Below, piece by piece: positions 1 through 64,000 of a DNA stretch of 64,000 nt. The DNA is from Chromatiaceae bacterium (GTDB taxonomy: Bacteria; Pseudomonadota; Gammaproteobacteria; Chromatiales; Chromatiaceae), in NCBI GenBank assembly GCA_026984455.1, contig JALSSC010000031.1, positions 124,001 through 188,000 on the forward strand, in the 5' to 3' direction. Position 1 is the first letter of the stretch; each line of letters starts with the position of its first letter. Made by a program: the position numbers and the translations under genes. The notes beneath the pieces were generated by a model. That model saw only the letters and a list, made by a program, of their open reading frames with translations. It made no database searches and was not told the DNA's origin.

Positions 1-290
1 CACTGGAAGAGCTGCTCCAGGTACAGGGCATGGATCGCGCTCTGTACGGGGTCCTCGCCCCGAACCTGTCGGCGGTGGCGGTCGGGAGCGGATCGCCGCG
101 CCTGGCTCCGCCCCTGGTGCGGGCGGCCATGGCCGAAGAGGGGCGCGGCCCGGTGGGTGACGCGGGGCCGCCGCCCCGGGGTGGTCCCTTCTACCGGATC
201 AGGGTAAAGGGTCAGGACGGGCGTTCCATGGAGGCCCTGATCATGGTCTCAAACACCCTCCTGGTGATCTGGCGGCGTTATGCCTGGTGA
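1..290 (+). CDS. C-terminal end of a GspK-like type II secretion minor pseudopilin (5' partial)
   Basis: The reading frame is open from the window edge to the TGA at 288-290. Its first visible residues, LEELLQVQGMDRALYGVL, match the 'elL.v.GM....y..L.p' signature of GspK, the largest minor pseudopilin at the tip of the type II secretion pseudopilus. The tail, with FYRIRVKGQ and a hydrophobic end, fits the last beta strands of that family. Only about 95 residues are visible, so the N-terminal methylation helix and the rest of the domain lie outside the window. An ATG at 30 exists but falls inside the conserved segment, so it is not taken as the start. The other gsp genes would be expected upstream. 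The assignment comes from pattern recognition of a short fragment. Confidence 0.6.
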   Translation, partial: LEELLQVQGMDRALYGVLAPNLSAVAVGSGSPRLAPPLVRAAMAEEGRGPVGDAGPPPRGGPFYRIRVKGQDGRSMEALIMVSNTLLVIWRRYAW

Positions 291-320
291 ACCGCCGGCC
301 TCTCGCGCCGGCCGCTGTAT

Positions 321-524
321 ATACCCGTCGCTCGTGGATATTTCCGTCCTTCGATCCGTAGACGGCACTTCCCTGTGCCACTTCTCGCTACCGCGGCCGC
401 CCCTCGCCCCCCTGGACGGTGGAGCGATTGCTCGCCGTAGTCTCTGCGATGACTCGCTTCCGCGCCTTGCCCAGGAGCACGAGGAACACCCTCGAAAAAC
501 GAAATATTCACGTGCGACGGGTAT
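321..524 (+). repeat. Dispersed inverted-repeat element, copy A (MITE-like)
   Basis: This is one of three related elements in the window. The ends are inverted copies: the left end is an ATACCCGTCGCTCGTGGATAT type and the right end reads ATATTCACGTGCGACGGGT. The interior from about 384 to 500 aligns with copies B (33571-33734) and C (41780-41940). This copy carries an extra segment of about 40 bp just inside the left end (about 342-383), so it is longer than the other two. It encodes nothing recognisable and lies between a GspK-like gene end and a PIN-domain remnant. Confidence 0.8.
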
Positions 525-577
525 AAATTGCGTCCCCCGTCCCTGGGGTCCACCTCTCCTTGGAGGGCAGTCTGTCC

Positions 578-772
578 ATGCAGGCCACGCAACTGAGCCT
601 GGAACTCAAACTGCCCATGGCCGACAGCATCATCCGCACCGCAGTTCCGCCACCGGAGGTGACTGTCGCCGCAGGGGCCGGGTCCGGCGGCAGCATCACC
701 CGGGAATCCCTTTGTGATCTGTTGGGTTACGCTGCGCCAACCCAACCCGCGATGATTCCCAGACAGTCCTGA
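578..772 (+). pseudogene. Remnant of a PIN-domain (VapC-like) toxin gene
   Basis: The frame from the ATG at 578 begins MQATQLSLELKLPMADSII. This closely resembles the last conserved stretch of VapC-type PIN ribonucleases, 'a..LS.e..LPMADSiIyatA', where the Asp is a metal-binding acid. After about 24 residues the similarity ends in low-complexity sequence up to the stop at 770-772. The upstream two thirds of the domain and any antitoxin gene are missing, and the inverted-repeat element ending at 524 lies immediately before it. I read this as a decayed toxin fragment; a chance small ORF cannot be excluded. Confidence 0.4.
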
Positions 773-807
773 ATCCGGCGGTTGCCCCGGGAGCCCGCCC
801 AGGAGGA

Positions 808-1005
808 TCAAGCATAGGTATCCAACTTGCCGGGGGGGACCGGGCCGGCGCTCTGCGCCGCCGGGGGTTCCGGTACCGCCTCCAGCAACTGCTGGACGTT
901 GGCCTGTTGCATGTCCAGTTCCTTGCGCAGGATCCGGTTGCTCACCTGTTGGTGGAGGTCGGCCTGTTGTAAGGCGGACATCCGGGAGCCGATGGACATC
1001 TCCAT
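808..1005 (-). CDS. YjfB-like putative motility protein
   Basis: The product is a 65-residue, mostly helical protein beginning MEMSIGSRMSALQQADLHQQ. The core, with QQVSNRILRKELDMQQANVQQLLEA, has the pattern of the YjfB 'putative motility protein' family: a small domain rich in Gln and Ala with a conserved LD.QQ.N...LL motif and a Pro-rich end. The frame is open upstream to 1071, but the ATG at 1005 follows an AGAGAGG ribosome site and matches the family length. Function is unknown in the family; the link to motility comes from genomic context elsewhere. Flagellar genes do occur in this window, but 49 kb away. Confidence 0.65.
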   Translation of the reverse strand: MEMSIGSRMSALQQADLHQQVSNRILRKELDMQQANVQQLLEAVPEPPAAQSAGPVPPGKLDTYA

Positions 1006-1203
1006 GAGGGGCCTCTCTTGGTCGAGTGATTCGGGCCGGTCGGATTCGAAGTCCCGCAGATCCCTTCCCAAGGGCCGGCCGTCCTCGGAGAGGGACGGGG
1101 TCTGCGTTTGCGTATCAGGATAACGGCCGGTGTCCGCGGGACTCCAATCGCCTCGTTCTCAGGATGTTAGAATGGGGGCCCGTCACGGTCGAGGTCGTCC
1201 CCC

Positions 1204-1614
1204 ATGCGCGAGTTCATCACCCTCTCTACCCCCCGGCGCGAGGTATTGGTGGATATCACCCCTCAGGTGGAGGCCGTGCTCGGCCGCAGCGGGATACGTG
1301 ACGGCCTCATGGCGGTCTATGCCCAGGGTGCCACCGCCGCCCTCATGATCCAGGAGAACTGGGACGAGAGTGTCCAGACCGACGTGGTGGACCTGTTGCG
1401 CAAGCTCGTTCCACGGGGCGTCTGGCGGCACGACCAACAGGACGGCAACGGCGACGCCCACCTCAAGGCCGGCCTGATCGGCCCCTCCGAGACCCTGCCC
1501 ATCATCGACGGGCGCCTGGGCCTGTCACGCTGGCAGAACCTGTTCTTCTGCGAGTTCGATGGGCCGCGGCAGGAACGGCGGGTGGTCTGTACCCTGTTCT
1601 CCGACCCGGCATGA
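1204..1614 (+). CDS. YjbQ/UPF0047 family protein (secondary thiamine-phosphate synthase-like)
   Basis: This 136-residue single-domain protein has the UPF0047 hallmarks: the ITPQVEAVL start, the GLMAVYAQGATAALMIQENWD strand-helix (residues 38-58), the HDQQDGNGDAHLKAGLIG metal-site region (about 79-96) and the GRLGLSRWQNLFFCEFDGP segment. His and Asp residues in HDQQDGNGDAH form the expected metal site. YjbQ of E. coli has weak thiamine-phosphate synthase activity that can replace ThiE when overproduced; its normal role is unclear. The gene overlaps the following Nudix gene by four bases (ATGA), so the two are probably co-translated. The Nudix neighbour carries a domain also found next to thiamine pyrophosphokinase in fungi. 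Confidence 0.88.
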   Translation: MREFITLSTPRREVLVDITPQVEAVLGRSGIRDGLMAVYAQGATAALMIQENWDESVQTDVVDLLRKLVPRGVWRHDQQDGNGDAHLKAGLIGPSETLPIIDGRLGLSRWQNLFFCEFDGPRQERRVVCTLFSDPA

Positions 1615-2462
1615 GGCTGTACGACTACGTCACCCGGCTCAACCGCTGGGATCCGGCCCATTTCCTTCCCTTCGCGGTGGATGCCACGCGGGTGGGCTGG
1701 GTCAGGCCCGAATTCGCTGCCCACCTGGCGGCCTGGCCGGAGGTCTTCCGGCTGGAGGCGGAAAGGCTCTCCCTGGCCCCCGGTCTGGAGGGGTTCGAGG
1801 CCCGCACCCGGGCGGTGGCGGGGGTCCTGGAGCACCTGGTGGCCGAGGGCACCCTGCCCGGGCTGCACGGTGAGCGCTATCCGCTGGGCCGGGAACGCAC
1901 CGCCCCCCTGTTGCTCATGGATCGGGCCGCGGTGCCCTTCTTCGGGGGGCGGGCCTATGGCCAGCACCTGAACGGCTACGTGCGGCGCGTGGACGGTCCC
2001 TGGATGTGGATCGCGCGGCGCGCCGCCGACCGCCGCCACTATCCCGGTCGTCTCGATCAACTGGTCGCCGGTGGCCTCCCCCATGGCCTGACCCTGGCGG
2101 AGAACCTGGCCAAGGAGTGCGCCGAGGAGGCGGGGATGCCGCCGGAACTCGCGGCCGAGGCGCGTCCGGTGGGGGCCCTGACCTATTGCCTGGAGACGGC
2201 CCATGGGCTGAAGCCCGACACCATTTACTGTTACGATCTGGAATTGCCGGAGGGGTTCGAGCCGCGCAACACCGATGGTGAGGTGGCGGCGTTCGAACTC
2301 ATGCCCCTCGATGAGGTCGTAGAGGTATTGAGGGCAGCCGAGGCCTTCAAGCCGAACTGCGGTCTGGTGGTCATCGACTTTCTGATCCGTCACGGCCATT
2401 TGGATCCGGAACGGGCCGACTACCTGGATCTGCTCCGGGGCCTCCATGCCCCACTTCCTTGA
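1611..2462 (+). CDS. DUF4743 plus Nudix hydrolase
   Basis: The 283-residue protein starts in an ATGA overlap with yjbQ. Residues 1-110 (RLNRWDPAHFLPFAVDATRVGWVRPEFA) match the DUF4743 domain. Residues about 115-270 form a Nudix fold. The Nudix box is atypical: it reads AGGLPHGLTLAENLAKECAE followed by EAG, with the KE...EE core present but the first Glu of the canonical GX5EX7REUXEEXGU replaced and the loop one residue short. Related eukaryotic proteins (yeast Tnr3 N-terminal region, YJR142W) hydrolyse damaged thiamine diphosphate derivatives, which would fit the YjbQ neighbour. That substrate is inferred, not shown. Confidence 0.8.
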   Translation: MRLYDYVTRLNRWDPAHFLPFAVDATRVGWVRPEFAAHLAAWPEVFRLEAERLSLAPGLEGFEARTRAVAGVLEHLVAEGTLPGLHGERYPLGRERTAPLLLMDRAAVPFFGGRAYGQHLNGYVRRVDGPWMWIARRAADRRHYPGRLDQLVAGGLPHGLTLAENLAKECAEEAGMPPELAAEARPVGALTYCLETAHGLKPDTIYCYDLELPEGFEPRNTDGEVAAFELMPLDEVVEVLRAAEAFKPNCGLVVIDFLIRHGHLDPERADYLDLLRGLHAPLP

Positions 2463-2487
2463 GAATGCCCATCCATGGGATGAAACT

Positions 2488-4623
2488 ATGACCAAACTTC
2501 CTGTCCGAGTCCTGTTCCTGCTCTGGCTGCTCCCCCTGGGGGGGCTCCAGGCCAAGGTCCAGCCTGTCCCCAACGACGCACTGACGGCCAACGAGCGCCT
2601 GGACAAGACGGCCGCCATCATCACCCAGGTGATCCAGCGCTTCCACTACAAGAAGGCGCCTCTGGACGACGCCTTCTCCGAACGCATCCTCAAACGCTAC
2701 CTGGATACCCTCGATCCCAACCACTCCCTGTTCCTGGCGCGCGACATCGAGCGCTTCCGGCGCTGGCGCCACCACCTCGACGATCAACTGCGCATGGGTC
2801 GGGTGGATGCGGCCTTCGAGATCTTTCGCACCTACCGCAAGCGGGTGAACGATCGGGTGGCCTATGCCCTGAAGCTCCTGGACAAGGGCTTCGACTTCAG
2901 CAAGGACGAGCGCTTCCGGGTGGATCGCTCCGAGTCCCCCTGGCCCAAGGATCGCGCCGCGATGGATGAACTCTGGCGCAAGCGGGTGAAGAACGACTAC
3001 CTGAACCTGCGCCTCGCCGACAAACCGGACGCCAAGATACGCGAGACCCTGCGTAAGCGTTACCAGGGCCTGCGCCGGCGGATCAACCAGTTCACCGCCG
3101 AGGACGTGTTTCAGTCCTTCATCAATGCCTACACCCTGAGTCTGGAACCTCATACCGGCTATATGTCGCCGAGCCTGTCGGAGAACTTCGACATCAGTAT
3201 GCGCCTCTCCCTGGAGGGCATAGGGGCGGTGTTGCGCGCCGAGGACGAGTACACCCTGGTGCAGAAGGTCATCAAGGGCGGCCCGGCCAGCGCCAGCGGC
3301 CAGTTGCACGGGGGCGATCGCATCGTCGGCGTGGCCCAGGGCCTGGACGGTCCGATGGAGGACGTGGTGGGCTGGCGCCTCCAGGACGTGGTGGACAAGA
3401 TCCGCGGTCCCAAGGGCTCGGTGGTGCGTCTGGAGATCCTCCCCAAGGGGGAGACGGCCAAGCGCCGCGAGATCACCCTGGTGCGCAATAGGATCAAGCT
3501 CGAAGAACAGGCCGCCAAGAGCTACGTGATCGATAAGATCCCCGGGCTCGGGGGGCTGAAGATCGGGGTGGTGGAGGTGCCCGCCTTCTACCGCGATTTC
3601 GCCGCCGAAGCGCGTGGTGACAAGGCCTTCCGCTCCACCACCCGTGACGTCCGCAAGTTACTCGCCAGGCTCCATGAGCAGGGGGTGGACGGAATCATCG
3701 TGGATCTGCGGGGCAACGGTGGCGGTTCTCTCTCCGAGGCCACCGAACTCACCGGCCTGTTCATCCCGCAGGGGCCGGTGGTGCAGGTGAAGGACGCCTT
3801 CGGCAAGGTGGATGTGGAACGGGACCCCGACCCCGCCGAGGTCTATACCGGCCCCCTGGCGGTGCTGGTGGATCGCAACAGCGCCTCGGCGTCGGAGATC
3901 TTCGCCGCCGCCATCCAGGACTATCATCGCGGCATCATCATCGGCGAGCCCACCTTCGGCAAGGGCACGGTGCAGACCCTGGTGGACCTCGGCCGGTTCG
4001 TGCTCGGCAACGACAAGGATCTGGGGCGCTTGCGTCTCACCATGGCCCAGTTCTTCCGCATCGACGGCGGCAGCACCCAGCATCGCGGGGTGGTGCCCGA
4101 TATCCTCTTCCCCACTGCCTCGAAGTCTGGGGATCACGGTGAACGTGCCCTGAAGAACGCCCTGCCCTGGAGCCATATCACCCCGGCCGCCTATCGTCCG
4201 GAGGACCTGCATCCCCCGTTGGCCCTCCTGCGTAAACGCTCCGCGGAGCGTATCGCCCGGGACCAGGGCTTCAAGATGCTCATGGATCGTCAGCGGGTGC
4301 TGGACGAACTGGACGAGACCAAGGAGGTGAGCCTGAACGAGGCCAAGCGCCGGGCCACGTCCAAACACCGCGAAAAGCTGCTGAAGGATCAACGCAACGC
4401 CTTTCTCCGCAGTCAGGGTATCGAGCCCTTGCCGACGGACGGTGACCGGGACTCGGATGCCATCGACAGCAAACGCGAAGAGCAGGAGCAGAAAGCGATC
4501 GACCGGATCGAGATCCGGGAGGCGGCGCGTATCCTGGCCGATGAGATCCGCTTCACACGCGCCCCGAAGGACGCCCCCCGGGCGGCGGAGGTGGAGCGCA
4601 TCGCGTTCCCTGCCACGCCCTAG
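2488..4623 (+). CDS. prc: Tail-specific protease Prc (C-terminal processing peptidase)
   Basis: This periplasmic serine protease (S41 family) degrades proteins with nonpolar C termini and trims penicillin-binding protein 3 in E. coli. I chose the ATG at 2488 because it begins a signal peptide (MTKLPVRVLFLLWLLPLGGLQA); the frame is open to 2446. The order is an N-terminal Prc domain (about 25-220), a PDZ domain (about 230-320), the protease core and a C-terminal DUF3340-like region rich in charged residues. The catalytic Ser lies in RNSASASEIFAAA (about residue 464) and the Lys in GEPTFGKGTVQ (about 491), the Ser-Lys dyad of the family. Length (711 aa) is normal. It is transcribed alone and ends facing the ubiquinone genes. 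Confidence 0.95.
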   Translation: MTKLPVRVLFLLWLLPLGGLQAKVQPVPNDALTANERLDKTAAIITQVIQRFHYKKAPLDDAFSERILKRYLDTLDPNHSLFLARDIERFRRWRHHLDDQLRMGRVDAAFEIFRTYRKRVNDRVAYALKLLDKGFDFSKDERFRVDRSESPWPKDRAAMDELWRKRVKNDYLNLRLADKPDAKIRETLRKRYQGLRRRINQFTAEDVFQSFINAYTLSLEPHTGYMSPSLSENFDISMRLSLEGIGAVLRAEDEYTLVQKVIKGGPASASGQLHGGDRIVGVAQGLDGPMEDVVGWRLQDVVDKIRGPKGSVVRLEILPKGETAKRREITLVRNRIKLEEQAAKSYVIDKIPGLGGLKIGVVEVPAFYRDFAAEARGDKAFRSTTRDVRKLLARLHEQGVDGIIVDLRGNGGGSLSEATELTGLFIPQGPVVQVKDAFGKVDVERDPDPAEVYTGPLAVLVDRNSASASEIFAAAIQDYHRGIIIGEPTFGKGTVQTLVDLGRFVLGNDKDLGRLRLTMAQFFRIDGGSTQHRGVVPDILFPTASKSGDHGERALKNALPWSHITPAAYRPEDLHPPLALLRKRSAERIARDQGFKMLMDRQRVLDELDETKEVSLNEAKRRATSKHREKLLKDQRNAFLRSQGIEPLPTDGDRDSDAIDSKREEQEQKAIDRIEIREAARILADEIRFTRAPKDAPRAAEVERIAFPATP

Positions 4624-4664
4624 CGGGCCGTTGAAAAGGCCTCTCCCTGGATTCTTGCAAGCGC

Positions 4665-4692
4665 GGAACCGGAAACGCGATTTTTCGGTTCC
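4665..4692. terminator. Hairpin between convergent prc and ubi genes
   Basis: GGAACCG at 4665-4671 pairs with CGGTTCC at 4686-4692. Additional A/T pairs lie inside the loop and a T-run sits in the loop side. Its position between two convergent stop codons (4623 and 4724) fits a bidirectional terminator. Confidence 0.5.
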
Positions 4693-4723
4693 TTAATAGT
4701 CCGGACGAGGTGACGGCGGTGCG

Positions 4724-5959
4724 TCAGCCCTCCCGCACCGGTGGACGGGACGGGCGGGCCAGGGCGGGTAGGTCGCCCGCGAGGCCCATGGCCCGGCGGA
4801 TCAACAGATGCTTGAGGGGGCCCGCCCGGTCCGCCAGGTCCAGGCCGAGGTTGCGGGCCAGACGCAGCGGGGGCAGGTCGTTGCCGAAGAGCCGCTTGAA
4901 CAGATCCATGGCCGCGAGCATGGCCAGGTTGTCCCCCTTGCGGGCCCGTTCGTAGCGGCGCAGGGCGGGTTCGCCCCCCAGGTCGCGGTGCCGGTAGCGG
5001 GTGGCGGTGAGGGTCTCGGCCAGCTGCGCCGCATCCAGCAGTCCCAGATTGACCCCTTGTCCGGCCAGGGGATGGATGGCGTGGGCGGCGTCCCCCACCA
5101 GGGCCAGGCGGGGGGCGATGTAGCGGGTGGCGTGTTGCAGGCGCAGGGGGAAGGCCGCGCGTGGGCCGCTGGCGGTGATCTCTCCCAGGCGATACTCGAA
5201 GGCCGCCCCCAGGGCCGCATGGAAGGCCTCCGCTTCCATCTCCAGGAGTTCCCGGGCGTGTTGGGGGGAGGTGGACCAGACGATGGAGCTGCGCCCGTCG
5301 GCCAGGGGTAGGAAGGCGAGGGGGCCGGTGGGCAGGAAGCGCTGCCAGGCGGTGGCCTGGTGGGGACGTTCGTGGACGACGTTGGCCACCAGCGCCTGTT
5401 GATCGTAACCCCAGCCTTGGGTGGGGATGCCGGCGCGTTCCCGTACCCAGGAGTCCCGCCCGTCGGCGGCCGCCAGCAGGGCCGCGTCCAGAGGGGGGCC
5501 TTCGGCCAGGTGGATGCGCATGGCGTCTTCGCCCTGGAGATGGAAGTCGCGTATCTCCGCGGGGCAGAGGATCTCCACCGTATCCAGGGCCTCCAGGCCC
5601 TCCCACAGGGCCAGGCGGATGACCCGGTTCTCGACGATGTGGCCGAGATCGGGCTCGCCCAGGTCCGCGGCGTCGAAACGGATGTGGCCGTGGCCGCCGG
5701 CATCCCACACATACATGGCCTCGTAGGGGCTGACGCCGAGTTCCACCATCCTCGGCCAGGCGGCCAGGTGTTCCAGGATGCGTTGGCTGGCGCGGCTCAG
5801 GGCCGACACCCGGTTGGCGATCTCGCCCGGCGGCCACTGGCGCTGGGGCGCGTGGCGTTCCAGCACGGCCACGCGCATGCCCTGACGGCCCAGGGCCAGG
5901 GCCAGGGCCGCGCCCACCATGCCACCGCCGGCGATGGCCACGTCGAATCTGACGTTCAT
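4724..5959 (-). CDS. ubiI: FAD-dependent ubiquinone hydroxylase, UbiI/VisC type
   Basis: This 411-residue flavoprotein monooxygenase adds a hydroxyl group to the ubiquinone ring during biosynthesis (C5 in the UbiI branch). The N terminus has the Rossmann FAD motif DVAIAGGGMVGAALALALG with the acidic end in LERH. The second FAD motif, GDAAHAIHPLAGQGVNLGL, sits near residue 285, and the ADGRDSWVRERAG 'DG' motif lies in between. It overlaps ubiH by four bases (5956-5959, ATGA), giving the order ygfB-pepP-ubiH-ubiI seen in E. coli. UbiF or UbiL paralogues have the same fold; the position after ubiH is the main reason for choosing UbiI. Confidence 0.85.
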   Translation of the reverse strand: MNVRFDVAIAGGGMVGAALALALGRQGMRVAVLERHAPQRQWPPGEIANRVSALSRASQRILEHLAAWPRMVELGVSPYEAMYVWDAGGHGHIRFDAADLGEPDLGHIVENRVIRLALWEGLEALDTVEILCPAEIRDFHLQGEDAMRIHLAEGPPLDAALLAAADGRDSWVRERAGIPTQGWGYDQQALVANVVHERPHQATAWQRFLPTGPLAFLPLADGRSSIVWSTSPQHARELLEMEAEAFHAALGAAFEYRLGEITASGPRAAFPLRLQHATRYIAPRLALVGDAAHAIHPLAGQGVNLGLLDAAQLAETLTATRYRHRDLGGEPALRRYERARKGDNLAMLAAMDLFKRLFGNDLPPLRLARNLGLDLADRAGPLKHLLIRRAMGLAGDLPALARPSRPPVREG

Positions 5960-7248
5960 GGCGTTTGCTCGTTCGCCTCCTGGAGACTGGGGTTCGGGCG
6001 TGTTCGTGCGTCTGCCTCATCTGGCCGGCAGTCCCTCCCCAGGTGGAGCCCCCGGGCGAGCCGGGGCAGCGGACCCAGGAGGCCCATGAACTGTCGGTTC
6101 ACCCGGTGCTTGGCGGGCGGCGCGAGATCCAGGGCGAGCAGGCCCAGGTCGCGCGCCCAGCGCAGCGGCGGCAGGGGGTTGGCGAAGCCGCGGGCGAGGA
6201 GGTCGGTGATGAGGGCGATGCGGCGTTGGTCGGGGGCGCGGCGGGCCTCGTAGGCGCGCAGCAGCCCGGGATCGCCCGCGTCACCGCCCTGTCGGGCGGC
6301 CCGGGCGAGGCCTTCGGCCAGCACCGCCACGTCACGCAGGCCGAGGTTGTAGCCCTGGCCACCCACCGGGTGGATGCTGTGGGCAGCGTTGCCGATGAAG
6401 ACCACCCGCCCGTGGACAGCGGGGCTCAGGCGGCGCAGGCGCAGGGGATAGGCGCTGCGCCGGCCGGCCTCCAGGAAGCGCCCCAGGCGGTAGCCGAAGC
6501 GTTCCTGGAGGGCGGCCAGAAAGGCCGTGTCCTCCAGGCCCAGGATCCCCTCCACCTGATCGTGACGGGTGGTCCAGACCAGGGCGCAACGGCCGTCGGC
6601 GAGAGGCAGCAGGGCCAGGGGCCCGGTGTCGGTGAAACGTTCGTAGGCCCGCTCGCCCGGGGAGATGTGGCTGCGCACGTTGGCGATGATCGCGGTCTGG
6701 GCGTAGTCCCAGTCGCGGGTGCCGAGGCCGAGCATCTGCCGTACCGTGGAATCGCCGCCGTCGGCGGCCACCAGCAGGCGGGTCTCCAGCTCGGCCGATT
6801 CACCGGCCCGGTCGATGCGTACCCTCACCCGATCGTCCCCCGGGGTGAGGCCGAGCAGGCGCGCCGGACAGTGCCAGTCCAGGTCCCCCTGGCGGTCGTT
6901 GCCCGCCAGCAGGGCCTGGCCGATGACCCGCGCCGGGGTGACGTAGCCCAGCGCGGGTACGCCTTCGTCGGCGGCGTCCAGGTGGGCGAAGCCGAAGTGG
7001 CCGCGGTCGGAGATGTGGATGTGACGGATGGGGGCCGACGCCTCCGCCATGGCCCCCCAGACGCCCATCCCCTGGAGGATGCGCTGGCTGCCCAGGGAGA
7101 GGGCGATGACGCGCTCGTCATAGCTGGGCTGCACGGCTGCCGTGCGCAGGGCGGCCTCGATCACCCCGATGTGCAGGCCGCAGCCATCGAGGGCGCGCGC
7201 CAGGCTCGCTCCCACCATGCCGCCGCCGACGATGAGCAGGTCGTACAT
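5956..7248 (-). CDS. ubiH: 2-octaprenyl-6-methoxyphenyl hydroxylase UbiH
   Basis: This FAD monooxygenase of ubiquinone biosynthesis hydroxylates C1 of the ring. Diagnostic stretches are YDLLIVGGGMVGASLARAL at the N terminus, PSYDERVIALSLGSQRIL, IRHIHISDRGHFGFAHLDA and EGVPALGYVT, which are UbiH-specific, and GNAAHSIHPVGGQGYNLGL for FAD binding. In this last motif GNAAH replaces the more common GDAAH, as is usual in UbiH. I start at the ATG at 7248, which overlaps the pepP stop (TGATG); a GTG at 7251 is also in frame. The product is 430 aa, the normal length is near 390-400, and the extra is a C-terminal extension after residue 395. Confidence 0.92.
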   Translation of the reverse strand: MYDLLIVGGGMVGASLARALDGCGLHIGVIEAALRTAAVQPSYDERVIALSLGSQRILQGMGVWGAMAEASAPIRHIHISDRGHFGFAHLDAADEGVPALGYVTPARVIGQALLAGNDRQGDLDWHCPARLLGLTPGDDRVRVRIDRAGESAELETRLLVAADGGDSTVRQMLGLGTRDWDYAQTAIIANVRSHISPGERAYERFTDTGPLALLPLADGRCALVWTTRHDQVEGILGLEDTAFLAALQERFGYRLGRFLEAGRRSAYPLRLRRLSPAVHGRVVFIGNAAHSIHPVGGQGYNLGLRDVAVLAEGLARAARQGGDAGDPGLLRAYEARRAPDQRRIALITDLLARGFANPLPPLRWARDLGLLALDLAPPAKHRVNRQFMGLLGPLPRLARGLHLGRDCRPDEADARTRPNPSLQEANEQTP

Positions 7249-8567
7249 CACCGCTCCCCCATGAGGTGTTCGATCTCGTCCATGTCCTTGGGGGCGTCCG
7301 AGGAGAGGACTTCATGTCCCTCCGGGGTCACCAGCACGTCGTCCTCGATGCGGATCCCCGTGCCACGCCAACGTTTGGCCACGCCGCCGGCGTCCGGGGC
7401 GATATAGAGGCCCGGCTCCACGGTCAGACACATGCCCGGCTCCAGCAGACGCCACTCGCCATCCACCTTGTAGTCACCCACGTCGTGGACATCCATGCCC
7501 AGCCAATGGCCGGTACGGTGCATATAGAAGCGCTTGTACCGGGCGTCCCTGACGATCTTCGCCAGGGTGGCCTTGCCCCCCTTGACCAGGCCCAGTTCCA
7601 GCATCCCCTTGGCCAGGGTGCGCACCGCGGCCTGGTGCGGATCGTCCCAGTGGTTGCCGGGGCGGACCTTCTCCAAAGCGGCCTTCTGCGCCGCCAGGAC
7701 CCATGCATAGAGATCGCGCTGGGCCGGGCTGAAACGCCCGTTCACCGGAAAGGTGCGGGTGATGTCGGAGGCGTAGTAGTCCAGTTCGCAGCCGGCGTCG
7801 ATCAGGACCAGGTCGCCGTCGCGCAGGGGCGAGGCGTTGTCCACGTGATGCAGCACGCAGGCGTTGGCGCCACCGCCCACGATGGGCGCGTAGGCCTGGG
7901 CGCGGGCGCCGTGGCAGGCGCACTCGTGGAGGATCTCGGCCTCCAGCTCGTATTCCATCATCCCGGGGCGGCAGACACGCATGGCGCGTTTGTGGGCCTC
8001 GGCGGAGATGGCCGCGGCCCGGGCCATGACCTTGATCTCCGGGCGGCTCTTGAACAGACGCAACTCGTGCAGATAGTGGTCCAGGGCGATGAACTCCACC
8101 GGCCCCGTGACCCCCTCCCGGGCGCGGCGGCGAATGCCGTTGACCCAGTCCAATACGCGCTGGTCCAGGTCGGGATGGGCGCCCATGGCGTAATAGACCC
8201 GCCGTGCCTGCTCCAGCATCCGCGGCAGGATCTCGTCCAGGTCGGTGATGGGAAAGGAATCGTCGGCGCCATAGCGTGCGACGGCGCCCTCCTGGCCGGC
8301 CACCGGACCGTCCCAACGCGCCTTCTTCTCGTCGTGCTCGCGGCAGAACAGGATATATTCCGCCTGGGCGCGTCCGGGGATCAGCACGGCCACCGCCTCG
8401 GGCTCGGGAAAGCCGGTGAGGTAGTAGAAATCGCTGTCCGGGCGGTAGGGGTAATGTACGTCGCGGTTGCGCACGGAGATGGGGGAGGCGGGCAGGATGG
8501 CGATGCTATCGGGCTCCATCATCTCCATGAGGGCCTTGCGCCGGCGTTTGAACTCGGACCGGGTCAT
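7248..8567 (-). CDS. pepP: Xaa-Pro aminopeptidase PepP
   Basis: This M24B dimanganese aminopeptidase removes an N-terminal residue before proline. The N-terminal domain shows FKRRRKALMEMMEPDSIAIL and the hallmark RPDSDFYYLTGFPEPEAV. The metal ligands are visible: LIDAGCELDYYASDITRTF (two Asp, about residue 257-268), HRTGHWLGMDVHD (His, about 349), EPGLY (Glu, about 384) and GIRIEDD (Glu, about 405). The frame runs open far upstream through ygfB, but the ATG at 8567 overlaps the ygfB stop by four bases and matches family length (439 aa). It is the second gene of the ygfB-pepP-ubiH-ubiI operon. Confidence 0.95.
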   Translation of the reverse strand: MTRSEFKRRRKALMEMMEPDSIAILPASPISVRNRDVHYPYRPDSDFYYLTGFPEPEAVAVLIPGRAQAEYILFCREHDEKKARWDGPVAGQEGAVARYGADDSFPITDLDEILPRMLEQARRVYYAMGAHPDLDQRVLDWVNGIRRRAREGVTGPVEFIALDHYLHELRLFKSRPEIKVMARAAAISAEAHKRAMRVCRPGMMEYELEAEILHECACHGARAQAYAPIVGGGANACVLHHVDNASPLRDGDLVLIDAGCELDYYASDITRTFPVNGRFSPAQRDLYAWVLAAQKAALEKVRPGNHWDDPHQAAVRTLAKGMLELGLVKGGKATLAKIVRDARYKRFYMHRTGHWLGMDVHDVGDYKVDGEWRLLEPGMCLTVEPGLYIAPDAGGVAKRWRGTGIRIEDDVLVTPEGHEVLSSDAPKDMDEIEHLMGER

Positions 8568-9094
8568 GCGCGCACCCTCGGGTGGCGGTCCTCGTAGAGC
8601 AGCATGGCCGCCACCCAGACGAACTCGGCCAGTTCCTCCAGGGCCTCGGCGGCCTCCTCGCTCTCTTCCTCGTCCTGGTCGTCCACCTGGGCAATGGCGG
8701 CGAGGTCGCGCAGGGCCTCGCGGGTATCGGCCGCCAGGGCCTTGTCGTCCACTCCGGCCAGGCCGACCCCGTAGAGGAAGCCCTGACACCAGTCTCCGAG
8801 CCCGCGGGCGCGCCTGGGGATGGGGGCCTCGTCGGAGGGGAGCAGGGGTTCGAAACCGAGGCCCACTCCTTCGATGGCCTCGCGGGTGGCGCGGGCCAGC
8901 GCGGCCAGGGCCTCGCCGGCGTCCCGCACCAGCAGATCCGCGGGATCGGCATCGGCCAACAGGGTGGCCACCAGGGTCTCCTCCGGTGCCTCCGCGGCGG
9001 CGCACAGGAGGCCGCAGCACAGGCCGTGGCTCTCGGCGGCCGAGGTGTCCAGGCCGAGGGTGTTAAGGCGTCTTTCGAGTTCCTCGTGATCCAA
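8564..9094 (-). CDS. ygfB: UPF0149 family protein YgfB
   Basis: This is a small acidic helical protein of the YgfB/YecA family, first gene of the pepP-ubi operon. Conserved stretches include ESHGLCCGLLCA, DWCQGFLYGVGLAG and a C-terminal EEAAEALEELAEFVWVAAMLLYE. No ATG fits: the frame is open to 9190, but similarity begins with LDHEELERRLNTLGLD, so I propose a TTG start at 9094 preceded by AGAGG with eight-base spacing. That gives 176 aa, a usual length. In Pseudomonas, YgfB represses alternative peptidoglycan recycling responses; whether that holds here is unknown. It is divergent from the zapA operon. Confidence 0.82.
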   Translation of the reverse strand: MDHEELERRLNTLGLDTSAAESHGLCCGLLCAAAEAPEETLVATLLADADPADLLVRDAGEALAALARATREAIEGVGLGFEPLLPSDEAPIPRRARGLGDWCQGFLYGVGLAGVDDKALAADTREALRDLAAIAQVDDQDEEESEEAAEALEELAEFVWVAAMLLYEDRHPRVRA

Positions 9095-9256
9095 GGGCGG
9101 AGCCTCTGAATATATGGGCCAGGGCCGAGTGTAGCATGGCCTGCGGCGATGGCGGCCCTCGAACCGGGCCGCCGGGAGACGCGGGCGCATGGCGGGGGGT
9201 GGCGGGCAGGGTCCGGGGGCGTTGACCGCCGCCGGGCCAGTCTCTATATTTTCCGC

Positions 9257-9490
9257 ATGGATTCAGCGCCTGCCAACACCTCCTCCGAGCGGGACATCCA
9301 ACTCCTGGAACGTCGGGTGGAGGCCCTCATCCATACCTGCGAGGAGTTGCGCGTGTCAAACCGCACCCTGCGTGAGCGCGAACAGGACCTGGTGGCCGAA
9401 CGCAGCCGTCTGATCGAGAAGACCGAGCGTGCGCGCACCCGGGTGGAGGCCATGATATTGCGCCTCAAGGCCATGGAAGACGGCCTGTGA
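9257..9490 (+). CDS. ZapB-like coiled-coil protein (TIGR02449 type)
   Basis: This 77-residue protein is almost entirely one amphipathic coiled coil (ERDIQLLERRVEALIHTCEEL onward, with repeated RE, RTLRERE and RLIEK heptads). Proteins of this kind sit directly before zapA in many gammaproteobacteria and are described as TIGR02449 or ZapB-like. They are thought to support Z-ring organisation through ZapA. The frame is open to 9149, but the ATG at 9257 gives the family's length. Its stop overlaps the zapA GTG start (9487-9490), implying translational coupling. Confidence 0.75.
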   Translation: MDSAPANTSSERDIQLLERRVEALIHTCEELRVSNRTLREREQDLVAERSRLIEKTERARTRVEAMILRLKAMEDGL

Positions 9491-9798
9491 ATGCATCCGG
9501 CGTCACGGTATCGCTGAAACTGCTGGGCAAGGAATATCTTCTGGCGTGTCCGCCGGAGGAGCGCGAGTCCCTGCTGACCGCCGCCGAAGACCTGGATCGG
9601 CGCATGAATGCGGTGCGTGCATCCGGACGGGTGATCGGCAGTGAGCGCATCGCGGTGCTTGCGGCCCTCGACCTCGCCCACGAACTCCTCCTTCTGAAAC
9701 GTGGGCGGCGAGACGAGGAACTGGCGGTGGCCGAGCGCATTCGGGGGCTGCAACGCCGGATCGAGCAGGCCCTGGCCGAGGGTCGAGACGAAGCATGA
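9487..9798 (+). CDS. zapA: Cell division protein ZapA
   Basis: ZapA binds FtsZ at midcell and bundles protofilaments. The 103-residue sequence has the family's N-terminal beta domain (VSLKLLGKEYLLACPPEERE SLL region), followed by DLDRRMNAVRASGRVIGSERIAVLAALD and a C-terminal coiled coil. The start is GTG at 9487 inside the stop of the ZapB-like gene. The gene is followed directly by 6S RNA, the same order as in E. coli (zapA-ssrS), which supports the call. Confidence 0.92.
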   Translation: MNASGVTVSLKLLGKEYLLACPPEERESLLTAAEDLDRRMNAVRASGRVIGSERIAVLAALDLAHELLLLKRGRRDEELAVAERIRGLQRRIEQALAEGRDEA

Positions 9799-9877
9799 TA
9801 TTGAGCTGCGCCTGTAGCACCCTTGTACGAGAACTTCAAGCTGGAACTTCTTCCCGAAAGCGTATAGCCTTCTTACC

Positions 9878-10068
9878 CAAGGCACTCCCTGCGGTGTTCG
9901 CCAGTGACCCGGGTATTTTCTTGAGCCTAATTCATACCCCGGGAGCATGAAGCGGGCCTTCGTGTGCATGTCCGCCTCGTTGCGGGAAGCCTGAGATGGC
10001 CGGCGGTTGCGCCCACTTGAACCTCTTGGTTCAAGAACGACGGTCGCAGCGGCACAGGTGGGGGGTGC
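9878..10068 (+). ncRNA. ssrS: 6S RNA
   Basis: This small RNA binds sigma-70 RNA polymerase and lowers housekeeping transcription in stationary phase. The location after zapA is the classical gammaproteobacterial one. Sequence features match E. coli 6S RNA in order: GTGTTCGCCAG near 9894, TTGAGCCTAATTCATACC near 9920, GAGCATG, CGTTGCGGGAAGCCTGAG near 9978, and TTGAACCTCTTGGTTCAAG near 10017. The closing stem pairs GGCACTCCC at 9881-9889 with GGGGGTGCC at about 10060-10068. A T-run (10071-10078) follows as terminator. A TATAGCCT box at 9863-9870 fits a -10 element. The ends are estimated to within about 5 nt. Confidence 0.88.
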
Positions 10069-10114
10069 CTTGTTTTTTATGAGTCCTTCGCCCCCCGGCC
10101 CCAGAGATCATCCC

Positions 10115-10345
10115 GTGGAACCTGAAACCATCGCCCGATTGATTCGTGCCGCCCTGCCCGGGGCCCGGGTGGAAGTCTCCGGCGACGGCCGCCATTTCGA
10201 GGCCTTGGTGGTGAGCCCCGCCTTTGCCGGCGAGTCCCCCTTGCAGCGGCAACGTCGGGTCATGGCCGCGGTGCGTGCGCAGATCGACAGTGGCGAGCTG
10301 CACGCCCTCTCCATCCAGGCCAGGACTCCGGAAGAGGTGGCTTGA
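10115..10345 (+). CDS. BolA/IbaG family protein
   Basis: This 76-residue BolA-fold protein has the family pattern EPETIARLIRAALPGARVEVSGDGRHFEALVVSP..FAG.SPLQRQRRVMAAV. It resembles IbaG (YrbA), which binds 2Fe-2S clusters with monothiol glutaredoxins, more than BolA itself. The expected conserved His occurs in GRHFEALV. The frame is open from 10007, which overlaps the 6S RNA. An ATG at 10079 directly follows the 6S terminator T-run and lacks a ribosome site, so I prefer the GTG at 10115, which gives the standard M-EPETI start. In E. coli ibaG lies near murA, so this location after 6S RNA is different. Confidence 0.82.
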   Translation: MEPETIARLIRAALPGARVEVSGDGRHFEALVVSPAFAGESPLQRQRRVMAAVRAQIDSGELHALSIQARTPEEVA

Positions 10346-10434
10346 TCGGGGTCAAGGGCCTCACCTTTGCGCTTGTTTTTGACTCTCGCGGATCCATAAT
10401 CCTGAATGAAACCAATCAACCGGGAGGGTAGGCC

Positions 10435-10656
10435 ATGTTCCTCAAGCACAAGACCGACAGGCGTCTGGTGGAAGTCCTCAGCCTGAAGGACCTCTTCAAC
10501 CCCATGCACGGCGAGATCGTCGGCCGCTACAATGCGGGCGAGGAGTTGCAGGATCCCGAGAAGTTCTCCAAGGGGGAACTCGAGTTCCTCTCTGGCGAGC
10601 CCCTGCCCAGGTGCTGGACCGACGTCCACTACAGGGATGCAGAGCTGAAGCGCTAG
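10435..10656 (+). CDS. Conserved small hypothetical protein
   Basis: This is a 73-residue soluble protein with no signal or membrane segment. It begins MFLKHKTDRRLVEVLSLKDL and contains FNPMHGEIVGRYNAGEELQDPEKFSK and a C-terminal GEPLPRCWTDVHYRD with one Cys. An AGGGAGGG-like ribosome site precedes the ATG. I recall similar short proteins in other high-GC gammaproteobacteria, without a demonstrated function and sometimes misnamed acetyltransferase. It stands alone between the BolA-like gene and a strong hairpin. Confidence 0.75.
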   Translation: MFLKHKTDRRLVEVLSLKDLFNPMHGEIVGRYNAGEELQDPEKFSKGELEFLSGEPLPRCWTDVHYRDAELKR

Positions 10657-10769
10657 CCCGTCGGGCCAGGCGGGTTCTCACGGTCCACGGCAGGATAGAG
10701 CGACCCTCAGGTCGAGCTGGACATTCCCCGGGAGCGCCGGGACGTCGCCCCATGACTCCTTCTTCCACC

Positions 10770-10803
10770 AGGCCGTGCCCTCCCTGACGGGAGGGCACGG
10801 CCT
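10770..10803. terminator. Bidirectional hairpin terminator
   Basis: This is a perfect 15-bp inverted repeat: AGGCCGTGCCCTCCC at 10770-10784 pairs with GGGAGGGCACGGCCT at 10789-10803 around a TGAC loop. It lies between the plus-strand hypothetical gene (stop 10656) and acs (minus, stop 10809). No long T-run follows on either strand. Confidence 0.7.
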
Positions 10804-10808
10804 GCCGT

Positions 10809-12749
10809 TCAGCGGTTGATCCGATTTTCCACCAGATCCTCCACGACGTGAGGATCGGCCAGGGTGGAGGTGTCGCCCAGGTTGTCCAGTTCGTTGGCGG
10901 CGATCTTGCGCAGGATCCGGCGCATGATCTTGCCGGAACGGGTCTTGGGCAGGCCGGGGGCCCATTGCAGGGCGTCGATGGTGGCGATGGGTCCGATCTC
11001 CCTGCGCACCTGCTGGATCAGCTCCTTGCGCAGCTCGTCGCTGGGCTCGGCGCCCTCCACCAAGGTCACGTAGGCATAGATGCCCTGGCCCTTGATGTCG
11101 TGGGGGAAGCCCACCACCGCGGCCTCGGCGACGTCCTTGTGCAGCACCAGGGCCGATTCCACCTCGGCGGTGCCTAGGCGGTGCCCGGAGACGTTGAGGA
11201 CGTCATCCACCCGCCCGGTGATCCAGTAATAGCCGTCGGCGTCGCGGCGGCAGCCGTCACCGGTGAAGTAATAACCTGCGTACTGGCTGAAGTAGGTCTG
11301 GGCGAAGCGTTCGTGGTCGCCGTAGACGGTGCGCATGATGCCTGGCCAAGGGCGCTTCATCGCCAGATAACCGCTGCCGGGGCCTTCGAGTTCGTGGCCG
11401 TCCTGGTCGAGCATCGCCGGTTCGACGCCGAAGAAGGGGAGGGTGGCGGAACCGGGCTTGAGGTCCATGGCCCCGGGCAGGGGGGTGATGAGCTGGCCGC
11501 CGGTCTCGGTCTGCCACCAGGTGTCCACGATGGGGCAGCGGGCCTCGCCCACCACGTGGTAGTACCACTCCCAGGCCTCGGGGTTGATGGGTTCGCCGAC
11601 GGTGCCCAGGACGCGCAGGGAGGCGCGGGAGGTGCGCTTCACCGGCTCGTCGCCGGCGCGCATGAGGGCGCGGATGGCGGTGGGCGCGGTGTAGAAGATG
11701 GCCACCTGGTGCTTGTCCACCACCTGCCAGAAGCGCGACATGTCCGGATAGTTGGGCACCCCCTCGAACATCAGGCTGATGGCGCCGTTGCAGAGCGGGC
11801 CATAGACGATGTAGGTGTGGCCGGTGATCCAGCCCACGTCGGCGGTGCACCAGTAGACCTCGCCCTCCTTGTAGTCGAAGACGTACTTGTGGGTCATGGC
11901 GGCATAGACCAGGTAGCCGCCGGTGGTGTGCAGGACCCCCTTGGGCTTGCCGGTGGAGCCGGAGGTGTAGAGGATGAACAGCGGATCCTCGGCGTCCATC
12001 TCCTCGGCCGGGCACTCGGCGGAGGCCCCGGCCATGGCCTCGTGGTACCAGAGGTCGCGGCCCTTGGTCCAGGCGATGTCACCGCCGGTGCGGCGCACCA
12101 CCACCACGGTGGAGACGTTGGGACATTCCTCCAGGGCGCTGTCGGCGTGTTTCTTGAGGTGGACGTGCTTGCCGCCGCGCAGGCCCTCGTCGGCGGTGAT
12201 GAGGGTGCGGCAGTCGGAGTCGAGGATGCGGTCGCGCAGGCTGTCGGGGGAGAAGCCGCCGAAGACCACCGAGTGGACGGCGCCGATGCGGGCGCAGGCG
12301 AGCATGGCCACCGCCGCCTCGGGGATCATGGGCATGTAGATGCACACCCGGTCGCCCTTCTTCACCCCGCGGGACTTGAGGACATTGGCCAGCTTGCAGA
12401 CCTCGGTATGGAGTTCCCGGTAGCTGATGTGGCGGTCTTCGTCGGGGTCGTCGCCCTCCCAGACGATGGCGGTCTGATCGCCGCGGGTCTCCAGGTGGCG
12501 GTCCAGGCAGTTGTAGGTGACGTTGAGCCGGGCCCCCTCGAACCATTTGATGTGCAGGTCGGCGGTGTCGAAGCTCCAGTCCTGCACCCGCTCCCATTCG
12601 CGTGACCAGGTGACGAACTCGCGCGCCTGTTCGGCCCAGAAGGCATCCGGATCCTCCAGGGAACGGCGGTACATCTCTTCGTACCTGGCCTTGCCGATGT
12701 GGGCCTCGCGGGCGAATTCAGGGGGGACGGGGTAGATCTTCTCGCTCAT
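10809..12749 (-). CDS. acs: Acetyl-CoA synthetase
   Basis: This AMP-forming enzyme activates acetate to acetyl-CoA through acetyl-AMP. It has 646 residues, the normal Acs length. Motifs seen: [15 protein letters not shown] (A3 phosphate loop), WWQTETGGQ (A5, acetate-pocket Trp), [20 protein letters not shown] (A7/A8 hinge) and [11 protein letters not shown] near the C terminus, whose Lys is catalytic and the known site of regulatory acetylation. The frame continues upstream, but [12 protein letters not shown] at 12749 is preceded by a ribosome site (AAGGAGAC). It is the last gene of a four-gene group with a small membrane protein, an exonuclease and a cNMP/CBS/nucleotidyltransferase protein. 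Confidence 0.96.
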
Positions 12750-12771
12750 GGGGGTCTCCTTGGGAGTGGGT

Positions 12772-13050
12772 TTACAGACCGGGCATACGGTCGGGGTAGG
12801 GTATACCTTTTTCGTCCTTGGAGGGCGGGGCGCATCGTCCCTGACGGCATGGGCCGCCGGCGCAACCCAGGCGCCCGTTGACCCGGAAGAAGGCCGGCAG
12901 CAACAGGGGGAAGGCCAGGGCCCAGAGGGTGTCGGCGAGGCCGTCGAGACGTTCTGGTTCCAGCAACCAAGTGGTGGCGGCCAGGCCGGAGGTGTAGAAC
13001 ACGGCGGCGAACAGGACCCAGGCGAGGCGGCGGAGCAGGGGGTGGTCCAT
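12772..13050 (-). CDS. Small inner-membrane protein of the acs cluster
   Basis: This 92-residue protein has two predicted membrane helices (about residues 9-27 and 43-56) and a Cys-containing, basic C-terminal tail ([12 protein letters not shown]). It starts 4 bases after the exonuclease gene ends and is followed by acs 22 bases later, so it is likely part of one transcript. I do not recognise the family. The tail after residue 65 is Pro/Arg-rich and may be poorly conserved. Confidence 0.6.
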
Positions 13051-13054
13051 GGCG

Positions 13055-13777
13055 TCATATCCCCGGGAGGCCGTGCTGGCGCAGCAGCAGTTCCTGGGTC
13101 GGACGCGAGGGCCTGGCGACGCGCGGCGCCAGGCGGCGGAACATCTCGGCGGTGATGCGCACGTCGCCGAGGGCGCTGTGGCGGTCCTTGAGGGGCACTC
13201 CCACGAAGGCGGCGGCCTGTTCCAGGCTGGAGTGCCCCATGCGCCCGCTCACGGCGAGGTGGAGGTTCATGGTGTCCACCCCCGGATGGCGCAGGTGGCA
13301 CAGGAGTTCCCGTTGCAGGGTCTTGTTGAGGAAGCGGATGTCGAAGGCCAGGTGATGGCCCACCAGCACCGACTCGCCGATGAAGGCGGCGATGTCCAGG
13401 TAGAGTTCCTCGATCACCGGCGCCGCGGCCACGTCCGCGTCGGTGATGCCGTGGATGCGCGTGGATGCCGTGGGGATGGGGCGCCCGGGATTGACCAGGC
13501 TGGCGAACTCCCGTCCGGTGGGGGTCAGGCCCTGGAGTTCCAGCAGGGCGATGGAGACGATCTCGTCGCCACCGTAGGCGTGCAGGCCCGTGGTCTCGGT
13601 GTCGATGACCACGAACCGGGTCTCGGCGATGGGACGGCGCACCAGTTCGCGCGGGGCGAGGGCCAGGAGGCGGTCGTGGAGGGCTTGCATGTGCGGGTCG
13701 GAGAGCAGGGCGCCCCGGGCCAGGCGGCGCCTGAAGCCGGCATGGACGCGCGCCATCATTTCGCTCAATCGCTCCAT
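13055..13777 (-). CDS. DnaQ-like 3'-5' exonuclease
   Basis: This 240-residue DEDDh exonuclease is of the DNA polymerase III epsilon family. ExoI motif: [11 protein letters not shown] (about residue 52-62, Asp and Glu). Exo[15 protein letters not shown] (about 140, Asp). Exo[18 protein letters not shown], with the His and Asp of the DEDDh type. A 50-residue N-terminal extension precedes the nuclease fold. It follows the DUF294 gene by four bases. Proteins like this regularly neighbour acs and cNMP/CBS/nucleotidyltransferase genes in proteobacteria. A role as replication proofreader is unlikely given this context; a nucleotide or RNA substrate is possible. Confidence 0.85.
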
Positions 13778-13781
13778 GGGG

Positions 13782-15668
13782 TCAGAACAGGTCCACTTCG
13801 TATTCGTGTCGGAGGTAGTCCTGGAGGCGTTTGACGGCGCGCATGGCCACCCGCAGACGGGCGCGATCCTGTTCGCCCAGGGCCGCGGGATCCACCCGCT
13901 TGTCCAGCGGCCGGCCGTTCCGGGCCAGGTCGATCTGGTGGCTCAGGAGCAGATCGAGCAGGGTCTCGTGGGCCTCCCGCGCCGAGGCGCTGAATTCCTC
14001 CGACAGCTTGCCAATCCGTACCAGGGCCGTCAAACGGTCGCGGGTGGCGGTGGCGGCGATGCCGTTGCCCAGGGCGAGGATGCGGGCGGCGTCGGCGAGG
14101 ATGCGCAGGCCGTTGCGCTTGAGGTCGATGCGCGCCCCCTGGTCGTCCTTGACCGTGGTGATGAGCTGGTTGAACAGGCCGATGGCGGGGCGGCCCTCGG
14201 CGTCGTCCTCGGTCATGAGACGCAGCAGGCGCGGGCGTTCGCCGAGGCCGGCCAGGAGGTGGCGGCGCAGGGCGGTGGTGAGGCGGTCCTCGCCATAGAG
14301 GGTCTGGAAGTCCAGGACCACGTTGCACCAGCGCGCGGCCTTGGGGGTGGGGTGGTCGAGGATGTGGTCGATCTGCGCCTGCCAGCGCCCCAGGGTCTTT
14401 CGGTAGAGGGGGTTGCGGGCCATGATGTCGCCCGGACAGAGGACGTAGCCGACGCGATGCAGGGCCTCGTTGAGGCGTTCGGCAAAGGCGCCGAACCAGG
14501 CCTGGCGGTCCGTGCCGTCTTCGCCTTCCCGGGGATCGTCCAGGATCAGGCCGTTGTCCTGATCCGGGTCCAGCATCATCTCCTTGCGCCCGCCGGAGCC
14601 CATCACCAGGAAGGCGAAGGGGCAGGGCGGGGGCGTCTCCATCCCGGCGAGGACCAGTTCCACCGCGCGCCGCTGGATCTCCAGATGGGTCTCCGAGAGC
14701 TGTCGCACCGCCGCGCTGGGCAGGTGATGGGCCTCGCGGGCCTCGTTCGCGGCCTCCACGATGGCCCGGCGGATGGCGGCCAGGTCATCCAGGCTCTCCG
14801 CCTCGGGGATGCGCAGGGCGAGGGCGGTGGGCTCGCGGGCGAGGGCGCGGAGGATGTCGCTCTGGGAGACCATGCCCAGGGGACGCCCCTCCTCGGCGAC
14901 GATGAGGTACTTGGCGCCGGTGGCGCGTTGCATGGCCTCGGCACGCCATAGGGGGGTGTCGGGGGGGATGGTGTAGGGGCGTTCGCAGGCCGCGCGCATG
15001 ATGCTCTCGTGGGGGCGCGCCCCGGCCTCGATCAGCGCCCCGGCGAGGCCGGCGAAGCTGAGCAGGCCGATCAGCCGGCCGTCCGCGGCGGTGACCACCA
15101 GGCTGCCCACGTGGCGCTCGCGCAGGGTGCGGTAGGCGGTGGCCAGGTCCATGTCCGGGCCGCACCCGGCCAGGGGCGACTTCATCACCCGGCTCACCGG
15201 TTGGGCGAGGGCGCCGCTGACGGTGCCGGCGCCTGGCGCCCGCTCGCGCAGTTTGTGGGCGATCACCCGGTTGATGGCGTCGAACAGGGCCGGCTGTTCC
15301 TGCTCCAGGCGGCGCAGCGCCTCTGCCGGGACCTCCAACACCCGCACCCGGGTCTGGGCCAGGGCGGTACTGAGGTGGGGCTGGCCGTCCAGATAGTTGG
15401 CCAGGGCCACGAAGTCGCCCACCGGCACCTCCCGGGTCTCGCCTTCCGGGCGTTGCAGGCGGAGCACGCCGCTGTAGTGGATGTAGACACAGGGACAGGC
15501 GGGGTCGCCCACCCGGAACAGGGTCTCGCCGGCGGCCACCTCGCGCCAGCGGGCGGCGCCCACCAGGGCGGCGAGGGCGGCCTGGGGGACGCCGGCGAAG
15601 TTGCGGGTGGCGGCGAGGACCTCCAGGGTCCTGGAGGGGCTGTGCGCCGCCGCTGCCGTGGCTATCAT
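13782..15668 (-). CDS. cNMP-binding / CBS pair / DUF294 nucleotidyltransferase-like regulator
   Basis: This is a 628-residue cytoplasmic signalling protein. Domains in order: cyclic-nucleotide-binding fold (about 20-130; GETLFRVGDPACPCVYIHYSG), two CBS motifs (about 160-285; LIGLLSFAGLAGALI and PLGMVSQSDILRAL), a DUF294 nucleotidyltransferase domain (about 330-450; MGSGGRKEMMLDPDQDNGLI, the GSGGR...D.D pattern of GlnD-type enzymes) and a helical DUF294_C domain to the end. This arrangement is known next to acetate or short-chain acid uptake genes. By analogy with GlnD it could uridylylate or adenylylate a partner in response to nucleotide levels, but no substrate is known. It heads the group that ends with acs. 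Confidence 0.85.
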   Translation of the reverse strand: MIATAAAAHSPSRTLEVLAATRNFAGVPQAALAALVGAARWREVAAGETLFRVGDPACPCVYIHYSGVLRLQRPEGETREVPVGDFVALANYLDGQPHLSTALAQTRVRVLEVPAEALRRLEQEQPALFDAINRVIAHKLRERAPGAGTVSGALAQPVSRVMKSPLAGCGPDMDLATAYRTLRERHVGSLVVTAADGRLIGLLSFAGLAGALIEAGARPHESIMRAACERPYTIPPDTPLWRAEAMQRATGAKYLIVAEEGRPLGMVSQSDILRALAREPTALALRIPEAESLDDLAAIRRAIVEAANEAREAHHLPSAAVRQLSETHLEIQRRAVELVLAGMETPPPCPFAFLVMGSGGRKEMMLDPDQDNGLILDDPREGEDGTDRQAWFGAFAERLNEALHRVGYVLCPGDIMARNPLYRKTLGRWQAQIDHILDHPTPKAARWCNVVLDFQTLYGEDRLTTALRRHLLAGLGERPRLLRLMTEDDAEGRPAIGLFNQLITTVKDDQGARIDLKRNGLRILADAARILALGNGIAATATRDRLTALVRIGKLSEEFSASAREAHETLLDLLLSHQIDLARNGRPLDKRVDPAALGEQDRARLRVAMRAVKRLQDYLRHEYEVDLF

Positions 15669-15697
15669 GGGGCTCTATCCGTCATAGGAGGGTATCC

Positions 15698-15874
15698 ATG
15701 CACGCTTCCCCGTTGGACTGGGGCTTTCTCCTGGTCACCGGTTTCATCGCCTGGCACGCCCTCACCCATCGCAACGCGGATGGGGAGAACGACATCGGCC
15801 ACCTGCTGTTCGGGGCCATCGCCCTGCTGTTCTTCATGCGTACCCTGTTGGTGGACATGCTCGGGCTGTTCTGA
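15698..15874 (+). CDS. 58-residue membrane protein
   Basis: A short gene reads MHASPLDWGFLLVTGFIAWH to ...DMLGLF and stops at 15872-15874. The ATG follows an excellent ribosome site (AGGAGGG, seven bases upstream). Two hydrophobic segments (about residues 8-20 and 36-55) are separated by a polar HRNADGENDIGH loop, suggesting a hairpin in the inner membrane. It is divergent from the DUF294 gene with only 29 bp between start codons, so their promoters must overlap or lie inside each other. Family not recognised. Confidence 0.6.
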   Translation: MHASPLDWGFLLVTGFIAWHALTHRNADGENDIGHLLFGAIALLFFMRTLLVDMLGLF

Positions 15875-15891
15875 TTCAGCCCCCCGGGAGC

Positions 15892-15908
15892 GCCGGGTTG
15901 CACCCGGC
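15892..15908. terminator. Short GC-rich hairpin between convergent genes
   Basis: GCCGGGT at 15892-15898 pairs with ACCCGGC at 15902-15908 around a three-base loop. It sits between the 58-aa gene and the TPR gene. Nearly the same 17-base hairpin recurs at 26520-26536 and, with a decayed right arm, at 26977-26991. Confidence 0.5.
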
Positions 15909-15934
15909 CCTCTCCGGAACGGCCGGCCTGACGC

Positions 15935-16546
15935 TCAGAGCTTGTAGGGCCGTTGCGCCGCGTCTCTCTCCGGCACCCGCAGCAGCCGTTGCCCCTCCGG
16001 CAGGCTGAACTGGCGGCGCAGGTATTCCAGGCGGTCCTTCACCGTGGGGGGCACCTCGGGCTGGTTGCGCATGAAGCGGGTGAGCCAACCCGGTCCCTCG
16101 GCCACCTCGGGCTCCAGTTCCAGCGCCCGGGCGTAATCGGCCATGGCCGCGCGGTAGTCGCCCTGGCGGTCTTCGAGGATCCCCCGGTTGGCATAGGTGA
16201 CGCCCAGGCGGGCGCGGCGCTCGGGATCGTCGCCGGCTTGGGCCTCCTCGCGGCGTATGATCTCGTCGTATTCCGCGCGGGCCTCGTCCAGGCGGTCGCC
16301 GAGCAACAGGGCCTGGGCCCGCCCGCGGCGGGCGGCGAGGTCGTCCGGGTCCGCGTCCAGGATGGCGTCGTAGGCCTTCAGGGCCTCGGCGTAGCGGCCG
16401 TCCTCCAGCAGGCGGAGCGCGGCGGCGCGATCCTTCCGCGCGGGATCGCCGCCGGCGATCAGGCCGTCGTAGAGGCCCCAGGCGATCCAGGCCGCCGCCA
16501 GCCCCAGGGCGATCCGCTTGAGCAGGCGGTAGAGGTGCTCATCCAT
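15935..16546 (-). CDS. Membrane-anchored TPR protein
   Basis: This 203-residue protein has one N-terminal membrane helix (about residues 8-28, IALGLAAAWIAWGLYDGLIA). The tetratricopeptide-like repeats are visible as ALRLLEDGRYAEALKAYDAILDADPDD, EARAEYDEIIRREEAQAGDDPER and YANRGILEDRQGDYRAAMADYARALELEP. TPRs mediate protein-protein contacts. The start overlaps the end of the upstream 73-aa membrane protein by eight bases, so the two are co-translated. They may be an accessory pair of the symporter operon, but partners are unknown. Confidence 0.75.
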   Translation of the reverse strand: MDEHLYRLLKRIALGLAAAWIAWGLYDGLIAGGDPARKDRAAALRLLEDGRYAEALKAYDAILDADPDDLAARRGRAQALLLGDRLDEARAEYDEIIRREEAQAGDDPERRARLGVTYANRGILEDRQGDYRAAMADYARALELEPEVAEGPGWLTRFMRNQPEVPPTVKDRLEYLRRQFSLPEGQRLLRVPERDAAQRPYKL

Positions 16547-16760
16547 AGAAGAGCCGGAGATTGAACAGGTAGGAGAAGACCAATGCCACCAGGGCGGCGA
16601 TCACCCGGGCGCGCCGGCGTTGGCCCTGGATCTCCGCGGGCTCCAGATCCTTGCCGAGGCGCCGTTGCAGGCGGCGCACCGCGAAGGTCCAGATGAGATT
16701 GGTGACGGGGAAGAACAACAGGACGGCGAGGATCAGGACAGAGGCGTAGAAATACAGCAT
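16539..16760 (-). CDS. 73-residue inner-membrane protein
   Basis: Two hydrophobic helices (about residues 2-26, YASVLILAVLLFFPVTNLIW, and 52-68, VIAALVALVFSYLFNL) flank a strongly basic middle (RRLQRRLGKDLEPAEIQGQRRRAR). It lies 79 bp after the symporter stop on the same strand and overlaps the TPR gene. It is not the DUF4212 partner usually found with VC2705-type symporters, which is longer and lies upstream of the transporter. Family not recognised. Confidence 0.65.
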   Translation of the reverse strand: MLYFYASVLILAVLLFFPVTNLIWTFAVRRLQRRLGKDLEPAEIQGQRRRARVIAALVALVFSYLFNLRLFYG

Positions 16761-16839
16761 GGGTCTGGCGGGAAGACGGAAGGACGGGGGACAGGATAAC
16801 CCGTCCCCCGTCCGCTGTCCCCCGGTCTCCGGTCTCCGG

Positions 16840-18831
16840 TCAGGACGGGCGGTCCACGTCGAACTCGATGTCGCCGATGTCCTCCTGCAGGGCCTCCACC
16901 TCCTTGGAGGGGATCCGGGACATCTCCATCTTGTAGGCCAGGAACCACATCATGGCCACGCCCAGGGCCCACCACAGCAACTGCCAGGCCCAGATGGAGG
17001 GGATTCCGAACAGCCACGTGGAGGCATCGTTGGGGCTGCCGAAGATCCAGTTACCGATCACCGCGCCCGGGCCGATGCCGAAGAAGAACCAGAGGAGCAC
17101 CACCAGCCAGGCCAGGGGGATCCAGTTGCGCTTCTCTCCGGTCAGGCCCGCGTGTTCACGCAGGAAGTCGTGGAAGGTCATACGGTGGGCCATCTCCTCG
17201 CGGTTCTGGGTGAAGGCGGAGACGACGATGGCCAGGCCGAAGTTGAACAGCATGCCCCAGCCCGCGGAGTGGATGGTCCAGGGCCAGCGCCCCCAGGGCA
17301 TGAACTGGGCGCCGATCTTCTCGGTCAGGGTCACCGCGATCAGACCCGCGATCAGGCCCACCACGATCCCCTGACGGGTCAGCCAGGGCCACCAGCAGAC
17401 CGCGATCAGGGCCGGCCACATCTGGAAGCCATAGGCCACCGCCAGGCCGCCGAGCAGCACCAGGGCGTCGGTGGCGGTGGTAGCCACTACCAGGGCGGCG
17501 AGGACGATGATCAGGACCCCCACGCGGCCCCAGAACTTCTGCTGACTGTGGGACGCCTGGGGCATCACGAAGCGCTTGAGCACATCCCGGGTGAGCATCC
17601 CCCCGGCGGTGGACATGTAGGCGGCGCCGGTGGACTGCATGGCCGCCAGGGCGCAGACCGAGAGCAGGCCCACCAGCCAGGGGGCGGTGTCGGCCATGAG
17701 ATGGATCAACTGGGGCACCAACATGCCCTGCTTGCCGGCGGCCTTCATGATGTCGCTCACCCCGAGCTTCTGCAGGCCCTCCAGCATCACCGGATTGACC
17801 AGGTCGGGATGGGCCGCGGCAAAGGCCGAATCGGCCCCGAGGAAATGCGAGCCTATGCCCTGGATGGCGGTGAAGACCATGAGGATGAAGCCGATGCCGA
17901 AGGACGAGGCCCACACCTGCTGAGGGGCGAAGGGGGCCGGGCTGTGATTGCCGAAGGCCCACATGGAGAAGGCCGGGGCCGACTGGATGCCCATCAGGGC
18001 GAACATGTAGGTGAGGACCATGATGCCTGTCCAGGCGCCGCCCTGGGGGTTTTCCACCCCGAGGCCGGAGACGAACTGGATCACCCCCGGGATGGCCACG
18101 TAGGAACTGTAGCCGTCCGGCGTGGTCTTGCCGAAGAAGGCCTTGCCGGTGGCGGGATCCACCGCGGACAGGGCGGCGAGGCCTTCGTGCAGCCTGGAGA
18201 AGCCGCCGATGTTCACCAGGGCGATGATGCCGATGGCGACGATGCCCGCCGCCAGGAGGATCGCCTGGGCGGTGTCCACATAGGCCACCGCGCGCAGACC
18301 GCCCGAGGCCACGTAGATCACCACCACCGCCGACAGCAGCCACATCCCCGTCTCGACGTTGAGCATACCGTCGGTGAGGACGTTGAACAGGAAGCCCGAG
18401 GCGCGCAGCTGCAGGCCCAGGTAGGGGATGGAGAAGACCAGGGCCACCAGCACCACCAGCAGGCGCACGGTGTCCGAGCGGAAGTAGTAGGCCATCATCT
18501 CGCCCGGGGTGACGAAGCCGAAACGCTTGCCCAGCATCCACTGGCGCTTCAGGAAGATGACCCCGGTGAAGGGGATGGTGATGGCGTAGAAGGACGCATA
18601 GGCGTATTGGAAGCCGTCACGGTAGACGAGCCCCGGGTGGCCCATGAAGGTCCAGCCGGAGAAGGAGGTCGCGGTCGCGGCGAGGATGAACACCCACAGC
18701 GAAATCTTGCGACCGGCGACGAAATAGTCGCTGGCGGTCCTGGCCGAGAGGGCACCCTTGATGCCCCAGAAGATGCAATACGACCAGTACAGCGCAACGA
18801 ACACGAACAGCCAGATCACTTTCGCATCCAT
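16840..18831 (-). CDS. Sodium:solute symporter (SSS family), probable short-chain acid uptake
   Basis: This 663-residue inner-membrane transporter has about 13 hydrophobic segments. The SSS hallmarks are SDYFVAGRKISLWVFILAAT and ATSFSGWTFMGHPGLVY in the first helices, a Na+-site region near VASGGLRAVAYVDTAQAIL, and GLLSVCALAAMQSTGAAYMSTA later. The long C-terminal part ends in an acidic tail (EALQEDIGDIEFDVD). I start at MDAKVIWLF (18831) because the upstream in-frame extension is Pro/Arg-rich and unlike the family; the ribosome site is weak. Neighbouring acs, DUF294 and exonuclease genes suggest acetate or a similar carboxylate as substrate, but this is inference from context. Confidence 0.85.
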   Translation of the reverse strand: MDAKVIWLFVFVALYWSYCIFWGIKGALSARTASDYFVAGRKISLWVFILAATATSFSGWTFMGHPGLVYRDGFQYAYASFYAITIPFTGVIFLKRQWMLGKRFGFVTPGEMMAYYFRSDTVRLLVVLVALVFSIPYLGLQLRASGFLFNVLTDGMLNVETGMWLLSAVVVIYVASGGLRAVAYVDTAQAILLAAGIVAIGIIALVNIGGFSRLHEGLAALSAVDPATGKAFFGKTTPDGYSSYVAIPGVIQFVSGLGVENPQGGAWTGIMVLTYMFALMGIQSAPAFSMWAFGNHSPAPFAPQQVWASSFGIGFILMVFTAIQGIGSHFLGADSAFAAAHPDLVNPVMLEGLQKLGVSDIMKAAGKQGMLVPQLIHLMADTAPWLVGLLSVCALAAMQSTGAAYMSTAGGMLTRDVLKRFVMPQASHSQQKFWGRVGVLIIVLAALVVATTATDALVLLGGLAVAYGFQMWPALIAVCWWPWLTRQGIVVGLIAGLIAVTLTEKIGAQFMPWGRWPWTIHSAGWGMLFNFGLAIVVSAFTQNREEMAHRMTFHDFLREHAGLTGEKRNWIPLAWLVVLLWFFFGIGPGAVIGNWIFGSPNDASTWLFGIPSIWAWQLLWWALGVAMMWFLAYKMEMSRIPSKEVEALQEDIGDIEFDVDRPS

Positions 18832-18926
18832 AAGGAACGGTACCTTGAGTTGTGGAAGGGTTGGGAAGTCTCCGTACCGGTTGCCCGGGCCATGGGGCCT
18901 TGGGGGCCGATACGGCCTCATTCCGC

Positions 18927-18942
18927 CGCGATATCCGTGCCA
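18927..18942 (-). promoter_or_regulatory. Possible sigma-54 promoter of the symporter gene
   Basis: On the minus strand the sequence reads TGGCACGGATATCGCG. The -24 element TGGCACG is perfect, GG and GC are ten bases apart, and the -12 element is TCGC in place of the usual TTGC. Transcription would start near 18916, about 85 bases before the ATG at 18831. Tandem palindromes sit about 80-115 bp further upstream. Confidence 0.45.
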
Positions 18943-18994
18943 ATGTGGAAATCCAGCTAGATCAGGCAGATAGGGGACCCTCCATGGATGGGGT

Positions 18995-19031
18995 GTTACC
19001 AAAGGTGACGTGCTTTGTTACCTGGGGTGAC
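18995..19031. promoter_or_regulatory. Tandem palindromic operators upstream of the symporter
   Basis: GTTACCAAAGGTGAC (18995-19009) is followed after seven bases by GTTACCTGGGGTGAC (19017-19031). Both have identical half-sites (GTTACC and GGTGAC, inverted repeats with one mismatch) around a three-base spacer. They are 22 bp apart start to start, about two helical turns, so two protein dimers would bind on one face. They lie roughly 100 bp upstream of the predicted sigma-54 start, the normal place for an enhancer-binding activator; the adjacent Crp-type regulator is another candidate ligand. Confidence 0.6.
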
Positions 19032-19164
19032 ATTCGGGGGATGAATTCGCCCCCCCCACATCTCCCAATTGCAGAGGGGGATCTGCGGAAACGGGGCAGG
19101 AGCGTCCTCTGCTCTGGGGTGTTCCTGTCGTCGGCCTACGGGGGGCGGTCACGCCGGTCATGGG

Positions 19165-19806
19165 TCACCAGCGCGCCGGCAATCTGCGCTGGATCACCAC
19201 CCGTTTCTTGTCCAGGCTGATGTAGCCGCCCTGGCGCAGCTCGCGGAAGATGCGGCTGATCATCTCCCGCGAGGCGCCCACGCGCTGGGCGATCTCCTGC
19301 TGGGTGATGGGCGGGGTGACCAGGCGCCCATCCTCCTCGCGTGCCTGTTCCGTCAGGGTGGCCACCACCCGGCCATAGACATCGCGCAGGGCCAGGGTGC
19401 TCACCTTCTCGGTCAGGGTGCCGACCTGCTCCACCAGGTGGCGGATGAGATTGAGGGCGATCTGCGGGCGTTCCCGCACCAGTTCGAGAAAGTCGTGCCT
19501 CCCCAACGTCCGGCAGCGGGTCTCCTCCAGGGTCATCACGGAGGCCGTGCGCGGGGTCTCCCCCAACAGTGCCAGTTCCCCGAAATAGTCCCCGGCCCCC
19601 AGGGTGTTGAGCACCACCTCCTTGCCGTCGTCGTCCGCCACGAAGACCTTCACCGCGCCCGACTCGATGAAATACAGGGACGAGGATTCGTCGCCCTTCT
19701 CCAGGATGATGGTGTGTTTGCGGTAGATGCGGGGATGGGCGTGGCCCTCCAGGGTCTCGATCTCTTCGTCCTGCAGGCCCTCGAACAGGGGGATCTTCTC
19801 GAACAT
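19165..19806 (-). CDS. Crp/Fnr family transcriptional regulator
   Basis: This 213-residue regulator has an N-terminal cyclic-nucleotide-binding domain (about 8-120) with GDESSSLYFIESGAVKVF and the phosphate-cassette-like GDYFGELALLGETPRTASV. The Glu and Arg positions used by cAMP receptors are both present. A dimerisation helix follows (about 120-145) and then a winged helix (about 150-205; ITQQEIAQRVGASREMISRIF). There are no Cys ligands for an Fnr cluster. It is encoded upstream of the symporter with the tandem operators in between, so it may regulate acetate uptake. Confidence 0.85.
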   Translation of the reverse strand: MFEKIPLFEGLQDEEIETLEGHAHPRIYRKHTIILEKGDESSSLYFIESGAVKVFVADDDGKEVVLNTLGAGDYFGELALLGETPRTASVMTLEETRCRTLGRHDFLELVRERPQIALNLIRHLVEQVGTLTEKVSTLALRDVYGRVVATLTEQAREEDGRLVTPPITQQEIAQRVGASREMISRIFRELRQGGYISLDKKRVVIQRRLPARW

Positions 19807-19943
19807 GGCGGCGCCTCCGGCGGTCGGGTTCCCGTGGCCGTGAATGTACCCGCCCTGAAGGCCGGGGGGAAGTGCAACGAATACCTAAAGTCTCGCCCGC
19901 CACGGCCGCTACAGGCACCATCAGTCCGGCCGGAGACCCCTTC

Positions 19944-20363
19944 ATGTCCACTCCCCACAAACGCTTCATCCGCCTCAACCGCTACCAGGTCAGGGTGCTG
20001 GTCCTGGTGCTCGCCCCCGTGGTGATCCTGTTCCCCGCCCTGGCGGCGATCTCGGCGCTGTTCTTCGATCAGTTGATAGAGGCGGTGCAGACGGGTCACA
20101 CGGCCTCTCTTGTGGATTTCCTCGGCGAGTGGAAATTGCGTTTCGTCTTCGCCATTGGCGCCCTGATGGTGGTGGTGGTGGCCTTGACCTTCACCGTGTC
20201 CAAGAACCTCCTCGGGGCCTTTGGCCGCATCTTCCGCGAGCTGGACGAAAAGATCGCCGGCCAACACCAGGGGCCCATCACCGCCCGCAAGGGCGACGAT
20301 CTGGCCAACGAACTGCTGCGGCGCGTCAACGTCCTGGTGGAGGGCGCCTCCCGGAAAGGCTGA
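19944..20363 (+). CDS. Two-helix membrane protein, hypothetical
   Basis: This 139-residue protein has two membrane segments (about residues 19-41, VLVLVLAPVVILFPALAAISALF, and 68-90, LRFVFAIGALMVVVVALTF) enclosing a short periplasmic loop. A cytoplasmic helical region follows (KNLLGAFGRIFRELDEKIAGQ to LLRRVNVLVEGAS). The layout recalls a sensor or chemoreceptor stub (TM-loop-TM-HAMP-like) without an output domain. The start at 19944 (MSTPHKRFIRLNRYQV) is preferred over 19872. It is convergent with the M1 peptidase gene (10 bp apart). Family not recognised. Confidence 0.65.
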   Translation: MSTPHKRFIRLNRYQVRVLVLVLAPVVILFPALAAISALFFDQLIEAVQTGHTASLVDFLGEWKLRFVFAIGALMVVVVALTFTVSKNLLGAFGRIFRELDEKIAGQHQGPITARKGDDLANELLRRVNVLVEGASRKG

Positions 20364-20372
20364 ACCGGGCGT

Positions 20373-22487
20373 TCATTCCCTGAGATCGGCGCCCAGGGGC
20401 CGGCCACTCGCCGGGGCGCTCAGGTCCTCTCCCCCCGGGGCCAGGATCCGGCTGAGGGGCGACCGGCGTATGGGCCAGGTGCCCTTGGCCTTCAGGCGGG
20501 GCCCCGCGCCCGCGAATACCAACCTTGCATAGCGGCCATAGTGGGGCACCTTGCGCGCGAGGCCCGGCAGGGCCGCCGGGTCGCGCGCGCCGAGCCAGGC
20601 CTGGGGCGGCCCCTTGCGGTCGGCCGCCACCAGGACCAGGGCCCCGGGGGCGGTCGATTGCGGGCGGGCATCCACGGGCAGGCGTTGCTCGAAGTCATCG
20701 CGGAAGAGGTTCTCCCAACCCAGTATCCAGGCCGGGCGGTCCCCGGGCAGTCCTTGCAGATCGGTGTCCTCGACCACCCGCCAGCCGGGCCGGTCCCGGG
20801 CCCAGTCCGCGGCGAGGCGGGCGTAGGCCTTGGCCAGGGCGGGCGTGGCCGCGGCCGGCAACACGAGCAGCCCTTCCGCGCTCCCGAGCAGGCCGCTCAG
20901 GACGGGGGGCGATTCCTCGGGATAGAGCCGGCGGAACAGGTCCCAGCGTGGGTCGAGGTCGAGCCGCAAAGGCCGCTGGTTGCAGGGGAAGGCGAAGGAG
21001 ATCTCCCGCTGTCGCATGTCCAGATAGTGGTAGGTGGCGCCCGCGGCCGTGTACAGCACCAGCGGCAGGTGCGACAGGGAATAGGGCGCACCGGCCTGGG
21101 TCTGGCGTATGCGGCCGCTGACCTGCCAGGCGTCGCCCGCGGGCGATGCCCGCACGTCCTCCAGGGCCAGGCCCGGGGCCCCGGTACGCCCCGTCCATTG
21201 CGTGAAGAACTCGCCCAGATCGCGGCCGGAGGCCTGCGCGAAGGCCCGTCGCAGGTCGTCGTAGCCGGCCGTGGCGAAGCGGTGTCGGCGGTAGAAGCGG
21301 CGCAGGCCGTCCACGAACACCCCGTCCCCGAGGATGTGGCGCAGGCGGTGGAACAGGAACATGCCCTTGCCGTAGCCCACCGCCTGGGTGGCGCCGCTGT
21401 GGCGGGCGCGGAAGGACTTGAGCGGCAGATCCTGTCCCTGGCGGACGAAATCCCTGTAGTCTTGCAGGGTCCGGCGGCGATACTCGGCATCCTCGCCACG
21501 GTATTCGCGCCACAGGTGATCGGCGAGGTAGGTGGTGAGGCCCTCGCTCCAGTTGCCCCCGGAGAGGTCCACGAAGACGCCGTTGCCCCACCAGTCGTGG
21601 AGGATCTCGTGGGGGAAGCTGGTGTGGACGATGAAGGGCAGGCGGATCACCCGCGGTCCGAGGAGGGTGAACGAGGGCATCCCGTAACCGCTCTCCCAGA
21701 AGTTCTCGGCGAGGGCGAATTTGGCGTAGGGGTAGGGGCCGAGCAGACGGCTGTAGAAAGCCAGATACTTGGGCGCGGCCTTCAGGTAGCGCCCGGCCAG
21801 GGCCTCGTCGGGGGTGCGCAGCCAGACCTGGGCCTCGGCCGTGGGGCCGGGCGAGCGGTAGAGGTGGTAGCGGCCGGCGATGAGATAGAGGTCGTCCTGG
21901 GGGTGGTCCTCGCGCCAGTGGATTCGGGTGCGGCCGCCTTGCCGGCGGATCAGGGGGCCGGCGCCCTGGCTCAGGGCGAGCCAGCCGGCGGGCAGGTCCA
22001 CGGCGAGGTCCATCCGCGGCAGGGCGTCCGCGATCCAGGGATACCAGCCGCTGTCGCCGTCCAGGAACACCCCCTGGGGGGAGATCGTGCCCGTCAGGTG
22101 TCCCCGGGGGCGGCCCGGGGCCTCACCGCGCTCTGCCAGTGGCTGACGGACGACGCCCCCATAGATGATCTCCACTTGGCCGCCGGGGGTTGGGATGCGA
22201 TAGTGTTCCAGGTGGCCCCGCCGGCCGGCGAGACGCGGTTGGGGGCCGTCCACGGCCCGGGGGGCGAGCCCTCGATGGAGCCAGAAGTCCAGGACCTGGG
22301 GTTTCGTCGGGAGTTCGATCCGGTCGCGTACCTGGATGCGCCCCCGGTCGGGCTCGATCTGCACCTCCAGGTGATGCCGCGGGCTCGTGGAGGCTGCGGC
22401 CCGCGCCGCGGAGAGCAGACACCCAAGCAGAAGCAGCGCCACGACGGGCAGACCCTGCGCCCATCCCTTCCCTAAGGTGACCTTCAT
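20373..22487 (-). CDS. M1-like (gluzincin) aminopeptidase, secreted or lipoprotein
   Basis: This 704-residue exported metallopeptidase has the zinc motif FPHEILHDWWGNGVFV, with the third ligand Glu in GNWSEGLTTYLADHLW (HEXXH followed by Glu after 17 residues, one fewer than canonical M1). The usual GxMEN exopeptidase motif is replaced by GYGMPSFTLL, so specificity may differ. The signal segment at residues 10-32 contains LLLLGC, a possible lipobox; otherwise cleavage after ARA. The start at 22487 has AGGAG seven bases upstream and overlaps the ATG of the divergent ChaN-like gene. The last 200 residues form a separate uncharacterised domain. Confidence 0.8.
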   Translation of the reverse strand: MKVTLGKGWAQGLPVVALLLLGCLLSAARAAASTSPRHHLEVQIEPDRGRIQVRDRIELPTKPQVLDFWLHRGLAPRAVDGPQPRLAGRRGHLEHYRIPTPGGQVEIIYGGVVRQPLAERGEAPGRPRGHLTGTISPQGVFLDGDSGWYPWIADALPRMDLAVDLPAGWLALSQGAGPLIRRQGGRTRIHWREDHPQDDLYLIAGRYHLYRSPGPTAEAQVWLRTPDEALAGRYLKAAPKYLAFYSRLLGPYPYAKFALAENFWESGYGMPSFTLLGPRVIRLPFIVHTSFPHEILHDWWGNGVFVDLSGGNWSEGLTTYLADHLWREYRGEDAEYRRRTLQDYRDFVRQGQDLPLKSFRARHSGATQAVGYGKGMFLFHRLRHILGDGVFVDGLRRFYRRHRFATAGYDDLRRAFAQASGRDLGEFFTQWTGRTGAPGLALEDVRASPAGDAWQVSGRIRQTQAGAPYSLSHLPLVLYTAAGATYHYLDMRQREISFAFPCNQRPLRLDLDPRWDLFRRLYPEESPPVLSGLLGSAEGLLVLPAAATPALAKAYARLAADWARDRPGWRVVEDTDLQGLPGDRPAWILGWENLFRDDFEQRLPVDARPQSTAPGALVLVAADRKGPPQAWLGARDPAALPGLARKVPHYGRYARLVFAGAGPRLKAKGTWPIRRSPLSRILAPGGEDLSAPASGRPLGADLRE

Positions 22488-23640
22488 GTTCAGACTCCTG
22501 TTCCTCGCGTTTGCCTTCGCCATCCCGTCCGCCCCGGCCCTGGCGGGGGCCCCGCCGGTGCCCCGCACCCTGGTGCTGGATCTCTCCGCCCTGTCCGGCC
22601 TCGATCGCCTGGTGGAACGCCTGAGCGCCTCCCGGGTGGTGTACGTGGGGGAACAGCATAACCGCTACGCCGACCATCTCAATCAACTGGCGATCCTGCG
22701 CGGCCTGTACGACCGCCATCCGGACCTGGCACTGGGGGTGGAGTTCTTTCAGCAGCCCTTCCAACGGTATCTGGACGACTACGTCGCCGGCCGCATCCCG
22801 GAGAAGGAGATGCTGCGCCGCACCGAGTACTTCTCCCGCTGGCGCTACGACTATCGTTTCTACCGGCCGATCCTGCGTTTCGCCCGCGCCAAGGGGATCC
22901 CGGTCCTGGCCCTGAACCCGCCGCGCGAATGGGTGGATCAGGTGGCCGAAGGCGGGGTCGCCTCGCTCTCCCCGGCCATCCGCCGCCGCTTGCCGGAGAT
23001 GGATGCCTCGGACCCGGCCTACCGTGAGCGCCTCCGCAAGGTCTTCGCCTATCATCGCGGCCGGCGCGGGGCCGGGAAGGGGGCGGACGGCTTCGGGCAC
23101 TTTCTCGAGGCCCAACTCCTCTGGGACGAGGGCATGGCGGCGCGGGCCGCGGCCTGGTTGCGCGCCCACCCCGGGCGGCACCTGTTGATCCTGGCCGGGA
23201 GCGGGCACCTGGAGTACCGCCAGGGCATCCCCAGCCGCTTGCAGCGGCGGATCCGGGTGAGGGATGCGGTGGTGTTGAATGCCGATTCACGCGATCCGGA
23301 TGTCGGTCTGGCCGATTTTCTGCTCTATCCCGAGCCTGAGCGGCTGCCGCCGCGCGGCCTGATCGGGGTCCGCCTGGACACCGAACGGGGGGTGCGGGTG
23401 GCCGGATTCACCAGGGACAGCGCCGGGCGGGAGGCCGGCCTGGAGGTGGGCGACCTGATCCTGGAGGTGGCCGGCGAGCCCGTGTCCGGCTATCCCGACG
23501 TCCGTCTGGCCCTGCTGGATCATGGCCCGGGCGACCGGGTGAGCGTGCGGGTCCGCCGTGGCGACGCCTTGACGGGCAGCGAGGAACGCGCCTTCCAGGT
23601 GCGTCTCAAGGCCCCGCCACGGCGTTCGAGGCCCCACTGA
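22486..23640 (+). CDS. ChaN-like heme/iron-regulated protein fused to a PDZ domain
   Basis: This is a 384-residue exported protein. After a signal peptide (MFRLLFLAFAFAIPSAPALA), residues about 35-270 match the ChaN family: SRVVYVGEQHNRYADHLNQL, LGVEFFQQPFQ, DYVAGRIPEKEML and a C-terminal LLILAGSGHLEYRQGIPSRL. ChaN of Campylobacter binds cofacial haems through a Tyr; tyrosines are abundant here. Residues about 285-380 form a PDZ domain (GVRVAGFTRDSAGREAGLEVGDLILEVAG). The ATG follows TAAGGTGA and overlaps the start codon of the divergent peptidase gene. The PDZ could present substrate to a protease, possibly that neighbour. Confidence 0.85.
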   Translation: MFRLLFLAFAFAIPSAPALAGAPPVPRTLVLDLSALSGLDRLVERLSASRVVYVGEQHNRYADHLNQLAILRGLYDRHPDLALGVEFFQQPFQRYLDDYVAGRIPEKEMLRRTEYFSRWRYDYRFYRPILRFARAKGIPVLALNPPREWVDQVAEGGVASLSPAIRRRLPEMDASDPAYRERLRKVFAYHRGRRGAGKGADGFGHFLEAQLLWDEGMAARAAAWLRAHPGRHLLILAGSGHLEYRQGIPSRLQRRIRVRDAVVLNADSRDPDVGLADFLLYPEPERLPPRGLIGVRLDTERGVRVAGFTRDSAGREAGLEVGDLILEVAGEPVSGYPDVRLALLDHGPGDRVSVRVRRGDALTGSEERAFQVRLKAPPRRSRPH

Positions 23641-23682
23641 GGCCACCCGGCGCGGAGGCACGGCAGCTCTGCCAATCCGTTG

Positions 23683-24447
23683 TCAGAAGGCCTCCCCGGC
23701 CCGGGACAGCGGATCCTGACGGTAGAACAGTCGCAACTGGGCGAATACCGCGGGGCATTCCCCAGCCAGTACCTCGGGAGTCTCGAAGAAGGCCTCGCTG
23801 AGCACGGCGAAGAACTCGCCAGGGCTCTCGCCGCCATAGGGGTCGATGGGGGTGTGATGATGGTGGGCCAAGCGGTAACGAAGGCGATCGAACGCCTCGC
23901 TGAAGGCTCGGGTCCAGTCCTCGCGCACCATGCCGGGATGGAGTGGGGGAAAGCCGTTGGCGCTGCCGTTGCGCATGTCGAGCTTGTGGGCGCACTCGTG
24001 GATGACCACGTTGCTGCCGCGGCGGCGGTGTTCCAGATCGGCCCAGGCCAGGATCAGGGGGCCACGATTCCAGGCCTCCCCGCTCAGGGCACGGCGCTGT
24101 GGGTGGACCACTCCGGCGGCATCCACCGTCTCCTGTTCGACGATGAAGCCCTCCGGGTAGACCACGACCTCCCGCCAGTCGTCGTACCAGTCGAGGCCGA
24201 GTTCGAGGATGGGCAGGCAGGCGAGGGTGGCGATGGTGACGGCCTTGGGTTCGTCGAGGGTGAGGCCCTGGACGGCGTTGAGGGCCTTGTCGCGCAGGAA
24301 CAGGCTTGCGAGGGCGCGCAGGCGCGCCCGCTGCACCTCGTCGAGGCGGCGCAGGGGGTGGAGCCTTTGGGTGACCTCCCGCCAGGCAGGCTCGGGAATG
24401 CGGTGACGACGCAGCCAGAGGGCGTCACGCCAGCTTCGCCAGCCCAT
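23683..24447 (-). CDS. mtfA: MtfA family zinc metallopeptidase
   Basis: This 254-residue cytosolic peptidase is of the M90/MtfA family. It has the zinc motif VVIHECAHKLDMRNG (about residues 149-163) followed by ESPGEFFAVLSEAFFE, whose Glu is the expected third ligand. Other family stretches are VVVYPEGF and LSGEAWNRGPLILAWADL. In E. coli MtfA binds the repressor Mlc and cleaves small substrates. Here the gene is 13 bp after a Crp-type regulator on the same strand. Confidence 0.88.
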   Translation of the reverse strand: MGWRSWRDALWLRRHRIPEPAWREVTQRLHPLRRLDEVQRARLRALASLFLRDKALNAVQGLTLDEPKAVTIATLACLPILELGLDWYDDWREVVVYPEGFIVEQETVDAAGVVHPQRRALSGEAWNRGPLILAWADLEHRRRGSNVVIHECAHKLDMRNGSANGFPPLHPGMVREDWTRAFSEAFDRLRYRLAHHHHTPIDPYGGESPGEFFAVLSEAFFETPEVLAGECPAVFAQLRLFYRQDPLSRAGEAF

Positions 24448-24459
24448 CAGGGTCTATCG

Positions 24460-25218
24460 TCAATCGACATGGCGGTGATTCCCGAGGCGCCGGTGGACGC
24501 CTTCGGCGATGGCCTTCAAGGCCTCCAGATCATGGACGAACAGGCTGCCCTCTTGGTTCTCCGCAATGCCCGCACGATGCAATTGGCGCAGGTGTCGGTT
24601 TACCACCTGGCGCACCGAACCGATCATCTGCGCCAAACGTTCGTGGGTGAGGTCGTGGATTAGGCGGACGGGGACGGTGCCGTCGAGTTCCTTTGCCGCC
24701 TCTTGGTCGAGGTGTCTCAGGATGAGTCGCGCCAGGCGGGTGAGGGTATCGTGCATGGCGAGGTCGGTGGCGAGGGCCTCCAGGGTGCGCATGCATTCGC
24801 CGAGATAGGGCAGAAAGTTCCTGTTCAGGTCGGGATTGTCTTGCAGCCAGTGGCGCATCAGGTCCAGGGAAAAGGAGACGGCCAGGGTCTCTTCCAGGCA
24901 TTCCAGGTGGGTCTCGTGCGGGTGCCCGTCCAGCAGGGGCACGAAGTCGTAGCCGTCACCAGCGCCCAGCACGAACAGGACGAAACGCTTGTCGTTCTGC
25001 CCTACCGAACCCACCACCTGGGCACGGCCCTGGGCGAGGACGCAAAATTCGTTGGAGAAGAAGGGGGACTCGAGTGCCTCCCCCTTGGCCCAGGCCCGTT
25101 GGGTCCCCTGAGCGAGTATCGAGTCGATGAGCTTGTCGTCCAAGCCGCGGAACAACGGTGAGCGCCGCAGGACGGTGCGTAGGTGATTTCGCAGTGGCGG
25201 CGGGTGAGGGGTATGCAC
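24460..25218 (-). CDS. Crp/Fnr-superfamily transcriptional regulator
   Basis: The product has an N-terminal cNMP-fold (PLFRGLDDKLIDSILAQG, then WAKGEALESPFFSNEFCVLAQG) and a C-terminal winged helix (HDLTHERLAQMIGSVRQVVNRHLRQLHRAG). The phosphate-binding cassette of true cAMP receptors is not recognisable and there is no FNR Cys cluster, so the ligand is unknown. No ATG fits; the frame is open to 25416 but similarity begins near LRTVLRRSPLF, so a GTG at 25218 is proposed with modest confidence. It lies between hypE and mtfA on the same strand. Confidence 0.72.
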   Translation of the reverse strand: MHTPHPPPLRNHLRTVLRRSPLFRGLDDKLIDSILAQGTQRAWAKGEALESPFFSNEFCVLAQGRAQVVGSVGQNDKRFVLFVLGAGDGYDFVPLLDGHPHETHLECLEETLAVSFSLDLMRHWLQDNPDLNRNFLPYLGECMRTLEALATDLAMHDTLTRLARLILRHLDQEAAKELDGTVPVRLIHDLTHERLAQMIGSVRQVVNRHLRQLHRAGIAENQEGSLFVHDLEALKAIAEGVHRRLGNHRHVD

Positions 25219-25280
25219 GGATCCTTGGATGACGGGGTATTCGGCCCGGGGCCGATCTCTGAGGTGATGGATGTGAGCGA

Positions 25281-25299
25281 GTATACCCGTCGCAGGTGG
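25281..25299 (+). repeat. Solo terminal-repeat-like sequence of the MITE family
   Basis: GTATACCCGTCGCAGGTGG shares the first ten or so bases with the outer ends of the three inverted-repeat elements. A near-identical word occurs at 43152-43169. No matching second end or interior is seen here. It may be a decayed or solo end or the element's preferred target. Confidence 0.35.
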
Positions 25300-25412
25300 G
25301 AGGGGGATACAGGGCGACAGAGAGACGTCGAAACGGTTGTCTTCGACCGTCGTACGCTCGTGCGGACGGTCCTTGCGCGTATTGCGCCGAGCCATCCCGT
25401 GAGGGGGCCCTG

Positions 25413-26417
25413 TCAACAGATCCGGGGCAGGGGATCGTCCTCCAGTTCCGGGAGCAGGCGTTCTCCGCCCAGGTCGGTCTCGATCACCACCCGGCCCTCG
25501 ATGGCCATGATTTCACCGATCACCGCCGCCTCCGCGCCGCCGGGCAGTCGCCGCCAGGCGGCCAGCAGGGCGTCGGCCTCGGACGCGGCGATCACCGCCA
25601 CCACCCGTCCTTCACAGGCGAGGAACAGGGGGTCGTAGCCGAGCATGTCGCAGACCGAGCGGACCGGGTCGCGGACGGGGAGCCCGGTCTCCGCCAGACG
25701 GATCCCAAGGCCCGTGGCTTGGGCGATCTCGTGGCAGACGCTGGCCAGACCGCCGCGCGTGGGATCCCGCATGAAACGGAGACCGCTGAATGCCAGTGCG
25801 GCGCGGGTGAAGGGCAGTACGCTGGCGGCGTCGGAGCGCAGATCACCGCGCAGGCCGAACTGCTCGCGGGCCAACATCACGGCGATCCCGTGGTCCCCCA
25901 CCGGGCCGCTCACCAGGAGGCGGTCACCCGGCGCGATACGGTCGAAGGCCAGCTTGGGGCCCGGCAGGCGCAGGCCGATGCCGGTGGTGGCCAGATAGAG
26001 CCCTCCCCCCTCGCCGCGGCGCAGGACCTTGGTGTCGCCCGCCACCACCGACACCCCCACTTGGCGGGCGGCCTCGGCGAGGGAGGCGATCAGGCGCGCC
26101 AGCAGGGCGATCTCCAGGCCCTCCTCGATGAAGGCATTGAGGCCCAGATATTTCGGCAAGCCGCCGGCCACCGCCAGGTCGTTGGTGGTCCCGTGGACCG
26201 CCAGGGAGCCGATGTCGCCGCCGGGAAACTCCAGGGGCTGGACGGTGAAGCCGTCGGTGGTGAAGAGCAGATCGTCGCTGCCCGGGTTCAGGGCGGCGGC
26301 ATCCACCGAGGTGTCGAGCCCCGGGTTGGCCAGGTGGGTGGCGAAGACCTCATCGATGAGTTCGCGCATGTATCGGCCGCCGTTGCCGTGGGCGAGGGAG
26401 ATGTGCGTATCCTGCAT
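25413..26417 (-). CDS. hypE: Hydrogenase maturation protein HypE
   Basis: HypE dehydrates the carbamoyl group received from HypF into a thiocyanate on its C-terminal Cys, the source of the CN ligands of [NiFe] hydrogenase. It has 334 residues. The N-terminal signature is LAHGNGGRYMRELIDEVF; further motifs are FTTDGFTVQPLEFPGGDIG, AVHGTTNDLAVAGG, SVVAGDTKV (ATP site) and RDPTRGGLASV. The protein ends PRIC, so the essential terminal Cys is intact. It is separated from hypF by 566 bp, unlike the tightly packed other hyp genes, so it may have its own promoter. Confidence 0.95.
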   Translation of the reverse strand: MQDTHISLAHGNGGRYMRELIDEVFATHLANPGLDTSVDAAALNPGSDDLLFTTDGFTVQPLEFPGGDIGSLAVHGTTNDLAVAGGLPKYLGLNAFIEEGLEIALLARLIASLAEAARQVGVSVVAGDTKVLRRGEGGGLYLATTGIGLRLPGPKLAFDRIAPGDRLLVSGPVGDHGIAVMLAREQFGLRGDLRSDAASVLPFTRAALAFSGLRFMRDPTRGGLASVCHEIAQATGLGIRLAETGLPVRDPVRSVCDMLGYDPLFLACEGRVVAVIAASEADALLAAWRRLPGGAEAAVIGEIMAIEGRVVIETDLGGERLLPELEDDPLPRIC

Positions 26418-26983
26418 GGTCGTCTTCCGATTGGATCGGGGCATCGATCCGGGATTGTCGGTCTGGGACCGCCGAGTTCTACTCGGCAAAGGGGCAGGGC
26501 CCAGCCTACACCCGAAGAGGCCGGGTGCAACCCGGCGATCCCGGGGCCTCATAGGCATCCCCGGTGGTGGTGGACTCTGAGCCACATGGGCGAACCCGCC
26601 CAGCCGCCGCCCGCCTCGGCGCGCGTTCCCCCGCAGTGGGAGGAGGGCGACTCCGGGGCCGTTTTTCTCGATGAAGAACGGCTTGCGAGCGCCCCACCCA
26701 CCCAGGCGGGGCCCGATTTCGAATTCCATCAGCGCACAAGCTGGCAACTGGTGCCGTGGCCGCCGCCGATCCCTGTGTGGTCTGTCTTGTGCGATCCGGT
26801 CTTTCTTGTCCTGAACGACCGCCGCCCGGAACCTCCCTCCGCCCGGCCCGCCTTCCGAGGTCCTGTCTCTCACTGGACGACACTCAGCGGGCGCCAAGAC
26901 CCGCGAGATCATATACCCGCTTCGTGGAGAGATCGGGGCGCCGGGCCTTTCCAGGGATCGGCCTATACCCGAGAGAGCCGGGT
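26418..26983. other. Intergenic region hypF-hypE with hairpins and a direct repeat
   Basis: There is no supported gene. It contains GCCGAG-TTCTA-CTCGGC (26471-26487) just upstream of hypE, and the first copy of an imperfect 44-bp direct repeat (26504-26547; second copy 26961-27004). The repeat begins GCCTA[C/T]ACCCGA and includes the GCCGGGT hairpin. A word close to the MITE end, ATATACCCGCTTCGTGG, occurs at 26911. Open frames across it are Arg/Pro-rich and lack family similarity. Confidence 0.5.
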
Positions 26984-29248
26984 TCAACCCGATGATCCGA
27001 GGGCGGCGTACTCGATCACCTGGCCGTAACTGAGACCCGCGTCGTTGATGGGGACCCGCCGGGCCAGGCGGGTCTCGAAGCCCTCCTCGCGCAGGCGCGC
27101 CCGAACCCGCCCGGCCAGGATGCGGTTCTGGAACACGCCCCCGGCCAGGCCCACCCGCGCGATGCCCTCCGCCTCCCGTATCTTCAGCGCCTGCGAGACC
27201 AGGGCCTCGGCGAGGGTGGCATGGAGCAGGGCCGAGGCCGTCGCCGGCCCGGGGCGCTCGTCGAGCAGGCGCTCGATCAGCGAGCCCCAGTCGCTCACCC
27301 AGAGGCCCGCCGGGGAGCGGCTCAGGGGCAGGGGCACCCAGGCATCCAGGTCCCCGCAGCGGTGCTCCAGATACAGGGGGCCCTGACCCTCGAAGCTGGC
27401 CCGGGTGCAGACCCCGGCGAGGGCGGCCACGGCGTCGAAGAGGCGTCCCACGGCCGAGGTGCGGGGGGCGTTGAGGCCCCGCCTCCAGGCGTGGCGCAGC
27501 AACGCCAGGTCGGCGTCGGCCAGGCCTTCGGGCCGCCAGTCGCGGCCCAGCTCCCAGCAGAGGCCGAGGGCACTGCGCCAGGGTTCCCGCGCGGCCCGCT
27601 CACCGCCGGGAAGGCGGAAGGGCCGCAGGCTCGCCACCCGCCGCCAGGCGCCGGGCCGGCCGGCCAGGGCCTCACCGCCCCAGAGGCCGCCGTCCTCGCC
27701 CAGACCCACTCCGTCCCAGGTGAATACCAGCCAGGGGTGGTCCGGCCCGTGCTCGCCGGCCAAGGCCGAGGCGTGGGCGGCATGGTGCCAGACCCGTTGC
27801 ACCGGCAGGCCGCTGGCCGCGGCCCAGCGGCTGGTGGCATAACCCGGGTGGGCGTCGCAGACCAGCTCCCGGGCCCGCGTCCCGTACAGGGCCTGGAGGT
27901 CGGCGGCGACCTGTTCGAACACCGCCAGGCCGCGGGCGCTCTCCAGGTCGCCGATGTGGGGGGAGACCACCACCCGCCGCCCCCAGGCCAGGGCCAGGGT
28001 GTCCTTCATGTGCCCGCCGGTGGCCAGCACCGGTCGTTTCAGGCACATGGGCAGCTCCAGTTCCAGGGGTGCCAGGCCACGGCCCAGACGCAAGGGGCGC
28101 AGCCGTCCGGCGATGGGGCGGAGGACGGGGTCGTCGGCCGGGCGGAGGATGGGGCGGTCGTGGTGGAGGAAGGCATCCGCCACCCGGCCCAGGCGCCGGC
28201 GGACCGCCGCGGACTCGGTGAGCACCGGTTCGCCGCTGAGGTTGGCCGAGGTGGCCACCAGGGGATGCCCGATGCGCCCGAGGAGCAGGTGGTGGAGGGG
28301 CGAGTAGGGCAGCATGGCCCCCACCTCGCCGAGGCCGGGGGCGATGCCCGGGGCGAGGGCATAGCCCGGCCCCTTGCCGATCAGGACGATGGGCCGGGCC
28401 GGTGACCGCAGGGCCGCGGCGGCCTCTGGCCCCGGGGCCAGGTGGCGGCGTACCTGGGCCAGGGGGGCGTCGGCGGGGGCGGGGAACATCACCGCCAGGG
28501 GCTTGTCCGGCCGTCCCTTGCGCTCTCGCAGACGGGCCACGGCCTCCGCGTCGGTGGCGTCGCACAGCAGGTGATAGCCGCCGATCCCCTTGAGGGCGAG
28601 GATCAGGCCCCGGGCCAGGAGGTCCACGGCGGCGGCCAGGGCGGCCGCGTCTCCCTGGACGATCTCGCCATGGCGTTCGAAGGTTAGATGGGGGCCGCAC
28701 CGCGGGCAGGCCAGCGGCTCGGCGTGGAAGCGGCGGTCCAGGGGGTCCGCGTATTCGGCCCGGCAGTCGCCGCAGAGGGGGAAGCCGGCCATGGCCGTGT
28801 TGGCGCGGTCGTAAGGCAGGGCGCGGATCAGGGTGTAACGCGGTCCGCATTGGGTGCAGTTGATGAACGGGTAGCGATAGCGGCGGTCCTGCGGGTCCTG
28901 CAATTCCCGCAGGCAGTCGTCACAGGTGAAGAAGTCCGGGGGCAGGTGGATCTCCCGTTCTCCGGCGGCCTCGCTGGGACGGATGACGAAGGCCTCGAAG
29001 CCCTGGGGCGATGTGCTCTCCTCGCTGAGGATACGGGGCGCGGCGATGGCCGGGGCGTTTCCGGTCAGGGCGCTGCGGAAGGCGGCCTGGGCGGTGGGGT
29101 CGCCTTCGGTGTGGATCTCCACCTGCCCGGTCCGGTTGCGCACCCAGCCGGTGAGGCCGAGGGAGACCGCCAGGCGATGGACGAAGGGGCGGAACCCCAC
29201 CCCCTGGACCCGTCCCCCCACCTGCCAGCGGCGGGCCTCAACCGCCAT
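26984..29248 (-). CDS. hypF: Carbamoyltransferase HypF
   Basis: HypF makes carbamoyl-AMP from carbamoyl phosphate and transfers the carbamoyl group to HypE. It has 754 residues, full length. Domains: acylphosphatase-like (1-90; VGGRVQGVGFRPFVHRLA), two zinc-finger motifs (about 107-185; CDDCLRELQDP...INCTQCGPRYT and CGDCRAEYADP...PLACPRCGPH), a YrdC-like ATP domain (about 195-385; KGIGGYHLLCDATD, RPADDPV) and a Kae1/TobZ-like C-terminal domain (VWHHAAHASALAGEHG, DGVGLGEDGGLWGGE). Its stop codon lies inside the second copy of a 44-bp direct repeat. It follows the nickel permease gene by 18 bp. Confidence 0.95.
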   Translation of the reverse strand: MAVEARRWQVGGRVQGVGFRPFVHRLAVSLGLTGWVRNRTGQVEIHTEGDPTAQAAFRSALTGNAPAIAAPRILSEESTSPQGFEAFVIRPSEAAGEREIHLPPDFFTCDDCLRELQDPQDRRYRYPFINCTQCGPRYTLIRALPYDRANTAMAGFPLCGDCRAEYADPLDRRFHAEPLACPRCGPHLTFERHGEIVQGDAAALAAAVDLLARGLILALKGIGGYHLLCDATDAEAVARLRERKGRPDKPLAVMFPAPADAPLAQVRRHLAPGPEAAAALRSPARPIVLIGKGPGYALAPGIAPGLGEVGAMLPYSPLHHLLLGRIGHPLVATSANLSGEPVLTESAAVRRRLGRVADAFLHHDRPILRPADDPVLRPIAGRLRPLRLGRGLAPLELELPMCLKRPVLATGGHMKDTLALAWGRRVVVSPHIGDLESARGLAVFEQVAADLQALYGTRARELVCDAHPGYATSRWAAASGLPVQRVWHHAAHASALAGEHGPDHPWLVFTWDGVGLGEDGGLWGGEALAGRPGAWRRVASLRPFRLPGGERAAREPWRSALGLCWELGRDWRPEGLADADLALLRHAWRRGLNAPRTSAVGRLFDAVAALAGVCTRASFEGQGPLYLEHRCGDLDAWVPLPLSRSPAGLWVSDWGSLIERLLDERPGPATASALLHATLAEALVSQALKIREAEGIARVGLAGGVFQNRILAGRVRARLREEGFETRLARRVPINDAGLSYGQVIEYAALGSSG

Positions 29249-29266
29249 GGGGCATCGCCCGGGCGC

Positions 29267-29965
29267 TCAACGCAGCAGCCCGTCCACCATCCCGATCTGC
29301 CAGACCAGATGACCGCCGATGCCCAGGGTGACCACCCCGACGAGGGCCGTCAGTCCCTGGTGCAGGCGTTGCATGCGCTGGCTGGAAAGGCGCAGCGGGA
29401 TGGCGATGACGGTGGAGACGGCGGCCATCCCGGCCATGGAGCCGAGGCCGAACAGGGCGATGTAGAGAAGGCCGGTGAGGGGCGACTGCACGGTCTTCAG
29501 GGTGAGCAGGATCAGCGCCGCGGAACCGGCCATGCCGTGCATCATCCCCACCACCAGGGCGCGCAGGGGGAAACCCGGGTGGGCATGGTCATGCCGATGG
29601 GATGCCTCCCGCGCGTGGAGATGGAGGTGGAGGGTGCCGTCGGCGTGGCGGTGGGGGTGGATATGCAGACGTTCCCGGCGCAGGCGGCGCAGCACGTCCA
29701 GGCCCAGGGCCAGGAGCATCAGGCCGACGGCGAATTCGAGGCCGCGCGCGAGCTGCTCGGGAACGAGCCGGTCGGTGACCAGTACGACCGCCCCGAACAG
29801 GAACAGGGTCAGGGTGTGTCCCAGGCCCCAGACGGCACCCTGGCGGATGGTCTCGCCGAGGGAACGGCTGCGGGTGGCGAGGGAGGCCACCGCGGCCAGG
29901 TGGTCGCTCTCCAGGGCGTGGCGCATCCCCAGCAGGAAACCGAGGAGGAGCAGGCCCGGGTTCAT
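29267..29965 (-). CDS. NicO/UreH-type nickel permease
   Basis: This is a 232-residue inner-membrane protein with about six helices. The N-terminal LLGMRHALESDHLAAVASLA is a variant of the Ni/Co transporter motif RHA.D.DH. A His-rich cytoplasmic loop (HIHPHRHADGTLHLHLHARE and HRHDHAHPG, about residues 100-130) and GMMHGMAGSAALILLTL complete the pattern of the UreH/NicO family. Its place between hypD and hypF, overlapping hypD by four bases, indicates nickel supply for hydrogenase maturation. Confidence 0.85.
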   Translation of the reverse strand: MNPGLLLLGFLLGMRHALESDHLAAVASLATRSRSLGETIRQGAVWGLGHTLTLFLFGAVVLVTDRLVPEQLARGLEFAVGLMLLALGLDVLRRLRRERLHIHPHRHADGTLHLHLHAREASHRHDHAHPGFPLRALVVGMMHGMAGSAALILLTLKTVQSPLTGLLYIALFGLGSMAGMAAVSTVIAIPLRLSSQRMQRLHQGLTALVGVVTLGIGGHLVWQIGMVDGLLR

Positions 29966-31089
29966 GGCGCTTGGACCCCGGCCGGAATCTCGGCGGGGGC
30001 GGGGGCACGGACCCCGCCCGTCCACCAGATGCGGCAGGCGCCCTCGTCGGAGACCATGCAGGGGCCCACCGGGGTACGCGGGGTGCAGGTGCGTCCGTAG
30101 AGCTTGCAGGCGTCCGGGTAGATGCGCCCCAGCACGACCCGGGCGCAGTCGCAACCGGCCGGCATCCCTCCCGCCCGGGGGCGGTCTCGGTGGTCGGCGG
30201 GTGGGTGGCGGCGGCGGGCGTCCCATGAATGGGCGGCGAGGGCGAACCCCGAGGCGGGGAGGATGCCGATCCCGCGCCAGGGGGCGTCCACCACCTCCAG
30301 GGTCCGGCGGAGCAGGGCCCGGGCCTCGGGGTTGCCACCCGGGCGCACCACCTCGGGATAGCAGTTGTCGAGGAACAGGCGCCCTTCCAGATGCTGGCGC
30401 AGGGTGGAGTAGATGGCCGCGAGCAGGGATTCCGGGGTGAAACCGGCCACCGCCGTGGGTATACGGTGCTCCCGCACCACGAATGCCCATTCCTCCGGAC
30501 CCATCACCGTGGCCACGTGACCGGGGGCGATCAGACAGTCGAAGCCCGGCTCCCCGGAGGCCAGGAGCATGGCCACCGCCGGCCAGGTGAGGCGCCCGGA
30601 GAGCAGCACGCTGAGGTTGTCCGGGATGCCCTCGGCGAGCATCGCCGCCACCGGGGCGATGGTGGTCTCGAAGCCCGCGGCGAAGAAGACCACGGGTCGT
30701 TCCGGCGCGGCGGCGGCGATGCGCACCGCCTCCGTGGGGGAGGCCACAGGGCGGACGTCGGCCCCGGCGGCCCTGGCCTGTTCCAGGGAACGGATCTCCC
30801 GCCGCGGGCGGTCGATTGGCACCCGCAGCATATCGCCGAAGGCGACCAGGGTGACGCCCGCCGTCAGGGCCCAGTGGATGGCCTGGTGGATGTCCTCTTC
30901 GGGGCAGACGCAGACCGGGCAGCCCGGGCCGGGGATCAGTTCGATCTCCGCGGGCAGCAGGGTGCGCAGCCCGGCACGGGTGATGGATCGCTCGTGGCCG
31001 CCGCAGACGTTCATGATCCGCACCCGCCCGCGCAGGGGCAGGGCGTGGATGCGTTCGAGCCAGTCCCGGGCGGAGCGGGTGGCGGACAT
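29962..31089 (-). CDS. hypD: Hydrogenase maturation protein HypD
   Basis: HypD carries a 4Fe-4S cluster and, with HypC, forms the scaffold on which the Fe(CN)2CO unit of [NiFe] hydrogenase is assembled. It has 375 residues. Family motifs: IMNVCGGHERSITRAGLR (the first conserved Cys and the GGHE), LIPGPGCPVCVCPEEDI (CPVC), FFAAGFETTIAP (GFETT) and the C-terminal cluster ligands in GGMPAGCDCARVVLG, DACKLYGRTCTPRTPVGPCMVS. The start at 31089 (MSATRSARDWLERI) matches family length and lies 2 bp from hypB. Confidence 0.95.
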   Translation of the reverse strand: MSATRSARDWLERIHALPLRGRVRIMNVCGGHERSITRAGLRTLLPAEIELIPGPGCPVCVCPEEDIHQAIHWALTAGVTLVAFGDMLRVPIDRPRREIRSLEQARAAGADVRPVASPTEAVRIAAAAPERPVVFFAAGFETTIAPVAAMLAEGIPDNLSVLLSGRLTWPAVAMLLASGEPGFDCLIAPGHVATVMGPEEWAFVVREHRIPTAVAGFTPESLLAAIYSTLRQHLEGRLFLDNCYPEVVRPGGNPEARALLRRTLEVVDAPWRGIGILPASGFALAAHSWDARRRHPPADHRDRPRAGGMPAGCDCARVVLGRIYPDACKLYGRTCTPRTPVGPCMVSDEGACRIWWTGGVRAPAPAEIPAGVQAP

Positions 31090-31091
31090 CC

Positions 31092-31898
31092 TCAAGGCCC
31101 GTCCAGGGGCGGATGTGGATGGGGGTGGTGGTGCGGGGGAGCGGCCGGGATGGGCCGGCGCTCTGCCGCCATTTGCGCGTGGAGCCATTCCAGCCAGGGG
31201 CCGATCTCTCCCTCGGTGGCCGCCAGGGGGAGCAGCGGTGCGGCACTGGCGAGTTCCCGCAGACCGCGTTCCGCCCGCGCCGGAGCGAACGCCTTCAGAT
31301 AGGGCAACAGGTCGGTCTTGGTGAGCAGCACCAGGTCGGCGGCGCGGAACATCACCGGGTACTTGGCCGGCTTGTCGTCCCCCTCGGGGACCGACAGCAG
31401 GGTGACGTTGCGGTGTTGGCCGAGGTCGAAGCCGGCCGGGCAGACCAGGTTGCCCACGTTCTCGATGAAGAGGATGTCGATGGCCGCGAGGTCGAGGTGG
31501 TGGAGGGCGTCGTGGACCATGTGGGCGTCCAGGTGACAGGCGCTGCCGGTGGCGATCTGCACCACCTCCACCCCCTTGGCGCGGATCCGGCGGGCGTCGT
31601 TCTCGGTCTCCAGGTCGCCCTCGATGACGGCGATGCCGTAACGCCCGCCCAGGGCCTCGATGGTGGCCTCCAGGAGGGCGGTCTTGCCGGCCCCGGGGGA
31701 GGACATGAGGTTGAGGGCCAGGACCCCGTGGGCGTCGAGGTGGGCGCGGTTGTGGGCGGCCTGGTGATCGTTCTCGCGCAACAGGGACTCCAGCACCGTC
31801 ACCGCCTCCCGGCCCTCGCCGGTGTGGGCCAGGCGTCCGCCGGGACGCAGCAGGTGTTCGTTGCCCGGGGTGAGATTGCAGCCGCAGGTATCACACAT
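31092..31898 (-). CDS. hypB: Hydrogenase nickel incorporation GTPase HypB
   Basis: HypB, with HypA, inserts nickel into the hydrogenase large subunit using GTP. It has 268 residues. The N terminus MCDTCGC provides the CxxCGC high-affinity nickel site. The P-loop SSPGAGKT is at about 66-73, followed by EGDLETENDARRI, the metal/GTP-site segment GSACHLDAHMV and the KTDLL specificity motif. A His-rich tail (PPHHHPHPHPP) lies at the C terminus, not just after the CxxCGC motif where His-rich HypB proteins usually have it. The gene overlaps hypC by eight bases. Confidence 0.95.
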   Translation of the reverse strand: MCDTCGCNLTPGNEHLLRPGGRLAHTGEGREAVTVLESLLRENDHQAAHNRAHLDAHGVLALNLMSSPGAGKTALLEATIEALGGRYGIAVIEGDLETENDARRIRAKGVEVVQIATGSACHLDAHMVHDALHHLDLAAIDILFIENVGNLVCPAGFDLGQHRNVTLLSVPEGDDKPAKYPVMFRAADLVLLTKTDLLPYLKAFAPARAERGLRELASAAPLLPLAATEGEIGPWLEWLHAQMAAERRPIPAAPPHHHPHPHPPLDGP

Positions 31899-32148
31899 GT
31901 TCCCCTCCTGAGGGTGCCGCGGCCTCTTCGGCGGCGAGCGCCCGGTCGAACAGTTCCCAGGTGGAGCGCGCCTCCTGGGGGGTCATCTTCTGAATCGCAT
32001 AGCCCACATGCACCAGGACCGGGTCGCCCACCTGCAAAGGCTCGTCCTGGAGCATGAACAGGCTCACCTCCCGGGAGACCCCCTTGGCCTCGCAGCGGGC
32101 ATTCACGCCGTGGATCTCCACGATCCGCATGGGTATGCCAAGGCACAT
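31891..32148 (-). CDS. hypC: Hydrogenase maturation chaperone HypC
   Basis: HypC is an 85-residue OB-fold chaperone that carries the iron unit with HypD and delivers it to the large subunit. The essential N-terminal Cys and context MCLGIPMRIVEI are intact, followed by GVSREVSLFML and the signature VGDPVLVHVGYAIQKM. The start at 32148 overlaps the hypA stop codon. Its acidic tail resembles other HypC proteins. Confidence 0.95.
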   Translation of the reverse strand: MCLGIPMRIVEIHGVNARCEAKGVSREVSLFMLQDEPLQVGDPVLVHVGYAIQKMTPQEARSTWELFDRALAAEEAAAPSGGEHV

Positions 32149-32510
32149 CAGTCGTTGTCCTCGTCGATCTGTGACAGGCCCACCTGGGCCAGGAGCATCT
32201 CGTCGCCGCTCACCAGGCGGGTCTGCCAGTCCCCGCAGGCGCCGCAGAGCAGGCGGTTGGGGGTCGCCGCGGTCTCCGCCCCGCAGCGGCTGCAACGCAC
32301 CCGCACCGGGGCCGCTTCGCAGACCAGTTGCGCATTCTCCGCCAGGGTGCCGGCCGCCGCCAGGGGCCAGGCCCGTTCCAGGAGCGGCGGCTCCACCCCG
32401 GAGAGGGGGCCGATGCGCAGCAGGATCCGGTCCACCTTGCCCGCCCGGTGTTCGCGGGCGACCCGTTGCACCTGTTCCAGCAGGGCGATACAGAGAGAAT
32501 ATTCATGCAT
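32148..32510 (-). CDS. hypA: Hydrogenase nickel incorporation protein HypA
   Basis: HypA is the metallochaperone that hands nickel to the hydrogenase large subunit. It has 120 residues. It begins MHEYSLCIALLEQV, with His2 as the nickel ligand; many HypA proteins read MHE.SL. The zinc site is formed by CSRCGAE and CGACGDW (two CxxC pairs). The frame extends to 32543, but MHEYS at 32510 is the canonical start. It is the first gene of the hypACBD-nickel permease-FE operon. Confidence 0.95.
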   Translation of the reverse strand: MHEYSLCIALLEQVQRVAREHRAGKVDRILLRIGPLSGVEPPLLERAWPLAAAGTLAENAQLVCEAAPVRVRCSRCGAETAATPNRLLCGACGDWQTRLVSGDEMLLAQVGLSQIDEDND

Positions 32511-32992
32511 TGGCGAACCCCCCGCCGCGCGTCCTATTCCCAACGGTCCATTAAGGGAATACAGTGTCCGACAAGAGGTCGGGGGTGGCCTGCCGCCTCA
32601 GGATCGACGGGATGGAGGAATGTTCAAGGCGCCCGCGGCTGTTATCTTCCAGGGTGGCGCGGGCACCGCCGGCGTTACAGTGAAGGCCGGGTTGTCCGGG
32701 CTTTGGCTCCCCCTTGCCCCGACCCCTTGCAGGTGCAGACATGTCAGCCCCTTTGGCAAGAAGGCGGTGAGGCCATCCCCGCTGGATCGATGTCGTGGCG
32801 TGGACCGTGGACCGCGCACCCCCCAGGCGAATTCTGGCACACAAGCCACCCTGTGCCCAGCCTGACGGCGGGCGCGCTCAGCGAGCCGCAGACCCCGACC
32901 GACGACCTGTGGCACAAGCTATGCATCTCAGTACAAGGTCCTGGCGCCCTTGACCTCATCAGAGGTGCCGATTAGAATCCGCTTTTCATTTT
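32511..32992. other. Intergenic region between hypA and tRNA-Asn
   Basis: No gene is supported in these 480 bases. It holds the promoter region of the hyp operon, including the inverted repeat noted at 32535-32561, and the promoter of tRNA-Asn. The open frames are short, overlap each other on both strands and show no family features. Confidence 0.5.
32535..32561. promoter_or_regulatory. Inverted repeat upstream of the hyp operon
   Basis: TATTCCC (32535-32541) and GGGAATA (32555-32561) form a perfect 7-bp inverted repeat around 13 bases, 25-51 bp upstream of hypA. The position suits a regulator overlapping the promoter. It does not match the FNR consensus (TTGAT-N4-ATCAA). Confidence 0.4.
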
Positions 32993-33068
32993 TCCCCGAT
33001 AGCTCAGTTGGTAGAGCAACTGACTGTTAATCAGTGGGTCGCTGGTTCGAGTCCAGCTCGGGGAGCCA
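32993..33068 (+). tRNA. tRNA-Asn (anticodon GTT)
   Basis: The acceptor stem pairs TCCCCGA (32993-32999) with TCGGGGA (33058-33064), followed by discriminator G and an encoded CCA (33066-33068). The D arm is AGCTCAGTTGGTAGAGC. The anticodon loop CTGTTAA has GTT at 33026-33028. The T arm contains GGTTCGAGTCC. The sequence is close to E. coli tRNA-Asn. Confidence 0.97.
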
Positions 33069-33077
33069 GATTTCAAT

Positions 33078-33140
33078 CCGCCAACTCTGGCGGTTCTTAG
33101 TTAACGCGAGACCCCGTTGGGATGACCCGGCGGGGTCTTT
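33078..33140 (+). terminator. Two hairpins downstream of tRNA-Asn
   Basis: CCGCC (33078-33082) pairs with GGCGG (33089-33093) ten bases after the tRNA. A stronger stem follows: AGACCCCG (33109-33116) with CGGGGTCT (33131-33138) and then TTT. The second has the form of a Rho-independent terminator. Confidence 0.65.
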
Positions 33141-33570
33141 GCCTCTCTACGTGGTTGACTCGTGCCTTGGCTGACCCTCAGCCCCACCTCAAGCGGCACC
33201 GGTTTCGCCTCTCCCGCCTCTTCCCTGTACCCGAGTCCTCCCCCGCTGGGAGATGGAGATTTCGTGGCAGGTGACTGAGGGGTCGCCGCAAGCGCGTCGG
33301 AAGGGTGCGAGCCAGGGGTGGCCGGCATCAGACCGCTTGGCAGCAATGGTCACTGACTGCCCCGTTCCGGCTCTTCGTAGCGGCAGAGGCTGTCTTGATC
33401 GTAGAGGACGTCCTCATCATCCAGCACTCGCTGTGTCCACCGCCGCACCATTATCCAGCAGAGGGACGGCGACGTTCGGGCAACCCGTAGCCGGATGGAA
33501 CTCGGTCTGGGCTATTGGAAACCTGGCGAGAAGGGTACTGGATCGGCCGTTCGCACGCGATGGGACAAAT
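33141..33570. other. Non-coding stretch between tRNA-Asn terminator and repeat element B
   Basis: No supported gene. The open frames are rich in Ser, Pro, Gly and Arg and overlap on both strands. Words such as CTCTCCCGCC and CCCCGCTGGGAGATGG resemble the GC-rich inverted repeats at 38540-38610. There is no copy of the tRNA 3' end that would mark an attachment site. Confidence 0.4.
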
Positions 33571-33734
33571 ATACCCGTCACACATGAATAGTTCGCTACT
33601 GCGGCCACCCCTCGAACCCCTGGGCTGTGTGGCGATTGCTCGCCATAGTCCCCGCGATGACTCGCTTCCGCGCCTTGCGCAGGGGCACGAGGAACGCCCT
33701 CGAAACACGACATATTCACGTGCGACGGGCATAC
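33571..33734 (+). repeat. Dispersed inverted-repeat element, copy B (MITE-like)
   Basis: About 163 bp, same orientation as copy A. The left end ATACCCGTCACACATGAATA has two or three changes against the consensus; the right end TATTCACGTGCGACGGG is intact. The interior (GCTACTGCGGCC... to ...CGAAACACGACA) aligns along its whole length with copy C. It ends 80 bp before the SbcD-like gene and may affect its promoter. Confidence 0.85.
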
Positions 33735-33813
33735 GTATAGAAATGCCCACAAAATGAAGTCTATGCCAATGTTTGCATGGATCATCGCGTAGAGGGGAGA
33801 AAGGAGGTGATCA

Positions 33814-34998
33814 ATGAGCCGGATCACGTTCATCCATACCGCTGACTGGCAACTCGGCAAGCCTTTTGCCCAGGTGCGGGACCCCGACAAGCGGGCGGCG
33901 ATCCGGAAAGCGCGCATCGCGGCCATCGACCGCATCGGAGAAGTCGCTGCCCAAAGAGGCGCGGCGTTCGTCCTGGTTGCCGGGGACCTGTTCGACTCGA
34001 CCACCGTTGACAAGCCGACGGTCTCCGCCGCCTGTGCAGCCATTGGAAGGATCCCGGTGCCAGTGCTCGTGATCCCGGGCAATCATGACCACGGTGGTCC
34101 CGGGAGTATCTGGCAGCAGCCATTCTTCCGGCGTGAGCGCGAGCAGCTGGCGCCGAACCTGACCGTATTGCTTGACCCCACGCCCGTGGTATTGGAACAG
34201 GCCGTGATCCTGCCCTGTCCGTTGTTGCATCGGACAGTGGCCGGTGATCCGGCCGCATGGCTGCAGGGCAGCGAGGTTTTTGAGGCATTGCCTGCAGGCC
34301 TGCCGCGGATCGTCCTGGCGCATGGTTCGACACAGCGCTTTGTCGGTGCCTGGGCCGACGACGAGGAAGAGGACGCATCAACCAATCTGATCGATCCCGA
34401 CCGGATTGAGGCCATGCCCATCGACTATGTCGCCCTGGGAGACTGGCACGGGACGCTGCCGGTGGGAACCCGGACCTGGTATGCGGGCACGCCCGAGCCC
34501 GATCGCTTCCCGAAAGGGACGGATCAGGACCCGGGAAACGTCCTGGCGGTTCGTGTGGGTCACGGTATGCCGCCAGAGGTTGAGCGGATCCGTACCGCAC
34601 GGCTCGCCTGGCGGCGGATGGCATTTCAGTTCACCGACGATGCCTCCCTGGATCGATTCAAGGATGAGATCGACCGGTTCATCGGCGAACGAGCGGTTGA
34701 GACGCTGCTTCGCCTCGAACTCAGCGGTTCCCTGGGCATCGAAGCCCATACGGTGCTCGAGCAGATGCTCGAATCGCTGGAGGCGCGCCTCGCTTGGCTC
34801 AGAATAGTCCAGGATGTGCAGGTTGCACCCACGGATACCGAGATTGCGCAATTGAAAGAGCGTCCCGGCGATCCGTTGATCGCGGGCGTCGCAGCCAGCC
34901 TCGTCGATCGCGCCACCCAGGACGAGGATCCACAAACAGCCCAGCTCGCGCTGCGTCTGCTCCATGTGGCCTCTCAGCAGGCGGAGGGGGGCGCATGA
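33814..34998 (+). CDS. SbcD/Mre11/YhaO-like metallophosphoesterase nuclease
   Basis: This 394-residue protein has all calcineurin-like phosphoesterase motifs of Mre11-type nucleases: FIHTADWQLGKPF (residues 6-18), LVAGDLFDS (about 55-63), VIPGNHDHGG (about 87-96), IVLAHGS (about 164-170) and VALGDWHGT (about 206-214). A C-terminal helical capping region follows. The start is preceded by AAGGAGGTGATC, a 12-base perfect match to the 16S rRNA 3' end. It overlaps the next gene by four bases (ATGA), so the two form a complex-like pair. The size of the pair (394 and 912 aa) is close to Bacillus YhaO-YhaN rather than SbcD-SbcC. Confidence 0.85.
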   Translation: MSRITFIHTADWQLGKPFAQVRDPDKRAAIRKARIAAIDRIGEVAAQRGAAFVLVAGDLFDSTTVDKPTVSAACAAIGRIPVPVLVIPGNHDHGGPGSIWQQPFFRREREQLAPNLTVLLDPTPVVLEQAVILPCPLLHRTVAGDPAAWLQGSEVFEALPAGLPRIVLAHGSTQRFVGAWADDEEEDASTNLIDPDRIEAMPIDYVALGDWHGTLPVGTRTWYAGTPEPDRFPKGTDQDPGNVLAVRVGHGMPPEVERIRTARLAWRRMAFQFTDDASLDRFKDEIDRFIGERAVETLLRLELSGSLGIEAHTVLEQMLESLEARLAWLRIVQDVQVAPTDTEIAQLKERPGDPLIAGVAASLVDRATQDEDPQTAQLALRLLHVASQQAEGGA

Positions 34999-37733
34999 GA
35001 CTCCAGTCCGCCAGGGTGCGCAGTTATCGCCTGCACCAGGATCTCACCGTCGAGTTTGATCCTCACAGGACCCTGATTGCCGGAGACAACGAGAGCGGCA
35101 AGAGTACCCTGGTGGAAGCGATCCACCGGGCCCTGTTCCTCAAGGCCACCGTCACCGGCGCTATCCTCGCGGGGATGCGTTCCCGCATCTACACGGGCCA
35201 TCCCGAGGTCGAACTGCGCTTCACCGTCGGTGATGACGCCTATCACCTGCGCAAGCATTTCTCCGGTCAGAACGGCACGGCGACTCTGAGCCGGATCGCT
35301 GGAGAGACCTGGCAGGGGGAGGAGGCCGAGGAACGGCTCGCCGATCTGCTCGGGGTCGAACCTGCGGGGGGCGGCAGGGGTATCGACAAACGCTTGCAGG
35401 CCCAGTGGGCGCACCTGTGGGTCTGGCAGGGCCAGGGCGGCGAGGATCCTGCGCAATACGCCGCGGCCCAGCAGCATCAACTCCTCCAGCAGCTCCAGCG
35501 CGTCGGTGGTGCCGTGGCCATGCAGTCTGCGCTGGACGGGCGCGTCGCAGAGCACTTCGCAAGACTCTACGACGGCATTTTTACCCGAAGCGGGAAACCC
35601 AAGGCCGGATCGGCGCTGGCCTCCGCCGAGGCCGAACACGAAAGTGCCCAGGAACGGTTTCAGCAGGCGAAATCGCGCATGGCCCGCCTGGAAGAGGCCA
35701 TGGGCACTTTCGAGAACGCCAGGGAGACCATCCGCCAGGCGAACGCCAGCCTGGCGGAGGCCCGGCAGCAACTGCAGGCGACCACCGAAAGGCTTGAAGG
35801 ACTGGGGAGGCTTCGCGAGCAGGAGCGGACCCAGCGCCTGGAGATGGAAGCAATCCAAGGCCGGCTGGGGGCGGCCGAAGAGGCCGACAGGAAGATCAGT
35901 GAGCTTCAGGAACGGGCACAAAGACTTCAGCATGCCCTGTCCCCGCTCCAGAGCGAACGGGCACGCAAGGACCAGAGCCTGGCCGACTTGCGAGAGCGCG
36001 TGGAACGAGCGCGGAAAGGACACGAAGAAGCCAAGGAACGGGCCCTGAAGGCGCGCAGGATGCGGGACTTGGCCGTTGTCCGCGAGCGCGTAATGGACGC
36101 CGGGCAACAGCATCAGGCACTGGAGCGACAGGTTGCGGAAATCGAACGCCACGAGCGCAAGATCCAACAATTCCGGGACCGGCTCGCCCGGCTCCCGGCC
36201 ATCGGCCGGGAAGCGCTGGACAGGCTCGAAAGGCTCGATCGTGACCGTGGAAAGGCCAAGGCCAGCCTGGAGGCGGCCGCACCGGAGATCGAACTGCTCG
36301 AAGCCTCCCTGCCGGTGCGCATCGGGGACAGAACACTGGCACCGGGCGAGCGGCTGTCCGTCACCGAGACCGAGGAACTGGAGGCCGGTGATCTCCGGTT
36401 GCGCATTCACCCTGGTGGTGGGGAGAGTCTTGGGTCGCTCCGGACCCGGATCTCGACGATCGATGGAGAGATTCGGGAGGCGCTCACCGGCTGGGGGCTG
36501 GCATCGCTCGACGAGGCCACGGAGGTTGTCGTCAAACGGCAGGAGATCCAGCGGGAAATCGACCGATTACAGGCCGCACTCGATGCGCTGAATCCAGAAT
36601 CGACCCGGGAGCAGTTCAAAGAGGCTCAGGTCCATCTGGCCGCCACCCAGGCCGAAGTCGACCGGTTACAGCAGGCCGTGGGCGAAGGAAAGGTTGTCCC
36701 GGAAGGCCTCGAAGCCGCCCGGCAACAGGTCCGGCACGCGCAGCAGCAGGTGGATTCCGCCGAGACCGAAGAGCAGAAAGCCGCAAGCGGCCTGGAGACG
36801 TTGGCCAAGCAAGTTGAGCAATTCGCCCAAGAGCGAGACGAGATCGAGCAGTCGATTCGGGACCGGAAACATGAACAGAACGAGATTGAGACCACCATCC
36901 GCATTCTCGTCCAAAAAGCGGGTGATGAGCTCCAGCGCCGCATTGAGCGACAGCGCCTTTTGGAAGCCAAGCAGGCTGCCGAGCAACAACTCGAACAGGT
37001 CCGTGCCGCAATCGCTGAATTGCAGCCCGATCTCCTCGATGCGGACAAGGAACGCCTTGAGCGCGTGATTCAGAACGGCCGGGAGACGATCAGTCATGCC
37101 GAACAGCAGCGCGCCGCGGCCCAGGCACTGCTGCAGACCGACGGCACCGAAGATCCCCGCGCCGAACTCGCCCAGGCCCGCGCCGGGTTCGCTGCAGCCG
37201 AGGAACGGTTGCAAGCCGCGAAGCGTCATGCGAGTGCCATCGCGCTGGTACACGAACTGTTCGAGGCGCAGCAACGAGAACTGGCCGAGCATTTCTCGCG
37301 CCCCCTGGCGGAGAAGATCACCACCTACCTTCAGCCCGTGTTCGGACCACAGGCACGAGCGGTTGCCATGTTCGACGGCAACGATTTTACTGGCGTGGAA
37401 CTGGTGCGCCCGGACATGCCCGGCGCCCTCTCTTTCGACACCCTTAGCGGCGGGACGCGGGAGCAGGTTGCCGCGGCAGTCCGCCTGGCCATTGCCGAGC
37501 TGCTGGCGGCGGACCATGACGGTACGTTACCCATTGTGTTCGACGATGCCTTCGCCAACTCCGATCCCCGCCGCATCTCGCTCTTGCAGCGAACCCTCGA
37601 CCTCGGCGCCCGCCGCGGCCTGCAGATCATCGTCCTGACCTGCCACAGCGCCCACTACACCGCCCTGGGGGCACGCCAGGTCTGCCTCGCTCCGTCACGA
37701 ACCGACACTGCCGCCACCCATCGCCGTCAATGA
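34995..37733 (+). CDS. Rad50/YhaN-like SMC-family ATPase without zinc hook
   Basis: This 912-residue ATPase has an N-terminal Walker A (IAGDNESGKSTLVEAIH, about 30-46), two long coiled coils (about 200-435 and 490-790), signature LSGGTREQVAAAVRLAI (about 816) and Walker B PIVFDDAFANSD (about 843-854). At the tip of the coiled coil there is no CxxC zinc hook. Instead a short beta-rich piece (LPVRIGDRTLAPGERLSVTE through LRLRIHPGGG, about 437-480) lies there. I read it as partner of the preceding nuclease for DNA-end processing, repair or defence; the target is unknown. It ends overlapping the convergent cytochrome gene by seven bases. Confidence 0.85.
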   Translation: MRLQSARVRSYRLHQDLTVEFDPHRTLIAGDNESGKSTLVEAIHRALFLKATVTGAILAGMRSRIYTGHPEVELRFTVGDDAYHLRKHFSGQNGTATLSRIAGETWQGEEAEERLADLLGVEPAGGGRGIDKRLQAQWAHLWVWQGQGGEDPAQYAAAQQHQLLQQLQRVGGAVAMQSALDGRVAEHFARLYDGIFTRSGKPKAGSALASAEAEHESAQERFQQAKSRMARLEEAMGTFENARETIRQANASLAEARQQLQATTERLEGLGRLREQERTQRLEMEAIQGRLGAAEEADRKISELQERAQRLQHALSPLQSERARKDQSLADLRERVERARKGHEEAKERALKARRMRDLAVVRERVMDAGQQHQALERQVAEIERHERKIQQFRDRLARLPAIGREALDRLERLDRDRGKAKASLEAAAPEIELLEASLPVRIGDRTLAPGERLSVTETEELEAGDLRLRIHPGGGESLGSLRTRISTIDGEIREALTGWGLASLDEATEVVVKRQEIQREIDRLQAALDALNPESTREQFKEAQVHLAATQAEVDRLQQAVGEGKVVPEGLEAARQQVRHAQQQVDSAETEEQKAASGLETLAKQVEQFAQERDEIEQSIRDRKHEQNEIETTIRILVQKAGDELQRRIERQRLLEAKQAAEQQLEQVRAAIAELQPDLLDADKERLERVIQNGRETISHAEQQRAAAQALLQTDGTEDPRAELAQARAGFAAAEERLQAAKRHASAIALVHELFEAQQRELAEHFSRPLAEKITTYLQPVFGPQARAVAMFDGNDFTGVELVRPDMPGALSFDTLSGGTREQVAAAVRLAIAELLAADHDGTLPIVFDDAFANSDPRRISLLQRTLDLGARRGLQIIVLTCHSAHYTALGARQVCLAPSRTDTAATHRRQ

Positions 37734-38422
37734 GCATGCGGAACCTGTCCGTCTCCGTGATGTTCCGGGCCGTCCGATAGGTGCCAAGGCGATGCGTGGT
37801 CGCCTTCAGGGACGGCAGCGTCGGGTTCCTGGGGCCTGGGCACGGCCTGGAGGGGGGAAGGGTTCCGGGCGGAATGCGCCTGGGCTCCGGGTGCATGTCC
37901 GTGCTCATGGGCATGTTCGGGCGCCGTGCGCAAGGCCTCCTGGTAACCGTTGACCGAGAGTTTCGGTAACTGCCGGATGAAGGCGACCAAGTCCCAGATC
38001 TGGCGGTCCGTATGGCTTGCTCCCCAGGCGGGCATGCCGGTCATGCGGATGCCGTTCTTGACCACCCAGAAGAGTTCGGCGGACGAGCGTCGGGGAGCGA
38101 CCTTGGCCAGATCCGGCGGCGCTGGATTCATGTCCCCGGCACCGAGGAACGGCCGTTTCCCGGGCGCCCCGTGGCAGAGGGCGCACATATCGTCGAAGGC
38201 CCTGGCCCCGGCCCGCCAACGGGCATCTCCGGTCAGTTGCGGGACACGGATCTGCTCCGCGCGTCGGCGAATGGCCTGTTCCCGGGTGTTCTCGATCAGC
38301 CAGGCGATGGCCGCGGGCTCCTTCACGGTGGCCGCAATGTTCGGCAGGCCGGAATAGGACAGGGCGACCGCGCCCGCTGCCAGGAGGGCGAGGCCGAGAA
38401 CGACGAGTGTCAGGGTCTTCAT
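37727..38422 (-). CDS. Monohaem c-type cytochrome with His-rich tail
   Basis: This 231-residue exported protein starts with an N-terminal signal anchor (MKTLTLVVLGLALLAAGAVAL), followed by a class I cytochrome c domain with haem motif CALCHG (about residue 93-98) and an axial-Met candidate in RMTGMPAWG. After the domain, about 70 residues are rich in His (HAHEHGHAP, HHGDGQVPHAH) and Pro, suggesting metal binding. It follows the Met-rich protein and copper ATPase genes on the same strand with a 210-bp gap containing a hairpin. The gene's 3' end overlaps the end of the convergent ATPase gene. Confidence 0.8.
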   Translation of the reverse strand: MKTLTLVVLGLALLAAGAVALSYSGLPNIAATVKEPAAIAWLIENTREQAIRRRAEQIRVPQLTGDARWRAGARAFDDMCALCHGAPGKRPFLGAGDMNPAPPDLAKVAPRRSSAELFWVVKNGIRMTGMPAWGASHTDRQIWDLVAFIRQLPKLSVNGYQEALRTAPEHAHEHGHAPGAQAHSARNPSPLQAVPRPQEPDAAVPEGDHASPWHLSDGPEHHGDGQVPHAH

Positions 38423-38542
38423 GGAGGGTTTCCTTGTGGATGTGGCTGTGCAGTCCCCTGGACGCTTCACCCTCACCCGGGCTTCGCCAGGGAGGGGATG
38501 CGTGGACGGGGCGCAGGTTCACTCTGTCCCACCCCCTTCCCC

Positions 38543-38572
38543 CCTGCCTGCCGCTGGCGCGGCGCAGGCAGG
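38543..38572. repeat. GC-rich hairpin in a repeat-rich gap
   Basis: CCTGCCTGC (38543-38551) pairs with GCAGGCAGG (38564-38572). The surrounding bases (CTCCCGCTGGGAGAGGGCG, repeated as CTGGGAGAGGGGCG) look like degenerate intergenic repeats. Placed just after the Met-rich gene (stop 38633, minus strand), it may act as a terminator or attenuator before the cytochrome gene. Confidence 0.45.
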
Positions 38573-38632
38573 TCTCCCGCTGGGAGAGGGCGTGTTGCTG
38601 GGAGAGGGGCGGACGGTTGCGGGGGGTGTGCT

Positions 38633-39160
38633 TCAGCGCTGGAGCAGACGTTCGAGCATGGCCTCGATCTTGGCGAGGCGGGCATCGATCAGGTCGAGGC
38701 GGTTCACCAGTTGCCTGTGTTTCGCCATCATCATCCTTTTCCCCATCATGCCCTTATTCATCATCCCTTTGCCCATCATGCCGCCCCCTTCCTTCTGCGC
38801 GCAGGGGCGGCCCATGCCCATCCGGCCCGCCATGGGCATCTGTGCGGTGGTCTCGCCGGCGGCGCCGCCGGGCCTCATCATCTTCTGCATCATGCCGCCG
38901 GCCGGGCCCATCATTCCTCTTCCCGGCATCTGTCCGGACGGGACCCCTCCACCCATCTTCATTTCCCCCCTCATGGGGCTGCCTTTTCCCATGGGCATGG
39001 CGGTGTCGGTGGACGCCGTCCCGGTGGGTGCAGTCTGGACGGCGGCAGGCGCCTTGGCCCCATCCGCCTGATCGGAAGGGTGGGCCTCTTCGGCGAGGAC
39101 GGCAGGGCCCGAGCCGAGGAGCCCGGAGATGGCGAAGGTTATGAGGATCTGCTTGAACAT
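38633..39160 (-). CDS. Met-rich exported protein of the copper cluster
   Basis: This 175-residue protein has a signal peptide (MFKQILITFAISGLLGSGPAVLA) and a low-complexity centre extremely rich in Met and Gly (MPMGKGSPMRGEMKMGGG, GRGMMGPAGGMMQKMM, GGGMMGKGMMNKGMMGKRMM) with one Cys. The C-terminal helix (RQLVNRLDLIDARLAKIEAMLERL) may oligomerise. Met clusters bind Cu(I), as in CusF, CopC and PcoE-like proteins. It lies 95 bp after copA on the same strand. I do not know a family with this exact layout; its copper role is inferred from composition and context. Confidence 0.75.
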   Translation of the reverse strand: MFKQILITFAISGLLGSGPAVLAEEAHPSDQADGAKAPAAVQTAPTGTASTDTAMPMGKGSPMRGEMKMGGGVPSGQMPGRGMMGPAGGMMQKMMRPGGAAGETTAQMPMAGRMGMGRPCAQKEGGGMMGKGMMNKGMMGKRMMMAKHRQLVNRLDLIDARLAKIEAMLERLLQR

Positions 39161-39255
39161 GGTGTCTCTCCGAGGTGAGTGCCGTTGGATCGGCGAATGC
39201 GCCGAACGGCGGGGGATGGCCCCGGGAGCGATCCCGGGGCCGGATACTCGATGCT

Positions 39256-41751
39256 TCAGATCTTTACCCGCTTCAGGCGCAGGGCGTTGCCGATCACCGA
39301 GACGGAGCTGAAGCTCATGGCCGCGGCCGCGACGATGGGCGAGAGCAGCAGGCCGAACACGGGGTAGAGGGCGCCGGCGGCGAGGGGGACGCCGAGGCCG
39401 TTGTAGACGAAGGCGAAGAAGAGGTTCTGGCGGATGTTGCGCATGGTGGCGCGGCTCAGGCGCAGGGCACGGACGATGCCGCGCAGATCGCCCTTGACCA
39501 GGGTGACGCCGGCGCTCTCCATGGCCACGTCGGTACCGGTCCCCATGGCGATGCCCACGTCGGCCCGGGCCAGGGCGGGGGCGTCGTTGATGCCGTCGCC
39601 GGCCATGGCCACCCGGGCCCCTTCGGCCTGGAGGCGTTCCACCACCCGTTGCTTGTCCTCGGGCATGAGTTCGGCCTCCACCCGGTCGATGCCCAAGGCC
39701 CGGCCGACCGATTCGGCGGTGGCGCGGTTGTCGCCGGTGAGCATCACCACCTTCAACCCTTCCGCGTGGAGGTCGCGGATGGCCTCGGCACTGCCGCTCT
39801 TGATGGGGTCGGAGATGCCGATCAGGCCGGCGATGCGGCCGTCGAGGGCTAGGTATACGAGGGTCTGTCCCTGGCGGCTCAGGGCGGCGGCGCGATCCGC
39901 GAGGGGGCCCGGATCGATATCCAGGGCCTCCAGCAGGCGGCGATTGCCCAAGGCGACCTCGTGCCCCGCGGCGCGGGCACGCACGCCCTGGCCGGTGAGC
40001 GACCGGAAGTCCGCGGCGGTCTGGGGCTCCAACCCCCGTTCCTGGGCGGCGGCGACGATGGCGTCGGCCAGGGGGTGCTCGCTGGCCCGCTCGATCCCGG
40101 CGGCGATGCCCAGCAGTCGGGACTCGTCTTCGCCCGGGGCCGGGACCACGGCCGTGACTCGGGGCCGACCCTCGGTGAGGGTCCCGGTCTTGTCCACCAC
40201 CAGGGTGTCGATGCGTTCCAGGGTCTCCAGGGCCTCGGCGTTCTTGATGAGGACCCCGAGTTGGGCGCCGCGACCGGTGCCCACCATGATGGACATGGGG
40301 GTGGCGAGGCCGAGGGCACAGGGACAGGCGATGAGCAGGACCGAGACGGAGGCGACGACGGCGTAGGCCAGGCGCGGCTCCGGACCCCAGCCGAACCAAC
40401 CGATGAAGGCGATGACGGCGACCGCCACCACGGCCGGCACGAACCAGGCGGAGACCCGGTCCACCAAGCGCTGGATGGGGGCACGGGAGCGTTGGGCCTC
40501 GGCCACCATGCGCACGATCTGCGCCAGGAGGGTGTCGTTGCCCACCTGTTCGGCGCGCATCAACAGGCCCCCCTTGGCATTGAGGGTGGCCCCGATCAGG
40601 CGGTCGCCGGCGGCCTTGGCGACGGGGACGGGCTCGCCCGTGACCATGGATTCGTCCACGTGGCTCTCGCCTTCCAGGACCACGCCATCCACCGGGACCT
40701 TCTCGCCAGGGCGCACCCGCAGGAGGTCACCGGGGCGGACCTCTTCCAGGAGGACGTCGGCCTCGGTCCCATCCTCGTTCACCCGCCGGGCGGTCTTCGG
40801 GGCGAGGTCGAGGAGGGCGCGAATGGCCGCATTGGTGCCACTGCGGGCGCGCAGCTCCAGGACCTGACCCAGGAGCACCAGGACGGTGATCACGGCCGCG
40901 GCCTCGAAGTAGACCGCCACGGTGCCGTCGGGGCGGATCATGTCGGGGGGGAAGATCTCCGGCCACAACAGGCCGGTCACGGAATAGAGCCAGGCGGCCC
41001 CCACCCCCAGGGCGATGAGGGTGAACATGTTCAGATTCCAGGTGCGCACCGACTCCCCGCCGCGCACGAAGAAGGGCCAGCCGGCCCAGAGCACCACGGG
41101 GGTGGCCAGGGCGCATTCGATCCACTGGACCCGCTCCAGGCCGAGCCATCCCGGCAGCCACTGGGGCGCGAGGTCGGCGATCATGGCGAGGACGAAGGTG
41201 GGGATGGCCAGCCAGGCACCGACCCGGAAGCGGCGGGTCATGTCCTCCAGTTCGGGGTTGCGGTCCTCCACGCTCAGGGTCCGGGGTTCCAGGGCCATGC
41301 CGCACTTGGGGCAGTTGCCGGGGTGGTCCTGGACCACCTCGGGGTGCATGGGGCAGGTGTATTCGATCCGGGTGGCCATGGCCGGGTCCATCACCGCTTC
41401 CAGGGCCATGCCGCACTTGGGACAGGTCCCGGGCCGGGATTCCCGGATCTCCGGATGCATGGGACAGGTGTAATAGGTTCCGGCGATGTCGCAGGTCCCG
41501 GAGGCGCAGGCGGCATCCGCCTCCGGCGCGCCATGGACATGTCCGCGTTCCTGTTCGTGCTGCCGAGAGCGGGCCGTGGCACCGGGCTCCGGGGCGGGGA
41601 GGTAGTCCTCCGGTCGCGCCGCGAACTTGTTCCGACAGCCTTCGCTGCAGAAGAACCAGGTGCGCCCTCCATGGTCGAGATGGTGAGGACTGTCGGCGCT
41701 GACGTCCATGCCGCAGACAGGGTCGTGCAGAGAGGGGAGGGGTGCGTTCAT
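39256..41751 (-). CDS. copA: Copper-translocating P1B-type ATPase
   Basis: This 831-residue Cu(I) export pump has, at its N terminus, a YHS domain (DPVCGMDVS...FFCSEGC, about 9-45) and two heavy-metal-binding motifs of the form [17 protein letters not shown] (about 93-120 and 130-160) instead of classical HMA domains. This is common in the CopB/SilP-like subset. The membrane CPC motif ([12 protein letters not shown]) is near 475, the phosphorylation site DKTGTLTEG near 519, and [10 protein letters not shown] near 710. The TGEP motif is present. The start at 41751 has AGGAAG upstream. The inverted-repeat element C lies 29 bp before the start. Confidence 0.93.
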
Positions 41752-41779
41752 GGGTTCTTCCTGATGGCTGAGGTGGGTC

Positions 41780-41940
41780 ATACCCGTCGCACGTGAATAT
41801 GTCGTGTTTCGAGGGTGTTCCTCGTGCCCCTGGGCAAGGCGCGGAAGCGAGTCATCGCAGGGACTATGGCGAGCAATCGCTCCACCGCCCAGGGGTGCGA
41901 GGGGCGGCCGCAGTAGCGAGATATTCACGTGCGACGGGTT
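41780..41940 (-). repeat. Dispersed inverted-repeat element, copy C (MITE-like)
   Basis: 160 bp, opposite in orientation to copies A and B. The terminal inverted repeats are perfect over 19 bp: ACCCGTCGCACGTGAATAT (41782-41800) and its complement ATATTCACGTGCGACGGGT (41921-41939). It sits exactly between the stop codon of the HMA-like gene (41940-41942) and copA, so the end of the element abuts that stop codon. This is the best preserved copy and defines the element's ends. Confidence 0.9.
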
Positions 41941-42290
41941 CACTTCCGGGGCCGTGGAGGCTGGTTGCAACAGGCCGGGGCCGGGGCCCGGGCGTTCGTC
42001 CGCGCGTTCTGTTCGCGGTATAGGGCCCAGCCTTGACGCAGCCGCTGGCCGAGCCCGCGGGAAGGGGGCAGGCCGATGGCCTGCAGGCGGCGCAGGATCG
42101 GTTCCAGTCCGGTCCGGGTCACGTCATAACGGACATGGAGCCTGCGCCGCTTCCGGTCGAGGCGCGATTCGACGAGGCCGTCGATGGCGACGAGGGCCTG
42201 GTTCAGGGTCTGGACCTGGGCCTCGTCGAGGCCGTGCGTGAAGGTCAGGTGGGCACCCAGGGTGGTGTCGCTGCGTGGGGCAGGGGTCAT
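41940..42290 (-). CDS. Small HMA-fold-like protein of the copper cluster
   Basis: This 116-residue protein has a ferredoxin-like pattern: [20 protein letters not shown], then [35 protein letters not shown], as in heavy-metal-associated domains. The metal-binding CxxC is absent. Two Cys occur only near the end (PACCNQPP). The start at 42290 follows the SHOCT-domain gene by 22 bp. The end of the gene coincides with the edge of repeat element C, so the tail may have been altered by the insertion. Function unknown; similar proteins accompany copper ATPases. Confidence 0.65.
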
Positions 42291-42312
42291 CTCTCCGCTC
42301 CCGGGGGTGGAT

Positions 42313-42537
42313 TCAGGACTGGAGGCGGCGTTTGCGCCGCTCGAACTCGGCCTCATCGATCTCGCCCCGGGCGAAACGCCGGCGCAAGACCTCCAGGGCG
42401 TCGGTGGATCCCGTGTCGCCGCCGCGGGATGAGGCAAGGCCCCGCACGAGCAGGACGACTGCCACGATCAGCAGGATCCAGAACAACCACATGAAACCAC
42501 CTCCAAGGCCCATCCAGCCGGTACCGTTCATCATCAT
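42313..42537 (-). CDS. SHOCT-domain membrane protein
   Basis: This 74-residue protein has one membrane helix (GGGFMWLFWILLIVAVVLLV, about residues 12-32) and a C-terminal SHOCT motif (ALEVLRRRFARGEIDEAEFERRK). Such proteins are common in copper-resistance clusters and elsewhere; the SHOCT motif is thought to mediate oligomerisation. The first of three consecutive ATGs (42537) has AGGAG seven bases upstream. Confidence 0.88.
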   Translation of the reverse strand: MMMNGTGWMGLGGGFMWLFWILLIVAVVLLVRGLASSRGGDTGSTDALEVLRRRFARGEIDEAEFERRKRRLQS

Positions 42538-42609
42538 CTTGCTTCTCCTGTGTGAGGGGGGCTGCATATCTCCCGCCCCCTGGCGGGGACGGGGAGGCCG
42601 GGTGATCCG

Positions 42610-42930
42610 CTACTTGACCGGATAACCCATGTCGTGGCCGGACATGGCCTTCTCCATGCTGCTGGTGTAGTTCCCGTCGTCGTGTTTACCCGATCCCTCG
42701 CCGCCATAGACATCGTGGCTGCCTTTGTGGAAGGCCTTGAGGCCGGGGACGTGGGCCTTGCCGGTGGGGTTGCGGGTCGTCGCCGGGGCGTCGCTGCCGC
42801 CCATGTCCACGTTGCCGTGCTCGACCCTTTCGAGGCTGGTGTCGCCGGTGGTCGTGGTGTGATCGCTGAAGGCGGGGCCGGCGGCCAGGGCGAATACGAG
42901 GGCGGCGGTCGCGGTGAGGGGCTTGTTCAT
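42610..42930 (-). CDS. Exported hypothetical protein of the copper cluster
   Basis: This 106-residue protein has a clear signal peptide (MNKPLTATAALVFALAAGPAFS). The mature part is polar and rich in Gly, His, Thr and Asp (HGNVDMGGSDAP, KAFHKGSHDVYGGEGSGKHD) and without Cys, probably disordered. It is the first gene of a run that continues with the SHOCT, HMA-like, copA and Met-rich genes. I do not recognise the family; periplasmic metal binding is possible. Confidence 0.7.
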   Translation of the reverse strand: MNKPLTATAALVFALAAGPAFSDHTTTTGDTSLERVEHGNVDMGGSDAPATTRNPTGKAHVPGLKAFHKGSHDVYGGEGSGKHDDGNYTSSMEKAMSGHDMGYPVK

Positions 42931-43271
42931 GATCTTTACTCTCCGATTGTCAGAATGCGTCGGTCAAAGGGGTCTCTACTCTTGTTGAGCGTTGGTTGTG
43001 CTCGGTATCCGTATCGCATCGACCGTGCCAACTCTTGAAACAAGTTCTAACGGCATGAAAAAAAAGGGGAATATGTCGTCGTCACGGGGCCTGTCCGGGG
43101 CCTCCGGGGGCGGCGGTGTGTACGCTTTCGTGGACGGGCGTAACGTTTCGTTATACCCGTCGCAGGTGGATAGGCCGCCACCGGGGGCATCGCCTCGTGG
43201 CGGATGACCGGCCCCCGCCGGCGCCTGCTTCTGATACAATGCCCTGTTCCTTCCCTCACCCACGGTTCCCT
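42931..43271. other. Divergent promoter region, copper cluster / helicase
   Basis: These 340 bases separate the divergent copper cluster and DEAD-box gene. A solo MITE-end-like word lies at 43152-43169. No CueR-type operator (ACCTTCC...GGAAGGT) was recognised. No gene is supported. Confidence 0.45.
43152..43169 (+). repeat. Solo terminal-repeat-like sequence of the MITE family
   Basis: TATACCCGTCGCAGGTGG is identical to bases 25282-25299 and shares its first half with the ends of elements A, B and C. No partner end or interior sequence is nearby. Confidence 0.35.
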
Positions 43272-44957
43272 ATGTCTTCCGATACCCCCGCCGAGAGGCC
43301 GTTCAGCGATCTCGGTCTGTCCCCCGCCTTGCTCTCCCGCCTCGACGAGATCGGCTACGAGGCCCCCTCACCGATCCAGGAACGCGCCATTCCCCTGCTC
43401 CTCGAAGGCCGCGATCTGCTCGGTCAGGCCCAGACCGGCACCGGCAAGACCGCGGCCTTCGCCTTGCCTCTGCTGGACCGCCTCGACCTGGCCGACACCC
43501 GTCCCCAGCTCCTGGTCTTGACCCCCACGCGGGAATTGGCGATCCAGGTGGCCGAGGCCCTGCAACACTACGCCGCGCACCTGGAGGGCTTTCACGTCCT
43601 GCCCGTCTACGGCGGCAGCAACTATGCAGACCAGTTGCGGCGGTTGCGCCGCGGAGTGCAGGTGGTGGTGGGCACTCCGGGCCGGCTCATGGATCACATG
43701 GAGCGGGGCACTCTGGACCTGGGTGCGTTGCGCGCCCTGGTCCTGGACGAGGCCGACGAGATGCTGCGCATGGGCTTCATCGACGACGTGGAATGGATCC
43801 TGAAACGCACCCCGGCGGAACGCCAGACCGCGCTGTTCTCGGCCACCCTGCCCGGGCCGGTGCGGGCCATCGCCGAGCGCCACATGCGCGAGCCCGTGCG
43901 CGTCGCCATCGAGGCGCGCACCCGCACCGCCGACACCATCCGCCAGCGCTGGCTGATGGTGGCGCCGAGCCAGAAGCTGGAGGCCTTGACGCGGCTGTTG
44001 GAGGTGGAGCCGGTGGAGGCGGCGATCCTGTTCGCGCGCACCAAGACCGCCACCGTGGATCTGGCCGAGCGCCTGGCCGCGCGCGGCTATGCGGTGGCGG
44101 CCCTCAACGGGGACATCCCCCAGGCCCAGCGCGAGCGTACCGTGAAACAGCTCAAGGCGGGGCGGATCGATCTCCTGGTGGCCACCGACGTGGCCGCGCG
44201 TGGCCTCGACGTGGACCGCATCAGTCACGTGATCAACTACGACGTGCCCCACGACACCGAATCCTACGTCCACCGCATCGGCCGCACCGGGCGGGCCGGG
44301 CGCGAGGGTCAGGCCATCCTGTTCATATCCCCGCGCGAGCGGCGCATGCTCTACGCCATCGAGCGCGCCACCGGCACGCGCATCGAGCCCATGCCGCTGC
44401 CCAGCACCGAGGCGGTCAACGACCGGCGCATGGCGCGCTTCATGCAGCGCATCGACGCCGCCCTGGCGGCCGACGACCTGGAGCCCTTCCGCGCCCTGGT
44501 GACCCGCTACGAAGAGGAGCGCGACCTGCCGCCGCTGGAGATCGCCGCCGCCCTGGCGCGCCTGGTGCAGGGCGACGAACCCCTGATGGTGGACGACCTG
44601 CCTGCGCCGGCGGCACGCCAGGGGCGGGGCGAGCGGCCCGCGCGCGGCCGGGAGGGCGGGGGCCGCCCGCGTCGGGGTCCGGACCCCTCGGTGAATATGG
44701 AGCGCTTCCGGATCGAGGTGGGGCATCGCCACGGGGTCCGCCCTGGCAATATCGTCGGGGCCATCGCCAACGAGGCGGGGCTGGAGAGCCGTTACATCGG
44801 GCGTATCCTCATTCGCGAGGATCACAGCATGGTGGAACTGCCCGAGGGCATGCCCAAGGAGGTCCTGCGTGACCTGAAGCGGGTCTGGGTGGCCGGGCGG
44901 CCGCTCAATATCTCACGCCTGGGCGGGGCGCACCGGGAGCGCGGCAGGCGCTCGTAG
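43272..44957 (+). CDS. deaD: DEAD-box RNA helicase, DeaD/CsdA type
   Basis: This is a 561-residue ATP-dependent RNA helicase involved in ribosome assembly and mRNA turnover. Motifs: SPIQERAIP (Q motif), AQTGTGKT (about 53), PTRELAIQ, GTPGRLMDH, VLDEADEM (about 158), SATLP, ATDVAARGLDVD and YVHRIGRTGRAG. After the core, a basic Arg/Gly linker (RQGRGERPARGREGGGRPRR) leads to a DbpA-type RNA-binding domain (about 475-550; RFRIEVGHRHGVRPGNIVGAI). The ATG at 43272 is preferred; in-frame ATGs at 43239 and 43116 lie in sequence unlike the family. Confidence 0.93.
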   Translation: MSSDTPAERPFSDLGLSPALLSRLDEIGYEAPSPIQERAIPLLLEGRDLLGQAQTGTGKTAAFALPLLDRLDLADTRPQLLVLTPTRELAIQVAEALQHYAAHLEGFHVLPVYGGSNYADQLRRLRRGVQVVVGTPGRLMDHMERGTLDLGALRALVLDEADEMLRMGFIDDVEWILKRTPAERQTALFSATLPGPVRAIAERHMREPVRVAIEARTRTADTIRQRWLMVAPSQKLEALTRLLEVEPVEAAILFARTKTATVDLAERLAARGYAVAALNGDIPQAQRERTVKQLKAGRIDLLVATDVAARGLDVDRISHVINYDVPHDTESYVHRIGRTGRAGREGQAILFISPRERRMLYAIERATGTRIEPMPLPSTEAVNDRRMARFMQRIDAALAADDLEPFRALVTRYEEERDLPPLEIAAALARLVQGDEPLMVDDLPAPAARQGRGERPARGREGGGRPRRGPDPSVNMERFRIEVGHRHGVRPGNIVGAIANEAGLESRYIGRILIREDHSMVELPEGMPKEVLRDLKRVWVAGRPLNISRLGGAHRERGRRS

Positions 44958-45079
44958 GGCACGGCTTCGCGCATCATCCGGGCCACGGCCGGATTTCCGC
45001 CGATGCGCCCGCCCACGGGGCGTGCGCGGGTGCCGATCCGACTCCCTGTGGGCGGCCCGTACCCCACCTCCGCCCGAGG

Positions 45080-46417
45080 TCAGGATGACGCCGGGCGGTC
45101 TCTTTTCCCGTCGTGCCCGAACCAGCGCATGGCCTCTCTGCGCAAGGCCTCGCGCAGCCCGGCGTCGTCGCGGCGGCCGTAACGCTCGTAGAGCCGTGGC
45201 GCCAGTTCCAGGAAGGGCTCCAGGATCTGCGCGTCGAAATGGCTGCCGGCCCCTTCGCGCAGGATGTCCAGGGCCTTCTCCAGGGGGAAGGCCTCTTTGT
45301 ACGGGCGTTCCGAGGTGAGGGCATCGAACACGTCGGCGATGGCAAAGATGCGGGCCACGAGGGGAATGGCCTCTCCCTTCAGGCCTGCGGGGTAACCCCC
45401 GCCCGAGACCTTCTCGTGATGGCCGCCCACCACGGCGGCGGCGTCCTCCAGCCAGGGCGAGCTGGAGACGATGTCCAGGCCGTGTTGCACATGGGTGCGC
45501 ATGAGGGCGAACTCATCGGCATCCAGGCGACCGGGTTTGAGGAGGATCCGGTCGGGGATGGCGATCTTACCCACGTCATGGAGGAAGGCGCCCTTGGCCA
45601 GGGCGCGCATCCGGTCCGCCGGTAGGCCCAGGGCCTCGCCCAGGGACAGGGCGTAGAGGGTGACCCGGTAGTTGTGGGCGTCGGTGTCGCTGTCGCGCTT
45701 GGCGATGGCCGCGCCCAGGGTGACGAGGGTGGCGAGGTTGGCGTCGAGGAGTTCCCCCGAGAAGGCCTCCAGGCGGCTCACCAGGTGCCTCACGAGGGGA
45801 TACAGGACCAGGACCGTGACGAGGATGGCCAGGGCCACCACCAGGGCCCCCTGGAAGGCCGCGGTGCGGCGCCGCCCGGCCGCCAGGGGGCTGAAGCGGT
45901 AGAGGGCGTCCACATAGGCCAGGACCCGATGGGAAGGATCCACGATGGGCAACACCAGGTGGGCGAATTCGCCGTCCCCGAGCCGGCGATCCCGGGTCCA
46001 GGCCCCGCCGGCCCCCGGGCGTGCCGGCAGGTCCGGCCCCAGTTCCCTGGCCAGGCGGTCGGCCTGTTTCAGCTCCGGGTCGGCATAGGCGCGCAGGGCC
46101 TTGCCATCGGGGGAGAAGAAACGCACCAGCACGAAGCGGCCCAGGGGGCCGGGCGCAGCCGTACGGGTGCGGCGCTCGAAGGCGGCGAAGAAGGCGCTGG
46201 GGGCGTCTTCGCCGCGTGCGCGCATACGCAGGCCGGCCTCGGCCACCAGGGTGGCCAGTTGGGTGCGGGCGTCGCCGAGCAGGGCCTGGGTCTGGGCGAG
46301 GGTCTCGAAGCGGTAGCTCAGCGCGCCGCCGCCCAGGAGCAGGATCAGGGTGGCGATGCCCAGGCGCAGGGGCAGTTGGCGGTGGATCCAGCGGCGTGGG
46401 TCGTCGAGGTGGGGCAT
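45080..46417 (-). CDS. HD-GYP domain membrane phosphodiesterase
   Basis: This 445-residue probable c-di-GMP phosphodiesterase has membrane helices at about 17-38 and 188-212 that enclose a periplasmic sensor region of about 150 residues. The cytoplasmic HD-GYP domain has HNYRVTLYALSL, the metal-site FLHDVGKIAIPDRILLKPG (HD at about 282), MRTHVQHG, GGHHEKVSGGGYPAGLKGEAIP (GGGYP at about 342, a GYP variant) and ARIFAIADVFDALTSERPYK. All expected metal ligands are visible, so it should be active. It is transcribed alone, convergent with deaD. Confidence 0.9.
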   Translation of the reverse strand: MPHLDDPRRWIHRQLPLRLGIATLILLLGGGALSYRFETLAQTQALLGDARTQLATLVAEAGLRMRARGEDAPSAFFAAFERRTRTAAPGPLGRFVLVRFFSPDGKALRAYADPELKQADRLARELGPDLPARPGAGGAWTRDRRLGDGEFAHLVLPIVDPSHRVLAYVDALYRFSPLAAGRRRTAAFQGALVVALAILVTVLVLYPLVRHLVSRLEAFSGELLDANLATLVTLGAAIAKRDSDTDAHNYRVTLYALSLGEALGLPADRMRALAKGAFLHDVGKIAIPDRILLKPGRLDADEFALMRTHVQHGLDIVSSSPWLEDAAAVVGGHHEKVSGGGYPAGLKGEAIPLVARIFAIADVFDALTSERPYKEAFPLEKALDILREGAGSHFDAQILEPFLELAPRLYERYGRRDDAGLREALRREAMRWFGHDGKRDRPASS

Positions 46418-46450
46418 GGTCCTTTACTCTGTACGCCCGGAGAACACTGT

Positions 46451-46523
46451 GTGGGAGCGGTTTCAGCCGCGATCCGGCGTGGCCACTCCGTGCGGGAGTG
46501 ACTGCGGCTGAAGCCGCTCCCAC
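46451..46523. repeat. REP-like palindrome
   Basis: GTGGGAGCGGTTTCAGCCGC (46451-46470) pairs with GCGGCTGAAGCCGCTCCCAC (46504-46523) with one mismatch in 20. The centre is GATCCGGCGTGGCCACTCC and similar. The GTGGGAGCGG core resembles repetitive extragenic palindromes of pseudomonads and relatives. It lies upstream of the HD-GYP gene, 34 bp from its start codon. Confidence 0.75.
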
Positions 46524-46612
46524 GTCACTACCTAACCCTAAGCGAAAAGTGCAGTGAACTATACCCCGGAAGCCGCACCCTGTAACGGGAGACAGGCGCG
46601 ATAGCAGGGCTC

Positions 46613-46759
46613 CGTCATCTAACCACCCCTCTGCCAGTGGCCTTCCCTGAAAAACGCCGTGAATACCTCCCTGTAGGCTTGACTGCGGCATCCCTGCCGC
46701 AGACATTTTCAGGGAAGGCCACTGGCGCGGTTTTCAATGACTTGAGTGGTTGGATGACG
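46613..46759. repeat. Nested inverted-repeat element (MITE-like, second type)
   Basis: The outer arms CGTCATCTAACCAC (46613-46626) and GTGGTTGGATGACG (46746-46759) match at 13 of 14 positions. The inner arms are perfect over 21 bp: 46633-46653 (starting GCCAGTGGCC) with 46706-46726. The centre holds a third hairpin, TGCGGCA-TCCC-TGCCGCA (46684-46701). An 11-bp direct repeat, GGCGCGATAGC, lies on each side (about 46595 and 46768). No coding content. Confidence 0.8.
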
Positions 46760-46922
46760 TGGTCCTGGGCGCGATAGCTCGTTGTTCGACGCGGAGTCCC
46801 GCGGGGGCCGGGCCTGAGGCCGCTTCCGGGCGCCATGGCCGCGAGCTGGCGACACGGCGTGCGGGTGCTAGCATTCGGGGTCCCATTGCCTACGAGGTGT
46901 CATCACCCAAGGAGTCCGCCCC
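46760..46922. other. Leader of the DUF302 gene
   Basis: This stretch runs from the nested inverted-repeat element to the DUF302 start. It carries the right copy of the 11-bp direct repeat and a probable promoter. Nothing else is supported. Confidence 0.35.
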
Positions 46923-47387
46923 ATGGCCAAGATCCTGTCCTTCCTCGCCCTCGCCTGCCTCGCCCTGACGGTCCGGGCGGCGGGGCCTTTCGCCGTGCGT
47001 TCCACCGACGCGGCCTTCGACGACGTGCTCTCGGCCCTGCGCCTGGCCATCGAGAACCGCGGCATGACCCTGACCCACGAGCTGCACCTCGGCGAGATGT
47101 GGGCGCGCACCGGGCCGGCGGTGGGGGCGGCGGGGCCCCTGTTCCTGAAGGCGCGGTCGGTGCAGTTCTGCTCCGCCCCTCTGTCGCGGCGCATGATCGC
47201 CGAGGATCCGCGCCGGATCGTCAACTGCCCCTTCACCCTGTCCGTCTATGTGCTCCCGGACGAGCCCGGCCGGACCTATATCGTCCATCGCCGGGTGGTG
47301 GCCGACCCGGGCGCGGACACCCCCGCCATGCGGGCGGTGGAGGCCATGTTGGAGGCGGTGGCGGCGGAGGCGGCGGAGGGCTTCTGA
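46923..47387 (+). CDS. DUF302 family exported protein
   Basis: This 154-residue protein has a signal peptide (MAKILSFLALACLALTVRA) and a DUF302 fold: AFDDVLSALRLAIENRGMTL, then FCSAPLSRRMIAEDPRRIVNCPFTLSVYVLP and YIVHRRV. DUF302 proteins are small alpha-beta domains often seen with sulfur or redox genes; function unknown. It is convergent with hemW, seven bases apart. Confidence 0.85.
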   Translation: MAKILSFLALACLALTVRAAGPFAVRSTDAAFDDVLSALRLAIENRGMTLTHELHLGEMWARTGPAVGAAGPLFLKARSVQFCSAPLSRRMIAEDPRRIVNCPFTLSVYVLPDEPGRTYIVHRRVVADPGADTPAMRAVEAMLEAVAAEAAEGF

Positions 47388-47394
47388 GCGCCGC

Positions 47395-48525
47395 TCAGGC
47401 GAAGAGGCCGATGAGGTCGTTCAGATAGCGCCATCCCCGGGGGCTGGGGCGCAGGCGCCGGTGGGTGGCCTCCAGGAGCCCTTGCCGGACTGCCTCTCGG
47501 ATCCCCGGGGCCAGGTCGGCCAACGGCCGGCCGGTGTGGCGCGTATAGAGCCCCGCCGGGAATCCTTCCCGCAGACGCAGGACGTTGAGCATGAACTCCA
47601 GGCGCAGGTCGTCCGCGTCCAGGACCCTCCGGCTGGAGACGAAGCCTTCCCCGGCCTCCAGGTAGGCCCGCGGGTGCCGCCGCTTGGCCAGGCGCAGGAT
47701 GCGTCCGTCCGCCAGGCTGAGCTTGGCGTGGGCCCCCGGACCGATCCCCAGGTAGTCGCCGAACCGCCAGTAATTGAGGTTGTGGCGGGCGCGTTCTCCC
47801 GGCCGGGCGAAGGCCGAGACCTCATACTGGCGGTAGCCGCACTGCGCCAACAGGGCGAGGCCCTGGTCCTGGATCGCCGCCAGGGTGTCTTCGTCCGGCA
47901 GGGCCGGGGGGTGGGCATGGAAGCGGGTGTTGGGCTCCAGGGTGAGCTGATACCAGGAGAGATGCCCCGGCCCCAGGGCGCAGGCGGTCTCCAGATCGGA
48001 GAGGGCGGCCGCGGGGGTCTGCCCGGGGAGGCCGTGCATGAGATCCAGGTTGATGCGCCGGAACCCGGCCGCCTGCGCCTGTTCCACGGCCCGCCGCGCC
48101 TGGGCGCCGTCGTGGATGCGTCCCAGCGCCCGCAAGGCCCGGTCGTCGAAGCTCTGCACCCCGATGGACAGGCGGTTCACCCCGGCCTCGCGGTAGCCCC
48201 GGAAACGCCCGGCCTCGGCGGTGCCGGGATTGGCCTCCAGGGTGATCTCGCAGTCCGGGGAGAGGGGCAGGTGGCGGGCGACGGCCTCCAGCAGCCGGCC
48301 CACGGCCCTCGCCGAGAGCAGGCTCGGGGTGCCGCCGCCGATGAACACGGAGGCCAGGGGGCGTCCGGCCACGCGCCCCGTGTCGGTCGTCAGATCCCGC
48401 TCCAGGGCCTCCAGGAAGGCGGCCTCCGGCAGGGCGCCGGGGGCCTCATGGGAGTTGAAGTCGCAGTACGGGCACTTGCGCACGCACCAGGGGACATGCA
48501 CATAGAGCCCCAGGGGCGGCCTCAA
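47395..48525 (-). CDS. hemW: Radical SAM haem chaperone HemW
   Basis: This 376-residue radical SAM protein is related to coproporphyrinogen III oxidase HemN but transfers haem to target proteins. The cluster motif CVRKCPYCDFNSH (CxxxCxxC, about residues 14-26) is followed by FIGGGTPSLL, EANPG, RLSIGVQSFDD, NLDLMHGLPGQT and SAFARPGERARHNLNYW. HemN's own N-terminal extension is missing, as expected for HemW. The start overlaps the stop of the upstream TRAP binding-protein gene by four bases (ATGA). Confidence 0.9.
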   Translation of the reverse strand: MRPPLGLYVHVPWCVRKCPYCDFNSHEAPGALPEAAFLEALERDLTTDTGRVAGRPLASVFIGGGTPSLLSARAVGRLLEAVARHLPLSPDCEITLEANPGTAEAGRFRGYREAGVNRLSIGVQSFDDRALRALGRIHDGAQARRAVEQAQAAGFRRINLDLMHGLPGQTPAAALSDLETACALGPGHLSWYQLTLEPNTRFHAHPPALPDEDTLAAIQDQGLALLAQCGYRQYEVSAFARPGERARHNLNYWRFGDYLGIGPGAHAKLSLADGRILRLAKRRHPRAYLEAGEGFVSSRRVLDADDLRLEFMLNVLRLREGFPAGLYTRHTGRPLADLAPGIREAVRQGLLEATHRRLRPSPRGWRYLNDLIGLFA

Positions 48526-49634
48526 CCCTCCCGGCCGGCGTCCCCGGTCCGCTGCGCCCGGTGGCCGTCACGGGCCTTGAGATAGGCGAATTCGGAGATA
48601 TCGGTCCAGGTCCGCGCCTGCTCGAGGAACTTCTGATAGGAGGCGTAGGTCTTGCCGGAGAAGTCGTCCTTGCGAGCGATCTCGGCCACCACCTCGGCGG
48701 AGAGCTGGCGCAGGCGCGCGAGCACGTCGTCGGGGTAGCGGCGCATGTCCACCTTGTGTTTGCGGAGCAGGGTCTGGAGGGCGCCGGGATTGCGGGCGTT
48801 GTATTCGGCCAGCATGTCCTGGTTGACCACCTGGCAGGCGGCGCTGACGATGGCCCGGAGGTCCTTGGGCAGGGCCTCGAAGGCCTGCCTGTTGACGATG
48901 GCCTCCATGGTGGTGCCGGGCTCGTGGAAACCGGGGTAGTAGTAGAACTTGGCCGCCTTGTACAGGCCGAAGGCCAGGTCGTTGTACGGGCCGACCCATT
49001 CGGTGGCGTCGATGGCCCCAGATTCCAGGGCGGTGAAGAGTTCGCCTCCGGGCAGGTTCACCGGTGTGCCGCCGGCCCGGCGCAGGACCTCGCCGCCGAG
49101 GCCGGGGATGCGCATCTTGAGGCCGTTCAGGTCCTCCACGCTGTTGATCTCCTTGTTGAACCAGCCGCCCATCTGCACGCCGCTGTTGCCCGCGGGAAAG
49201 GGGATCAGGCCGAAGTGGGCGTAGAGTTCGCGCCAGAGTTCCAGCCCGCCGCCGTAGTAGAGCCAGGCGTTCATCTCCTGGGCGGTCATGCCGAAGGGCA
49301 CGGTGGAGAAGAACTGGGCGGCCTCGCTCTTGCCTTTCCAGTAGTAGGCGGAGCCATGGCCCATCTCGGCGGTACCGCGGGAGACGGCGTCGAACACCTC
49401 GAAGGCGGGCACGATCTCCTTGGCCCCGTAGACCTTCACCCTGAGGCGGCCGCCGCTCATCTCGGTGATGAGCCGGGCCAGGTGGTTGGCCCCGGTGCCC
49501 AGGCCGGGGAAATTCTTCGGCCAGGTGGTGACCATCTTCCAGCGGATGTGGGAGCGGGCGTGGACCGCGGGGGCGGCAGCGGCGCCCCCCAGGGCGAGGG
49601 CGCCGGCCTTCTTGATGAAATCTCGGCGATACAT
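48522..49634 (-). CDS. TRAP-type periplasmic solute-binding protein (DctP family), orphan
   Basis: This 370-residue binding protein has a Tat-like signal (MYRRDFIKKAGALALGGAAAAP). Family stretches: WKMVTTWPKNFPGLGTGANHLA, AYYWKGKSEAAQFFSTVPFGMT, WFNKEINSVEDLNGLKMRIPG and GAIDATEWVGPYNDLAFGLY. This subgroup includes TakP-like proteins that bind 2-oxo acids. No TRAP membrane subunits are nearby; they must be encoded elsewhere or be absent. Its stop overlaps the hemW start. Confidence 0.9.
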   Translation of the reverse strand: MYRRDFIKKAGALALGGAAAAPAVHARSHIRWKMVTTWPKNFPGLGTGANHLARLITEMSGGRLRVKVYGAKEIVPAFEVFDAVSRGTAEMGHGSAYYWKGKSEAAQFFSTVPFGMTAQEMNAWLYYGGGLELWRELYAHFGLIPFPAGNSGVQMGGWFNKEINSVEDLNGLKMRIPGLGGEVLRRAGGTPVNLPGGELFTALESGAIDATEWVGPYNDLAFGLYKAAKFYYYPGFHEPGTTMEAIVNRQAFEALPKDLRAIVSAACQVVNQDMLAEYNARNPGALQTLLRKHKVDMRRYPDDVLARLRQLSAEVVAEIARKDDFSGKTYASYQKFLEQARTWTDISEFAYLKARDGHRAQRTGDAGREG

Positions 49635-49749
49635 GGGGTCTTCCTTCTGAGACGGGGCGGAAGCCTCTATGGTAGCGCCGCGGCGGGGCGAGGACAGTTA
49701 GGGGATTCCCGGAAACGGCGAACCTGCGCCGTCCCTTTCTCCATGGCCA

Positions 49750-50667
49750 TCAAATGAACTTGAACAACGACAGATCCTGAATCTTGGCGAAGGACTGCTG
49801 CGAGGCCTGAAGGGCCGTGAGCTGTTGCTGAAAGCGGCTCACCGCCTCGGCGTAGTCCAGGTCGCGCACTTCGGAGCGGGTGGTCTTCATGGTCACCAGG
49901 AAGTCCTCGTTGGCCTTCTTCTGGGTGTCGCTGGCGTTGATCCGAGCGCCCACCTGGGCGCGGATGTCGAGGATCCGCCCCAGGCCGGCGTCGAGGTCGG
50001 ACAAATAGGCCTGGATGGGTTGGCTGGAGGGCGGCGCGGGGGTGCCGGCGTCGAGGTCCTCGGCCAGGTCGTCCAGCATCTTGATGAGGTTGCGGGTGCC
50101 GCCGGCGGGATCGCTGAAGCCGCCGAACACGGCCTGGCCGTTGTCGCTGTCGGCGAGGGTGCGTTCGTGAGAGATGCGCAGTCGCCGTTGCCCGCTGTCC
50201 CCGGCATAGGTGTAGGGGCTGGGGGCGGTGAAGGGGCGGCTGTCGCCCTTGTAGCCGGAGAACAGGAACTCGCCGTTGGCGTCACGGGTGTTGGCCAGGC
50301 CCAGGACCTCGTCGCGCAATTGGCGTATCTCGTGGGCGATGGCGGTGCGGTCCTCCGGGGCCAGGGTGTCGGAGGCGGCCTGGACGGTGAGTTCACGCGC
50401 CCGCTGGAGGAGATTGCCCACCTCGCGCAGGCTGGTGTCCTCCAGGTCCAGGCGCTCGCGGGCGCGGTCGATGTTGCGTTGATGTTGTTCCACGGTGGCG
50501 ATGCGGCGGTCCAGGTCGAGACCGCGGGCGGTGGCGGTGGGGTCGTCCTCGGGGGTGACCACCCGCCGGCCGGTGGCCAGTTGCAGCTCGCTGTGGGACA
50601 GCTCGCGCTGCCGGGTCTGCATGGCGCTGACCCCACGCTGGAAGATCATGGCGGTGGCGATGCGCAT
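49750..50667 (-). CDS. flgL: Flagellar hook-filament junction protein FlgL
   Basis: FlgL (HAP3) links the hook to the filament. It has 305 residues. The N-terminal flagellin-like helix is MRIATAMIFQRGVSAMQTRQ; then GRRVVTPEDDPTATARGLDL, ANGEFLFSGYKGDSRPF and a C-terminal helix (LDYAEAVSRFQQQLTALQASQQSFAKIQ). It lies two bases after flgK and closes the flgGHIJKL run. Confidence 0.93.
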   Translation of the reverse strand: MRIATAMIFQRGVSAMQTRQRELSHSELQLATGRRVVTPEDDPTATARGLDLDRRIATVEQHQRNIDRARERLDLEDTSLREVGNLLQRARELTVQAASDTLAPEDRTAIAHEIRQLRDEVLGLANTRDANGEFLFSGYKGDSRPFTAPSPYTYAGDSGQRRLRISHERTLADSDNGQAVFGGFSDPAGGTRNLIKMLDDLAEDLDAGTPAPPSSQPIQAYLSDLDAGLGRILDIRAQVGARINASDTQKKANEDFLVTMKTTRSEVRDLDYAEAVSRFQQQLTALQASQQSFAKIQDLSLFKFI

Positions 50668-50669
50668 GG

Positions 50670-52340
50670 CTACCTCCCGACCGCGTTGATGAGCGAGTCG
50701 AATACGGTGTTGCCGGTCCGGACCACCTGGGCGGCGGCCTGATAGGCCTGTTGGAAGCGCACCAGGTCGGCGGCCTCCTCGTCGAGATTCACCCCGGAGA
50801 CTTCCTGTTGGGCGTTCTGATTGACCTCCAACAGGCCCTGTTGGGCCTTGAGGTCCACCTGCGCCTGACGGGTGCGGGAGCCGGTGGCGGCCACATAGTC
50901 GCCGAAGGCATCCTGGAGGCTGGCGGTGGGGCTGCCGGCGGCATCGCCGAAGAGGGTCTTCGCCCCTTGCAGGGCGGCCAGGGCGAGGGCGTTGCGGTTG
51001 TCCGAGATACCCGTGGGCGGGGTGTTGCCGGCGGCGGCGATCTTGCGGGTGTCGGCGATCACCCGGTCGATCGCTCCCGCCCTATCGGCGGTGGGACGGA
51101 TGAGGTAGCTGTCCCCGGCCGCGGGGGTGCCGGCGAGGGGATCGAGCTGAAAGCCGTCATAGGTGGTGCCGGCCGGGAAGGCCGCGCCCTGATAGAGCAG
51201 GCTGTGGTCGCTCAGGCGCTCCAGGCGGTAGTCGGTGCCGTCGTAACTGAGGCGGTAATCGGCCGCGCGCAGCCCGGCGATGTCGGTGATGCGCGTGCTG
51301 ACCACCCCGGTGCCGCTGTTGTCGCGACGAGGCAGGGCGTTCACCGGCCCCGTCATGTCGGTGAAGAACAGGCCTCCGGGATTGCCGTCCAGGTCGAGAC
51401 CCTGGGCGTGTTGGGCGTTCACCGTGACGGCCAGGCCGGCCGCCACCAGGCCCACCTGCTGGCGGCCCCGGTCGTAGACCTCCCGCCGCACCTTGAGCAG
51501 CCCGCCCAGCTCGCCGCCGCCGATCCGGTCGCTGAGGGTGACTGCGGCGCCGTCCTGGATGAAGGCGATCTCCTTGCGCTCGGGATATTCCTTGGAGTCC
51601 ACCGCAGCGAGTTTCCCGGCGCGGTCGCCCAGGACCAGGGCCTGACCCTGAGCGAAATAGACGTTCAAGGTGCCGTCCGGCTGGGATGCCCGGGTCACCG
51701 AAAGGTATTTGGAGAGTTCGTCGATGAGGTGGTCGCGCTGATCGAGCAGGTCGTTGGGCAGTTTCCCCTGGGCGCGGCCGGGGGCCTTGGCGATCTGGTC
51801 GTTGAGGCGGGCGATGCCTTCGGTCAGATGGTTCACGTCGCCGGCGATCCGGCCCAGGTCCTGATCGATGCGCCGCAACCCCTCGCTGAACTGGCGGTCG
51901 AGGGCATTGAAGCGGCTGGCGAGGGCGCCGGCCTCGGACAGCAGGAGACTGCGCGAGGGGATGTCGGACGGGTCGTTGGAGAGGCCCTGCATGGCGTCGA
52001 AGAATCGCTGCAAGGCGGGGTCCAGCCCGGTATCCTCGTTGGCCAGGGCGCCGTCGATCTGGGCCGCGTACTTGTGATAGGCCTCCAGGTCCGAGACCGC
52101 GCTCTGTCCGGCGCGGACCTGGCCCGCGAGGAATTGGTCGTACTGACGGCGCACGTTCTCCGCCTTGACGCCGGCGCCGATATAGCCGGAGCCCACATAT
52201 TGGGGCGTCTGGGTGCCCAACTCCACCCGCTGGCGGCTGTAGCCCGGGGTGCCGGCGTTGGCCACGTTGTTGCCGGTGGTGGCCAGGGCCTGCTGGTAGC
52301 TCTTGAGGGCCGAGATGCCGATATTGAGTATGCCTGCCAT
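50670..52340 (-). CDS. flgK: Flagellar hook-associated protein FlgK
   Basis: FlgK (HAP1) is a 556-residue junction protein. The N terminus ILNIGISALKSYQQALATTGNNVANAGTPGYSRQ is diagnostic of hook-associated and rod proteins. A central QRDHLIDELSKYLSV stretch and the C-terminal GVNLDEEAADLVRFQQAYQAAAQVV complete the family pattern. The middle region (about 280-430) forms the variable outer domains. It is secreted through the flagellar export system without a cleavable signal. Confidence 0.95.
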   Translation of the reverse strand: MAGILNIGISALKSYQQALATTGNNVANAGTPGYSRQRVELGTQTPQYVGSGYIGAGVKAENVRRQYDQFLAGQVRAGQSAVSDLEAYHKYAAQIDGALANEDTGLDPALQRFFDAMQGLSNDPSDIPSRSLLLSEAGALASRFNALDRQFSEGLRRIDQDLGRIAGDVNHLTEGIARLNDQIAKAPGRAQGKLPNDLLDQRDHLIDELSKYLSVTRASQPDGTLNVYFAQGQALVLGDRAGKLAAVDSKEYPERKEIAFIQDGAAVTLSDRIGGGELGGLLKVRREVYDRGRQQVGLVAAGLAVTVNAQHAQGLDLDGNPGGLFFTDMTGPVNALPRRDNSGTGVVSTRITDIAGLRAADYRLSYDGTDYRLERLSDHSLLYQGAAFPAGTTYDGFQLDPLAGTPAAGDSYLIRPTADRAGAIDRVIADTRKIAAAGNTPPTGISDNRNALALAALQGAKTLFGDAAGSPTASLQDAFGDYVAATGSRTRQAQVDLKAQQGLLEVNQNAQQEVSGVNLDEEAADLVRFQQAYQAAAQVVRTGNTVFDSLINAVGR

Positions 52341-52351
52341 GATGTGTCTCC

Positions 52352-53260
52352 TCAGGCGGCCTTGGCCGGGGCCGCCTCAGCGACCCGGGTGGGCGGCGGC
52401 AGGCGCCGATAGACGTCCATCACCTTGTCGGCGTAGGCCGGGTCGGTGGCGTAGCCTGCCCGTTGCAGGGCCTCGAACCAGGCGCGGGGCTCCTTCTGCT
52501 GCAGGGCCTCGCGGTAGCGGGGATTGGCCTTGAGGAAGGCCACGTAGTCGCTGAACGACTCGGCATAGGAGGCGTAGGCGCGGAAGGGCTCACTGCGCCG
52601 CACCGCCACCCCGTCCTCGTACTCCAGGGTCTCCCGGCGCACCCGCGCGCCCTGCCATCCGGGGCCGGCCTTGATCCCGAACAGGTTGTGGCTCGGGCGC
52701 CCGCCCACCTCGGGCTGATGGGCGCCCCAACCGGTCTCCAGGGCGGCCTGGGCGAGCAACGCCTGTCCGGGGATGCCCAATTCGCGGGCGGCGGCCTCGG
52801 CATGGGGGGCGAGGCGCCGGACGAAGTCCTCGGGCCCAGCGAAGGGCGGCTCGTCCACCGGGGGGGCGCTGGCTGCACCGGCCGCCGGGTGGGCGCGGGG
52901 GACTGGTGTCCGGGTGGGATGGGCCCGGTAGTCGTTCAGACCCCGCCCGGGCCCCGCGTCCACCTTCGGGGCGCCGGGAAGATGGGCGGCGATAAAGCGT
53001 TCCAGGCCGAGACCGTGACCGGCCAGTTGGCTGGCCAGTTGCTGATCGTAGAGGTCGCGGTAGAGCCGGCCCTGCGGATTGTCCAGCAGGCTCGGGCCGA
53101 GACCGGTGTGGCGCATGTCCTTGAGCAGGGTCTGCATGAGCAGGGCCTCGAACTGACGCGCCACCTCCTTGGCGGCACCCGCCTGGTCGCTGCGGGCGCG
53201 GGCCTTTAGCCGCTCCAGGGCGGCCAGGTCGGTGACGATGCGGGCGCTGGCGGTGTCCAT
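52352..53260 (-). CDS. flgJ: Flagellar rod-cap muramidase FlgJ
   Basis: This 302-residue two-domain protein has an N-terminal rod-binding domain (about 25-100; EVARQFEALLMQTLLKDMR, DLYDQQLASQLAGHGLGL) and a C-terminal glucosaminidase-type domain (about 145-290; LAQAALETGWGAHQPE, NLFGIKAGPGWQG, RAYASYAESFSDYVAFLKANPRY). The putative catalytic Glu is in ALETGWG. A Pro-rich linker joins the two. It degrades peptidoglycan to let the rod through. It starts two bases after flgI. Confidence 0.95.
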   Translation of the reverse strand: MDTASARIVTDLAALERLKARARSDQAGAAKEVARQFEALLMQTLLKDMRHTGLGPSLLDNPQGRLYRDLYDQQLASQLAGHGLGLERFIAAHLPGAPKVDAGPGRGLNDYRAHPTRTPVPRAHPAAGAASAPPVDEPPFAGPEDFVRRLAPHAEAAARELGIPGQALLAQAALETGWGAHQPEVGGRPSHNLFGIKAGPGWQGARVRRETLEYEDGVAVRRSEPFRAYASYAESFSDYVAFLKANPRYREALQQKEPRAWFEALQRAGYATDPAYADKVMDVYRRLPPPTRVAEAAPAKAA

Positions 53261-53261
53261 C

Positions 53262-54368
53262 TCAGATCACGATCAGCTCGGCGCGCAGGGCGCCGGCCTC
53301 CTTGAGGGCCTCGAGGATGGCCACCAGGTCGCTGGGGGCGGCGCCCACCTCGTTCACCGCCCGCACCACTTCGTCCAGGGTGGGTCCGGGGGCGAACTTG
53401 AACATGGGCTTCTTTTCCTCCGCCACGTCCACGTTGCTGCGCGGGGTGACCGCGGTCTGGCCGCCCGAGAGGGGAGCGGGCTGGGAGACCTGCACGTCCT
53501 CGGTGATGGTGACGGTGAGGCTGCCGTGGGTGATGGCCGCCGGGGCGACCCGCACCTCCTGGTTGATGACCACGGTACCGGTGCGCGAGTTGACGATCAC
53601 CCGCGCCACCGGGCGCCCGGCCTCCAGGGTGAGTTCCTCCAGAAAGGCCACGAAGCCCACCCGCTGGCCGGCCGCCTTGGGTGCCCGGACCCGCACCGAG
53701 GCGGCGTCGATGGGCACCGCGGTGCCCTCACCGAGGGCCTTGTCGATGGCATCGGCGATGTGTTTGGCGGTGGTGAAATCGGCGCGCTTGAGATTCAGCA
53801 CCAGATGATCGCCGTGGGCGAAGGGGGTGGCCAAGGCGCGTTCCACGGTGGCCCCGTTGGGGATGCGGCCGACGTTGGGCACGTTCACCGTCACCTTGGA
53901 GCCGTCCGCCCCCGAGGCCGACAGGCCGCTCACCAGGAGGTTGCCCTGGGCCACCGCGTAGACCTTGCCATCGGCGCCCTTGAGGGGGCTCATTAGGAGG
54001 GTGCCGCCGCGCAGGCTCTTGGCGTTGCCCAGGGAGGAGACGGTCACGTCGATGTGCTGGCCCACCTTGGCGAAGGGCGGCAGTTCGGCCGAGATCATCA
54101 CCGCGGCGGCGTTCTTGGGCTTGATCTTGACCCCGGGAGGGACGCGCACGCCCAGGCGGGTGAGCATGGCGCGCAGGCTCTGGAGGGTGTAGGGGGAGTC
54201 GGTGTCCTTGTCGCCGGTGCCGTTCAGACCCACCACCAGGCCATAGCCCAGGAGGGCGTTGGCACGCACCCCGGCCACGTCGGCCAGGTCCTTGATGCGC
54301 TCGGCGGCGCCGGCGCTGGCGCCGGCCAGGGAGAGGAGCAGGGACAGTAACAGGATGAGTGGTCGCAT
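53262..54368 (-). CDS. flgI: Flagellar P-ring protein FlgI
   Basis: This 368-residue periplasmic protein builds the P ring around the rod. It has a signal peptide ([21 protein letters not shown]). Hallmarks: [31 protein letters not shown], the [16 protein letters not shown] segment, [34 protein letters not shown] and the C-terminal [22 protein letters not shown]. Confidence 0.97.
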
Positions 54369-54379
54369 GGCGGTCCTCC

Positions 54380-55090
54380 TCAGAAGGGCATGAGGGCGCT
54401 GATGAAGAAGCGCGCCAGCCAGCCCATGGCATTGGCGTCGGCCACCGCGCCGTCACCCACGTAGGTGATGGTGGGGTCGGCGATCTTGGTGGACTCCACG
54501 CTGTTGTCGGCGCTCACGTCCCAGGGGCGCACGATCCCCGACAGGCGGATGTATTCGTTGCCCTGATTGATGCCCAGGCGTTTCTCGCCGCGCACCATGA
54601 GATTGCCGTTGCCCAGGACCTGGACCACGGTCACGGTGATGTCACCGTTCAGGGTGTTGCTCTGGGAGCTGGCCGACTCGCCCTTGAAGTCGTGTTCGCT
54701 CTTGGTGGCGAAGCTCAGGTCGCCGGCGCCCAACCCCTGCGGGCCGGTGAACTTGGGTTTCATGCCCAGCAGGGTGGGGTTGTCGATGTTCTGTACCGTA
54801 GACTTCTTGGCCGAGGTCTTGGCCGCCTTGTCGGCCTGGGTGCGCTCCACCAGGCGTACCGTGAGGAGGTCGCCCACCCGGTGGGCGCGCAGATCCTCGA
54901 ACCAGCTCAGGGCGTAGCCGTCGTGATAGAGGCTGCCGTCGCCGGTGGGCTCGGGCGGCGGCGCCACGGGGCGCGCGGGGGCATAGGCCGGGTCGCGCAC
55001 CGGCGCGCTGTTGCAGCCGCCCAGGACCAGGGCGGAGAGCAGGATCGGGGCGAGGGCGAAAAGGCCCCGGCTGGTGTCCGTGTGGTTCAT
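54380..55090 (-). CDS. flgH: Flagellar L-ring lipoprotein FlgH
   Basis: This 236-residue outer-membrane lipoprotein forms the L ring. The lipobox is LGGC (about residue 23-26). It has [71 protein letters not shown] and [20 protein letters not shown], all classic FlgH stretches. The start at 55090 follows the flgG stop by 14 bp; an in-frame ATG at 55108 would overlap flgG. Confidence 0.97.
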
Positions 55091-55104
55091 GCGCGGGCCA
55101 CCCC

Positions 55105-55890
55105 TCATAGGTTGTTGGTGACGAAGCCGAGCATCTTGTCGGCGGTGGAGATGGACTTGGAGTTCATCTCGTAGGCGCGCTGGGTCTGGATCATGTTCAC
55201 CAGCTCTTCCACCACGTTCACGTTGGAACTCTCCAGGTGTCCCTGGAGCACCGTACCCAGGCTGTCGTTGCCGGGCAGGCCGGTCAGGGGCGCCCCGGAG
55301 GCCACGCTCTCCCGAAACAGGTTGTCGCCCTGGGGCTCCAGCCCCTGGGGATTGGCGAAGTTGGCCAGCTCGATCTGGCCGATCTGGGTGGGGCTGGTGG
55401 CCCCCGCCAGGAGGGCCGAGACCACCCCGTCGGAGCCGACGGTGACGCTCACTGCGTTGCTGGGGACATTGATGGCCGGCTCCAGGGCGTAACCGCTGGC
55501 GGTGACCACCTGGCCGTCCTGATTGAGGCTGAACTGGCCGTCGCGGGTATAGACGATGCTGCCGTCCGGGTGCAGCACCTGGAAGTAGCCCTTGCCCTCG
55601 ATCGCCAGATCGAAGTTGTTGTTGGTGGTGACCAGGTTGCCCTGTGCGTGTTCCTTCTGGGTGGCCACGGTGCGCACCCCCGTGCCGATCATCAGGCCCG
55701 AGGGCAACTCGGTGTTCTGCGTGGAATTGGCCCCCACCTGGCGCACGTTCTGGTACATCAGGTCCTCGAACACCGCCCGATCGCGCTTGAATCCGGTCGT
55801 GTTGACGTTGGCCAGATTATTGGAGATGACCGACATATTGGTCTGCTGGGCATCCAGGCCGGTCTTCGCAATCCATAGAGATGGGAACAT
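55105..55890 (-). CDS. flgG: Flagellar distal rod protein FlgG
   Basis: This 261-residue distal rod protein has the N-terminal [41 protein letters not shown] and the C-terminal [35 protein letters not shown], both typical. The frame is open upstream to 56199, but the ATG at 55890 ([15 protein letters not shown]) is the family start and has AAAGAGG upstream. It is the first gene of the run; flgF is not upstream as it is in many other gammaproteobacteria. Confidence 0.97.
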
Positions 55891-56325
55891 GGCAGCGTCC
55901 TCTTTCCGACGTTTCGTGCTGGGTAACAGGGTATAAGCAAAGATCTTGCCAAGGCGGCGGAGGAGGGGGCGGACCCGCAGCCCGGAAAGGTCATGGGGAA
56001 GGCAAGGGGACGGTGGCGGCAAGCGCTTGCCGGGGCGGGCGGAGAGGGAGCGCATGTCCGCCGGTCGGTGTTTGTCGGGGAAATAGATTGGAGGCGGGCG
56101 GGAGATCTTGGCGTCTGGCGCGAGGGCTTGGCCGGCGCGCATCAGGGGTTCATGCGCATCCGCCGCTTCGGTCTCCTGGCGAACCGCGGCGGCAGGCAAC
56201 CCGCCGGAGCGATTGCATCCTCGGCGCCGCTATCGCCGCCCTGTCGAGTGGAGGTGACAGATCACCGGGAGTGCGGGGGGGCACGGCAGCGATGGCCAAA
56301 GGCCATGGATCCGGGCGCATGCGGG
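55891..56325. other. Promoter region upstream of flgG
   Basis: Apart from the sigma-54 promoter at 55935-55953 nothing is supported. Open frames on both strands are in-frame extensions of flgG or antisense to tadA and show no family features. There is no trace of flgF. Confidence 0.5.
55935..55953 (-). promoter_or_regulatory. Sigma-54 promoter of flgGHIJKL
   Basis: The minus strand reads TTGGCAAGATCTTTGCTT. GG and GC are ten bases apart, the -24 box TGGCAAG has one change from TGGCACG, and the -12 box TTTGCT is consensus. The start site would be near 55925, giving a leader of about 35 bases before the flgG ATG. Class II/III flagellar operons of Vibrio and Pseudomonas use sigma-54 in the same way. 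Confidence 0.8.
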
Positions 56326-56805
56326 CTATGGGAGGGGGCGAAAAGAACGGCGCTTGCGAAAAAAGGCCCGCAGTATCTCGCCACACTCGACCTCAGACAC
56401 GCCGCCCAGGCATTCCACGCGGTGATTGAAGGGAAATCCCGATGGCAATAACTGGAAGGCCCCACCGCAAGCGCCACCCTTGGGGTCGTGAGCGCCGTAC
56501 ACCACCATTGCCACCCGGGCATGGACCAGGGCACCGGCACACATCACGCAGGGTTCCAGGGTGGAATAGAGGATCGTCCCCGGCAACCGGTAGTTACCCA
56601 GTCGCCGGCCGGCGTTACGCAGCGCCAGGATCTCCGCGTGGGCGCTGGGATCGGCCAGGCCGATGGGACGGTTCCGGCCCTCGCCGACGATTTCGCCATC
56701 CTGGACCAAGACCGCGCCCACCGGCACTTCCCCCTCCGCCGCGGCGTGGACGGCCTGGGCCAGGGCGCGGGACATGAAGGTCTCGTGATTGGCGGCCATG
56801 CTCAT
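56326..56805 (-). CDS. tadA: tRNA adenosine(34) deaminase TadA
   Basis: This zinc enzyme converts A34 to inosine in tRNA-Arg(ACG). Active-site motifs: DPSAHAEILALR (HAE, zinc His and catalytic Glu) and TLEPCVMCAGALVHARV (PCxxC zinc ligands). A VVYGAHDPKGGACGG segment and a C-terminal FFRKRR complete the family. About 159 aa. Starts at 56805, 56799 and 56844 are in frame; 56805 (MSMAANHETFM) or 56799 is most likely. Confidence 0.93.
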   Translation of the reverse strand: MSMAANHETFMSRALAQAVHAAAEGEVPVGAVLVQDGEIVGEGRNRPIGLADPSAHAEILALRNAGRRLGNYRLPGTILYSTLEPCVMCAGALVHARVAMVVYGAHDPKGGACGGAFQLLPSGFPFNHRVECLGGVSEVECGEILRAFFRKRRSFRPLP

Positions 56806-57158
56806 TCCATTTTTGAATAAGCCATCAGTGGTATCGATCTTCAAAAGGTTAGTTTATCTGTTATGAACGACGATATCATGTAGATTCGCTGTGGGGAGAT
56901 CCTTGCTATGTGATATCTGTCAGGTCTGGCCCACCTTTTCCAGTGACATGGACGCCGCCCGGCGGGCCCGCGCGCAGTGCCACGTTGACAGGATGGGAGG
57001 CCTCACCGGCGGCCTCATGCACAGCGGCGCCAGCCTGATGACACCCAGGCCGCAGGTATTTGTTGTCGCGGGTCGCGGACCGCCGTTCTCGAAATGCCGG
57101 CGCCACGTTGTAACGCCTTGGACTTGAATCGCACTCGCTAACCATGGAGGACAAAAAT
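56806..57158. other. Intergenic region tadA - SDR
   Basis: There is no supported gene. The first 100 bases are AT-rich (promoter-like for tadA on the minus strand), in contrast with the surrounding GC-rich DNA. A minus-strand open frame across 56906-57217 shows no family features. Composition changes here toward the lower-GC segment that runs to the window end. Confidence 0.4.
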
Positions 57159-58010
57159 ATGAACAATACCAGAACCATCGACAGACCCGTCATCATCACC
57201 GGCTGTTCCAGCGGCATCGGTTATCATTGCGCCAGCATGCTGAGCAAGCGGCCCGGGTACCGCGTCTTCGCCACGGCACGCAAGGCGGAAGACGTGGCAC
57301 GGCTGAAAGGCCAGGGACTGGAGTCGGTGCAGCTTGATCTGGCCGAAGAACAATCGGTGGACGAGGCCTTCGCGGAAATCATGCAACGCACTGGCAACCA
57401 ACTCTACGCCCTGTTCAACAACGGTGCCTACGGCCAGCCCGGAGCAGTGGAAGACCTGAGCCGTGCGGTCCTGCGCGAACAGTTCGAGACCAACCTGTTC
57501 GGCACGCACCAGCTTACCCGGTTAGCGATCCGTGTCATGCGTGCGCAAGGCGGGCATGGGCGCATCGTCCAGGACAGCTCGGTGCTGGGATTCGTGTCGC
57601 TGGCCATGCGCGGCGCCTACAGCGCCAGTAAATACGCGCTGGAAGGCCTGTCCGATACCCTGCGGCTGGAACTGGCCGATACCGACATCCACGTCTCGTT
57701 GATCGAACCCGGCCCGATAGAAAGCAAGTTCCGCCACAACGCCTTCCTCATGTATAGGAAAAACATAAACCCCGATGCCAGCGTCCACCACGACAAGTAC
57801 CTGGCCGCCGAAGCGCGGCTGACCAAAGAAGGCCCCGCCGTCCCTTTTACCCTGCCACCCGACGCCGTATACAAGAAACTGCTGCAGGCACTTGAACACC
57901 CCTGTCCAAGACCGCGTTATTACGTGACATTTCCGACTTATCTGCTCGGTTTTCTAAAAAGGGTACTTTCGACGCGGGGGTTGGATAGCGTGTTGAGGAA
58001 GATCGGATAG
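57159..58010 (+). CDS. Short-chain dehydrogenase/reductase, YbbO-like
   Basis: This 283-residue classical SDR has the NAD(P) site PVIITGCSSGIGYHCASML (about 11-29), ARKAEDV (Arg favouring NADP), NNGAYG (NNAG variant), SSVLG (catalytic Ser) and YSASKYALEGLSDTLRLEL (Tyr and Lys). The order and the SLIEPGPIESKF segment resemble E. coli YbbO, an NADPH-dependent aldehyde reductase. Start at 57159: GGAGG eight bases upstream; an ATG at 57144 overlaps the ribosome site. It stands alone before a 450-bp gap. Confidence 0.88.
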   Translation: MNNTRTIDRPVIITGCSSGIGYHCASMLSKRPGYRVFATARKAEDVARLKGQGLESVQLDLAEEQSVDEAFAEIMQRTGNQLYALFNNGAYGQPGAVEDLSRAVLREQFETNLFGTHQLTRLAIRVMRAQGGHGRIVQDSSVLGFVSLAMRGAYSASKYALEGLSDTLRLELADTDIHVSLIEPGPIESKFRHNAFLMYRKNINPDASVHHDKYLAAEARLTKEGPAVPFTLPPDAVYKKLLQALEHPCPRPRYYVTFPTYLLGFLKRVLSTRGLDSVLRKIG

Positions 58011-58460
58011 TAGATACCCATCGTCGCCCAAGAGCGGGTGCCGGCCTTGCTGGACAGTCTGGATCGGGCCACGATGGTCGTCGTGACCGTGTAATCGCTG
58101 CCAAGTGTTTCGAAAGCCGGTTCAAGACAGTTCGAGGTATTCCTGCTCATCATGGATTCCATTACCACCAGGATGGGGATGGTCATTGCCCATGGGCGGG
58201 CGGTATTGTTCAATCCATATTTGTCCCCTGCTGATTCAAGCCCTGAGTACCGCGCCCGCTGTCCTCGTCGAGCGGCATAGACTCCATACATCGCGCAACG
58301 CGCGTATCGCGGCCATCTCCGGACCTCAATCGCGCGTGCCACCATTCATCCCGATATACGGCATTTCGTCGCATGATGCAGCGGCGCGCAATCACCGCGG
58401 ATATGCTGTGTACATAGGTTTGGTCCATCCATTCTGCAGCCACCGGCGAGGACATTCGGT
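58011..58460. other. 450-bp region without a recognisable gene
   Basis: Short frames occur on both strands; none has family features or a good ribosome site. The plus-strand stretch just after the SDR reads IVAQERVPALLDSLDRA before stopping and could be a gene remnant. The last 80 bases probably carry the promoter of the following operon. Confidence 0.4.
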
Positions 58461-59126
58461 ATGAAAACGAAGAATCACCCATTTCGGCATCTGTGCCTGA
58501 GCCTGATGGTCGTTCTGACCCCTCTGGGCACAAGCGCCGAAACGGCAAACTTTGCATCCATTCAGGCGGTTTTTGAACAAGGTCTGCGCGGTGACGCCGA
58601 GGCCGCGGAAACAGCCTATCCCGGCCTGCAGAAACTGGTGAAGGATCATCCGGACAACCCCTTGTTCCTGGCGTATCTCGGCGCTGACGAAACCCTGTTC
58701 GCGCGCGACGGTTGGGTTCCGTGGACGCGCATCAAGTTTCTCGACAGCGGGTTGGACAAGGTGGACAAGGCATTGGCTATGCTTGGCCCGGAGCACGACG
58801 AGCAGTACGAGCGCGGATCCGTTATCAGCATCGAAACACGGCTGGTGGCGCTGACGACGTTTCTGAACGTGCCGCCTTTTTCCAACCGTCTGCAAGACGC
58901 CAAGGATCTGTTTGCGGAAACCCTGGAGCAGCCGGCGTTCCACAACGCCGCCCCAGAGGTGCGCCAACGCATCTATCTGCAAGGTGCAGAAATCGCGAAG
59001 CGCGATGACGATGAGGCGCTGGAGAAAAAATACCTCAAGCTGGCGCTGGACGCCCGTCCCGGGCAGAGCCACTACGCCAACATCGTCCGCGCACGTCTGG
59101 CGGTGATTGGGGACATGAGTCAATGA
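58461..59126 (+). CDS. Exported TPR-like helical protein of an ABC-type envelope operon
   Basis: This 221-residue protein has a signal peptide (about 1-27, ending LGTSAETA). The rest is helical with repeat-like units: AVFEQGLRGDAEAAETAYPG, KLVKDHPDNPLFLAYLGADE, and EALEKKYLKLALDARPGQSH, resembling tetratricopeptide repeats. An RLVALTTFLNVPPFSNRLQDA segment is in the middle. Its stop overlaps the start of the ABC ATPase gene (ATGA). I do not recognise a named family. It probably acts in the periplasm with the transporter encoded downstream. Confidence 0.75.
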   Translation: MKTKNHPFRHLCLSLMVVLTPLGTSAETANFASIQAVFEQGLRGDAEAAETAYPGLQKLVKDHPDNPLFLAYLGADETLFARDGWVPWTRIKFLDSGLDKVDKALAMLGPEHDEQYERGSVISIETRLVALTTFLNVPPFSNRLQDAKDLFAETLEQPAFHNAAPEVRQRIYLQGAEIAKRDDDEALEKKYLKLALDARPGQSHYANIVRARLAVIGDMSQ

Positions 59127-59860
59127 AACCCGGGGTGACGCATCGCAATCATGGGGGGCCGCCGGTGTTGAAGATGGAAAACATCCGCAAGACATACGAT
59201 ATGGGCGATACACAGGTCATCGCCCTGAAACAGGCGTATCTATGCCTGGAAGCCGGCGATTTCGCGGCGCTGAAAGGCCCCTCGGGCAGCGGCAAGAGCA
59301 CCTTGCTGAATATCTGCGGGCTGCTCGATTCCGCCAACGATGGGGAACTGGAATTCCTGGGCCAGCCGGTGGCGGGCCTGAACAATCGACAACTCACCCT
59401 GTTGCGCCGCGAAAACATGGGCTTTGTGTTTCAGAGCTATCATCTGCTGCCGGTTTTGTCGGCGAGCGAGAATATCGAGTACCCGTTACTGCTCAAGGGC
59501 GAGGACGTGAAGACGCGCCAAAACCGGGTGGCGGAACTCATCGAGCAAGTGGGCCTCAGCCGCTTCGCCCATCACCGCCCGGATCATCTTTCCGGCGGCC
59601 AACGCCAGCGTGTCGCCATCGCCCGCGCGCTGGTGAACCAGCCGAGACTGGTGATCGCCGACGAACCCACCGCCAACCTCGATACCGAAACCGCCACGCA
59701 AATGATTGAACTCATGCACGCCCTGGGCAAGGCCCAGGGGACGACTTTTCTCATCGCCACCCATGACGAACGCATGGCGGCGCGCTGCGACCGCGTACTG
59801 AACATGCGCGATGGCGAAATCCACGAAACCACGGAGATCGCAGTCCATGAAATGGCTTAG
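59123..59860 (+). CDS. LolD/MacB-type ABC transporter ATP-binding protein
   Basis: This 245-residue nucleotide-binding subunit belongs to the LolD/FtsE/MacB group. Walker A: LKGPSGSGKSTLLNICGLLD; Q-loop: ENMGFVFQSYHLLPVLSASENIEYP; signature: HLSGGQRQRVAIARALVNQP; Walker B: LVIADEPTANLD; His switch: FLIATHDERMA. The first 17 residues precede the domain and may not be used (in-frame GTG at 59165, ATG at 59174). It overlaps the permease gene by 14 bases. Confidence 0.92.
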   Translation: MKPGVTHRNHGGPPVLKMENIRKTYDMGDTQVIALKQAYLCLEAGDFAALKGPSGSGKSTLLNICGLLDSANDGELEFLGQPVAGLNNRQLTLLRRENMGFVFQSYHLLPVLSASENIEYPLLLKGEDVKTRQNRVAELIEQVGLSRFAHHRPDHLSGGQRQRVAIARALVNQPRLVIADEPTANLDTETATQMIELMHALGKAQGTTFLIATHDERMAARCDRVLNMRDGEIHETTEIAVHEMA

Positions 59861-61064
59861 ATTCGCAATACGCAATGTCTGGCGCAACAAGCGTCGGGCC
59901 GCGGTGACGGTGATTATCACCGCAGTTGGCGTCGCGGGCATTCTGGTGGCGGGCGGGTTCGCCTTTTACACCTACGACTCGCTGAAAGAAATGGCGGCGC
60001 GTGACAACGGACATATCGTGCTCGCGCACCACGATTATTTCGACAAGCAGGAAGAAAAACCGCTGGAGTTCGGCTTGCAGGATTATGCGCGCTACCGCAA
60101 GGCGTTGTTGCGCAACGACAAGGTGCGGGCGGTTTTGCCCAAACTGGAATTCAGCGGGCTCATCAGCAACGGCGACAAATCCACTGTCTTTGTTGGCAAG
60201 GGCGTCGCGCAGGGCGAGTTCCGGGTCAAGGGGCCGTTTCTGAAGATACGGCAAGGCCACGCACTCAGCTCGCGCCATGAAGAGGGCGCGGACCCGCAGA
60301 TCATGATTGGCGAAGGTCTGGCGAAAGCGCTGAACGCCAGGCCCGGCGACTCGCTGACCCTGTTGTCCAATACGGTGGAAGGTTCACTAAACGCCGTCGA
60401 TGTCGTGGTGCAGGGCGTATTCAATTCCGGCGTGCCGGAAATCGACAAGCGCCTGATGCTGATGAATATCCAACAGGCGCAGGCGCTGTTGCAAACCGAT
60501 AAGGCCAGCAGTCTGTCCGTCTATTTGTACGACACCGCCGACACGGAAGAAATGGCCGCCCGAGTGCGCCAGCAATTTCCGGCGCTGGCGCTGCAGACCT
60601 GGCGCGATTCGGCTTTCTATTATGAAGCCGTGCGCGGTTTGTATAACCGGATATTCGGCTTGCTGGGCGTGGTGATTCTGCTCATGGTGTTGTTCGCCGT
60701 CACCAATACTCTGTCCATGACCGTGGTGGAACGCACGCGCGAAATCGGCGCGCTGCGCGCCATGGGCACGCAACCGCCGGAGATCGTGCGCAATTTCGTG
60801 CTGGAGGCGCTGGTCATGGGCATCGCCGGCATCATCATTGGCATGGCCATCGCCGCCAGCGTATCGCTGTTTTTCTACATGACAGATTTTCAGATGCCGC
60901 CACCGCCCGCGCGTTCACAGGGCTATCCGCTAGTGGTGTACGTCCATCCGCCGCTCTATCTGCTCACCGCGTTCAGCGTGCTGGCGATGTCTCTCGCCGC
61001 CGCCTGGTTCGTGGCGCGCAAATCCGCCCGTAAACCCATTGTTGAGGCGCTGGCCCATGTTTAA
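59847..61064 (+). CDS. FtsX/LolE/MacB-type ABC permease
   Basis: This 405-residue membrane protein has one N-terminal helix (about 14-36), a large periplasmic domain of about 220 residues and three C-terminal helices with the FtsX-domain pattern (LGVVILLMVLFAVTNTLSMTVVERTREIGALRAMGT, then LEALVMGIAGIIIGMAI). The N terminus MKWLRFAIRNVWRNKRRA is typical of MacB/LolE-like permeases. With the ATPase it should act as a mechanotransmission transporter working on periplasmic or outer-leaflet substrates. The ATG at 59847 lies within the ATPase gene's last codons. Confidence 0.9.
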   Translation: MKWLRFAIRNVWRNKRRAAVTVIITAVGVAGILVAGGFAFYTYDSLKEMAARDNGHIVLAHHDYFDKQEEKPLEFGLQDYARYRKALLRNDKVRAVLPKLEFSGLISNGDKSTVFVGKGVAQGEFRVKGPFLKIRQGHALSSRHEEGADPQIMIGEGLAKALNARPGDSLTLLSNTVEGSLNAVDVVVQGVFNSGVPEIDKRLMLMNIQQAQALLQTDKASSLSVYLYDTADTEEMAARVRQQFPALALQTWRDSAFYYEAVRGLYNRIFGLLGVVILLMVLFAVTNTLSMTVVERTREIGALRAMGTQPPEIVRNFVLEALVMGIAGIIIGMAIAASVSLFFYMTDFQMPPPPARSQGYPLVVYVHPPLYLLTAFSVLAMSLAAAWFVARKSARKPIVEALAHV

Positions 61065-61800
61065 GAAACTGATGATGCTGTTCGTCCTTTGCGCAAACCT
61101 GTCACCCGCTTTCGCGGCGGATACGCAGACCATTCTGAAAGCCGCCGACCGCTTCCGCCTGAACGCCGACGCGGTGCAGATCAACACGCGCATTCTATTG
61201 TACAAAAACGACAAGCTGGACAAGGAGCGTGAATACACCGTGTTTCTGAAGCCGGGACGGCGGTCGCTGGTATTGTTTCGCCACGCCAGCGAGCGCGGCC
61301 AGAAAATGCTCATGCTCGATGACAAATTCTGGATCGTCATGCCCAAAAGCCGCCGTCCCATTCGCGTGACGGCGATGCAGAAACTGCTGGGCGAGGCCTC
61401 CGCTGGCGATATCGCCACGATGACCTGGGCCGAAGACTACGACGCCCGGCTGGTCAGGGAGACCACAGTGGATAACGCGCCCGCGCTGATACTGGCGCTG
61501 TCGGCAACGCGCAAGGACGTCACCTACAAACGCATTGAGCTGACTGTGGCGAAACAGGATTCGCGCCCGCTCAAGGCCGATCTCTATGTCAGTTCCGGCA
61601 AACTGGCCAAACGGGCGACTTTCACGACCGCCCCGCGCAACGGACATGACCAGGTCATTTCCACCACGCTGATCGACGCCATCCGGAAAAACCGGAAAAC
61701 CGTGATCGAATATCAGGGCGTCACGCCGCGCGACATCGAGGACAAATACTTCAACCCGATGTTCCTGGTGCGCAATTCGCTGGATGATTTACAGCCGTGA
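61057..61800 (+). CDS. LolA-like outer-membrane lipoprotein-sorting protein
   Basis: This 247-residue exported protein has a signal peptide (MFKKLMMLFVLCANLSPAFA). The mature part has the beta-sheet pattern of the LolA_like (PF17131-type) family: ILKAADRFRLNADAVQINTRI, YTVFLKPGRRSLVLF, KFWIVMPKSRRPIRVTAMQKLLGEAS and a C-terminal DIEDKYFNPMFLVRNSLDDL. Members carry lipids or lipoproteins across the periplasm. It overlaps the permease gene by eight bases, so translation is coupled. Confidence 0.85.
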   Translation: MFKKLMMLFVLCANLSPAFAADTQTILKAADRFRLNADAVQINTRILLYKNDKLDKEREYTVFLKPGRRSLVLFRHASERGQKMLMLDDKFWIVMPKSRRPIRVTAMQKLLGEASAGDIATMTWAEDYDARLVRETTVDNAPALILALSATRKDVTYKRIELTVAKQDSRPLKADLYVSSGKLAKRATFTTAPRNGHDQVISTTLIDAIRKNRKTVIEYQGVTPRDIEDKYFNPMFLVRNSLDDLQP

Positions 61801-63038
61801 GCGCCACGCGGCAAATGGCGATACTCGGCATAGCAGCCTGGATTCTGGGCGCAAGCGGCGCGCAGGCTGGCGATGCGGGAGCAGCGCTGCGGCTGACCGT
61901 GGACGACGGCCAGAGCAGCGACGGCGGTTTGTATGGCGTTCCTGAAGCGGTGTTGCCCGCACTGCAAACGAGCAGCCAGCAGAATCTGGAAATCAACTGG
62001 CGAAACCACGGCCTCAACAGCACTTTTACCCTGCGCAACCGCGCCGCAAAGGGGCTGCAACCTCAACAGGACGCGTTCTTCAACGAACTGTATTTCGATA
62101 CCAGTGCGGGCAAACTGGACCTCAGCATCGGGCGTAAAATCACCAGCTGGGGCGTGGGCTTCGGTTTCCGCCCACTGGACGTGATTCAGCAGGAAGACCG
62201 CCGCGCCTTGTACACCAATACGCTCAGGGGCGTCGATCAGGCGGCCATGGAATGGTTTGGCGCAAGCGCCGCCGTGAGCATGGTCTGGAGCAATCCTGGC
62301 AGGGGCACAGAAAATACCCCGAAGCGCGACCAATCCATCGCGCTGAAATTTTACCACAGCGGCGAAAGCGGCGACCTGCACGCGCTGGCGCGCTATAGCG
62401 ACAGAACAGAAACACAGCTTGGCGTGGGCGTCAGTCAGGTGTCTGGCGACGCGCTGGAATGGCACGCATCGGCCCTGTGGCAACAAACAGCCAGCAAGCC
62501 CATCAACCGCCTGACCCTGCCCGATTCCACATCTTTGCTCGGCGCAGCGAACCCGTTCTTCGATCAGGCGACGCACGGCGCAATCAAGGCGCTGGCGGGT
62601 GCGAGCTGGACCCACAGCAGCGGCTGGGGCGTACTGGGTGAAATCTGGTATGACGAAACAGCCTATTCCGACGCGCAATGGCAAGCGCTGAACCTGCTCA
62701 CCGCGCAGCAGCGCGATCTGCTGGCGCATGGGCGAGCCCCCGCCAGCGCCGTGCTGGGCAATATCGCCTATAATCGGCAGGCTTTTCTTGCCGACAATCT
62801 GCGTCAATGGAACGCGCTGATACGCGTCTCCCGCCAGAACGGCTCTTTCGAACCCGCGCTGGAATTGCTCTATACTCCCGAGGATCAAGGCTGGGTCGCC
62901 ACCGCGAGCGGCGTTTACAAACTGAACCGGCAACAGCTTGAAATCGGCTTGCGCCATTTCGGCGGCGACAGCGATTCAAGCTGGTCTTTGCTGCCAATCC
63001 AGTGGCAGGCGTTCGTCAGTTGGCAGGGAAATTTCTGA
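61797..63038 (+). CDS. Predicted outer-membrane beta-barrel protein
   Basis: This 413-residue protein has a signal peptide (ILGIAAWILGASGAQA) and many short amphipathic strands: QNLEINWRNHGLNSTFTLRN, LYFDTSAGKLDLSIGRKITSW, SIALKFYHSGESGDLHALARY, and an end in QWQAFVSWQGNF with terminal Phe, the usual barrel assembly signal. The GTG at 61797 overlaps the LolA-like stop; an ATG at 61815 is an alternative. I do not recognise the family. As part of the operon it could be the outer-membrane destination or exit of the ABC/LolA pathway. Confidence 0.75.
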   Translation: MSATRQMAILGIAAWILGASGAQAGDAGAALRLTVDDGQSSDGGLYGVPEAVLPALQTSSQQNLEINWRNHGLNSTFTLRNRAAKGLQPQQDAFFNELYFDTSAGKLDLSIGRKITSWGVGFGFRPLDVIQQEDRRALYTNTLRGVDQAAMEWFGASAAVSMVWSNPGRGTENTPKRDQSIALKFYHSGESGDLHALARYSDRTETQLGVGVSQVSGDALEWHASALWQQTASKPINRLTLPDSTSLLGAANPFFDQATHGAIKALAGASWTHSSGWGVLGEIWYDETAYSDAQWQALNLLTAQQRDLLAHGRAPASAVLGNIAYNRQAFLADNLRQWNALIRVSRQNGSFEPALELLYTPEDQGWVATASGVYKLNRQQLEIGLRHFGGDSDSSWSLLPIQWQAFVSWQGNF

Positions 63039-63293
63039 GCATGAAAAATACCGACCGTTCACCATCATGTGCCAGAAGGCTGGCAGACTTGTGAAAATCT
63101 ACTCGGCAATTGCTCCATGCATTGCTCTACCTCCTGCATCCATGCAGTCGTACGAAAAAGCCAGATTTGGCCAGCTTTCCCGCTCTTTTTCGTCAAATAG
63201 CCTGCTCCACCCTTCGCCTAACGGCTCTTCCCGCTCAAAATATCGGAAAACCCTGGCGTTTATGCCCTTTGGGTGCAAACTGGACTTTCCCTC

Positions 63294-64000
63294 GTGACGA
63301 TTCCACAAGTCCGACAGCCTCCTTGGCGAGATCTGTCCCTGCTGCTACTTTTCTGTCTCGTCATCGCCGTTTTTTTACAGCTGATTCGCGGCAATGGTCT
63401 GATCCACAATCTGGTGTTTTCCGAATCCATCGGCATCAGCATCTATTCTTCCATCAAGGCCCTGATCCGGCTGCGCCATTCGTCCAAAGACGATTTCGTC
63501 AGTTGTCTTGTGGGCATTCCGCTGGGCGGCTTTGCTGGCGTGGTCATCGGCGCGGTGCTGACAGGCGCCAATCCACTGCTGTTGTTCAGCACGAAATTCG
63601 ACAAACAGCAAAAGGAGCTGCTGATCCCGGCGCTGGCGGCCATCGTCTTCGGCGTGGCCATCGCCTGGTTTTTCCATTCGCGCGAAAAAATGGCGCGGCA
63701 AAAACTCCAGTTGCAACAGGAGGCCAGCCGCCGCAGCGAAAAAGAAAAAAATCTGGTGGAAACGCAACTACGCCTGCTGCAAGCGCAAATCGAACCGCAT
63801 TTTCTGTTCAACTCGCTGGCGAATGTGGTCAGCCTTATCGACCACGAACCCGAAAACGCGAAGCGCGTGCTGGAAAACCTCAGCGACTTTCTGCGCACCA
63901 GCCTGCTTAGAACCCGCCAGGAGGCCACCACCGTGCGCGATGAGATCAACCTATTGACCGCCTATCTCTATATCCAGCGAGCGCGGATGGGCCAACGCCT
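63294..64000 (+). CDS. LytS/YehU-type sensor histidine kinase (3' partial)
   Basis: The frame runs from GTG at 63294 to the window end. About 235 residues are visible. Membrane segments at about 12-28, 75-95 and 108-128 (LLLLFCLVIAVFLQLI, GIPLGGFAGVVIGAVLTGA, LIPALAAIVFGVAIAWFF) lead into a coiled coil and the His_kinase region QAQIEPHFLFNSLANVVSLI (about 163-182; the His is the phosphorylation site), then LENLSDFLRTSLLR. The ATPase domain is cut off. The start is uncertain; the frame stays open upstream. Such kinases pair with LytTR response regulators, expected just downstream, and may control the preceding operon. Confidence 0.85.
   Translation, partial: MTIPQVRQPPWRDLSLLLLFCLVIAVFLQLIRGNGLIHNLVFSESIGISIYSSIKALIRLRHSSKDDFVSCLVGIPLGGFAGVVIGAVLTGANPLLLFSTKFDKQQKELLIPALAAIVFGVAIAWFFHSREKMARQKLQLQQEASRRSEKEKNLVETQLRLLQAQIEPHFLFNSLANVVSLIDHEPENAKRVLENLSDFLRTSLLRTRQEATTVRDEINLLTAYLYIQRARMGQR

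Follow-up and report, generated by a model that had tools for sequence, protein, structure and literature searches.

The last part of the 64,000-nucleotide stretch of Chromatiaceae DNA analyzed here (the window) carries a compact set of envelope genes on the forward strand. The first gene (58461-59126) encodes an exported TPR-type protein of 221 aa and is followed by genes for an ABC ATPase of the LolD/MacB/FtsE type (59123-59860; Walker A GPSGSGKST, signature LSGGQRQRV), a type VII ABC permease (59847-61064), a periplasmic LolA_like carrier (PF17131; 61057-61800), and a predicted outer-membrane β-barrel of 413 aa that ends in Phe and is best described as a remote relative of DUF1302 (61797-63038). 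Consecutive genes in this run overlap by 4, 14, 8, and 4 bases, bearing out a preliminary description of the five as a unit coupled by overlaps of 4 to 14 bases; the permease start was taken as the ATG at 59847, and an earlier in-frame start at 59811 was set aside. A histidine kinase gene (PF06580 plus HATPase_c) follows the coupled genes, as that description held, but it begins at 63273, 234 nt past the barrel stop, and so lies outside the overlapping run; it occupies the window to 64000 and continues to the equivalent of 64355. The LytTR regulator that had been expected after 64000 is present, as a Response_reg plus LytTR gene at the equivalent of 64352-65116 (L009:7852-8616) that overlaps the kinase gene by 4 nt. 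Signal peptides were recognized by eye in the TPR-type protein and the carrier, and none of the three exported proteins of the window has a lipobox by the same inspection. The operon has a GC content of 60%, compared with 67.6% for the window. The low GC extends to the contig end, and an assembly misjoin is possible.

By its sequence, the permease is a type VII subunit of the LolE/LolF/MacB kind. It matches PF12704 (MacB_PCD; 2e-14) and PF02687 (FtsX; 4e-16), has four TM segments by hydropathy, and is encoded alongside a LolD/MacB/FtsE-type ATPase, the combination that characterizes the type VII (MacB/LolCDE/FtsEX) transporters. Since there is a single permease gene, the protein probably acts as a homodimer. 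Profile and structure-database comparisons place the ATPase nearest LolD and the permease nearest LolE/LolF, with LolE (2e-19), LolF (1e-16), YtrF, and MacB as the solved relatives of the permease. Scores against the Lol models fall under their cut-offs, at 236 bits for the ATPase (TIGR02211, cut-off 307.75) and, by a wide margin, at 126 bits for the permease (lolCE model, cut-off 362). In a sequence alignment, the permease hairpin that lines up with the Lol Hook is some 5 residues shorter than its LolE and LolF counterparts and does not carry the AGVVPRF motif of LolF.

The carrier and the first protein can be assigned with differing kinds of evidence. The carrier belongs, as judged from its profile match, to LolA_like (PF17131; 4e-36, 124.7 bits against a gathering cut-off of 30) and not to LolA, giving no match to PF03548 in the Pfam search; its solved homologue is 3BUU (NE2245; 7e-32). 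The first protein had been called a TPR protein, a label with no counterpart in the Pfam search, where no TPR family was matched, but one that agrees with an AlphaFold2 model consisting of an 11-helix TPR-type solenoid (pLDDT 80, pTM 0.77). Foldseek matches to this model were weak, as is usual for repeat proteins. Homologues occupy the same position in the 12 other loci that share the gene order of the window (see below) and in the Nitrospirota locus L010, and on the strength of the model we describe the first gene product as an exported TPR-type alpha-solenoid.

These components resemble the housekeeping LolABCDE/LolF pathway in that a type VII ATPase and permease would pass cargo to a carrier of LolA fold, but the operon differs from it in having a PF17131 rather than a PF03548 carrier, scores under the Lol cut-offs, a barrel instead of LolB, and an apparently dedicated regulator. 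The genome also encodes a separate LolC/E (517 bits) elsewhere and, on another contig, a LolA that is its single PF03548 match. The earlier view that this is not the housekeeping Lol pathway thus holds. An alternative is that the operon constitutes a second, specialized Lol pathway that serves a single lipoprotein or a small set of them, perhaps displayed at the surface, and in which the barrel replaces LolB. The affinities of the ATPase to LolD and of the permease to LolE/LolF are what this reading would predict, as is the LolA-type fold of the carrier, by homology to 3BUU, yet the operon contains no lipoprotein gene and has no neighbor that recurs across distant loci. Given in addition the low lolCE score of the permease and its shorter hairpin at the Hook position, and a genome already supplied with LolC/E and LolA, we regard a specialized Lol pathway as unlikely.

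The barrel was described at the outset as unrecognized, and it indeed has no match in Pfam, NCBIfam, or PDB searches; it can nonetheless be tied to DUF1302 through intermediates. Neither the window barrel nor its close relatives match PF06980 (DUF1302) directly. Sequence searches alone recovered 20 weak relatives whose surroundings we examined (L090-L109; E values of 4e-11 to 5e-4, mostly frames of 370 to 540 aa), several of which match DUF1302. In profile-profile comparisons (L137 excluded from the DUF1302 profile), the core barrels align to these remote barrels with a probability of 99.8% and the remote barrels to DUF1302 with 92 to 95%, while the direct comparison of the core barrel to DUF1302 gives a moderate 45 to 63%; reversed controls remain below 0.5%. 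A structure prediction, which the preliminary description had called for, was run with AlphaFold2 in single-sequence mode and reached a pLDDT of 33, so that the fold call rests on the DUF1302 link, the signal peptide, and the C-terminal aromatic residue. The protein is best described, from these profile relationships, as a remote DUF1302 relative and not a member of the family.

The surroundings of the remote barrels also bear on function. Type VII ATPase and permease genes adjoin 18 of the 20, often together with a LolA_like gene, and the permeases there are one, two, or fused. Type VII transporters can work mechanically without transport (PMC12646458), and one could picture the complex as an FtsEX-like device for mechanotransmission signaling or envelope remodeling that moves no cargo. 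We consider this very improbable, as nearly all relatives, the remote ones included, retain a LolA_like carrier and a barrel alongside the permease.

The kinase had been labeled LytS, a loose name for it: the His_kinase PF06580 core is common to LytS, but the 5-TM sensor domain of LytS was not matched in the domain search. The protein has 3 to 4 TM segments and no sizeable periplasmic domain, and with the Response_reg/LytTR protein it makes up a two-component pair. Direct repeats 20 bp apart were first seen in the upstream regions of the Vibrio loci, and 16 loci of two phyla carry a motif of the form CCRTTYRY-N12-CCRTTYGTCGCA, with a few mismatches, ahead of the operon. The 16 include the window and the Nitrospirota locus L010. 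In the window, the predicted LytTR/AlgR-type operator (CCATTCAT-N12-GCATTTCGTCGCAT, 58342-58374, forward strand), called from matrix score and conservation, consists of two half-sites 20 bp apart and lies 86 bp ahead of the TPR gene's start codon. It scores 28.9 with a matrix built from the 15 other loci, compared with at most 18.4 in simulations of 60 sequences of 66 kb. In a simple scan for half-sites using Vibrio-trained weights, the window site did not stand out (p 0.23); it did so only with the longer two-part motif. The half-site agrees with the AlgR core CCGTTCGTC (PMC4064291). No sigma-70 promoter was seen at this operator. Another operator-like site, at 42923, was rejected because its 17.0 bits do not exceed what the simulations produced.

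With up to 2 mismatches allowed, the window operator is the single match in the 2.8-Mb genome, and across whole-genome scans the operon site was found in 8 of 12 genomes, as the sole match in six (G000, G454, G564, G483, G110, and G108); three of the 12 gave no match at this threshold and one, G066, a match elsewhere only. Reversed-pattern controls returned 0 to 2 matches per genome. Because the predicted operator is nearly unique in the genome and common to 16 loci, the LytTR regulator looks dedicated to this operon, and the control by a kinase/LytTR pair suggested earlier gains support from the shared site.

Here a two-component pair accompanies a type VII transporter, and the predicted operator is close to single-target, features that invite comparison with Bce-like detoxification modules, in which the kinase, LytTR regulator, and transporter would sense and remove membrane-active peptides or amphiphiles. 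The near absence of a periplasmic domain in a kinase of 3 to 4 TM segments is as expected for intramembrane-sensing kinases, the Bce-related YtrF ranks high among the solved relatives of the permease, and a MipA outer-membrane gene lies inside the L010 cluster. Bce permeases, however, carry a large extracellular domain, whereas the permease match here is to an ordinary MacB_PCD, and to our knowledge Bce systems have neither a LolA-like carrier nor an outer-membrane barrel. We judge a Bce-like module to be quite improbable. The two readings would overlap if the compound removed were hydrophobic.

To assess conservation of gene order, we ran profiles of the seven proteins against every ORF in 46 loci. 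The order TPR-ATPase-permease-LolA-barrel-kinase-LytTR is found in 13 loci including the window (L011, L014, L074-L076, L078, L081-L085, and L087), of which six are from Vibrio; several of these are close Vibrio relatives and not independent, and the others come from different families. The co-occurrence that the preliminary description proposed to look for therefore exists, with the order conserved elsewhere, and its conservation across many families excludes a chance arrangement. Two of the collinear loci are disrupted, with the ATPase split in two pieces in L085 and a TGA interrupting the barrel in L087. Variants include L088, which keeps all seven genes in permuted order, L071, in which the LytTR gene is divergent, and Plesiomonas and Vibrio sp. 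HDW18, which keep six genes with the TPR gene not adjacent. The kinase directly abuts the barrel in Vibrio and Plesiomonas. For the diverged loci L070, L072, L073, and L089, some of which end at contig ends, a kinase or LytTR gene was not seen nearby. No flanking genes, which could have hinted at the cargo, recur across distant loci, and only the closely related Vibrio share further neighbors, which argues that the unit is self-contained.

The distribution of the system is patchy, at ∼3% of sampled Gammaproteobacteria. At E < 1e-30, full-length barrels are encoded by 10 of the 369 genomes sampled from the class and by 10 of the 299 sampled from the phylum, whereas in the 33 other genomes of the family no full-length match to the barrel of the window was found. 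In a permease search of genome contigs, the only match was that of the Nitrospirota locus L010, and the window permease groups with a Nitrospirota sequence with support of 97/93 and 61% identity over 215 columns. With this grouping and the lower GC of the operon, lateral acquisition is likely, subject to the possible misjoin noted above.

The individual parts are related to known transporters, and in the open-licence literature we found no published account of the system itself, only one cluster of Borrelia and a mention of a STRING network in Vibrio parahaemolyticus. The closest published system is Borrelia BBJ23-29, which comprises TPR proteins, an ATPase, a homodimeric type VII permease, a LolA-like carrier, and an outer-membrane barrel (PMC13078400), and its ATPase, permease, and LolA-like genes are arranged as they are here, with overlaps. 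The permeases are related as type VII proteins (125 bits) and the LolA proteins marginally so (11 bits), but the Borrelia barrel was assigned to Omp85 and is not detectably related to the window barrel (hhalign 0.2%), its TPR proteins are not detectably related to the window TPR protein, and, unlike the window operon, the cluster has no kinase/LytTR pair. In V. parahaemolyticus, the ATPase VPA0015, the LolA-domain protein VPA0018, and the LytTR protein VPA0021 are linked by STRING, presented as predicted interactions only and with no system named (PMC10469919). From these roles and the gene numbering, VPA0015-VPA0021 is probably the orthologous locus.

Two further systems share part of this architecture. 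AmeABCD pairs an RND pump with a DUF1302 protein and a DUF1329 protein of the LolA superfamily, and its deletion lowers monoterpene tolerance (PMC6394551). Cassettes of this type, like the operon here, combine a LolA-superfamily carrier, a DUF1302 outer-membrane protein, and an inner-membrane pump, and they have been implicated in how cells tolerate hydrophobic compounds; they differ in that the pump is RND (HAE3) and not ABC, a TPR solenoid is not reported, and the window barrel is only remotely related. The type VII ABC transporter of YbbAP-TesA has been proposed to pull hydrophobic compounds out of the inner membrane (PMC12646458), but it delivers them to a hydrolase, has a 10-TM permease, and lacks a LolA-like carrier or barrel.

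On balance, we favor a reading in which the operon encodes an inducible ABC route that moves a lipid, or another hydrophobic molecule embedded in the membrane, across the envelope. The dedicated route for a lipid, lipoprotein, or peptide envisaged in the preliminary description is consistent with the coupled envelope unit found here, and within it a lipid or hydrophobic molecule seems a better candidate than a lipoprotein or peptide because of the carrier family, the link to DUF1302/DUF1329/RND cassettes, and the near absence of a periplasmic domain from the kinase. The direction of movement would be from the inner to the outer membrane. Drawing on published type VII transporters (PMC12646458) and on LolA-fold carriers, we hypothesize that the transporter extracts the molecule from the inner membrane and that the LolA_like protein takes it into a greasy pocket, crosses the periplasm, and passes it at the outer membrane to the DUF1302-like barrel, which would stand in for LolB or an exit pore. 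The TPR solenoid would probably bring carrier, transporter, or barrel into contact by docking them. The kinase, embedded in the membrane, may sense the molecule itself or a disturbance of the membrane, and the LytTR regulator would then bind the two-part operator that precedes the TPR gene and switch the operon on, activation being assumed here in preference to repression.

More tentatively, and with slightly less than even confidence, we suggest that the operon represents an undescribed class of self-regulated trans-envelope export system for a lipid or hydrophobe, built as a single route from a homodimeric type VII ABC transporter, a LolA_like shuttle, a TPR scaffold, and a DUF1302-related barrel. 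Such a class would correspond, on the ABC side, to the DUF1302/DUF1329/RND cassettes, would have spread between phyla, and would carry its own LytTR switch for the operon.

The passage of lipids and other hydrophobic molecules to the outer membrane is still poorly known, and here one small unit would combine extraction from the inner membrane, a shuttle, a receiver at the outer membrane, and a sensor that switches them on. The operon is present in culturable Vibrio and Plesiomonas, and since the predicted operator is nearly unique per genome, the inducing signal could be screened for with one reporter and should point to the cargo. The operon would also connect two types of pump, ABC and RND, that work with the same kind of carrier and barrel.

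GC content is about 58 to 60% over positions 56500-64000, compared with about 68 to 70% before this stretch, and it remains low past 64000 up to the end of the contig (read onward as L009). The drop comes shortly past a flagellar cluster (49750-56199, minus strand), which is followed by a tadA-like gene (56326-56844). The low-GC stretch from 56500 to the contig end may represent acquired DNA or a misjoin. Past the LytTR regulator gene, a convergent gene (L009:8829-9665) encodes a DUF6923/DUF4394-type protein that is exported and ends in a PEP-CTERM-like tail.

The Nitrospirota locus L010 carries genes for a MipA outer-membrane protein and a small exported protein between its TPR and ATPase genes (L010:3885-4760). 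A barrel gene present in three tandem copies adjoins a single ATPase-permease-LolA set in the remote barrel-relative locus L092 (6417-12329). Genome G085 holds the system three times, on three contigs (L072, L073, and L077).

The genome of the window itself encodes a second set (L122:2737-6871, contig C14) comprising a LolA-like protein, two LolC/E-like permeases, and an ATPase, with a metallophosphatase coming after the set in place of a barrel. On another of its contigs, C79, a 727-amino-acid DUF1302-like outer-membrane protein (L123:3639-5822) is encoded adjoining a LolA-like gene.
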